A stretch of DNA of 32,982 nt from Pseudomonadota bacterium (GTDB taxonomy: Bacteria; Desulfobacterota; Desulfobulbia; Desulfobulbales; CALZHT01): contig JAHJJF010000105.1 in assembly GCA_018823135.1 (NCBI GenBank), positions 1 through 32,982 of the forward strand. Reading direction: 5' to 3'. This document shows positions 1-32,982 of the stretch, one piece after another (the first letter of the stretch is position 1; every line of letters starts with the position of its first letter). Position numbers and translations under genes: made by a program. The notes beneath the pieces were generated by a model. It saw only the letters and a list, made by a program, of their open reading frames with translations. It was not told the origin of the DNA and did not search any database.

Positions 1-1
1 A

Positions 2-1231
2 AGAGTCGCCATTACCGGAATCGGGATTATCTCCTGCCTGGGACTCACACGGGAAGATGTACAACAATCACTCCGGGAGGGAGTAAGCGGCATAAAGCTC
101 CTGCCCGAGAGAAAAAAACTCGGGTTCCAAAGCGGCCTGAGCGGTGTTATCTCCGGCTTCAACGAAAAAGAATATCTCAACAGAAAAGCCAGAAAAACCC
201 TTCCTGAATTCGGCCTCTGGGCCTGGGCCGCAGTCACCCAGGCCTTGGACCAGGCTGGTATTGATCCGAAAGATCTCAATGGCGACGAACGCACCGGCCT
301 GATCTTCGGCAACGACTCCTCAACGGTCACCGCGGTTGAACAGGTGGATACCCTCCGCGCTGACCACGAAACCGCGACCATCGGCAGCGGCCATATCTTC
401 AGACTGCTCACCAGCACGATCACCCTCAATTTCAGCACCCTGCTCGGCATTCACGGCATGTCCTGGACGGTAAGCGGCGCCTGCGCCAGCGGCGCAATGG
501 CAATCGGCCAGGCCGCTGAACTCATTGCATACGGCAGACAGGACAGAATGATCTGCGGCGGCGCGCAGGAAATATCCTGGCAGTCCATGTGCAGCTTTGA
601 CGCCCTGGGAGCTTTTTCCCGCAGAGAAGACGACCCGCAATCAGCCTCCCGCCCCTTTGATCAGGGCCGGGATGGCCTGGTGCCAAGCGGCGGCGCGGCG
701 GCATTGATTCTGGAAGAGTATGATACCGCGGCAAAACGGGGAGCAAACATCCTTGGCGAGGTTTTAAGCTATGCCAACACTTCCGACGGCCATCATATTG
801 TTGTACCAAGCGGAGAAGGACTGGAAAGAGCCATGCACCAGGCCATCACCGAGTCCGGCCTTGCGCCTGATGATATCGACCTTGTCCTGGCCCACGCGAC
901 ATCCACTCCCACCGGCGACCAGGCCGAAGCCCTTGCCCTGCGGAAAATATTCGACACAGATACGGGAAAAACCGGGCCGATGATCACTGCGGTGAAAGGT
1001 CTCAGCGGCCATGAATTCTGGATGGCAGGGGCATCCCAGGCTGTATACGGCCTGCTCATGGCGCATGGGGGTTTTGTCGCCGGAAACCCCAACCTCAAAT
1101 TCCCTGATTCTTCGGCAAAAAACTTGCGTTTTCCTTTGGAAACCAGTAATCTATGCGTTTCAAATTTACTTTTAAACGCCGCTGGATTTGGTGGTACAAA
1201 TGCATGCTTGATCATAAAAATAATTCGCTGA
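2..1231 (+). CDS. Beta-ketoacyl-ACP synthase, FabB-like (5' end outside window)
   Basis: Elongating ketosynthase that would extend an ACP-bound chain by two carbons by decarboxylative condensation. The frame is open from the first complete codon at base 2, and the visible start (RVAITGIGIIS) is the usual N-terminal motif of the family, so probably only a few residues are missing. The catalytic Cys lies in GACASG (visible residue 161). The two His residues are in LAHATSTPTGD (298) and SGHEFWMAG (337), and the conserved Lys is just before the second, so it should be active. The STPTGD form resembles FabB (KAS I) more than FabF. The GHEFWMAG segment is unusual where GHTLGAAG or GHSLGAAG is normal. 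It ends 28 bases inside the next gene, so the two are translationally coupled. FabB-like class is an inference from motifs. Confidence 0.9.
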   Translation, partial: RVAITGIGIISCLGLTREDVQQSLREGVSGIKLLPERKKLGFQSGLSGVISGFNEKEYLNRKARKTLPEFGLWAWAAVTQALDQAGIDPKDLNGDERTGLIFGNDSSTVTAVEQVDTLRADHETATIGSGHIFRLLTSTITLNFSTLLGIHGMSWTVSGACASGAMAIGQAAELIAYGRQDRMICGGAQEISWQSMCSFDALGAFSRREDDPQSASRPFDQGRDGLVPSGGAAALILEEYDTAAKRGANILGEVLSYANTSDGHHIVVPSGEGLERAMHQAITESGLAPDDIDLVLAHATSTPTGDQAEALALRKIFDTDTGKTGPMITAVKGLSGHEFWMAGASQAVYGLLMAHGGFVAGNPNLKFPDSSAKNLRFPLETSNLCVSNLLLNAAGFGGTNACLIIKIIR

Positions 1232-2730
1232 ACAACGATGCCATTGTTATCGGCAGCGGCATCAGCGGACTGACCTCTGCGGCTCTTCTCGCCAAGAAGG
1301 GATGCAAGGTCGTAATACTTGAAAAAAACAGGAAACCCGGTGGCGCCTTAAGACGATTTAAACGGCAGGGCGTCCCCTTTGATGTTGGCTTCCATTACAC
1401 GGGCGGCCTTGGCCCAGGAGAAATACTCAACGTACTCTGGGAGTATATCGGCGTTTTGCCGCGCCTTACGACACAGCAATTCCCTGCGGAGGGGTGCGAT
1501 TGTGTCACGATTAAAGAGACCGACAAAACCGTAAGATGTTTTTTTTCTTACGAACGACTCAAGGATGAGCTTCAAAGGAAATTTCCCGAAGAAGCCACAG
1601 GAATTGCCGGTTATCTGGAAACGCTCAAAGATATCTGCAAGGACATTCCTTTTTACAACCTGGATATCCCGATCACCCCTTTTCTGCGTGGCCATATCGC
1701 CCCCATGGGAAGAGGGTTTGCAGAAGCCCTCGGCTCCTTTACCCGTGATCCCGCTCTCCATGCTGTTTTGTCTCTGCCGGCTTTTCTTCATGGCGTACCG
1801 CCCGCAAACGTCAGCATTGGCATTCATGCCATGGTTGCCCACGGATATTATTCCGGCGCCTATGCCGTTGACAACGGCGGCCAGGGGATAGTTGACGCTT
1901 TTATCCCGGTGCTTGAAAAATACGGGGTTGAAATAAAGACCGGCTGCGCAGCCGAAGAAATACTGATCAATAATAATGCTGTTGCGGGAGTTAAGACCAG
2001 GGAAGGAGAATTACTTTCCTCCAATGTAATCTTTACCGGACACCCCACATCGCTTCTGGATATTGTCCCGCATGAAATTTTCCGGCCAATCTTTGTCACC
2101 CGGCTTAAAGAATTAAAAAACACCGGTTCGATGTTCGCAGTTTTTGGCATGCTGAATGACGCTGTCAATACCAATGAGCTTTGCTGGGAGAATTACTACA
2201 ACATCGCCAAAGGCTTCGATTCACTGACTGTGGACAGGAATAATCCGGCCGACAGTTCACTGATGCTCACCGCACCCGGGATGAGAGACACGGATGCAGA
2301 CCTTTCCGGAGCATCAAAGAGTGTAATCCTCATGAGACCGGCGGATTGGAGCGAGACCGAACAATTCCAGCTTAACGGGAAAAAAACCAGATCGTACGCT
2401 TATGCGAATTGGAAGGAGCAGGCAACCCAACAGATGATTTCCAAGGCTAAAACCGCCTGGGGCGCCATTGGTGACATAACACCTCTGGCTGCGGGTTCGC
2501 CCCTCACCTTCCAGGATGAACTCGGGGCCCCAGAGGGCTCGGTGTACGGCGTACTGCACAGCATGGACCAGTTCATCACCGGCGCCCGCACCCGCCTGCC
2601 CGGACTCTATCTCAGCGGCCAGAGCACCTTGATGAATGGAGTGATGGGGTCATCCCTTGCAGGGTTTGTTACTGCCGGAGAAATACTTGGCCTTGAAAAG
2701 TTATGGGATGAAGTAAGAACATGTCGGTAA
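1204..2730 (+). CDS. CrtI/RetSat-like FAD-dependent oxidoreductase
   Basis: Flavoprotein of the phytoene desaturase / all-trans-retinol 13,14-reductase superfamily, about 508 residues, the normal length. The N-terminal dinucleotide-binding motif is AIVIGSGISGLTSAALLA followed by VVILEKNRKPGGALR. The C-terminal FAD motif is PGLYLSGQSTLMNGVMGSS. I chose the ATG at 1204 because an earlier ATG at 1153 adds an atypical basic stretch before the Rossmann motif and deepens overlap with the upstream ketosynthase. In this superfamily the substrates are polyenes, which are desaturated, isomerised or selectively reduced. Lying between two ketosynthases, it probably acts on an ACP-bound or released polyene (inference). 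It overlaps the next ketosynthase by 10 bases. No carotenoid genes accompany it, so a carotenoid role is unlikely. Confidence 0.88.
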   Translation: MLDHKNNSLNNDAIVIGSGISGLTSAALLAKKGCKVVILEKNRKPGGALRRFKRQGVPFDVGFHYTGGLGPGEILNVLWEYIGVLPRLTTQQFPAEGCDCVTIKETDKTVRCFFSYERLKDELQRKFPEEATGIAGYLETLKDICKDIPFYNLDIPITPFLRGHIAPMGRGFAEALGSFTRDPALHAVLSLPAFLHGVPPANVSIGIHAMVAHGYYSGAYAVDNGGQGIVDAFIPVLEKYGVEIKTGCAAEEILINNNAVAGVKTREGELLSSNVIFTGHPTSLLDIVPHEIFRPIFVTRLKELKNTGSMFAVFGMLNDAVNTNELCWENYYNIAKGFDSLTVDRNNPADSSLMLTAPGMRDTDADLSGASKSVILMRPADWSETEQFQLNGKKTRSYAYANWKEQATQQMISKAKTAWGAIGDITPLAAGSPLTFQDELGAPEGSVYGVLHSMDQFITGARTRLPGLYLSGQSTLMNGVMGSSLAGFVTAGEILGLEKLWDEVRTCR

Positions 2731-3953
2731 ATCGGGTAGTCATAACCGGGCGCGGCGCAGTTTCCCCTTTTGGGATCGGCACCAAACAGCTTACTGAGGG
2801 GGTATGGGAAAACCGATCCGCGGTTCGATTAATTGACGAATGGCGGAAAATCCGGGGCATGTATTCTTTTCTTGCCGCTCCGGTGCCTGTATTTGACCCA
2901 AAAGATTACCTGCCGCGGGGCCTGCGCCGCACCATGGGGGACATGGCGATCTACGCCACCCTGGCAGCACAGGAAGCGGTTGGCGATGCCGCGATTTCTG
3001 AAAATTTTCTGCAATCAGGAGCGGTGGGTGCGGCAATCGGTTCAACCACAGGCAGCCCCCAGGCATACGAAGATTTTTACAGGAAATTTCTGCCGGACGA
3101 AACTATTGAAGAGATTAAATCCGGAGTTTTTTTTAAAATAATGGGGCATTCCTGCGCCGCAAACGTCTGCCTCGCTTTAGGCATCGCCGGCGAACAGTGG
3201 TCGCCGGTCAGCGCCTGCACTTCGGCATCCCAGGCCCTGGGCCTTGGCTACATGCTGGTTAAAAGCGGCCGACAGAAAGCGGTCCTCTGCGGCGGAGCAG
3301 ACGAAGTGCATCACAGTGTGACCATGGTTTTCGATGTTGTCAAAGCAGCCTCAAGACAACTTGATACCCCCCAAACCACTCCCAGGCCCTTTGACGTGCT
3401 GCGAGACGGGGTGGTTTGTGGAGGAGGATCCGGCATACTGGTCCTGGAAAGTCTTGAATCAGCCCAGAGCCGCGGCGCCAGAATATATTGCGAGGTCTTG
3501 GGTTTCGGGCATGTAAACGACTGCAATCATATCGCCAATCCCCACGCGGATTCCATGGCTCATGCCATTCGCAACGCAATCGGCGAGGCCGAAGTGTCAA
3601 CCGATGACATCGATTACGTCAACGCCCATGCAACCGGGACTATACAGGGGGACATTGCCGAATCCCAGGCCATACATCAGGTCTTCGGCTCCAAAATCCC
3701 CGTGAGTTCTTTCAAGGGTCATATTGGACATACCCTGGGGGCAGCAGGGGCCCTTGAAACAATAATTGCCCTTGAAATGTTCAAGCGCCAGGAACTGATT
3801 CCCACATTGAACCTTGAAAACCCGGATCCGGAATGCGCCCCGGTTTCCTTTGTGAAAAAAATAGAAAAATCCAGTCTGAATACTATACTTAAAAATAATT
3901 TTGCCCTGGGAGGAGTTAATACTTCCCTGGTTCTCAGGAGGTGGGCATCGTGA
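2721..3953 (+). CDS. Beta-ketoacyl-ACP synthase II (FabF-like)
   Basis: Complete elongating ketosynthase of 410 residues, normal length for FabF. It opens with VVITGRGAVSPFG. The catalytic Cys166 is in SACTSASQAL, the first His303 in NAHATGTIQGD, Lys332 in SFKGH and the second His337 in GHIGHTLGAAG, so the Cys-His-His set is complete. It overlaps the oxidoreductase by 10 bases and its stop overlaps the ACP start by four (GTGA), which places it in a translationally coupled unit with its likely carrier protein. With the FabB-like enzyme upstream it gives the plus-strand operon two active condensing enzymes, presumably of different chain-length preference (inference). Confidence 0.93.
   Translation: MSVNRVVITGRGAVSPFGIGTKQLTEGVWENRSAVRLIDEWRKIRGMYSFLAAPVPVFDPKDYLPRGLRRTMGDMAIYATLAAQEAVGDAAISENFLQSGAVGAAIGSTTGSPQAYEDFYRKFLPDETIEEIKSGVFFKIMGHSCAANVCLALGIAGEQWSPVSACTSASQALGLGYMLVKSGRQKAVLCGGADEVHHSVTMVFDVVKAASRQLDTPQTTPRPFDVLRDGVVCGGGSGILVLESLESAQSRGARIYCEVLGFGHVNDCNHIANPHADSMAHAIRNAIGEAEVSTDDIDYVNAHATGTIQGDIAESQAIHQVFGSKIPVSSFKGHIGHTLGAAGALETIIALEMFKRQELIPTLNLENPDPECAPVSFVKKIEKSSLNTILKNNFALGGVNTSLVLRRWAS
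3936..3941 (+). promoter_or_regulatory. Ribosome binding site that sets the ACP start
   Basis: A consensus AGGAGG lies eight bases before the GTG at 3950. A GTG at 3941 in the same frame overlaps this site and cannot be the start, so the later GTG is preferred. Confidence 0.7.
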
Positions 3954-4216
3954 TATCAGACGAACAGGTCCGCGGACAGATCATTGATGTCCTGGCTGAT
4001 GAATTTGAACTTGATCCGGAGCTGTTAAAGCCCGAGGCAACCCTTTTTGACGATCTCGGCCTTGACAGCCTTGACGCCGTTGATATGATTGTTGCCCTTG
4101 AAAAATCATTCGGCATGAAAATGACCAACGAAGAAGCCATGCGCTCAGTCAGGACGCTGGATGACCTCTTCCTGACAATATTAAAAATCAGGGATCAGAA
4201 AGCTTCTGAAAAATAA
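3950..4216 (+). CDS. Acyl carrier protein
   Basis: Small acidic carrier of 88 residues. The phosphopantetheine attachment motif is DDLGLDSLDAVDMI, with the modified Ser in DSL, followed by the usual helix III region (ALEKSFGMKMTNEEAM). It holds growing or finished acyl chains as thioesters for the ketosynthases, the ligase and the acyltransferase around it. The GTG start at 3950 overlaps the stop of the preceding ketosynthase (GTGA). The acyltransferase starts three bases after its stop, so carrier and acyltransferase are likely made together. It is one of three different ACPs in the window, and nothing in the sequence says which enzymes use which carrier. Confidence 0.93.
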   Translation: MISDEQVRGQIIDVLADEFELDPELLKPEATLFDDLGLDSLDAVDMIVALEKSFGMKMTNEEAMRSVRTLDDLFLTILKIRDQKASEK

Positions 4217-4219
4217 CCC

Positions 4220-5035
4220 GTGAATGTAAAAAAACTCTTTCTCAACCTCTATATCTGGCCTGCGATGCTGATTGTCTCGGCAATCAGCATCGCCGTGGTA
4301 CTGCCTCTTGGATTGCTCATACTTCCTTTTATTACCAGCAAATCCAACAGCCAGATCATTCGCAACGGCATCCGGATTTACGGCTGGATGCTGGTTCGCA
4401 TTCTGCCCTTCATGGCGCCGGTCACCGTTGAAGACCGGTCCGGCGGCTTCACTACGCCGGTGATTTTCACCGCAAACCACAACTCTTCGGTTGACCCGTA
4501 TCTGTTCGGCATGCTGCCTTTTGAAAACGCCTTTGTAACCACCTGGCCTTTCAAGATTCCTTTTTACAATGTCGTTATGAAAATAGCGCAATACATTGAT
4601 GCGAACAGGGGCTGGGACCATGTAGAGACCCAGGGCCTTGAACTTCTTGATTCCGGCTGTTCACTCATTCTGTGGCCGGAGGGCCATCGCTCACGAGATG
4701 GCAAACTCGCCCGTTTTCGCAACGGCGCATTTCATCTTGCCTTAAAAAGCGGGCGTCCCATTGTTCCGGTCTGCATTTTAGGATCATTCAAACTCTTGCC
4801 ACCAGGCAGCAGGTTGCTTACGCCGTCCCGGGTGAAAATGGTGCTGCTGCCGCCGATTATTCCGTCGGGCAGCGCTGAAAACAACGAGGATGTTAAAAAG
4901 CTCAAAAATCGGGTAAAGGATTCAATCGCGGCAGAACAGGACAGGCAACAGCTGTTTACGCCAGAGCCGGCCAAAGCCGCAGGGCGTTTTGCCGATTATT
5001 CAACCCACCGCTCAACAGCAGGAACCAACGGATAA
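4220..5035 (+). CDS. PlsC-like 1-acyl-glycerol-3-phosphate-type acyltransferase
   Basis: Membrane-bound acyltransferase of 271 residues with a GTG start. A hydrophobic stretch at about residues 10-38 forms one or two membrane segments. The catalytic HX4D motif is NHNSSVD (residues 86-92), and the acceptor-phosphate motif is WPEGHRSRDG (about 151-160). Family members transfer an acyl group from acyl-ACP or acyl-CoA to a glycerophosphate or similar hydroxyl. Its position next to an ACP suggests it loads the pathway's acyl chain onto a membrane lipid head (inference). The tail after about residue 230 is polar and variable. Gaps of three and two bases on either side indicate operon membership. 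Confidence 0.9.
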   Translation: MNVKKLFLNLYIWPAMLIVSAISIAVVLPLGLLILPFITSKSNSQIIRNGIRIYGWMLVRILPFMAPVTVEDRSGGFTTPVIFTANHNSSVDPYLFGMLPFENAFVTTWPFKIPFYNVVMKIAQYIDANRGWDHVETQGLELLDSGCSLILWPEGHRSRDGKLARFRNGAFHLALKSGRPIVPVCILGSFKLLPPGSRLLTPSRVKMVLLPPIIPSGSAENNEDVKKLKNRVKDSIAAEQDRQQLFTPEPAKAAGRFADYSTHRSTAGTNG

Positions 5036-5037
5036 TT

Positions 5038-6339
5038 ATGTTTACGGATTTCTCACTGAAAAACGCCATAAAGCTCAGAAACACCGACCCTGAAACAGTC
5101 AGTGCTATCCAGGTTGAGCTGTTAAAAGAGCATATCAGGCAGGCTGCCAAGGCGCCGTATTACAGAAATCTTCTCGATTCTACCGGCTGCAATCCCGACG
5201 ATTTCAGTTCCCTTGCCGATCTGCGCGCGATCCCACTCACCGATCGTCACGATCTTGAACAGAATCCTGCTGATTTCCATGCCATATCACCGGCATTAAT
5301 GGCGGATCTGGCCCTCACTTCAGGGACCACCGGCGACAGTGTGATGATTCCGTATTCAGCAAACGACTTAAAAAGACTTGCCTTTAATGAAACCATCGGT
5401 TTCTGGGGAACAGGGATCCGCCCCGGCGACAGAATCCTGCTCTGCGTCACCATCGACCGTTGTTTTATTGCCGGTCTTGCTTATTATTCAGGTCTTGTAG
5501 AGCTTGGCGCTACAGCTATCCGTAGCGGCCCTGGGCAACCGGCCAGGCAATGGGATCTTATCCAGAAGCTTCAACCAGACGGCATGGTGGGTGTCCCTTC
5601 ATTTTTGCTGCGAATTGCCTCGTGGGCCAGGGAAAATGGTATAGACCCCGGCAAATCAGGAATCCGATCCATCGTGACAATCGGCGAACCGGTGCGGAAA
5701 GCCGACCATTCACTGACCGCCCTGGGCAGAGATCTTGAAAGCGCATGGGGCGGAAGGATTTTCTCCTCCTACGGGGCCACTGAAATGGAAACGGCATTCT
5801 GCGAATGCCAGGCTTTTCAGGGGAGCCATATCCATCCGGAACTGATGCTGGTGGAGATCATCGATGACCAGGGAAACCTTGTTCCGGCAGGGCATCCCGG
5901 CGAGGTCGTGGTCACCCCCATGGGTGTCGAAGGCCTGCCGCTTCTGCGCTTCCGTACCGGTGACATCGCCCGCCTCCATACGGCTCCCTGCTCCTGCGGC
6001 TGGCAGACCCCCAGACTGGGAGCAATTGAAGGCAGGCTGGCCCAGCGCCTGAAAGTCAAGGGCACTACCCTGTATCCTGAAATGATTTTCCAGGCCCTCC
6101 AGGAAATCCCCGGTGTTGAAGCTTCATATATCGAAGTCCGCTCATCCTATGACCTTGCCGATGAAATAACCGTTATAGTCGGAGCCGACGAACCTATTGA
6201 CAAAGTTACAATAAACGAGTTTTTACAGGCCCGCCTCCGTGTCCGCCCGGATGTGATAATCAGAAAAAAAGCCGACGTCCTCAATGTGATGGAAAAGGCC
6301 GGTGGACATAAATTGAAAAAATTCTTCGATCTACGTTAA
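5038..6339 (+). CDS. PaaK-like adenylate-forming acyl ligase
   Basis: Acyl-AMP/thioester ligase of 433 residues, the typical length of the phenylacetate-CoA ligase family. The ATP-phosphate loop is LTSGTTGDS (residues 93-101), the adenine-binding motif is SSYGATEME (243-251) and the ribose-binding region is RFRTGDIARL (about 304-313). A cysteine pair in CSCGWQTPRLG (318-328) matches the metal-binding loop often present in this family. It would activate a carboxylic acid and transfer it to CoA, or more likely here to the nearby ACP. In aryl-polyene clusters a ligase activates the aromatic starter, so an aryl acid is a reasonable but unproven substrate. No ammonia-lyase or aromatic-acid biosynthetic gene is visible. 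Confidence 0.88.
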   Translation: MFTDFSLKNAIKLRNTDPETVSAIQVELLKEHIRQAAKAPYYRNLLDSTGCNPDDFSSLADLRAIPLTDRHDLEQNPADFHAISPALMADLALTSGTTGDSVMIPYSANDLKRLAFNETIGFWGTGIRPGDRILLCVTIDRCFIAGLAYYSGLVELGATAIRSGPGQPARQWDLIQKLQPDGMVGVPSFLLRIASWARENGIDPGKSGIRSIVTIGEPVRKADHSLTALGRDLESAWGGRIFSSYGATEMETAFCECQAFQGSHIHPELMLVEIIDDQGNLVPAGHPGEVVVTPMGVEGLPLLRFRTGDIARLHTAPCSCGWQTPRLGAIEGRLAQRLKVKGTTLYPEMIFQALQEIPGVEASYIEVRSSYDLADEITVIVGADEPIDKVTINEFLQARLRVRPDVIIRKKADVLNVMEKAGGHKLKKFFDLR

Positions 6340-6350
6340 GAGAACACAAA

Positions 6351-7418
6351 ATGAAATGCTTTGGTGAACACTGGGGGTTAGAGTTCTCCCCTGAGGAAAT
6401 AGCAGAAGCCCGTGCTAAAAACGGACTTCTTTCCCTGGAACTGGAATTGTCAAGAGCCTGCAATTTACGCTGTATTTATTGCTACGCTGCTTCAGGCCTG
6501 CCCCAGGAAAATGAATTAACCTTTGAAGAAGTCTTGAGCGCCGCTGACCAGGCCATTGATCTCGGGGCCCGGAAAATTATTATTCTCGGCGGCGGCGAAC
6601 CCCTTCTTTACCCCCGTGTTTTTGAGGTAATGGATCATATCCTCAACAGAAACATCAAGGTGGACCTGTTTACAAACGGCATGCTGATCACCCCGGAACG
6701 GGCAAAAATGCTGTATGAGAGGGAAATTTCAGTAGTCGTTAAAATGAACAGCAGAAACGCTGAAACCCAGGATTTTCTTGCCGGCCATAAAGGCACTTTT
6801 GAAGCGATTGAAAAGGGGCTGAAAAATCTCCTTGCCGCAGGCTACCCCGATGAAGAACACGCCCTGGGTGTTGAAACGATAATCTGTCGACAGAATTATC
6901 AGGAGCTTCCGGATCTCTGGCGCTGGGCAAGACAGCAGGGAATTATCCCCTATGTTGAAATGATGACCATGCAGGGACGCGCCTTGGAAAATCGTGACCT
7001 TGAAGTTCCCATGGAGGATATTCAGAAGCTGTTTGAAACCCTTGCGGAAATAGATGCCAGAGATTTCGGCAATAAATGGACGCCCCATCCGCCCCTGGCT
7101 GCCTCACAATGCGCCCGCCATGAATATTCCTGCACAATAACCGCCATCGGCGAGGTCAATCCCTGCCCCGGGGTCAACGTTCTTGTCGGCAATATTCGCG
7201 AGCATTCCCTCAAAGATATCCTCAGCAGCAGCAAAGTTATTCACGAACTGCGAAACATCAGGACCAACATAAAGGGACGCTGCGGAGAATGCCATTTCGG
7301 AGAATACTGTTACGGTTGCCGCGGCCATGCATATCAGGTGACCGGAGATTATCTGGCAGAAGATCCACTCTGCTGGCTTGAGGTGCAGGCGGCAAAAACC
7401 GCTGAAGGCTCGAAGTAA
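6351..7418 (+). CDS. Radical SAM enzyme with SPASM-type C-terminal domain
   Basis: Radical SAM protein of 355 residues. The [4Fe-4S] motif is CNLRCIYC (Cys37, Cys41, Cys44), followed by the SAM-binding GGGEPL near residue 80. A Cys-rich C-terminus (CPG, then CGECHFGEYCYGCRG, then a late C before W) matches a SPASM or twitch domain binding auxiliary Fe-S clusters. Such enzymes usually modify peptides or small molecules by hydrogen abstraction, including ring closure. There is no candidate precursor peptide in the operon, so a lipid or ACP-bound substrate is more likely here (inference). It follows the ligase by 11 bases. SPASM enzymes also appear among ladderane candidate genes, as I recall. 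Confidence 0.88.
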   Translation: MKCFGEHWGLEFSPEEIAEARAKNGLLSLELELSRACNLRCIYCYAASGLPQENELTFEEVLSAADQAIDLGARKIIILGGGEPLLYPRVFEVMDHILNRNIKVDLFTNGMLITPERAKMLYEREISVVVKMNSRNAETQDFLAGHKGTFEAIEKGLKNLLAAGYPDEEHALGVETIICRQNYQELPDLWRWARQQGIIPYVEMMTMQGRALENRDLEVPMEDIQKLFETLAEIDARDFGNKWTPHPPLAASQCARHEYSCTITAIGEVNPCPGVNVLVGNIREHSLKDILSSSKVIHELRNIRTNIKGRCGECHFGEYCYGCRGHAYQVTGDYLAEDPLCWLEVQAAKTAEGSK

Positions 7419-7475
7419 AGAACTGTGGAATCAGTTACAAAATTAAATATCTATACTGTTCCGGAAAATTTTTTA

Positions 7476-8042
7476 ATGAACCATAAAAATATGCTTTTAG
7501 AATTAATTTTGTTCGGCCTGATTATGGTTATGCTTTCAGGTTGCAGCATTTCGATGATGATGCGAACGGATACGATTCTTGAACCTGACAGTGCACATGC
7601 CATCGTTACGTTCGTCAGGCCCAGCGCTTTTGGCGGCGCAATCAAGCTCAGCCTTTGGGACAGGGAGAAATTTATCGGAATCCTCGCGGCCCGGGCCCAG
7701 GTGCAATACCTGACAGAACCGGGGGAGCATCTGTTTATCGCTCAAGACGAAAACTGGTCCTATGTCAAAGCAAATCTGGAGGCGGGCAAACATTATTTCA
7801 TCATCGGCAAGGTCCTGCCAGGTGTCGGCAAAGCCCTTGTTGAGCTTGATCCGGTCAACAAGGAAGACGATTACCAGAAAAAAACGCAACAATGGCTCAC
7901 TGACCTGAATTCGACCACGGTGATACCAGAAAAGGTTACCGGCTTTGCAGATCTGCAAATGAGGCATATCAATAAGGCCATTGCCGATTATGATACCGGA
8001 GATGTCAAATTTTCCATACTTGAGTCTGGCGACCACATATAA
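7476..8042 (+). CDS. Lipoprotein with DUF2846-like domain
   Basis: Predicted exported lipoprotein of about 188 residues. A hydrophobic signal segment ends in the lipobox VMLSGC, with the Cys about 23 residues from the chosen ATG. A GTG start at 7425 would give a longer, less typical signal. The region FVRPSAFGGAIKLSLWD followed by a PGEHLF segment resembles DUF2846, a small beta-rich domain of unknown function. It lies 57 bases after the SPASM enzyme in the same direction, so it is probably the last gene of that operon. Its place in a biosynthetic operon suggests a role in handling or displaying the product at the envelope, but no activity can be assigned. Confidence 0.75.
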   Translation: MNHKNMLLELILFGLIMVMLSGCSISMMMRTDTILEPDSAHAIVTFVRPSAFGGAIKLSLWDREKFIGILAARAQVQYLTEPGEHLFIAQDENWSYVKANLEAGKHYFIIGKVLPGVGKALVELDPVNKEDDYQKKTQQWLTDLNSTTVIPEKVTGFADLQMRHINKAIADYDTGDVKFSILESGDHI

Positions 8043-8125
8043 CGCTCAGTTCAGGTGAAAAAACATTTAATCCAGACAAGTTATCGTTTTCCTTAAAATA
8101 GACGATATCCTGCCGCAATAATTAT

Positions 8126-8146
8126 CGGCAAGAATCACTCTTGCCG
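8126..8146. other. Short perfect hairpin between operon segments
   Basis: An 8-bp inverted repeat, CGGCAAGA and TCTTGCCG, surrounds a five-base loop. There is no T-tract on either strand, so it is not a classical intrinsic terminator. It lies between the lipoprotein and the next radical SAM gene. Confidence 0.4.
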
Positions 8147-8199
8147 GCATATTGAATGAACAACTCAACAGACACTGTAGGATGCGGGTAAACCGTGCC

Positions 8200-9495
8200 A
8201 TGAAAATTCTTCTCATAAATCCGCCGAACTGCGGAAAAAGCATCCCGGAAGAACGCTACGGCATTGATTCCATCAAACAGATTTTTCGCGGTGAACCTCT
8301 GGCACTGGAAGTTCTTGCCGGCAATCTTGATGATCATGAAGTCAGGATAATCGACCTCAAGGTTGAACCGGGCGGCCTTGATTCTCTCCTGGTCGACTTC
8401 ATTCCAGACCTTGCAGGAATTACCAGTGTCACTTGCGAAGCCAACACGGTGCTCATCCTTGCCGAAAAGGTAAAGAAACTCTCCGAAGCTCTTGTTATTG
8501 TGGGCGGCATCCATGCCAGCAATGATCCGGAGTTTTTCAATAAACCAAATATTGACTGGGTCGTTCTCGGACTCGGCAAGGCAAGTTTTCGTGAGCTGGT
8601 CCAGGCCTTAGAAACAAAAGGAAATACAGAAAATATCCCGGGAGTGGCCAAAACCAGTCCCGGAAAGCCGTTAACATATACAAAAAGAAATTACAGCACC
8701 CTGGATCTGGTAGACAACAAACCCCCGTGCTACGTGCTTGTTGAAAAGTACCGCGACACTTACATAATGAAATCTTTGGGCCGGAAAATGGGATTTGTCG
8801 CAACCGCCTTTGGCTGCCCTTTTGCCTGTTCTTTCTGCTGTATCTCGGGACTTACCGGCAGACGCTATATCACCCATCAAACTGAATCGGTGATCCGCGA
8901 TATCGGCCTCCTTGGTGATATTGAAATAATTCGCCTCCTTGACGCCAACACCTTCGGAGATCTGGATCACGCAAGAAAGCTGGCACAAGCAGTCAAGGAA
9001 GCTGGCATCAACAAACAGTTTCTTGCTGACGTACGATCGGATACGGTTGTCAGCCATCCGGATCTGATGCGTGAATGGAAAGAAATCGGCCTGCGTGCGG
9101 TAATCATCGGCTTTGAAGAAATCAGCGATGAAGCGCTCAAGAAACTCAATAAAGCCAACAAGGCGGAAATCAATACGGAATCGATCCGCATCCTCCATGA
9201 CCTTGGGATCACGGTGATCGGCGACTTTATTATTTCCCCTGATTATGACGAACAACAGTTTGACGCACTGGCCGGATATATTAAAGACAACAAGGTCGAC
9301 CTGCCGATCCCGTCTGTGTTGACGCCTTTGCCGGGGACGCAATTATTCGAAACACTAAAGGAAAAAATTGTCATCAGCGACTTAGACTATTATACTTTTA
9401 CCAACGCCGTGATTCCAACCAGGCTGGATGAACAGGTTTTTTATGAAAAATATGCGGCCCTGATCAAAGAGAGCCACAAGGACGCTAAACTCTGA
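8200..9495 (+). CDS. Cobalamin-binding-domain radical SAM enzyme
   Basis: Radical SAM protein of 431 residues. It begins MKILLINPP, the typical start of a B12-binding Rossmann domain, with VIVGGIHAS near residues 99-107. The Fe-S motif is CPFACSFC (Cys206, Cys210, Cys213). The TIM-barrel part contains IIGFEEISDEALKKLNK, usual for the BchE/HpnJ-like group. These enzymes carry out methylations, ring closures and rearrangements. The ATG at 8200 is chosen because translation from 8152 or 8182 adds an unrelated leader. It is separated from the upstream lipoprotein by 157 bases and from the KAS III gene by 217, so it may have its own promoter. The second B12-type enzyme at 15573-17021 is a distinct paralogue. 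Confidence 0.88.
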   Translation: MKILLINPPNCGKSIPEERYGIDSIKQIFRGEPLALEVLAGNLDDHEVRIIDLKVEPGGLDSLLVDFIPDLAGITSVTCEANTVLILAEKVKKLSEALVIVGGIHASNDPEFFNKPNIDWVVLGLGKASFRELVQALETKGNTENIPGVAKTSPGKPLTYTKRNYSTLDLVDNKPPCYVLVEKYRDTYIMKSLGRKMGFVATAFGCPFACSFCCISGLTGRRYITHQTESVIRDIGLLGDIEIIRLLDANTFGDLDHARKLAQAVKEAGINKQFLADVRSDTVVSHPDLMREWKEIGLRAVIIGFEEISDEALKKLNKANKAEINTESIRILHDLGITVIGDFIISPDYDEQQFDALAGYIKDNKVDLPIPSVLTPLPGTQLFETLKEKIVISDLDYYTFTNAVIPTRLDEQVFYEKYAALIKESHKDAKL

Positions 9496-9589
9496 TAGAA
9501 TTTATTGAAAGACAAACCTTACAATATGTGGCGAGTTCAGCTCGCTGATTTATGACATGAACCAGTTTAAGAATAATTTCGAGGTATTC

Positions 9590-9655
9590 AGTCTATTGGC
9601 TGAAGGTATTTAGGCCATAGGCTGTTAGGCTGACAACACCCATCATCAGCCTGAA
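9590..9655. repeat. Degenerate intergenic repeat with small stem-loop
   Basis: The spacer contains several copies of a GGCTG/AGGC-like word, and ends in an inverted repeat AGGCTGA (9627-9633) and TCAGCCT (9646-9652). It has low complexity and no coding potential, and lies just before the KAS III gene. Confidence 0.35.
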
Positions 9656-9712
9656 AAGCTTACTTTGCCTCAAAAAATCATCTCAGGCGGCGAAGACCGT
9701 AGTGACAACATA

Positions 9713-10861
9713 ATGGAAGCATATATAACCGACATTTCAAGTTTCCTGCCCAATGCACCGGTAGGAAACGATCAGATGGAAGAAATCCTCGGGATGGTCA
9801 ATCAACTCCCCTCGCGGACCAGGAAAATCATCCTCAGAAACAACAAGATTGATACGCGATATTACGCCATTGACCCGGCCACGGGCAAAATAACCCACAC
9901 CAATGCGCAGCTTGCCGCCGAAGCAATCCGTAAACTCAATCCCCACGATAATTTTTCCATCAACGAGATCAAATGCCTCTGCTGCGGCACTTCGTCGCCG
10001 GACCAGCTCATGCCGGGACACGCCTCAATGGTTCATGGCGAACTGGGGAGCAACCCCTGTGAAATCGTCAGCACGGCAGGCATCTGTCTTTCCGGACTTA
10101 CCTCCCTCAAGTATGCGGTTATGAATGTCGCCCTGGGGCTTACGGAAAACGCAGTGGCATGCGGCTCGGAGAACTCATCGACGTTTATGCGGACTCAGTT
10201 CTGCGGCGCGGTTGACAAAAAAAAGGCGGAAGAACTTCCGAAGCAACCGCAGTTGGGCTTTGATGCCGATTTCCTGCGCTGGATGTTATCGGACGGCGCC
10301 GGGGCATTATTTGTTGCCGGGAAAAAACCTGCCGACAAACTGGCCCTCAAGGTGGACTGGATTGAAATTCTTTCCTTTGCCAACCTGTTTGAAACCTGTA
10401 TGTACGCAGGGGCGAATAAAAATGAAGACGGCAGCCTTACGGGATGGCGCGAATATGCATCCCTCCAGGAATCGCTGAATACCGGCACCTTTCTGGTCAA
10501 GCAGGATGTGAAACTGCTGAATCAGGAGATCATGCCGGCTTCGACTCACCGTGCCCTTGCAAAACTCATTGAAAAATACAATTTAAAGCCAGAGGAAATA
10601 GACTGGTTCCTGCCCCATTATTCATCTGATTATTTCCGGAAAATTCTTTACCAGCACCTGGAAAAAATCGATTTCACCATCCCCTATGAAAAATGGTTCA
10701 CCAACCTTTATGAAATGGGCAATACCGGCGCTGCATCAATTTTCATCATCATGGAAGGGCTGTTCAAATCCGGAAAGCTCAAAAAAGGCGACAAGCTTCT
10801 TTGCTATATCCCTGAGAGCGGCAGATTTTCAATCGGCTATGTAATGCTTACAGTGGTTTGA
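9713..10861 (+). CDS. Beta-ketoacyl-ACP synthase III-like (FabH/KAS III)
   Basis: Thiolase-fold condensing enzyme of 382 residues, slightly longer than housekeeping FabH. The KAS III triad is visible: Cys125 in STAGICLSGL, His302 in WFLPHYSSDY and Asn337 in EMGNTGAAS. KAS III enzymes use acyl-CoA or acyl-ACP starters, and divergent members join two long acyl chains or form alkylresorcinol/pyrone rings. This one could prime the polyene or release it. The ATG at 9713 is preferred over a TTG at 9665, because the family's N-terminal YITDISSFLPN follows it directly. Its end overlaps the end of the convergent ACP gene by 14 bases. Confidence 0.9.
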   Translation: MEAYITDISSFLPNAPVGNDQMEEILGMVNQLPSRTRKIILRNNKIDTRYYAIDPATGKITHTNAQLAAEAIRKLNPHDNFSINEIKCLCCGTSSPDQLMPGHASMVHGELGSNPCEIVSTAGICLSGLTSLKYAVMNVALGLTENAVACGSENSSTFMRTQFCGAVDKKKAEELPKQPQLGFDADFLRWMLSDGAGALFVAGKKPADKLALKVDWIEILSFANLFETCMYAGANKNEDGSLTGWREYASLQESLNTGTFLVKQDVKLLNQEIMPASTHRALAKLIEKYNLKPEEIDWFLPHYSSDYFRKILYQHLEKIDFTIPYEKWFTNLYEMGNTGAASIFIIMEGLFKSGKLKKGDKLLCYIPESGRFSIGYVMLTVV

Positions 10862-11120
10862 TCTCTCGTTGGCTGCCGACAAACCCGGCAAGTGTTTTGA
10901 GCGACTGCAGGACCTCGCGACTGCGATCTTCAGAATCTATCCGCAGATTATACCGCTTCTGTAACGTAAAAACAATTTCTACTGCATCGAGAGAATCAAT
11001 TCCAAGGGGAGATTCCGGGCCGATCAGCGGCGCTTCAGGTGAAAAATCCTCTGGTATCGGCTCTGCAATCTTACATACTTCCACTATCATTTCGAGTATT
11101 TCCTGTTCCAGGGGATTCAT
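10848..11120 (-). CDS. Acyl carrier protein (second)
   Basis: Carrier protein of 90 residues. The phosphopantetheine motif is LGIDSLDAVEIVFTLQ, with the modified Ser in DSL. It differs from the other two ACPs by a Pro-rich stretch (IPEDFSPEAPLIGPESP) before the motif. The ATG at 11120 is preferred to an upstream one because a GAGGTG stretch lies at suitable distance. It is the last gene of the minus-strand module containing a ketosynthase, a BtrH-like acyltransferase and an ABC exporter, so it is the obvious carrier partner for them (inference). It converges on the KAS III gene with a 14-base overlap. Confidence 0.9.
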   Translation of the reverse strand: MNPLEQEILEMIVEVCKIAEPIPEDFSPEAPLIGPESPLGIDSLDAVEIVFTLQKRYNLRIDSEDRSREVLQSLKTLAGFVGSQREIKPL

Positions 11121-11176
11121 CCACCAACACCTCACATAGCGTTCGTTACTTTAACTACTCAGATTATCTCGTATCC

Positions 11177-11201
11177 GGGGACAGAATTGATTTATGTCCC
11201 C
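11177..11201. repeat. REP-like palindrome
   Basis: The arms GGGGACA (11177-11183) and TGTCCCC (11195-11201) flank an 11-base AT-rich loop. Palindromes of this GGGGACA...TGTCCCC type are known as dispersed intergenic repeats, in some genomes linked to REP-associated transposases. It sits between the ABC permease and the ACP gene. No transposase is nearby. Confidence 0.5.
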
Positions 11202-11232
11202 AAGACAAAAATTCCAGCAACCCAAAGACCCT

Positions 11233-12567
11233 TCATAATCCCGAGCGCACTTTCCTGAAAAGAAATATCCAGCCGATGATCATGGTCATTGCGAAAAAAC
11301 CTAACAGGCAGGCTATCTCAGGAACCACATCGCTGATCCCGCCGCCGCGCACAAAGATATCCATAAATGCTTCCAGAGCCCAGTTTAATGGTGACACAAC
11401 GCTGATCTGCTGCATGATTTTCGGCATGGCATAGACCGGCACCATGATGCCGCCGAGAGCGGCGGCGATGACCACGGAAATGGCGCCGAACATCGAGGCC
11501 TGCTCAAAGGTCCTTGAAATGGTGCCCAGCATGATTCCATACCCTGTGGCAGCAAGAGCAGCACTAAATAGTACAGCAATAACCGGCAGGAAGCCAGAGC
11601 CCATTTCCAGGGCCGGGGTGCCGAGCACAGGCAATAGATAGAGACCGATCAATACGATAAGCGCAAACTGGCAGCAACAGACCAGCAGATAGGCCATTAC
11701 CTTGCCGGAGAGTAAAGTAAGATAGGAGACAGGCATCGTCAGAAGTCTGGCAAGGGTGCCCTCCTGGCGTTCAACAATGAGCGATCCGGCCATGGGCACC
11801 ACAATAAAGAAAATGCCGAAGAGCGACCAGGCAGGAACATTCTGCTGGACAGAGGAAGGCGTTCGTTCGTAGCCGCTCTTAAAGGCCAGTTCTTCGCGGA
11901 CCGCGACAATTCTTTCTTCGCTCCAGGAAAAATTCATCTGCGGATTGCCAAGGGCGAATTGTCTTTCAAAAATCGGCCCCATGGTTTCCCGGATCATTCT
12001 GCCGATCTCTCCTGGAAGTTTCTCGGAAAATGCGGCGATCTTCTCTTTTACTTCGTTTCGGATAACTACCCGGTCCACCAGATTTATCACTGCAGCCCTG
12101 AATCCCACCCGCACCGCCGGATCAAAATATACCACAATATCCGAAGCCGTAAGTGCCTCGCTTGATACTTTTTCCTGCGAAAAGGTTCGCTCAATTTCTA
12201 TCCTGGCGCTCTTGCGTAATGATTCCGTAAGAGCCTCAGGAACGAGAACACCGAACTGATAGTCCCCTTGCTGGATGGCTGCGATCATCGATTCGGCATC
12301 TATCATGCCGCCATCAAGGTCTTTAACAAGATTAATTGCCCCAAGTTTTTTCAGTTCGTTTTCAATTGCTGATCCAAGATCGCTCTTGTCGTTATCGACA
12401 AAAAGGACATTTGTTTGACTTTCGCCGGTGATTTTATAGATATTTTCCTGAACCAGAGTGATGACTAAAACCAATACCGCAGGCATGACAAACAGCACCA
12501 GCATCCCGGCCCGATCCCGCCAGAGCAGGAGCAGCTCTTTATGAGCTGAAGCGAATAATCTACCCAT
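11233..12567 (-). CDS. ABC-2 type exporter permease
   Basis: Membrane subunit of 444 residues. One N-terminal membrane helix (AGMLVLFVMPAVLVLVITLV, about residues 20-40) is followed by a large extracytoplasmic region (about 45-240). Five further hydrophobic segments follow between about 245 and 440, the layout of ABC-2/YhgE-like permeases. It should pair with the ATPase encoded 268 bases upstream. A GAGGG site precedes the ATG. With the neighbouring acyltransferase and ACP, export of the lipid product or an intermediate is plausible. Alternatively it could export an unrelated drug or polyketide-like compound. Confidence 0.9.
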   Translation of the reverse strand: MGRLFASAHKELLLLWRDRAGMLVLFVMPAVLVLVITLVQENIYKITGESQTNVLFVDNDKSDLGSAIENELKKLGAINLVKDLDGGMIDAESMIAAIQQGDYQFGVLVPEALTESLRKSARIEIERTFSQEKVSSEALTASDIVVYFDPAVRVGFRAAVINLVDRVVIRNEVKEKIAAFSEKLPGEIGRMIRETMGPIFERQFALGNPQMNFSWSEERIVAVREELAFKSGYERTPSSVQQNVPAWSLFGIFFIVVPMAGSLIVERQEGTLARLLTMPVSYLTLLSGKVMAYLLVCCCQFALIVLIGLYLLPVLGTPALEMGSGFLPVIAVLFSAALAATGYGIMLGTISRTFEQASMFGAISVVIAAALGGIMVPVYAMPKIMQQISVVSPLNWALEAFMDIFVRGGGISDVVPEIACLLGFFAMTMIIGWIFLFRKVRSGL

Positions 12568-12697
12568 GGAGCCCTCTGGATGAAACGAAATTACTCAGTT
12601 GCATTATCATATCTATCTTTAATCCCTGACTCAACTTTCTGACTTTTATTATCTTATTGAATAATTTTAAGATCAGTTCCGTTTATTCACCGTCATA

Positions 12698-12768
12698 AGA
12701 ATTCAGGAGTCAGAATCCAGAAGAAATGCTGTGAAATCGATCATTCTGAATTCTGGCTTCTGAATTCT
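12698..12768. repeat. Imperfect 25-bp inverted repeat between ABC genes
   Basis: The arms 12698-12722 and 12744-12768 match at 22 of 25 positions and surround a 21-base loop. They are built from AGAATTCAG-like words; a related AGTCAG/AGAATTCAG run occurs at about 17158-17182. It splits the ATPase from the permease gene. Confidence 0.55.
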
Positions 12769-12835
12769 ATTGGAAAGCAACTTCGAACTCGCTGAATATT
12801 TTTTCTATTCAATCTGTTATGCCAACTCAGAAAGT

Positions 12836-13615
12836 TTAGTCCCTGAGATTCTTGCCGGTGAGATGAAAAAACAGGTCCTCAAGATTTGCGCAATCGGGCT
12901 GCTGATCAATGAGTTCAGTCGGCCTGCCGCAGGCAACCATTTGCCCCTGGTCAATTACCAGAACAGAGGAACACAGGGCCTGCGCCTCTTCCATGTAATG
13001 GGTGGTATAGACCATGGTTGTGCCGCTGTCTCTTAAGTGCTGTAATTTTTCGAGAATCAGGTTCCTTGACTGGGCGTCAATGCCCACCGTGGGCTCATCG
13101 AGGAAAAGGACCCTGGGGCGGTTCAAAACCCCGACGGCAAGATTGGCCCGTCTTTTCATGCCGCCGGAATAGGTATAAATCTGCTGGTCCGCCCGGTTCT
13201 CCAGACCAACCATAACAAGGGCTTCTTCCACCTGAATTTTCAGATCACTTCCCTTCAGGCCAAAAAGTCTGCCGAAATAATTAAGATTTTCTCTGGCGGT
13301 TAATTCCAGGTAAAGGGCGATGTGCTGAGGCACCAGGCTGATCAGGTTTCTTACTTTTCCGGGATGGGCCAGGGCGTCGACGCCGCAGATCGAAACCGTG
13401 CCGCTGTCCGGCCGCAGCAGGGTACTCATGATCGAAATCGCCGTGGTCTTTCCGGCGCCATTGGGGCCGAGGAGTCCAAAGATTTCTCCCTGCCGGATTG
13501 CAATGTCAAGACCTGCCAGCGCCGGGCGGGGAGCGCCTTTATATTGCTTGGTGATATTTTTTATAACTAGGGAATATTGGGCCGGATCGGCAATGCGTTG
13601 CGTATTATCAACCAT
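12836..13615 (-). CDS. ABC transporter ATP-binding protein
   Basis: ATPase of 259 residues. It shows Walker A GPNGAGKTT (about 53-61), signature YSGGMKRR (about 149-156), Walker B VLFLDEPTVGID and a switch His in YTTHYMEEA. These are the hallmarks of the DrrA/NatA-like group that pairs with ABC-2 permeases. It should energise the permease at 11233-12567. There is no convincing ribosome site before the ATG at 13615, and a strong terminator ends only 23 bases upstream, so its expression may depend on read-through or on antitermination (inference). Confidence 0.93.
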   Translation of the reverse strand: MVDNTQRIADPAQYSLVIKNITKQYKGAPRPALAGLDIAIRQGEIFGLLGPNGAGKTTAISIMSTLLRPDSGTVSICGVDALAHPGKVRNLISLVPQHIALYLELTARENLNYFGRLFGLKGSDLKIQVEEALVMVGLENRADQQIYTYSGGMKRRANLAVGVLNRPRVLFLDEPTVGIDAQSRNLILEKLQHLRDSGTTMVYTTHYMEEAQALCSSVLVIDQGQMVACGRPTELIDQQPDCANLEDLFFHLTGKNLRD

Positions 13616-13638
13616 GTCTATTTTTAATGCGAATGCCC

Positions 13639-13674
13639 AAAAAAAACAAGGCGGAACCGCTATCGCATCCGCCT
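13639..13674 (-). terminator. Intrinsic terminator after BtrH-like gene
   Basis: On the minus strand a 7-bp stem, AGGCGGA and TCCGCCT, with a 12-base loop is followed by TG and eight T residues. It lies 58 bases past the stop of the BtrH-like gene and just ahead of the ABC ATPase start. Confidence 0.72.
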
Positions 13675-13732
13675 AAAAGGTGTCTGTTTCCGCTCTATTA
13701 ACACATTAAGTTTGTTGGTGTTGAGCAAAGGG

Positions 13733-14734
13733 TCAGGAAACCAGGTCAAGAAGCTCCTGAAAAAGCCTTTCTTCCCGGGCGGCGCAATCGCGAATAACCT
13801 CGGCCATTGCCGGATAGGAATCCTCTTGCTGAGCGCGGCCTTTACAGTTTCTTGCGGCCTTGACCGCAAACTCACGCCAGCGGTCGCCGATTGCGGTCAT
13901 CTCCCTTGAAAGTTCGAGGAACCGGTCATTGCCCAAGACATCCGCCGCTTCCTGAAGGAATGCCGCATAGATGAAACGGAAACCAGCGCCGCCGGTGCCG
14001 ATTTCCTCCTGCATCCGCACCACTTGGCCAAGGGACAGGATGGCTTTTTCCATACCCAGTTTTTCAGGCCAGAGTTCAAGCCGCTTTGCAAGATAACGCA
14101 TGCCGGAAATCCCGATGATCGGTAAAGGGTATTTGAGCATCGCCTTTGAGGCTGCTTTGATCCCCAGTTTTACGGCGCGTGCCATATCAATTGTTTCAGG
14201 AACCTCAGTGAGATAATACATCTTACCCTTAGGAGGCAGCGGCCCTTTTGCAAAACGCGCCATCATCAGGTCATGGCGACCGCAGATAACCGGCTCAGGA
14301 AAAACCGGATCGCTGATCAGGTACTCACCGTCTTTGGTACCGAAGACCACCAGATTATGCATGTTGAAATGAAACCGGTAGGCGGGCGGAAAATACGGCA
14401 GCCACCAGGCGCCGGTCTGAAGCCCCACGGGAATACCATCAGCAATTTTTGCATCAAGGGCATCCATGGCCTTTTCAGGATTGCGGAATTTCTCTGTCTT
14501 GACTTTGACCCCCAGTGCCCTGGTGGCCCGGTTGAAAATCGCCCCGGTGGCTGATCTGAAAGTGGTGAGCGGCAGGTTGTTGAGTTTAATAAACGGGATA
14601 TAGCCAAAAAAAATTCCGGCACCGATGCCGAATGCCATGGCCTCGGAAACATTTATTCCATAATGGGATATGAGGTTTGCAGTCACACCGTTTTCACAAT
14701 GGGCGGACTGTCTGTGCGTAAAGTCTATTTTCAT
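13733..14734 (-). CDS. BtrH-like acyltransferase (BtrH_N family)
   Basis: Protein of 333 residues resembling BtrH, which in butirosin biosynthesis moves an acyl group from an ACP to an amine. The papain-like N-terminal domain shows the candidate catalytic Cys13 (AHCENGVTANLISHYG), the family pattern SEAMAFGIGAGIFFGY at 30-45, His126 in NMHNLVVFG and an Asp in ISDP at about 142. The remaining 180 residues are helical and resemble the usual C-terminal partner domain. With an ACP and ketosynthase in the same module, it probably transfers the acyl chain from ACP to an amine or hydroxyl acceptor. The acceptor is unknown. The gene is bounded by a palindromic element upstream and a terminator downstream. 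Confidence 0.82.
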   Translation of the reverse strand: MKIDFTHRQSAHCENGVTANLISHYGINVSEAMAFGIGAGIFFGYIPFIKLNNLPLTTFRSATGAIFNRATRALGVKVKTEKFRNPEKAMDALDAKIADGIPVGLQTGAWWLPYFPPAYRFHFNMHNLVVFGTKDGEYLISDPVFPEPVICGRHDLMMARFAKGPLPPKGKMYYLTEVPETIDMARAVKLGIKAASKAMLKYPLPIIGISGMRYLAKRLELWPEKLGMEKAILSLGQVVRMQEEIGTGGAGFRFIYAAFLQEAADVLGNDRFLELSREMTAIGDRWREFAVKAARNCKGRAQQEDSYPAMAEVIRDCAAREERLFQELLDLVS

Positions 14735-14757
14735 TTGTGACTCGAAATAATTTTTAA

Positions 14758-14940
14758 GCTGTTGTAAGAATGACCTTAAGGCGACTTGCGCCCGGCCCGA
14801 ACTTTGAAGCGATCAGGCCCAAAGGATGCGTGACAGGAAGTCACGCATCGACAAACCCGCAGGATGCGGGATTTTGTCGACCAGCGCAAAAGCACGGATC
14901 AACCGAAGCACCAACGCCGGGAAGGCATTCTTACAACAGC
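14758..14940. mobile_element. Candidate MITE-like structured element
   Basis: A perfect 15-bp inverted repeat (14758-14772 and 14926-14940) bounds a 183-base non-coding segment. Inside are two back-to-back hairpins. The first (14825-14849) has a perfect 10-bp stem and AGGAA loop. The second (14848-14880) has 8+5 paired bases, a two-base bulge and an AGGAT loop. No target duplication is evident and no transposase is present. It lies between the BtrH-like gene and the HTH-like gene. Confidence 0.55.
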
Positions 14941-14982
14941 AGGTATTTTGGAGCAATCTGCGAACACTTTATCGACATATTT

Positions 14983-15417
14983 TCATTTCATCTTTTTCTT
15001 TCTGCCCAGATATTCATCCGACATATTCGAAACGTCAATAAGTTCTTCCACGGTAATTTCAAAAACTGCCGCATACCTTGCAAGCATCGGCGGTTTCAGT
15101 TTCCTGAAAATCGACGGCCGCATATGCCGTTTGACGCGCCATTTGAACATGCCCACATAATTTGCCAGCAAGCCCATATCCATAAGATTCTTGGTCATAT
15201 GATAGGCCAGAGGACTCAACTCACCACCCCTGACCCGGCTGATAACATCGCGTAACTGATCGGCAATGATCTCCCAGGCCTGGGCGTTTGTAACATTCTT
15301 GGGCTCCCAGCCGGCACTGGGCACCAGTACATATCTGCCGTTTTCATCCACGGCATAGCAGACTTCCTTTAAGCCTTCGGCGATCCCCGTATCCTGCGGC
15401 ACTTCTTCCTTACGCAT
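14983..15417 (-). CDS. Uncharacterised protein with degenerate HTH-like C-terminus
   Basis: Small basic-ended protein of 144 residues that I do not recognise as a named family. The middle and C-terminus (LLANYVGMFKWRVKRHMRP, then a Leu/Ala-rich helix ending ITVEELIDVSNM) resemble a Cro/XRE helix-turn-helix, where the last helix typically ends in vs-eeL. The N-terminal part (GRYVLVPSAGWEPKNV) looks like a short beta domain. It could be a local regulator, which would make it the only regulator seen in the window, or a structural protein. Gene spacing (248 bases to the BtrH-like gene) leaves room for separate transcription. Confidence 0.7.
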   Translation of the reverse strand: MRKEEVPQDTGIAEGLKEVCYAVDENGRYVLVPSAGWEPKNVTNAQAWEIIADQLRDVISRVRGGELSPLAYHMTKNLMDMGLLANYVGMFKWRVKRHMRPSIFRKLKPPMLARYAAVFEITVEELIDVSNMSDEYLGRKKKMK

Positions 15418-15430
15418 AAATCAAACCTTT

Positions 15431-15573
15431 AGTGTCAGTCCTCAAATGAGGATTTTCCTTGAAGATCAAGGACTGCGAAAAAAATAAGCACAGGCATATA
15501 GATGATATTCCGAGCATAATTTTTTAAGCATGACGCCGATATTCGAGTAAAAGACCATTTGAGGACAGGCACT
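15431..15573. repeat. Long inverted repeat flanking a 107-base spacer
   Basis: The arms 15431-15448 and 15556-15573 match at 16 of 18 positions, with a shared GTCCTCAAATG core. The inner region has only small hairpins, such as CCTTGA-AGA-TCAAGG at 15457-15471. The right arm abuts the stop codon of the radical SAM gene. Confidence 0.5.
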
Positions 15574-17021
15574 CATTGTTCCTCGCCCAATCGCTTATTA
15601 CTATGGGCAAACCGCCAGAAATCTCCAATATTTCGGGCAAAACGTATCCAGCTGTCCGGCGATTTCCAGAGCATGGCCACATAGCCCAGCAATACTTTAG
15701 GCCGGGTATAATGGGTCTTATAAAATTCCTGAAACAATTCCTCCATGCGCGCCTTTTCCATGCCATTTGGCACAAAAATAAACTGCATGCAATCCATTTT
15801 TTCCCAGTCCTCTTCAAAGGTGCCCAGCTGATGAATATTTTCATAAATCGGCGAACCGGGAAACGGCGTGAATTTCGCCAGGTTGAAATCATCAATGGGC
15901 AGTGAAAACACATAATCCATGCTTTTGCGGACACTGCTTTCCGTTTCCCCCGGCAATCCCATCATCAGCAACCCTTTAGTACGGATCCCGGCCTTCTTGA
16001 TCAAGCGGATTTTCTCGGCAAGCATCTTGAGATCTGCATTCTGGCGGTGCTGGGCAAGAAGATCCTCGTCACCGGTCTCAATTCCCAGACTGATCATCCA
16101 GCAGCCGGCAGCCTTCATCTGCCGGAGCAGTTCAAAATCAATATGCTCGGCCCGCACCGCACAGTTGAAAGTCATGCCCAGAGACTTATCCATGATCAAA
16201 TTGGTGAAATCCTCAACCCGTTTGCGGTTGAAAGTAAACTGGTCGTCATAAAAATTGATATGGCGGATTCCGAAGCGGTCTTTGAGATATTTCAGGTGCT
16301 CATAGAGGTATTCTGCGGAGTTGTAGCGAAAACTCCTGCGAAAAACCGATCGATCGCAATAACTGCAGGCATAGGGGCAGCCGCGGCTTGAGATGCAGCT
16401 GGTGTTGGGTGCTTTGGGGTAATTAAAAATCGGCAGCTTATAGGCCTCGGGGTAACCTGCCAGTTTCTCGTATGCCGGAAACGGCAGCGTGTCCAGATCA
16501 AGGGCTTTCTCACGGTGGCCGTTAAAAATCACCTCGGAACCTTGGCGATGGATGAGCCCCTGGATAGATCCCACATCATGGCCGTCTGAAGCAACGAGCT
16601 CAGCCAGGGTCTGCTCACCCTCACCGACGATAACAAAATCAACTTCCCCAAAATTTTCAAGCGCCTTATTTTTAAGGGCCGAGACATGCACACCGCCGAA
16701 CACGGTTTGTATCTGCGGCAGGGCTGCCTTGGCGAGTTTGGAGATTCTCACACCATCCATAAAGCTCGATGTGGTGCAGCTCAACCCCAGAAAAGCCGGT
16801 TTCTTCTGATTGATACAATCCTTGATAAGCCGATCCGAATCAGGATGGGCATAACAATCGATTATCGAAACCTCAATGCCGCGCGCCTCAAGATAGGCCG
16901 CAATACTTGCAAGCCCAAGGGGCGGCATGATATTGGTCATCCGCGAGATGTCTTTGCCGGCGGATTCCGTTTTATAACCCAGGGGATGGACAAGGAGTAT
17001 GCTGTTATTAGTTACTGACAT
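15573..17021 (-). CDS. B12-binding-domain radical SAM enzyme (second)
   Basis: Protein of 482 residues. It has an N-terminal B12-binding-like domain (PPLGLASIAAYLE at 33-45, VFGGVHVSA at 107-115) and a radical SAM domain with CPYACSYC (Cys215, Cys219, Cys222). The barrel contains ISLGIETGDEDLL and GLLMMGLPGETE, typical of the BchE/HpnJ/P-methyltransferase group. The C-terminal 80 residues are helical. Family chemistry ranges from methyl transfer to ring formation on hydrophobic substrates, so it could tailor the acyl chain made by the neighbouring ketosynthase. It differs clearly in sequence from the enzyme at 8200-9495. The ribosome site is weak. Confidence 0.88.
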   Translation of the reverse strand: MSVTNNSILLVHPLGYKTESAGKDISRMTNIMPPLGLASIAAYLEARGIEVSIIDCYAHPDSDRLIKDCINQKKPAFLGLSCTTSSFMDGVRISKLAKAALPQIQTVFGGVHVSALKNKALENFGEVDFVIVGEGEQTLAELVASDGHDVGSIQGLIHRQGSEVIFNGHREKALDLDTLPFPAYEKLAGYPEAYKLPIFNYPKAPNTSCISSRGCPYACSYCDRSVFRRSFRYNSAEYLYEHLKYLKDRFGIRHINFYDDQFTFNRKRVEDFTNLIMDKSLGMTFNCAVRAEHIDFELLRQMKAAGCWMISLGIETGDEDLLAQHRQNADLKMLAEKIRLIKKAGIRTKGLLMMGLPGETESSVRKSMDYVFSLPIDDFNLAKFTPFPGSPIYENIHQLGTFEEDWEKMDCMQFIFVPNGMEKARMEELFQEFYKTHYTRPKVLLGYVAMLWKSPDSWIRFARNIGDFWRFAHSNKRLGEEQ

Positions 17022-17157
17022 AGGGGAGAGTATACCTCATATTAACTTTTCTGTGTTTGTGAAAAACATGGAAAACAATAGAATCCTTTCAACCGGATGT
17101 TAATGAAACCTCCCCGCGCCAGATAAGCGCAAGACTTCGAGCCACGGCGGAGTATCA

Positions 17158-17182
17158 GTAGTCAGCAGTCAGAATTCAGACT
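17158..17182. repeat. AGTCAG/AGAATTCAG low-complexity run
   Basis: The 218-base gap between the radical SAM and ketosynthase genes contains a short run of AGTCAG-type words ending in AGAATTCAG. The same words form the inverted repeat at 12698-12768. The rest of the gap shows no gene. Confidence 0.35.
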
Positions 17183-17239
17183 CCTTCCCCCTGGATTCTT
17201 AAATATGAGAACAAGCACTCTATATGCATTCTTCATTTA

Positions 17240-18340
17240 TTATGTATTTACCCTGAGAGAGAATAATACCGCGGCATTGATTCCGCCAAATCCGGAATTG
17301 CATGAAAGTATGGAGGGATATAGCAATTCAAGGGATCTGCTTCCGGAAACTCCTGAAACATCAGGTTCTGAAGTGACATGCCCGACGGTGGGCGGGATAA
17401 ATCCTTCCTGCAGACTTCGGATGGCGATGGCCGCCTCGATTATCCCTGCTGCGCCCAGGCAATGACCTATTGCGCCTTTCACCGAATGGAATGTTGGAAT
17501 CGCGGGCCACAACTCTTTAAAAGCACGCATTTCCATGGCATCATTGTACGGAGTCCCGGTGCCGTGTGCATTAATTGCCCCGATCACATGCCCTTTTTCA
17601 GTTATCTGTCGGATTGCGGCGATAAGACCGCTTGCCTGCTTGCAAGGTGCGGTGATATGGCTTGCATCGCAGGCAACGCCCCAATCAACAATGGAAGCGA
17701 GTTTCGGCAATCCTTTTGCCCCAGCAATCTCCCTTGTGGTCAGTAAGGCGTAGCCAGCCCCTTCCCCCAGAGATAAACCGTTGCGGTTTTTGTCAAAGGG
17801 CCGGCATGGCTCCGGGGAAAGGGCATGAAGTTTTAAAAAACCTCCGGTAACAAATTGACTCAGGAGGTCAACGCCAACCACCAGCACCTGATCCGCTTCA
17901 CCAGAGATAACAAGCTGCGCCCCATGAATCAAAGCCAGAGTGCCTGAGGCGCAGGCGGCGCTCACCGTGGAGGTCTGCCCGGTCAAATCCAGCCTTTGCG
18001 CAAGATTCGCAGCAATATCCCAGGGCTGTTGTCTTGCTGGTTTTTTCGGATGATGAAGCAATTCGTCAACCGCTCCCTTGGTGGTGGCAACAATCAAGGC
18101 GGTATCAGCCGGGATATCCGGCAGGTCATCAAGGAGCCTTTCAAGGAGCGCATCGAGACGCTGATGACTGCCGAAAGCATCAACAAGCCCTGGAACAACT
18201 CCCAGGGGCCAGAGTTTTGCGCCGCCGATCTTCACCCCGGTCAGGGCGGTGCGGTTTTCCACAAGACCTGACCAGGTAGCATCGAGATTTCCGAAGGCAG
18301 TCATGACGCCGCAGGCAACAACCGCTACATCTTTTTTCAC
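17240..18340 (-). CDS. Beta-ketoacyl-ACP synthase (third ketosynthase)
   Basis: Ketosynthase of about 366 residues, a little short for FabF, mainly through a compact N-terminal half. The active residues are all present: Cys130 in SAACASGTLAL, His259 in INAHGTGTPYND, Lys288 and His293 in VKGAIGHCLGAAG. The GTG at 18340 is chosen because AGGAGG lies seven bases before it and it overlaps the thioesterase stop by four bases (GTGA). Coupling to a hotdog thioesterase and location in the same strand run as an ACP, a BtrH-like acyltransferase and an exporter suggest a semi-independent side branch. It should condense short ACP-bound chains (inference). Confidence 0.9.
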   Translation of the reverse strand: MKKDVAVVACGVMTAFGNLDATWSGLVENRTALTGVKIGGAKLWPLGVVPGLVDAFGSHQRLDALLERLLDDLPDIPADTALIVATTKGAVDELLHHPKKPARQQPWDIAANLAQRLDLTGQTSTVSAACASGTLALIHGAQLVISGEADQVLVVGVDLLSQFVTGGFLKLHALSPEPCRPFDKNRNGLSLGEGAGYALLTTREIAGAKGLPKLASIVDWGVACDASHITAPCKQASGLIAAIRQITEKGHVIGAINAHGTGTPYNDAMEMRAFKELWPAIPTFHSVKGAIGHCLGAAGIIEAAIAIRSLQEGFIPPTVGHVTSEPDVSGVSGSRSLELLYPSILSCNSGFGGINAAVLFSLRVNT

Positions 18341-18798
18341 AAACTGCCCTCCTGCCACTGTTCCCTGAAATCCCTGACCATATCAGGGGGCGCCAGAAGC
18401 AGCCGACCCTGAAGATCGGTCAGCAGCTGCACCGTATAGCCCCGGGCAATCAACGCCCCATCCCTAACAAGGCGGTATTCGAAATTGAGGCGCAAGGATT
18501 CGGTCCAATGGAGAATGGCGGTGACCTCAAAGGTTTCGTCAAAACGCAGCGGCGCCAGATAATCCAGATGCATCTGGACAATGGGAGCTGCAAAATCCGC
18601 CCCTTTAAAATTCATGTAACTCAAGCCGTAACGATCGCCAAAGGCTATGCGACCGTCTTCGAGATAGCTGACATAATTGCCGTGCCAGACAATGCCCAGC
18701 ATATCGATCTCTTCGAAGCGGACCCGCCGGGTCGCAGTCGCCGTAAGTTGTTGTGGCGCTCCTGGCACTGTATCGAAATATTGACGTTTAAATCCCAT
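18337..18798 (-). CDS. Hotdog-fold acyl-ACP/acyl-CoA thioesterase (4HBT-like)
   Basis: Protein of 153 residues with the 4-hydroxybenzoyl-CoA thioesterase pattern. The segment EEIDMLGIVWHGNYVSYLE carries the catalytic Asp and the WHGNYVSY helix start. Such enzymes hydrolyse acyl-CoA or acyl-ACP thioesters; homologues occur in aryl-polyene clusters. It might release the chain or edit stalled intermediates. The ATG at 18798 follows a TTG one codon earlier. It is the first gene of the minus-strand module, and its stop overlaps the ketosynthase start. Confidence 0.85.
   Translation of the reverse strand: MGFKRQYFDTVPGAPQQLTATATRRVRFEEIDMLGIVWHGNYVSYLEDGRIAFGDRYGLSYMNFKGADFAAPIVQMHLDYLAPLRFDETFEVTAILHWTESLRLNFEYRLVRDGALIARGYTVQLLTDLQGRLLLAPPDMVRDFREQWQEGSL
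18348..18353 (-). promoter_or_regulatory. Ribosome binding site for the third ketosynthase
   Basis: AGGAGG on the minus strand stands seven bases before the GTG at 18340. An in-frame GTG at 18358 lies before this site and is therefore less likely to be used. Confidence 0.65.
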
Positions 18799-19367
18799 CA
18801 ACCGGCCTTATTACCTGTAGAGTTCTTGTGTCGAGATGAAGGCAATATTTTACCTTCCCAGAGGAAAGTATTGTACCCGGATTCCGGCTTCTTATCTTTA
18901 TTTTTTTAGGAAATTCCACAACCCGGACAATACTTGCCGCAGCAAGCAGGCAGACAAACTATTCGAAATTTTTCAGGAATGAAATATCAGGCAACATCCG
19001 CACATCGCATTCAATGTAGGATTGTAGATATCATGCATATCAAATAATTCCGTTCCAGCGGACAGCGACATACGGGAAAGACGTTCAAGAGGAAAAGTTC
19101 CTCCCCAAAATAGATATTTCCAGCCGTATCGAAACATGTTATATTGGCCGCAAATACCTGTGGCGACTTTCATCCGGAAGACGCCCCCCAGGTGGCTTGA
19201 ATTCATGGAGTTTGGCCGCCCTTCTTATTTTGCACTGAAATAGAATTCCAAACCAGATCAACTGAATAGAAATCTGCATCTGCCGCTGTCGACATGTCGC
19301 CCTGATGTTTGTTTTTTTTGCATCGGAGGCCACGGTTCCCGTCAGGCAGGAGCAGGAGGAAATACGC
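18799..19367. other. Divergent intergenic region, no gene seen
   Basis: These 569 bases separate the divergent thioesterase and glucan synthase genes and must contain promoters for both. I see no convincing -35/-10 pair. There is one weak hairpin (CTTGC-CGCA-GCAAG near 18928). A 77-codon open frame on the minus strand at 18973-19206 has no recognisable protein features. Confidence 0.5.
19354..19359 (+). promoter_or_regulatory. Ribosome binding site for the glucan synthase
   Basis: AGGAGG lies eight bases before the ATG at 19368, which fixes this start over an earlier in-frame ATG at 19305. Confidence 0.75.
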
Positions 19368-21971
19368 ATGTCAAGGAAGTTTCGCTTTATCAATATTATC
19401 ATCGGCGCCCTGTTTGCCATACTGACCCCGATTTTATGGGCCATGGGAAACCGTCAGTCCGATGAACCGCCCTGGCCAGCCCAGGTGGCCGGCATGTCCT
19501 TCTCACCTCTGCGGATGGGTAACGACCCTTCCGAGGGAAAATTCCCCACACGGGATGAGATCGCCATTGACATGGATCTCCTCGCAGGCAAAGTGCGTTC
19601 ACTGCGTACCTACGGTGTCGGCGGCACGCTCACGGAAATCCCGGATCTGGCCCGAGAGCGCGGCATGACCGTTGCACTCGGGGCCTGGCTCACCGCCAAT
19701 CCCGAAGGCAATGAACAGGAGCTCGCTGAACTGGTGCGGCTTGCGGGCAAAAATCGCAACATAACCCGGATATTTGTAGGAAACGAAACACTGCTGAGGG
19801 GCGACCTGACCATAGAACAACTCTGTGAATACCTTGACAGAGTCCGGGCGGCCGTCAAGATTCCTGTCAGTACCGGCGAGCCCTGGCATATATGGATCAG
19901 TCATCCCGAACTTGCCGCCCATGTCGATTTCATCGCCGCCCACATGCTGCCGTACTGGGAAGGCATCAGCCTTGATACCGCCATCGCCAAGATCATGGAT
20001 GATTACGGAAAGCTCAAAGCGGCATTTCCGAAGAAAAAGGTCATCTTCGCCGAAGTGGGCTGGCCGAGCAACGGACGCACTCACCGGAGCGCCGTGGCCT
20101 CTGACGCGAATGAGGCGACTTTTCTGCGTCGTTTTCTGGCGGTGGCTCAGGAGCAGCAGCTGGACTACTATATAATGGAAGCCTTTGACCAGCCATGGAA
20201 GACCGAACTCGAAGGCGCCGTCGGCGCCTACTGGGGCGTTTATAACGTCGAGCGTAATCAGAAATTCGCATTTACCGAGCCCGTCGAGCAGCTTCCTCAG
20301 TGGCGCGGACTGGCATTGACCACGGTAATTCTGGGAGTCGTAACCCTGTCCCTGCTTCTTCTGGACGGCTCCACCCTGCGCAGCCGGGGAAGAAGCTTTC
20401 TCGCCGCAACCGCCTATTTTGTCGCCGCAGCTGTCGTCTGGGCGAGCTTTGATTATTCCAATCAGTACCTCACGCCATATACCATCATGATCGGCATCGT
20501 TCTGGCGATGGGCTTTCTCGGCATAACCCTGGTCGTTCTTACCGAGGCCCACGAAATGGCCGAGGCAAGCTGGGTGATGCGCCGCCGGAGATCATTCACA
20601 CCCGCGCAAGAGAATAAATCCCTGCCACGGGTTTCGATTCATGTCCCTGCCTATAACGAACCGCCGACCATGCTCATCGGAACCCTCGACGCGCTTGCCC
20701 GGCTTGATTACCCGGATTTTGAGGTCCTGGTCATAGACAACAACACCACAGCCCCCGAGATATGGCGGCCGGTTGAGGAACACTGCCGCAGGCTCGGGGA
20801 GCGGTTCCGTTTTTTTCATGTCGCCCCGCTCAGCGGATTCAAGGCCGGAGCGTTGAACTTCGCACTGGCCAGGACAGCGCCGGATGCCGAGATCATCGCC
20901 GTCATCGACAGCGATTACCAGGTGAGGCCGTCCTGGCTTCGGAATCTGGTCCCGCATTTCAACAGGCCTGAAGTTGGTTTCGTTCAGGCGCCGCAGGACT
21001 ACCGCGATGACCAGGAGACGTTGTTCAAATCAATGTGCTATTCCGAATACAAGGGCTTTTTCCATATCGGCATGGTTACCCGCAACGACCGCAACGCCAT
21101 CATCGAGCACGGGACCATGACCATGATGCGCGCCAGAGTGCTTCATCAGGTCGGCGGCTGGGCGGAATGGTGTATAACCGAAGATGCAGAACTCGGCCTG
21201 CGCATTTTCGAGCACGGCTACGAAGGAGTTTACGTCAATGACAGTTACGGCCGGGGACTGATGCCGGACACCTTCCTCGATTACAAGAAGCAACGGTTTC
21301 GCTGGGCCTACGGCGCGGTTCATATCATGCGCCGACATGCTCGCGCACTTCAGGGACGCGGTGTTTCACGGCTTACCCTGGGCCAGCGCTATCATTTCTG
21401 CGCCGGTTGGTTCCCGTGGCTTGCGGATGGCCTCAACCTGTTCTATACGGCGGCCGCTCTTATCTGGTCGTGCGCCATTCTGCTCGATCCCAAGCATGTT
21501 GACCCGCCGCTGGCAGTGTTCACCCTGCCGCCGCTCTTTCTTTTCGGGTTCAAGATCGCCAAACTCGTGTATCTGTACCGGACCAGAATCGGTGCGAGTA
21601 ACATCCAGACCCTGGCGGCGGCCCTTGCCGGCCTGGCATTGTCCCATACCATTGCCAAGGCGGTGATGCAGGGGTTTTTCACCTCGAACAAGCCCTTTTT
21701 TCGAACTCCAAAATGTGAACAACAACCTGCCGTAATCCGCGCCCTGAGCCATGCAGCAGAGGAAACGGTCCTTGCCGTAGCCCTTTGGGCGGCGGGCCTG
21801 GGGGTGCTGTTGGTCCAGGGCCCTGAGCTGCCGGGAGCGGTACTCTGGGCCGTGGTGCTCTTTGTGCAGTCACTGCCGTATGTAGCCGCGCTGGTGGTGT
21901 CCCTGATCAGCACACTTCCGCCGCGTCCCAGCACCGTCATCACCGAAATACCGGTACTGGTCCCTCGCTGA
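19368..21971 (+). CDS. NdvB-like GH17-GT2 beta-glucan synthase
   Basis: Inner-membrane protein of 867 residues. After one membrane helix (about residues 7-27), a periplasmic GH17-like domain (about 35-310) shows the acid/base Glu140 in FVGNETLLRG and the nucleophile Glu229 in FAEVGWPSNG. Membrane helices at about 315-400 precede a family 2 glycosyltransferase with VPAYNEPP, DSD (514-516), TED (604-606) and QRFRW (642-646). More membrane helices end the protein. Homologues such as Pseudomonas NdvB make beta-1,3-linked glucans, which the GH17 part rearranges or cyclises. It is the only plus-strand gene between two minus-strand units and is visibly more G+C-rich than them, so it is probably independent of the lipid pathway. 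Confidence 0.9.
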   Translation: MSRKFRFINIIIGALFAILTPILWAMGNRQSDEPPWPAQVAGMSFSPLRMGNDPSEGKFPTRDEIAIDMDLLAGKVRSLRTYGVGGTLTEIPDLARERGMTVALGAWLTANPEGNEQELAELVRLAGKNRNITRIFVGNETLLRGDLTIEQLCEYLDRVRAAVKIPVSTGEPWHIWISHPELAAHVDFIAAHMLPYWEGISLDTAIAKIMDDYGKLKAAFPKKKVIFAEVGWPSNGRTHRSAVASDANEATFLRRFLAVAQEQQLDYYIMEAFDQPWKTELEGAVGAYWGVYNVERNQKFAFTEPVEQLPQWRGLALTTVILGVVTLSLLLLDGSTLRSRGRSFLAATAYFVAAAVVWASFDYSNQYLTPYTIMIGIVLAMGFLGITLVVLTEAHEMAEASWVMRRRRSFTPAQENKSLPRVSIHVPAYNEPPTMLIGTLDALARLDYPDFEVLVIDNNTTAPEIWRPVEEHCRRLGERFRFFHVAPLSGFKAGALNFALARTAPDAEIIAVIDSDYQVRPSWLRNLVPHFNRPEVGFVQAPQDYRDDQETLFKSMCYSEYKGFFHIGMVTRNDRNAIIEHGTMTMMRARVLHQVGGWAEWCITEDAELGLRIFEHGYEGVYVNDSYGRGLMPDTFLDYKKQRFRWAYGAVHIMRRHARALQGRGVSRLTLGQRYHFCAGWFPWLADGLNLFYTAAALIWSCAILLDPKHVDPPLAVFTLPPLFLFGFKIAKLVYLYRTRIGASNIQTLAAALAGLALSHTIAKAVMQGFFTSNKPFFRTPKCEQQPAVIRALSHAAEETVLAVALWAAGLGVLLVQGPELPGAVLWAVVLFVQSLPYVAALVVSLISTLPPRPSTVITEIPVLVPR

Positions 21972-22029
21972 CCCCGATGCCGCAAGGGACAGGATTCGAT
22001 CCTGCCGGCGATAGATGAGAATGACGGAA

Positions 22030-22060
22030 AATCGTTTTTTCAACGATTCGAAATAATTTT
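22030..22060 (+). terminator. Possible terminator after glucan synthase
   Basis: A 7-bp stem, AATCGTT and AACGATT, with a five-base loop is followed a few bases later by a run of five T. The stem is A+T-rich, so this is tentative. Confidence 0.35.
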
Positions 22061-22177
22061 TCAACAAAGCAAACAAACCTGAAAAGGTTTTGGCATATTT
22101 TACAGAATTTTCTCGCATACCGCCGGCACCACCGAGAAATCTCTTTCAATGATACCTGATCAGCGGCCCCTTCATCG

Positions 22178-22218
22178 CCCGACCGTGGAAGCGACCGGAG
22201 GACGACTCCACGGTCGGG
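22178..22218. terminator. Strong hairpin between convergent genes
   Basis: A perfect 12-bp inverted repeat (22178-22189 and 22207-22218, arms CCCGACCGTGGA and its complement) surrounds a 17-base loop. It lies 29 bases past the end of the minus-strand operon and 206 past the glucan synthase. There is no T-tract, so it may act as a bidirectional transcript end or an mRNA 3' stabiliser. Confidence 0.5.
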
Positions 22219-22247
22219 CCGGCTTTCATCCATCAGCAAGGCGATTA

Positions 22248-22646
22248 TCACTTGAAAACCAGCGTTCCGCTTGCGACAGTTACATTATCCCGGATAATTT
22301 TGAATTTCGCCCTGATCCCCTCGTTACTCTCCTGAAGATTCACAGTAACCTTGATTTCTTCGTGGGGCCGCACCACCCCGGAAAACTTGGCGCGCTCAAC
22401 TAAAGCAAGCTTGAGCTTTCTATCCAGACCCTGCCCGGCAATTATTCGAACGATTGCCAACTGCACCACGGCCGGGAAAACTGGTTCCTGGGGAAAATGC
22501 CCGGCAAACGCCGGAAAATCCTCAGCAAAGGAAAAAACTCCGGAAACGACAAGATCGTCCCCTGCCTTTTCCGTAGATAGTTTTATTAACGATTTGTGGA
22601 TCGCCTGTTCAATTGAATCCTGCGGCATGAGTTCCAAACCTTCCAT
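22248..22646 (-). CDS. ApeI-like 3-hydroxyacyl-ACP dehydratase
   Basis: Hotdog protein of 132 residues. The key segment FAGHFPQEPVFPAVVQLAI (His50) matches the FabA/FabZ-type GHFPxxPxxPG motif, with Ala replacing the final Gly. In aryl-polyene systems a ApeI-type protein works with a ApeP-type partner to remove water from 3-hydroxyacyl-ACP and leave trans double bonds. The partner is at 26294-26734 in the same operon. It starts five bases after the lipoprotein stop and is the last gene before the 22178 hairpin. Confidence 0.85.
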   Translation of the reverse strand: MEGLELMPQDSIEQAIHKSLIKLSTEKAGDDLVVSGVFSFAEDFPAFAGHFPQEPVFPAVVQLAIVRIIAGQGLDRKLKLALVERAKFSGVVRPHEEIKVTVNLQESNEGIRAKFKIIRDNVTVASGTLVFK

Positions 22647-22651
22647 AATAG

Positions 22652-23212
22652 TTAATTCTCTATGGGCACCAATGTCAGATCTGGCCCGAATAACGGTTTC
22701 AATTCAATTCTGGAAACCTTTTCCGGCATACTTTTTTCATAAAAATAATCAACGTCCCAAAGGGAAAAAAACCATAAGCTGGCGGATTTTTTCACTTGAT
22801 CCGGGTTGATGTTGCCCTGGCAAAGATGCATCATTCCCTCATAGGCACAGGGTAATGAATCCGGCTCAAGAAAAAAAATTCTGTTGAGCGCCTGTCCCAG
22901 ATAATCCGCAAGCCCTGTATCCTTCACCGCATCAAGAGCCGAGATCAACTCAACATTCCCATGCTTATCCGTGGTTGCCTCCATTACCTTGATGCCGGTG
23001 CTGTCAAGGAGTACCAGATGCATCCCTCCCTCTATTTCTCTTAAGCCAAGGAGCCCGGAGTAGCGCTCCTTTTCCCGATGCTTCAGGCTGAGATGCCAGA
23101 GACTGTTCTCAGAAGTCATAGAATGATCGAGGCGGGATAAGGGCTGAAACGATGAAGCGCCACAGCCCCATAAAAAAAACAGCGACAGAATGGCGGCAAC
23201 AATTCTCAGCAT
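22652..23212 (-). CDS. DUF3261-like outer-membrane lipoprotein
   Basis: Predicted lipoprotein of 186 residues. A short signal peptide ends in the lipobox FLWGC (Cys17). The mature part is mainly beta strands and ends in a segment with SRIELKPLFGP. A DUF3261-type lipoprotein beside the LolA and MMPL genes is a regular feature of aryl-polyene clusters, where it is thought to help place the product in the outer membrane. The start ATG overlaps the stop of the MMPL gene by seven bases. Assignment to DUF3261 is from context and general layout; sequence signatures are weak. Confidence 0.75.
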   Translation of the reverse strand: MLRIVAAILSLFFLWGCGASSFQPLSRLDHSMTSENSLWHLSLKHREKERYSGLLGLREIEGGMHLVLLDSTGIKVMEATTDKHGNVELISALDAVKDTGLADYLGQALNRIFFLEPDSLPCAYEGMMHLCQGNINPDQVKKSASLWFFSLWDVDYFYEKSMPEKVSRIELKPLFGPDLTLVPIEN

Positions 23213-25623
23213 TTCTTCTCTCCATGATTTTTTCCCATGATCACCGGAGTGATAAACAGAGCCGTGGGCCAGGCTGCGCCGATTCCGGCAAGGACTGTCA
23301 CCCCCAGGGCATGAAGCGCCGGATGGGTCGCAAAGGAAAGAACCCCGAAACCGGTCAGGGTGCTGGCGGCGCAGATACTCACCGCAATCACCGCATGCCT
23401 GGTCATCCCCCTTTGACAGGCACAGACCACGAATATCCCGTAATCAACGCTGAGACCGATAACCATAATCCCCATAAGTACATGCATGAGGTTGAGGTCA
23501 CGGGTGGTCAGATAATCAAAAACCGCCATGGCGGCGAGAGCGGACAATACCGGCGCCATCACCGCCAGGACGATTCGCGGCCGCCTGAAAAAAATGCCGA
23601 TGAGCAGAATCACCAGAACCCCTGCAGCAGAAGACAACTTGACGATATCATGCCGCAGCAGGCGCTCCACCTGGCTGCGCCATCTGGCGCTGGACAGCAC
23701 ATGGGCCTCGGGGAGATCCCGGGACAGGTCCTGCAGGGCGTTGACCGACTCCGCTGACTCGGCAACAATGGTAGTGGCGAGGAATTCCCCTGTACCGGAC
23801 CCGGCAGTACCGGCTTCCGGCAGTCTCAGCAAAGAGACAAGCATGGGCCGCATGGGGCTGTTTAGGATGTCCTCATCTGCCAACCGGGCAACCGGCTCTT
23901 GAATCCACCGCAGAAATGGTTCAAAAGCCGTGGCAGTAAAACCGGTTTCAGGGCCGATTCGTGCCAGGTCCTCACCAAGTTTCTTCTGATTACGGGACCA
24001 GAAACTCTGCCAGAGGGAAATATTATTTTCCCTGACCAGAGGTCCCGGCATAACAGGCGCAACGGATTGAAAACCCTTTATCTTTTTCGAAAAGAGATAT
24101 GCATGCACCCTGTCGTTCCGGTTAAGGGCCTCGGCAAGATCTTTGCCCTCCACCACCACAAAGGACTGGTCGCCACCCTGCTTCCAGGTGGAGATAAAAT
24201 GCGCTTCGTCAGCCATGACCTGTTCATTGGGCACGTCAAGTTTTTTCAGATCGCCGTTGTACCGGAGATGGGGCCAGGCAATAATCCCGGAAATAATCAA
24301 TCCGGCCCACAGAATAAAAAAGAAAAATCTCCCGCCCCCAGAAAATGCAACAAGGGAAACGCCCGCGGTGTCACCTGGCATAGCAAGCAAAGAACCTCTT
24401 TTTTTCACCAAGGTAGGAATCAACAACCATGAAAAAATCACCGCAAACGCCACCCCGAAAATTGCCAGAAGCGCCATTTGCCGGTGCGATGGCACCGCTG
24501 AAAACAACAGAACAACGAAAACGCCGATGGTGGTGCAGCTGGCAAGAAATACCGGTTTGCGAAGGCGGCTGATGATCTCCCTTTCCGAACCCCGTTCCCT
24601 GGAAAGGGCATAGAAAATGTGTATGGCAAAATCAACCGCAATCCCCAGCAACACCACACCGAATCCCAGAGCCATGGCACTGACATTTTCATAAATCAGC
24701 ATGAGGCTTGCCACGGCAACCGGTGCTGCCAGAAACGGAATACAGACCACGAGAAGCCCTCGCAGATCGCGCATTGCAACCAGAATAAGGACAACCAGAA
24801 CGATCATTGCCGCGGGCACGAGGCGTCCGAGATCAGCCCGGATTGTCCGCGAGTTGGCAAGGGTATGGGGCAGGCTGCCGATTATCCGGGCTTTGACCCC
24901 GGGGACAAGATGCTGTTCCAGGACTGCATCAAGTTCCAACTGCACCTTTTCAGCGGACCGTGAATTGGTCAGAGGCTCGACACTTTGCGCCCAGAGCAGA
25001 CAATTCCTGCCGTCGCGGCTGAAAAAATATCCATCCCGGATAACCAGATCAAACTCACCGCGCAGGGCATCCAGGTGTTTCATGACCATTGCGGAAAGCC
25101 CAAGGGGATCTGAGACGACCTGTTGTTTGAGGGGCAGCCCGGCCAGACTGTTGAGCAGAAGAAAATTTGTATTGAGAATCTCTCGGAGCTTTCCTTCACC
25201 AAGGAGGGTTTCGATCTCGAGATAATCATCCTGGGAAAGAAGGGCCGGCATCGCCGTTTTTAAGGCCCGGAACAACTCCCATTCATATCCTTCGGGGAGT
25301 TTACAGGTAACATCCTTGAAATGGCTGCTCCGGGAAAGGGCGCTGGCAACGCCTGCAGCACTCTTCTTTAACGCCTCAATATCTGCATCCAGCGCACCTG
25401 CAGCGGAAGTTGCTGCAGGTATTTCAAAATTAATGAAAACCCGGTCAACCAGGCCGATACGCTGCAGCAGCTGAAGATCGCCGCGCAGCGCCTCGCCCGG
25501 CAACATGTCCAGGGCGTCTTCGCCGATTTCAAGCCCGTTTGCCCAATAGCCGCAAAGCGCCACAACAAGGAGAACAATGGCCCATCTTATCACACCTGAA
25601 TTTTTCTTCACTGCCTCAGACAC
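23206..25623 (-). CDS. MMPL/RND-family exporter
   Basis: Large membrane protein of 805 residues made of two similar halves. Each half has an N-terminal helix, a large periplasmic loop and a block of five helices. The proton-relay-type segments LLGIAVDFAIHIF (N half) and VIGLSVDYGIFVV (C half) carry the conserved membrane Asp. Members in aryl-polyene clusters are believed to extract the finished lipid from the inner membrane and pass it to the LolA-like carrier. The GTG at 25623 overlaps the LolA-like gene; a second GTG at 25611 would give the typical four-base GTGA overlap and is equally possible. Confidence 0.92.
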   Translation of the reverse strand: MSEAVKKNSGVIRWAIVLLVVALCGYWANGLEIGEDALDMLPGEALRGDLQLLQRIGLVDRVFINFEIPAATSAAGALDADIEALKKSAAGVASALSRSSHFKDVTCKLPEGYEWELFRALKTAMPALLSQDDYLEIETLLGEGKLREILNTNFLLLNSLAGLPLKQQVVSDPLGLSAMVMKHLDALRGEFDLVIRDGYFFSRDGRNCLLWAQSVEPLTNSRSAEKVQLELDAVLEQHLVPGVKARIIGSLPHTLANSRTIRADLGRLVPAAMIVLVVLILVAMRDLRGLLVVCIPFLAAPVAVASLMLIYENVSAMALGFGVVLLGIAVDFAIHIFYALSRERGSEREIISRLRKPVFLASCTTIGVFVVLLFSAVPSHRQMALLAIFGVAFAVIFSWLLIPTLVKKRGSLLAMPGDTAGVSLVAFSGGGRFFFFILWAGLIISGIIAWPHLRYNGDLKKLDVPNEQVMADEAHFISTWKQGGDQSFVVVEGKDLAEALNRNDRVHAYLFSKKIKGFQSVAPVMPGPLVRENNISLWQSFWSRNQKKLGEDLARIGPETGFTATAFEPFLRWIQEPVARLADEDILNSPMRPMLVSLLRLPEAGTAGSGTGEFLATTIVAESAESVNALQDLSRDLPEAHVLSSARWRSQVERLLRHDIVKLSSAAGVLVILLIGIFFRRPRIVLAVMAPVLSALAAMAVFDYLTTRDLNLMHVLMGIMVIGLSVDYGIFVVCACQRGMTRHAVIAVSICAASTLTGFGVLSFATHPALHALGVTVLAGIGAAWPTALFITPVIMGKNHGEKKC

Positions 25624-26297
25624 CGGGTAAAAAGCGATTCATCAAGGGAAATATTGGGAAGATAGCTGCTGAACGAGATTACCGTGCGATCACCGCCCTG
25701 CTCGAAAATCTCGACTTTTTCAGGCTGCAGAGTGACTGGTTCAAAATCAATTCTTATTTCGGCTATGGCCCGGGCCAGTCTCTCATCAATGGGCTGCAGG
25801 CGGATACCGGTGCCGGCCGCGGCAAGTTCAATGCGGTAGGCATCCTGCATTTTCCCGTACGAGCCGTCCATCCAGTTCCAGAGTTGACTGGAAACCATCT
25901 TCATCACCGGATTAGTTGCAAGATCAAATTGCTGCGGTTCGCTTTTCCCGCTGCAGCGCATCCCTTTGCTGCCGTTGAAAATCATCACCGAAGGAACCGG
26001 CCGCAGAAACTCCCAGCGCAACTGAGACGGCCGCACCAGGAATAACTCACCTTCAAAAATCACCGGCCTGGTAAAAATCGACAGATGCCGTTCCTGCCTG
26101 AAATTGCATGTGAAGGATTGGATCTCTGAGGATTTTCGTTCGACCTTTTCCAGAAAACGGTCGAGATCCTGGCTTTCCGAACCTAAGGCCGGAACCTGTA
26201 GCAGAATCAACAGGAGGAACACGATAGTTACGGTGAGTCCCGGCACCGTCCTGGCAACATGCACTAATCTGCTTTCATTTAAAAACAAATAAATCAT
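25608..26297 (-). CDS. LolA-like periplasmic lipid carrier
   Basis: Exported protein of 229 residues. A signal peptide with a long basic start (hydrophobic core VTIVFLLLILLQVPALG, about 23-39) is followed by a LolA-type half-barrel: FTCNFRQERHLSIF, VIFEGELFLVRPSQLRWEF and VMIFNGSKG at about 62-110. In canonical LolA this barrel carries lipoproteins across the periplasm. In aryl-polyene clusters a LolA-like protein probably carries the polyene lipid. It overlaps the dehydratase gene by four bases (ATGA) and the exporter by 16, so the three are translationally linked. The long n-region may mean a later start. Confidence 0.9.
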   Translation of the reverse strand: MIYLFLNESRLVHVARTVPGLTVTIVFLLLILLQVPALGSESQDLDRFLEKVERKSSEIQSFTCNFRQERHLSIFTRPVIFEGELFLVRPSQLRWEFLRPVPSVMIFNGSKGMRCSGKSEPQQFDLATNPVMKMVSSQLWNWMDGSYGKMQDAYRIELAAAGTGIRLQPIDERLARAIAEIRIDFEPVTLQPEKVEIFEQGGDRTVISFSSYLPNISLDESLFTRCLRQ

Positions 26298-26734
26298 TTA
26301 CCCTCTTCCCAGGCCCGGACGTTGCCGTGGCAGATCTCGCCTCTTGCGCCGGCAACACGGCCTTCCATGATGGTCACCGCGCCGAATTCCAATTTCTTTA
26401 TCAGATGAATCTGCACCGTTTCCCCTGGTTGGGCAGATCCTTCCATGACAAAATCATCAACTCCCACAAGAAAGCCTTTCATCTGTGGCTTGCCGTCGAC
26501 AAGTGCATCATAGCCATTTATCGCAGCTGCGGACTGCGCCACCAGTTCTATAAAATATTCCGGAAGAAAGCCGTTTTCCGGGTCATAAAAAAAGCCTGCC
26601 TCAGGGATAACCCCTTCGGCGATTCCGGTATCTTTCTCCCTATCCCTTGCGAGAAGACGATTGATCAACAGCATCGGCGGCCGGTGGGGCATGAGGTCAA
26701 TTGCCGGGCATGGCAGGCTATAGTCTTTTGTCAT
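26294..26734 (-). CDS. ApeP-like 3-hydroxyacyl-ACP dehydratase
   Basis: Hotdog protein of 146 residues. It carries LMPHRPPMLLINRLL (His17) and EYFIELVAQSAAA (Glu63), which correspond to the catalytic His and acidic residue of FabZ-like dehydratases. It likely forms a heteromeric dehydratase with the ApeI-like protein, as described for aryl-polyene systems. The stop overlaps the LolA-like start (ATGA). The 100-base spacer upstream contains a minor inverted repeat (CAATCAGC at 26754 and GCTGATTG at 26780). Confidence 0.88.
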   Translation of the reverse strand: MTKDYSLPCPAIDLMPHRPPMLLINRLLARDREKDTGIAEGVIPEAGFFYDPENGFLPEYFIELVAQSAAAINGYDALVDGKPQMKGFLVGVDDFVMEGSAQPGETVQIHLIKKLEFGAVTIMEGRVAGARGEICHGNVRAWEEGK

Positions 26735-26836
26735 TTCATCCGCTCAACAGATTCAATCAGCAATAATCAACTATCATCAGCTGATTGCTAATTATTAATG
26801 ATGCAATACTGATGGTAAAGGACAGTCCTGGCAGGC

Positions 26837-27565
26837 TTACATATACAGGCCGCCGTTCACACTGAAAACCTGGCCGGTGATGTAGCCGGCCTCCTCCCCC
26901 ATAAGAAAATTGACAATTCCGGCCACTTCCTCAACGGTGCCTACCCGCCCCTGGGGGATCATTGGCAGAATTCTTTCCAGCGGCAGCTCCTTGATCATTT
27001 CAGTATCAATCAATCCGGGAGAGACGGCATTTACTAAAATATTGCGCTTGGCTGTTTCCCGGGCCAGGGCCTTTACCGCACCGATCATCCCGGCTTTGGC
27101 TGCGGAATAATTCATCTGTCCGGCCTGACCGGTCTCGCCCGATACCGATGACACGGCAATAATTCTTCCCTTGCGTTCCGAAAGCATCAACTTGACGATC
27201 ATCCGGCTCAGGAGAAAAAATCCGGTGAGATGAACATTTATAACCGTGTCCCAGTCGGTACGGGTCATCATCGCAGCCAGAGTATCCCTGGTCACTCCGG
27301 CATTATGGACAAGCCCGTAAGGGGTTGTCTCTTCAAGCAAGGGGCCCAGCTGCTCATCCATCGCCTTTTCATCACCAACATCAAAGGGCAGCAACAGACA
27401 GTTGCGCCCCTGTTTCTCTATATCTTTTTTCACAACAGCTGCGGCATCATGATTGGAATGATAGTTCAACCAGATATCATATCCACCCATCGCAAGGCGC
27501 CTGGCAATCGCCGCGCCGATCCCGCGACTTGCGCCGGTAACAAGAACAACTGGTGTTTTCTGCAT
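26837..27565 (-). CDS. FabG-like 3-ketoacyl-ACP reductase (ApeQ-like)
   Basis: Short-chain dehydrogenase of 242 residues. The NADP-binding motif is VTGASRGIG and the NAG motif is at residues 88-90. The catalytic residues are Asn110, Ser140 in AVSSVSG, and Tyr153 and Lys157 in YSAAKAG. The C-terminus GYITGQVFSVNGGLYM is the usual FabG ending. It would reduce each 3-ketoacyl-ACP to a 3-hydroxyacyl-ACP before dehydration. A GTG at 27577 gives four extra residues; the ATG at 27565 is preferred because of a GGCGG just upstream. It is the only ketoreductase in the window. Confidence 0.9.
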   Translation of the reverse strand: MQKTPVVLVTGASRGIGAAIARRLAMGGYDIWLNYHSNHDAAAVVKKDIEKQGRNCLLLPFDVGDEKAMDEQLGPLLEETTPYGLVHNAGVTRDTLAAMMTRTDWDTVINVHLTGFFLLSRMIVKLMLSERKGRIIAVSSVSGETGQAGQMNYSAAKAGMIGAVKALARETAKRNILVNAVSPGLIDTEMIKELPLERILPMIPQGRVGTVEEVAGIVNFLMGEEAGYITGQVFSVNGGLYM

Positions 27566-27610
27566 AGTATCCGCCACAACTTTAGAAATTGAATGAATCT
27601 CAGCCCCGAA

Positions 27611-28879
27611 TCACATGCTGTTAGAAGACCAGACCAGCCTGAAACCAATCGTATAATTCGGGCATGTCGGCGAACTTCTGCCACGATTCGACACCCGCAG
27701 ATTCTCAAGCTTGCTGTCCAGGCTTCCCCCCCGGATGACCTTTTTTTTGCCGTTGCCAGGTCCTTTGGGGTTTTTGGGAGGACTGTTCTGGTAATACTCT
27801 TTATCGTACCAGTCCATGCACCATTCGTAGATATTGCCGCTCATATCATGAAGCCCCGCACCGTTGGCTGCCATCTTGCCCACCGGCCTGGTTTCGTCGG
27901 CGGAATTCTTCTTGCCCCAGCCCACCTTGTTGACATCGGCCCCACCGGAGAATTTTTCATTCCTGCCGCCGCTCCTTGCGGCAAACTCCCACTCCGCTTC
28001 CGTGGGTAAACGAAAAATATTTTTACTGTTATCATAAGCGTTCAAGGCGACGATGAACTCCTGTACGTCATTCCAGGAAACCTGTTCCACCGGGTAGTCG
28101 TCACCCTTCTGGAATCGTGAAGGATTTTCTCCGATTATCTGCTGCCATTGCCCTTGCGTCACTTCATATTTACCCATCCAGAATCCATCAACGCATACTT
28201 CATGGGCCGGGCTTTCATCTTCTTCACAATTATCGGTCCACTTCCCACATCCCATCTCAAAACATCCCCCTTCAACCCAGACAAACGGCATCCCTGTTTC
28301 CGGTTCCCGCCATATGCCGTCATGGGGAGGCTCGGCAATAATTTTCTTTTCTTTGCCGAATTCCTTTACAACATCCCCCCAGCTTTTACCCATGAACATG
28401 GAGGTGATCATTCTGGTGGTTGTCAGTAGTTCTTCCTTTTCAGGAGAACATTTTTTACTGGCACTCCTCTTGACACCCATTCCCTCACCGGATATTTCAA
28501 TGAGTCGAAGCTTGATGTAGCAATCACCCTTTTCACGCACCAGGGCACCGCCGATGACGTATTTTACTCCGAGAATCTTCCCGGCATCAATCATGCACTG
28601 GGTGTCCTCGCAACCCTGGGTCTGGTTCCCGGGAACTTTTTTGGCCCTTTGAATTTTCTCCTCATTACTCAACAGATCATAGAGATTGGCATTGTTGACT
28701 TCATCTTCAATTGCTGCGACAAGTTCCTGCACAATCCCTTTTTCAATGCCTTCATGGATTACCGGGTCGAGTACCGCAAGAGTGTCCTTGGCCGACACCG
28801 GTAAGGCAATGAACAGAACAACCACAAAAAGGATGGATATAAAAGACGTCAGCCATTTATGCTGCAACAATGATTTCAT
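27611..28879 (-). CDS. Exported CsgG-like/SUMF1-fold protein
   Basis: Exported protein of about 422 residues. A signal peptide (FISILFVVVLFIALPVSA) is followed by a CsgG/LpoB-like domain (LAVLDP ... GKILGVKYVIGGALV, about 33-170). The formylglycine-generating-enzyme (SUMF1) fold covers about 190-422: FEMGCGKW, YEVTQGQW, NPSRF, PVEQVSW, RLPTEAEWEFAARSG and GLHDMSGNIYEW. The cysteine pair that binds copper in true FGE is not present near the end (VSNRGRSSPTCPN then GFRLVW), so a sulfatase-activating role is unlikely and a binding or structural role is more probable. The ATG at 28879 follows GAGGGG. The gene is not a normal member of aryl-polyene operons. Confidence 0.88.
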   Translation of the reverse strand: MKSLLQHKWLTSFISILFVVVLFIALPVSAKDTLAVLDPVIHEGIEKGIVQELVAAIEDEVNNANLYDLLSNEEKIQRAKKVPGNQTQGCEDTQCMIDAGKILGVKYVIGGALVREKGDCYIKLRLIEISGEGMGVKRSASKKCSPEKEELLTTTRMITSMFMGKSWGDVVKEFGKEKKIIAEPPHDGIWREPETGMPFVWVEGGCFEMGCGKWTDNCEEDESPAHEVCVDGFWMGKYEVTQGQWQQIIGENPSRFQKGDDYPVEQVSWNDVQEFIVALNAYDNSKNIFRLPTEAEWEFAARSGGRNEKFSGGADVNKVGWGKKNSADETRPVGKMAANGAGLHDMSGNIYEWCMDWYDKEYYQNSPPKNPKGPGNGKKKVIRGGSLDSKLENLRVSNRGRSSPTCPNYTIGFRLVWSSNSM

Positions 28880-28911
28880 GGTTCCCCTCTTTGGTAACTT
28901 TTTACTACTCA

Positions 28912-29133
28912 TCAATCTTTCGCAGGCCATTCAACGTTCTCCTGCTCCTCAACCAGATAGCAGAATCTGCTCCATTCAAACTCCCGGCCTGAAACCGGAC
29001 ATTTCAGCGTGACCTTCTTATCGCTGACGCCGATCACCTGCCAGTCGCCATGCCTTGAACCTTCTGTAATCCTGATCTTCTGACCCATGGTAAAATCATA
29101 TGGTGTAAAAAAAGCAACTTTGTTCCCGCTCAT
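28912..29133 (-). CDS. Small protein of unknown function
   Basis: Protein of 73 residues, without a recognised family. It is rich in beta-forming residues (GQKIRITEG, GDWQVIGVSDKKVTLKC), reminiscent of an SH3-like barrel, and ends acidic. There is no signal peptide and only two Cys. An AAGGAG at good distance before the ATG supports real expression. It lies between the chain-length-factor-like gene and the SUMF1-fold gene, in the same direction and with short gaps. Its role is unknown; a small cytoplasmic accessory protein is one guess. Confidence 0.7.
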   Translation of the reverse strand: MSGNKVAFFTPYDFTMGQKIRITEGSRHGDWQVIGVSDKKVTLKCPVSGREFEWSRFCYLVEEQENVEWPAKD

Positions 29134-29138
29134 TTACT

Positions 29139-29144
29139 CTCCTT
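29139..29144 (-). promoter_or_regulatory. Ribosome binding site of the 73-residue gene
   Basis: AAGGAG on the minus strand stands five bases before the ATG at 29133. It is the main evidence that this short gene is translated. Confidence 0.65.
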
Positions 29145-29164
29145 GCTTACCAGATAAACGATAC

Positions 29165-29971
29165 TCAGATCTCCATCTCAATCCAGGCTTTTCCAAATGC
29201 GGCTGAGAGCTCCCAACGGACTCTGCTTTTTTTGTCTTCAGACCGCTGATTTACTGCGTCGGTGAAGGCATAGGCATAGGCCAGGGGATGGGTGCCATCC
29301 CCTGTTCTGATCTTGTCTCCCTGCCAGTGTTCTCCGGTCCTGGCCAGCAGGAGTCCCGGCTCTGCAGGTTGCTCGTCGATTCGCATCTGATTAATGATGC
29401 AGGAATTTTCACCGGCATCCTTTGCAGGATCAAGGACCCAGGAAACCGCGCCGGGCTGCCAGGGCACTTCCTCTTTGCCGTGCCATCGCCTGTAAGCATC
29501 CTCTAAAAGACTGCTATAGGTCTCCACGGCAACAACCACCGCCCGCTCAATTCTTCCTGAAAGAATAGCGAGCCGCGCCTGATTGAGCGCCGTGAGAAAA
29601 GGCCAGGTATAGGTGGTGATGGTCAGCGCCGGGCCATGGATATCAAGCAATCTTGAAACATAACCGGCCGCAGCATTATAAACTGAATGGGAAAAAAGTG
29701 TCGGGGATATCTGACCCTCGCCGTCGTCGATCAATGACCCCAGGGAACAGAAATTGGTTTCCAAAGGACCGTAAGCGGTGCCGATAAATAGCCCGATCCG
29801 GGATGTGGCAAGATCCCTTTTTCCTGCTGTATCAATTGCCGCCCCGGCGCTGACTACGGCAAGCTTGATAAAATCATCCGCCCGCCTCAATTCCCGGACC
29901 AGAGAAACCGGCGCCTCAAGACTGCTCAACAGGAGTTTATTTGCCGCGGTCACCGCAACTCTTGTACTCAT
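29165..29971 (-). CDS. Chain-length-factor-like ketosynthase homologue (ApeC-like)
   Basis: Protein of 268 residues that resembles the N-terminal half of a ketosynthase (Ketoacyl-synt_2 family). The segments RIGLFIGTAYGPLETN and SPTLFSHSVYNAAAG (about 58-103) are typical. Where the active Cys should be, the sequence is TITTYTWPFLTALNQA, with no Cys, so it cannot condense by the normal route. In aryl-polyene systems such a protein pairs with the adjacent active ketosynthase and sets the chain length. Its start overlaps the stop of that ketosynthase by four bases (ATGA), which supports a heterodimer. The second half of a normal ketosynthase is absent, as is usual for this family. Confidence 0.87.
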   Translation of the reverse strand: MSTRVAVTAANKLLLSSLEAPVSLVRELRRADDFIKLAVVSAGAAIDTAGKRDLATSRIGLFIGTAYGPLETNFCSLGSLIDDGEGQISPTLFSHSVYNAAAGYVSRLLDIHGPALTITTYTWPFLTALNQARLAILSGRIERAVVVAVETYSSLLEDAYRRWHGKEEVPWQPGAVSWVLDPAKDAGENSCIINQMRIDEQPAEPGLLLARTGEHWQGDKIRTGDGTHPLAYAYAFTDAVNQRSEDKKSRVRWELSAAFGKAWIEMEI

Positions 29972-31236
29972 CCCGCCGCCTCCAGGATCAATACAGCATT
30001 ACCGCCGCCAAAGGCCAGGGATTGGGAAGCGCCGATGAAGCCGTTGAGATGAGTTGTCTGATCCTGAGTCAGAGGCTTTACCCGAAACGCCGGGTCCACA
30101 CCTGCACAACCTATAGTTCCGGGCGTTGATCCCTCGCGCAGCGCCATAAGCGTTAGAATCGCCTCAATGCCGCCTGCCGCGCCCAGGGTATGACCGGTAA
30201 TTCCTTTGGTGGAAACTATTGCAACTTGCTGAGGATCGGGAAGTATTTCGGCAAGGGCGGCGGTTTCGGCAATATCATTTGCTTTGGTGCCGGTGCCGTG
30301 GGCATTGACCAGAATAATTTGATCTGCATGGATTCCGGCATCACGCACGGCAATGGAAAATGCGCTTTTCAACCCGCGTCCTTCAGGGTGCGGCGCGGTT
30401 GGATGCCAGGCATCGGAGGCGGCGCCATATCCCCTGACCCATCCTGAAATTTCAGCACTCCTGCCTGTAGCGCTTTCCCCGGATTCAAGGATGACAACAC
30501 CCGCGCCCTCGCCGAGATTCAAACCTTTGCGGTCCTCGCTGAAGGGCCGGCAGGTCCGGGTATCGCTTAAGAGCAGGCTGGCAAAGCCGTTATACGCCAC
30601 CCGGGACAATTCATCAGCGCCGCCGGCAATGGCGATATCGCATTGGCCGCCGGCAATCCAGTCCTTGGCGAGACCGATTGCATCGGTGCCGGAGGCACAG
30701 GCATTTGTCACCACGGCGGAAGGACCGCTGGTCCCTAAAATCCTGTGGAGCGCCGCAGCAATATTGCCGTCAAGAAAATATCGCACCGGTGCAAGATCCG
30801 GCGCCAGACCCTTTCTCCAGGCGCTGTAATACGTTTCATTGTGAAAGGTGCAGCCCACGGTGGTGCCCAGGGCAATCCCCACGGTCTTGCCGCGCAGATA
30901 CGATATATCGAGCCCTGCCTGACCAAGACCTTCGACTGCGGCGCTCAAGGCCAAAAGAACCGTGCGGCTGACCAGCTCCGCCTGGAATTCCGGCAGATAA
31001 GAATGAAGATAATCCCGGGCTGCCGGTTGAATACTCTGCCTGGGGCCTGAAAAAACCGGGAAATCAAGAATAGTTGAAAAAAGCCAGGAGGGAGGGTGCT
31101 GGCAATTCACCCTGCCTTTTTTAAGCGAAGCCCAGACTTCCCCAACATTGTTCCCGGCGGCACATACACAACCCATCCCGGTAATTGCCGAGGAAGACTT
31201 CTCTGCTGAATCTGAACGACCCGTATTCACCATCAT
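29968..31236 (-). CDS. Beta-ketoacyl-ACP synthase (fourth ketosynthase)
   Basis: Active-looking ketosynthase of 422 residues. Cys180 is in TNACASGTDAIG, His313 in VNAHGTGTKANDIAE, Lys344 in STKGITGHTLGAAGG and His349 within the same motif. The C-terminal SLAFGGGNAVLIL is the expected ending. It overlaps the chain-length-factor-like gene by four bases and probably forms the main polyene-elongating heterodimer (ApeO/ApeC-like). The ACP gene is 11 bases upstream. Two ATG codons in a row at 31236 and 31233 are possible starts. Confidence 0.93.
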   Translation of the reverse strand: MMVNTGRSDSAEKSSSAITGMGCVCAAGNNVGEVWASLKKGRVNCQHPPSWLFSTILDFPVFSGPRQSIQPAARDYLHSYLPEFQAELVSRTVLLALSAAVEGLGQAGLDISYLRGKTVGIALGTTVGCTFHNETYYSAWRKGLAPDLAPVRYFLDGNIAAALHRILGTSGPSAVVTNACASGTDAIGLAKDWIAGGQCDIAIAGGADELSRVAYNGFASLLLSDTRTCRPFSEDRKGLNLGEGAGVVILESGESATGRSAEISGWVRGYGAASDAWHPTAPHPEGRGLKSAFSIAVRDAGIHADQIILVNAHGTGTKANDIAETAALAEILPDPQQVAIVSTKGITGHTLGAAGGIEAILTLMALREGSTPGTIGCAGVDPAFRVKPLTQDQTTHLNGFIGASQSLAFGGGNAVLILEAAG

Positions 31237-31247
31237 CGCCTGCCGGG

Positions 31248-31505
31248 TTACTTTTCCCTGCGTTCTGCAATAAATTTCGCCAGTCCATTGATTGAAACAA
31301 AGGCCTCTTTTCCTTCGTCCATGTCCTCGATCTGCACGCCGAAATGTTTCTGAACCAGAACCACCATTTCCACCGCATCCAACGAATCAAGGCCCAGCCC
31401 CTCTTCAAACAGGGGAGAATTATCGTCAATTTCTTCGGGTTTGACATCCTGAATCTTCAAATCCCGAACAATCATTTCCTTCAGTTGTTTTTTTAATTCC
31501 TCCAT
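31248..31505 (-). CDS. Acyl carrier protein (third)
   Basis: Carrier protein of 85 residues. The phosphopantetheine motif is EGLGLDSLDAVEMVVLVQ, with the modified Ser in DSL, and the helix after it contains KHFGVQIED. It ends in a charged tail (AERREK). A GGAG sequence before the ATG supports the start. Placed directly before the ketosynthase/chain-length-factor pair, it is the likely carrier of the growing polyene. A 154-base gap separates it from the upstream LpxL-like gene, so a promoter there is possible. Confidence 0.93.
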   Translation of the reverse strand: MEELKKQLKEMIVRDLKIQDVKPEEIDDNSPLFEEGLGLDSLDAVEMVVLVQKHFGVQIEDMDEGKEAFVSINGLAKFIAERREK

Positions 31506-31582
31506 TGCCGCTCCAATTATGTATTAATTATTTTTAATGCCTACAGGCTATTCTCAGATTGAAGCCCAAAAGACGTGCTGTT

Positions 31583-31620
31583 GCCGTGCTGTCCTTTCTG
31601 CGACTTGCGCCGGGCACGGC
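31583..31620. repeat. Stem-loop in the spacer before the third ACP
   Basis: The arms GCCGTGC (31583-31589) and GCACGGC (31614-31620) surround a 24-base loop. The loop contains the 12-base word GCGACTTGCGCC (31600-31611), which also occurs at 14781-14792 inside the MITE-like element. Confidence 0.4.
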
Positions 31621-31659
31621 CTGCGAATTATTAAAAGCCACATTATTTATTAAACGATT

Positions 31660-32544
31660 TTACTGCTTCCAGAAATCAAAAAAATTATACCATTGATAGG
31701 GATAACTCTCGGTATATTTTTCCATTGCCCCGGCAAATCGCTTTGCGCACAGGACGATTTCATCCTGCCTTTTATCCCGGTCGCTTTTTTCCGGATAAAA
31801 AACATCCCACACCCGGAGACTATACCTTTTTCTACCGGTTTTGGCTGCCAAAAGAACCGCCACCGGCGACCCGGTTGCTGCGGCAAGATTATAGGCTGCG
31901 GAAGGGAGACGGGCAGGGAAACCGAGAAAATCCACCTCTGCATGCGGCCCCTTGGTCAGCCGGTCTCCCATAATGGTTACCACCTCACCTTTTTGAAGAG
32001 CAGCGGTGGATTCCACCATGCCGCCAAGAAACCCTTCATTATTAATGATTTTAAAGGGAAGGGGTTCCTTTCTGAGATCAAAGTAATGCTTGGCAACCGC
32101 CTCCTGCTCATAATGCATCAGCGAATTGACCGGTGCGGGCAGTTCACAGATATGGGCAAGCGCCGTCTGCCAGTTGCCCACATGGGCAGTCAACAGGACC
32201 AGCCCTTTACCCTTTTTGACAATGCCCAGGAGTTCCTCCCGGCCGATCAGTTCACCCTCAAATTGCCTGCCGTGCTTGATGCCAAGCCATCCCCGGTCCA
32301 CCAGAACCTTGCCGAATGAATAGACGATGCGAAAGGTATCCAGCCAGCAACCAACCCCCTTGCGTCCGGGAAATCTTTTCTGCCGATACGGGGCGGTATC
32401 CTGATGAATTTTCCTGCTGAACAGAACATAGGTGAAAATCACCGGTCCCAGAATAAAATAGGCGCCCCCCTGCCCTGTTACAAACAGCACCGCATAAAAA
32501 AATCCATGCCCCAGGGCCTCAAGCTTTTTCAATAAACTGCTCAC
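31660..32544 (-). CDS. LpxL/HtrB-like lysophospholipid acyltransferase
   Basis: Membrane-anchored acyltransferase of 294 residues. An N-terminal membrane helix (about 14-42) is followed by the family domain. The catalytic motif reads LLTAHVGNWQTA: His121 is present but the expected Glu/Asp partner is Gln126. VVTIMGDRLTKGPHAEVDFLG and LPSAAYNLAAATG (about 187-225) are typical of the group. Members in aryl-polyene clusters are thought to attach the polyene to its lipid anchor. The Gln may be a subfamily trait or may affect activity. The GTG start overlaps the stop of the DUF2062 gene (GTGA). Confidence 0.87.
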   Translation of the reverse strand: MSSLLKKLEALGHGFFYAVLFVTGQGGAYFILGPVIFTYVLFSRKIHQDTAPYRQKRFPGRKGVGCWLDTFRIVYSFGKVLVDRGWLGIKHGRQFEGELIGREELLGIVKKGKGLVLLTAHVGNWQTALAHICELPAPVNSLMHYEQEAVAKHYFDLRKEPLPFKIINNEGFLGGMVESTAALQKGEVVTIMGDRLTKGPHAEVDFLGFPARLPSAAYNLAAATGSPVAVLLAAKTGRKRYSLRVWDVFYPEKSDRDKRQDEIVLCAKRFAGAMEKYTESYPYQWYNFFDFWKQ

Positions 32545-32982
32545 TCGCTTTCAGAAGCCTCCCAATCAGCACTTTTGCCGGCTCGAAGCTTCACAACGCC
32601 GAAATAGGCAATCACCCCGAACAGCAAACCCAATAGCGGACCAACGATCAATGAGCCAAGAAACCATTCCCATAATCTCTGATGCATCTCGACAATAGTA
32701 GTATCCCAGTTGACATCAAGCAGTAAATGGCCGTTCCGCATGAAATATCCGGCCTGAATGCAGATAACCGGAACCACTGGGGGCATACAGACCTGGCTGG
32801 CGGCAATCGCTGCAACCTTATTCAGATGAAGCCGATGGGTCACATAGACAATGACCACGGTATGGATGGCAATGAGCGGCAAAGCCCCCAGAAAAATACC
32901 CATCCACACCGCCACGGCAAGCTGGAATGCAGAACTGTGTTCAAGGCAGATCCGCTTGAGCAGTTTGACCGGATGAAATATT
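32541..32982 (-). CDS. DUF2062 membrane protein (5' end outside window)
   Basis: Small membrane protein of unknown function. The frame stays open to the right edge: before the possible GTG at 32915 it reads IFHPVKLLKRICLEHSSAF, the normal DUF2062 beginning, so the true start lies beyond the window. Two or three membrane segments are visible (GIFLGALPLIAIHTVVIVYV and WEWFLGSLIVGPLLGLLFGV). DUF2062 proteins often lie beside envelope-lipid and glycosyltransferase genes. It is translationally coupled to the LpxL-like acyltransferase, and a role in lipid handling or membrane placement is only a guess. Confidence 0.82.
   Translation of the reverse strand, partial: IFHPVKLLKRICLEHSSAFQLAVAVWMGIFLGALPLIAIHTVVIVYVTHRLHLNKVAAIAASQVCMPPVVPVICIQAGYFMRNGHLLLDVNWDTTIVEMHQRLWEWFLGSLIVGPLLGLLFGVIAYFGVVKLRAGKSADWEASESE

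Follow-up and report, generated by a model that had tools for sequence, protein, structure and literature searches.

A MITE-like insertion between two operon genes of a Desulfobulbales bacterium with a double-hairpin core probably related to the candidate RNA family TwoAYGGAY

The window, by which we mean the whole stretch of 32,982 nucleotides that was analysed, carries on its minus strand a series of genes in the order radical-SAM/B12 protein, orf144, BtrH_N + DUF4872 protein (btrH) and ABC ATPase. Within this operon the upstream gene orf144 (14983-15417, minus strand), which is without a Pfam match, is separated from the downstream gene btrH (13733-14734, minus strand) by a structured element. 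At the centre of the element two hairpins adjoin each other in plus-strand orientation, hairpin 1 at 14825-14849 with the loop AGGAA (14835-14839) and hairpin 2 at 14850-14878 with the loop AGGAT (14861-14865), each loop being closed by a C-G pair. These paired GGA loops lie inside a long outer stem, which includes an inverted repeat with exact 15-bp arms at 14758-14772 and 14926-14940; when counted as imperfect the arms reach up to 26 nt and are 81% complementary. A sequence-only reading of this DNA had described these repeats and hairpins and had taken the 183-nt segment that they span (14758-14940) to be the element. The repeats and hairpins are real, and the segment folds far more stably than expected by chance, at -85.8 kcal/mol where shuffled sequences average -50.53 (z -7.49; none of the 200 shuffles folds as well). 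The ends, however, have to be moved, since the unit is 241 bp long and runs from 14737 to 14977 (plus strand, in the orientation with GGA loops), the 183-nt segment being its inner part only. In an alignment of the copies from the same genome the similarity continues past both 14758 and 14940 as far as TGTGACTCTTAAGAATTCTCAG-type ends, and the direct repeats that flank the element set its ends at about 14737 and 14977. The 241-bp element folds on both strands (z -7.04 for the plus strand and -7.86 for the minus strand). Its outer arms are complementary among copies; in the window copy the outermost 20 nt are paired only in part. The conserved core was located at 14784-14914 by one covariance model (R1) and at 14779-14922 by another (R2, E 2.2e-8). 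A 161-aa open reading frame (14770-15255, plus strand) spans part of the element and is antisense over orf144.

The element is flanked by an 11-bp direct repeat, TATTTTCATTT, at 14726-14736 and 14978-14988. Such agreement is rare by chance: when random 40-nt windows 242 nt apart were drawn, only 57 of 20,000 draws had even one 10-mer in common. The left copy, the position of which agrees with other copies of the element, carries the btrH ATG on the minus strand, and the right copy carries the orf144 stop codon, also on the minus strand. If the flanks are joined with a single repeat copy the result is GATGAAATGAAAATAGAC, in which the orf144 stop and the btrH start overlap in ATGA; both reading frames remain intact because duplication of the 10-11 bp target left each gene its own copy. 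The empty site was also sought in relatives. The gap between the stop of orf144 and the aligned start of btrH is 248 nt here, compared with -11 to +14 nt in 9 of the 10 relatives with both genes, where the junction is without the element. This comparison leaves out one partial locus in which the orf144 match is absent (L292), and two btrH matches are without a locus (G007 and the second in G016). The tenth relative, G006, has an unlike stretch of 178 nt at the junction, and this stretch contains a hairpin of its own, GCGAACAGCCG...CGGCTGTTCGC (L290). Since the overlap is restored on excision and the genes lie close together in 9 of the 10 relatives, the element is a MITE-like insertion within the operon, non-autonomous and situated at the overlapping ATGA stop/start of the two genes. 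Its likeliest consequence would be the loss of translational coupling between orf144 and btrH, together with a stable hairpin between them that would form when the copy is read through on its non-GGA strand.

It is clear that the window copy is not alone. Searched by BLAST at E<=0.01, its own genome (G000; 3.61 Mb in 157 contigs) yields 15 matches of 74-100% identity, and the family therefore has at least 15 copies there. Model R1, built from 12 cores of this genome with the fragments L012, L014 and L015 kept out of the alignment (A1), finds 16 places at E<=0.1. Thus a single copy without an empty site, the finding that would have spoken against the sequence-only reading, is not what was seen. 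Target-site duplications were then compared across copies. Direct repeats of 9 nt, with one mismatch or none, lie at the element boundary in 4 of 13 copies from the same genome (L014 and L015 again being left out), as against 3 of 156 mismatched pairs; a clear duplication is absent at the boundary in the other 9. In the related genome G048, where 8 of 48 matches were left out of the copy analysis, both ends could be recognised in 27 of the 40 copies examined and 13 were without a recognisable end. The ends are of the GGTTCATCCG type and the unit is mostly 264 bp. Here the 8-bp flanks are alike at 7 or more of 8 positions in 13 of the 27 two-ended copies, compared with 2.4% of mismatched pairs, and the flanks agree in 16-20 of the 27 copies at each position from -1 to -8 but in 5-8 of them from -9 to -12. 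Position -13 agrees again in 16 of 27, probably because the flanks are A-rich.

The proposal of a MITE or dispersed palindromic repeat is therefore supported by the multiple copies of a short, non-coding unit, the target-site duplications and the syntenic site without the element, and the element is almost certainly mobile. A transposase supplied in trans would most likely move it via its terminal repeats. The ends in its own genome, TGTGACTCTTA, resemble those of Tn5/IS50. No autonomous partner with matching ends was recognised among the 6 end-pattern matches in the 157-contig assembly, and in G048, where 8 of 32 end-pattern matches lie away from a known core, no recognisable transposon with matching ends was seen.

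Several copies depart from the common form. Copies that keep the ends or arms of the family yet lack both hairpins are found in the own genome, G153 and G048; in the own genome L146, L150 and L151 are short copies of roughly 60-90 bp with the same ends and no GGA hairpins. Another copy there (L007, 1497-1644) has a 17-nt insertion in the region of the hairpin-2 loop. In five G048 copies (L117, L121, L129, L135 and L141) the core, judged by eye, runs the opposite way to the outer arms, which looks like a flip of the middle part within its inverted repeats. At one site with both flanks syntenic between G048 (L108) and G153 (L269) the element is present in both genomes in opposite orientation relative to the flanks, and L269 has lost both of its hairpins.

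Model R1 matches 4 of 257 genomes of the class, namely the own genome and three from another family of the same order, in which it recovers copies at E down to 3.4e-13. The unit in these three relatives is a long hairpin, the outer stem of which varies in sequence among copies while its pairing is kept. Model R2 was built from 18 copies of the three related genomes (L054, which lacks hairpin 2, was kept out of alignment A2) and finds 48 places in G048, 57 in G153, 15 in G181 and 9 in the own genome, where its best E value is 2.8e-11. In a sample of the phylum R2 matches 6 of 395 genomes, the own genome included, and a DNA search of 58 genomes gave 5 with a match; besides the own genome these are four in which the matching stretches are short and weak (L016-L019). 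From the end types of the own genome and of G048 it follows that the ends attached to the core differ from one genome to another. When named genomes were scanned with a pattern, 92 stretches came up, often several in one genome; among the 80 listed are stretches from Shewanella, Aeromonas, Pseudomonas, Solimonas, Stenotrophomonas and Oceanospirillaceae. The core pattern of the own-genome type had 0 matches in genome contigs, a set that possibly does not include the own or very near genomes. An origin from a phage or plasmid was considered and set aside, as there was no BLAST match and, of four patterns run on viral contigs, three had no stretch and the fourth had one, L244.

Some of these distant copies have surroundings of their own. 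In G535 and G516 (L091, L093, L097 and L102) the copies are followed by a second conserved hairpin, TTTCTTTTGGGCG..CAAAAGAAA, and similar tails follow some gammaproteobacterial copies. A Turneriella MAG has a tandem array of GACAGGATGTC / GGCCATGGATGGCC hairpins between tRNA-Cys and tRNA-Leu (L221, 1397-1880) with GGA on the tRNA strand, which, if transcribed with the tRNAs, would form a multi-site sponge for CsrA. In Heliorestis a double hairpin lies immediately 5' of the 16S rRNA gene (L198, 2727-2854), and here the rRNA is read from the UCC strand as its sense strand, an orientation opposite to that of the tRNA and 5S cases L214, L221 and L223.

Comparison with Rfam connects the core to a candidate RNA family. 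Of 19 loci taken from the three related genomes, 16 match TwoAYGGAY (RF01731) at E<=5; L036 (44.5 bits), L041 (44.1) and one further copy in G153 (43.5) are above its gathering score of 43 bits, and most copies are below. Neither the window copy nor any of its 14 tested sister loci matches RF01731 at E<=5, and in the own genome there is no match at E<=0.1. The only Rfam match of the window copy is a weak one on the minus strand to Bacillaceae-1 (RF01690; E 0.15, 21.1 bits), and L002 has a match to the same family (E 4, 23.4 bits), both below the gathering score of 35 bits. According to Gardner and Eldai (PMC4333381), TwoAYGGAY and the reverse complement of Bacillaceae-1 are predicted to bind CsrA, and the match of the window copy falls on the strand that is consistent with this prediction. 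Weinberg et al. (PMC2864571) list TwoAYGGAY as a probable RNA that is probably not cis-regulatory. Both partners have changed in 12 of 39 base pairs among the own copies and in 17 of 48 among the relatives, counts which 0 of 500 shuffles equalled in either set and which can be inflated by relatedness and by arm-to-arm correction. The core is a stem around a pair of adjacent hairpins, each with an A(N)GGA(N) loop, and is homologous to cores that sit on other outer arms in other bacteria. It is very probably related to TwoAYGGAY through a chain of profiles, in which the window copy itself stays below RF01731. The suggestion of a structured RNA thus holds in so far as the core is related to a candidate RNA family. 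Taken jointly, we give the mobile element, the relation of its core to TwoAYGGAY and the history of its insertion a probability of about 0.8.

What the hairpins do is a separate question. One explanation, with a chance only a little short of even, is that this is a plain MITE with functionless internal hairpins, where the apparent conservation of loops and stems would come from shared descent and from template switching. Both palindrome arms would then change together because template switching during replication corrects one arm from the other. If, on the other hand, the GGA strand were held as RNA, G-U pairs should outnumber A-C in the stems. This excess is absent in the own copies (G-U in 11 and A-C in 14 stem columns) and is not found in G048 (24 vs 17 in the main subfamily, 34 vs 27 on 35 cores). 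It is also not significant in G181 (9 vs 7), Pseudomonas sp. 8Z (4 vs 5), Aeromonas (3 vs 3), Shewanella (7 vs 3) or Solimonas (15 vs 7). Against the plain MITE, G153 shows 25 vs 10 columns on 21 copies (p 0.017) and 22 vs 10 on 13 copies not chosen by top score (p 0.05), and yet its unpaired columns likewise show C>U over G>A, in 29 vs 14 cells. These G153 figures come from a repeat without truncated copies, L270, L274 and eight shorter-model copies removed by a length filter; an initial test (20 vs 2 columns on 16 top-scoring copies) was set aside as the choice of copies was biased. Support for a strand-specific constraint on pairing is therefore weak in G153, the Desulfofustis genome, and lacking among the copies of the own genome.

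Compared with the whole element, the loop A and GGA are less variable (p 0.004 in G048, 0.037 in G153 and 0.003 in the own genome); when the comparison is made with the remainder of the hairpin region they scarcely are (p 0.04, which is marginal, 0.36 and 0.21, respectively), as a plain MITE would have it. Across distant genomes, however, the stems differ whereas A(N)GGA(N) is mostly retained in both loops and on one and the same strand, which is less readily explained in that way. The existence of hairpin-less copies again favours the plain MITE, as does the mixed orientation of copies between tandem genes, with sense/antisense counts of 1/6 in the own genome, 8/6 in G048, 5/2 in G153 and 4/2 in G181 (genes were called with a home-made scorer, and the counts cover 12 own copies and 40 of 48, 16 of 57 and 6 of 15 copies in the others).

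Alternatively, the hairpins could serve as binding sites for CsrA, for which the consensus is ANGGAN. The own genome has one CsrA, which resembles solved CsrA chains. CsrA is present in 8 of 9 element-bearing genomes, the one in which it was not found being G181 (90% complete), and is equally common without the element, in 25 of 31 other genomes examined. It is plausible, at about even odds, that the core is able to bind CsrA as RNA; a copy whose GGA strand is transcribed might then accommodate a CsrA dimer on its paired loops and so work as a weak decoy. That the window copy acts through CsrA in its host is improbable. More tentatively, and at odds that we put well below even, TwoAYGGAY-type ‘RNAs’ could in general be mobile CsrA decoys, that is, transposable elements in which exchangeable terminal repeats flank a paired hairpin that binds CsrA, and which have spread it over several phyla. 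If so, CsrA sinks or binding sites would have been added repeatedly to host transcripts, some of them within tRNA operons.

It is very unlikely that the copies are instead dispersed genes for independent CsrA-sequestering small RNAs, spread by gene duplication and not by transposition; the relation to TwoAYGGAY and to the reverse complement of Bacillaceae-1, both predicted CsrA-binding sRNAs, would suit such genes, but the target-site duplications, the insertion at a gene junction, the copies without hairpins and the absence of a promoter-like site at the window copy do not. Most improbable is that the element forms a structured leader RNA acting in cis on the BtrH-like gene, as the sequence-only reading had also considered: the element does lie directly before btrH inside the operon and its coding strand is very stable (z -7.86), but it is a lineage-specific insertion, the site being empty in 9 of 10 relatives, its GGA loops are antisense to both orf144 and btrH, and other copies adjoin other genes in varied orientations, so that this candidate was rejected and a leader-RNA function at the btrH site is unlikely.

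The mobile element with its TwoAYGGAY-related core thus indicates that what has been taken for a regulatory RNA family may be spreading in the form of mobile DNA. The Rfam family in question, put forward as a small RNA that sequesters CsrA, has for a relative in the genomes studied an element that is present in many copies and flanked by target-site duplications. Copies of the family therefore have to be read differently, as many may be neutral. The element would also allow a direct test of the idea that CsrA-binding sites are distributed by transposons. In the open-licence literature, as far as titles and abstract beginnings for part of the matches go, no description of a TwoAYGGAY-related mobile element was found.

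Like other bacterial MITEs, the element is short, non-coding, multi-copy and intergenic, with inverted terminal repeats and a target-site duplication. It differs from them in that no parent insertion sequence was found for it and in that its internal core is common across phyla while the ends vary between genomes. With TwoAYGGAY (RF01731, clan CL00106) it has in common two adjoining GGA-loop hairpins inside a long, poorly conserved outer stem, and the copies of the Desulfofustis group reach or approach the score of that family; the window copy and its 14 sister loci differ in being unmatched and in having AGGAA/AGGAT in place of AYGGAY loops. The reverse complement of Bacillaceae-1 likewise has two GGA hairpins on the complement, although the match is far below the gathering score and the model is without the long enclosing stem. 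Finally, RNAs of the CsrB/RsmZ type have many loops where each copy of the element has two, and the element is mobile, with no promoter-like site at the window copy. They nevertheless share with it GGA in hairpin loops closed by C-G, and the CAGGA(N)G loop form of the element is that of the CsrB repeat, CAGGA(U,A,C)G.
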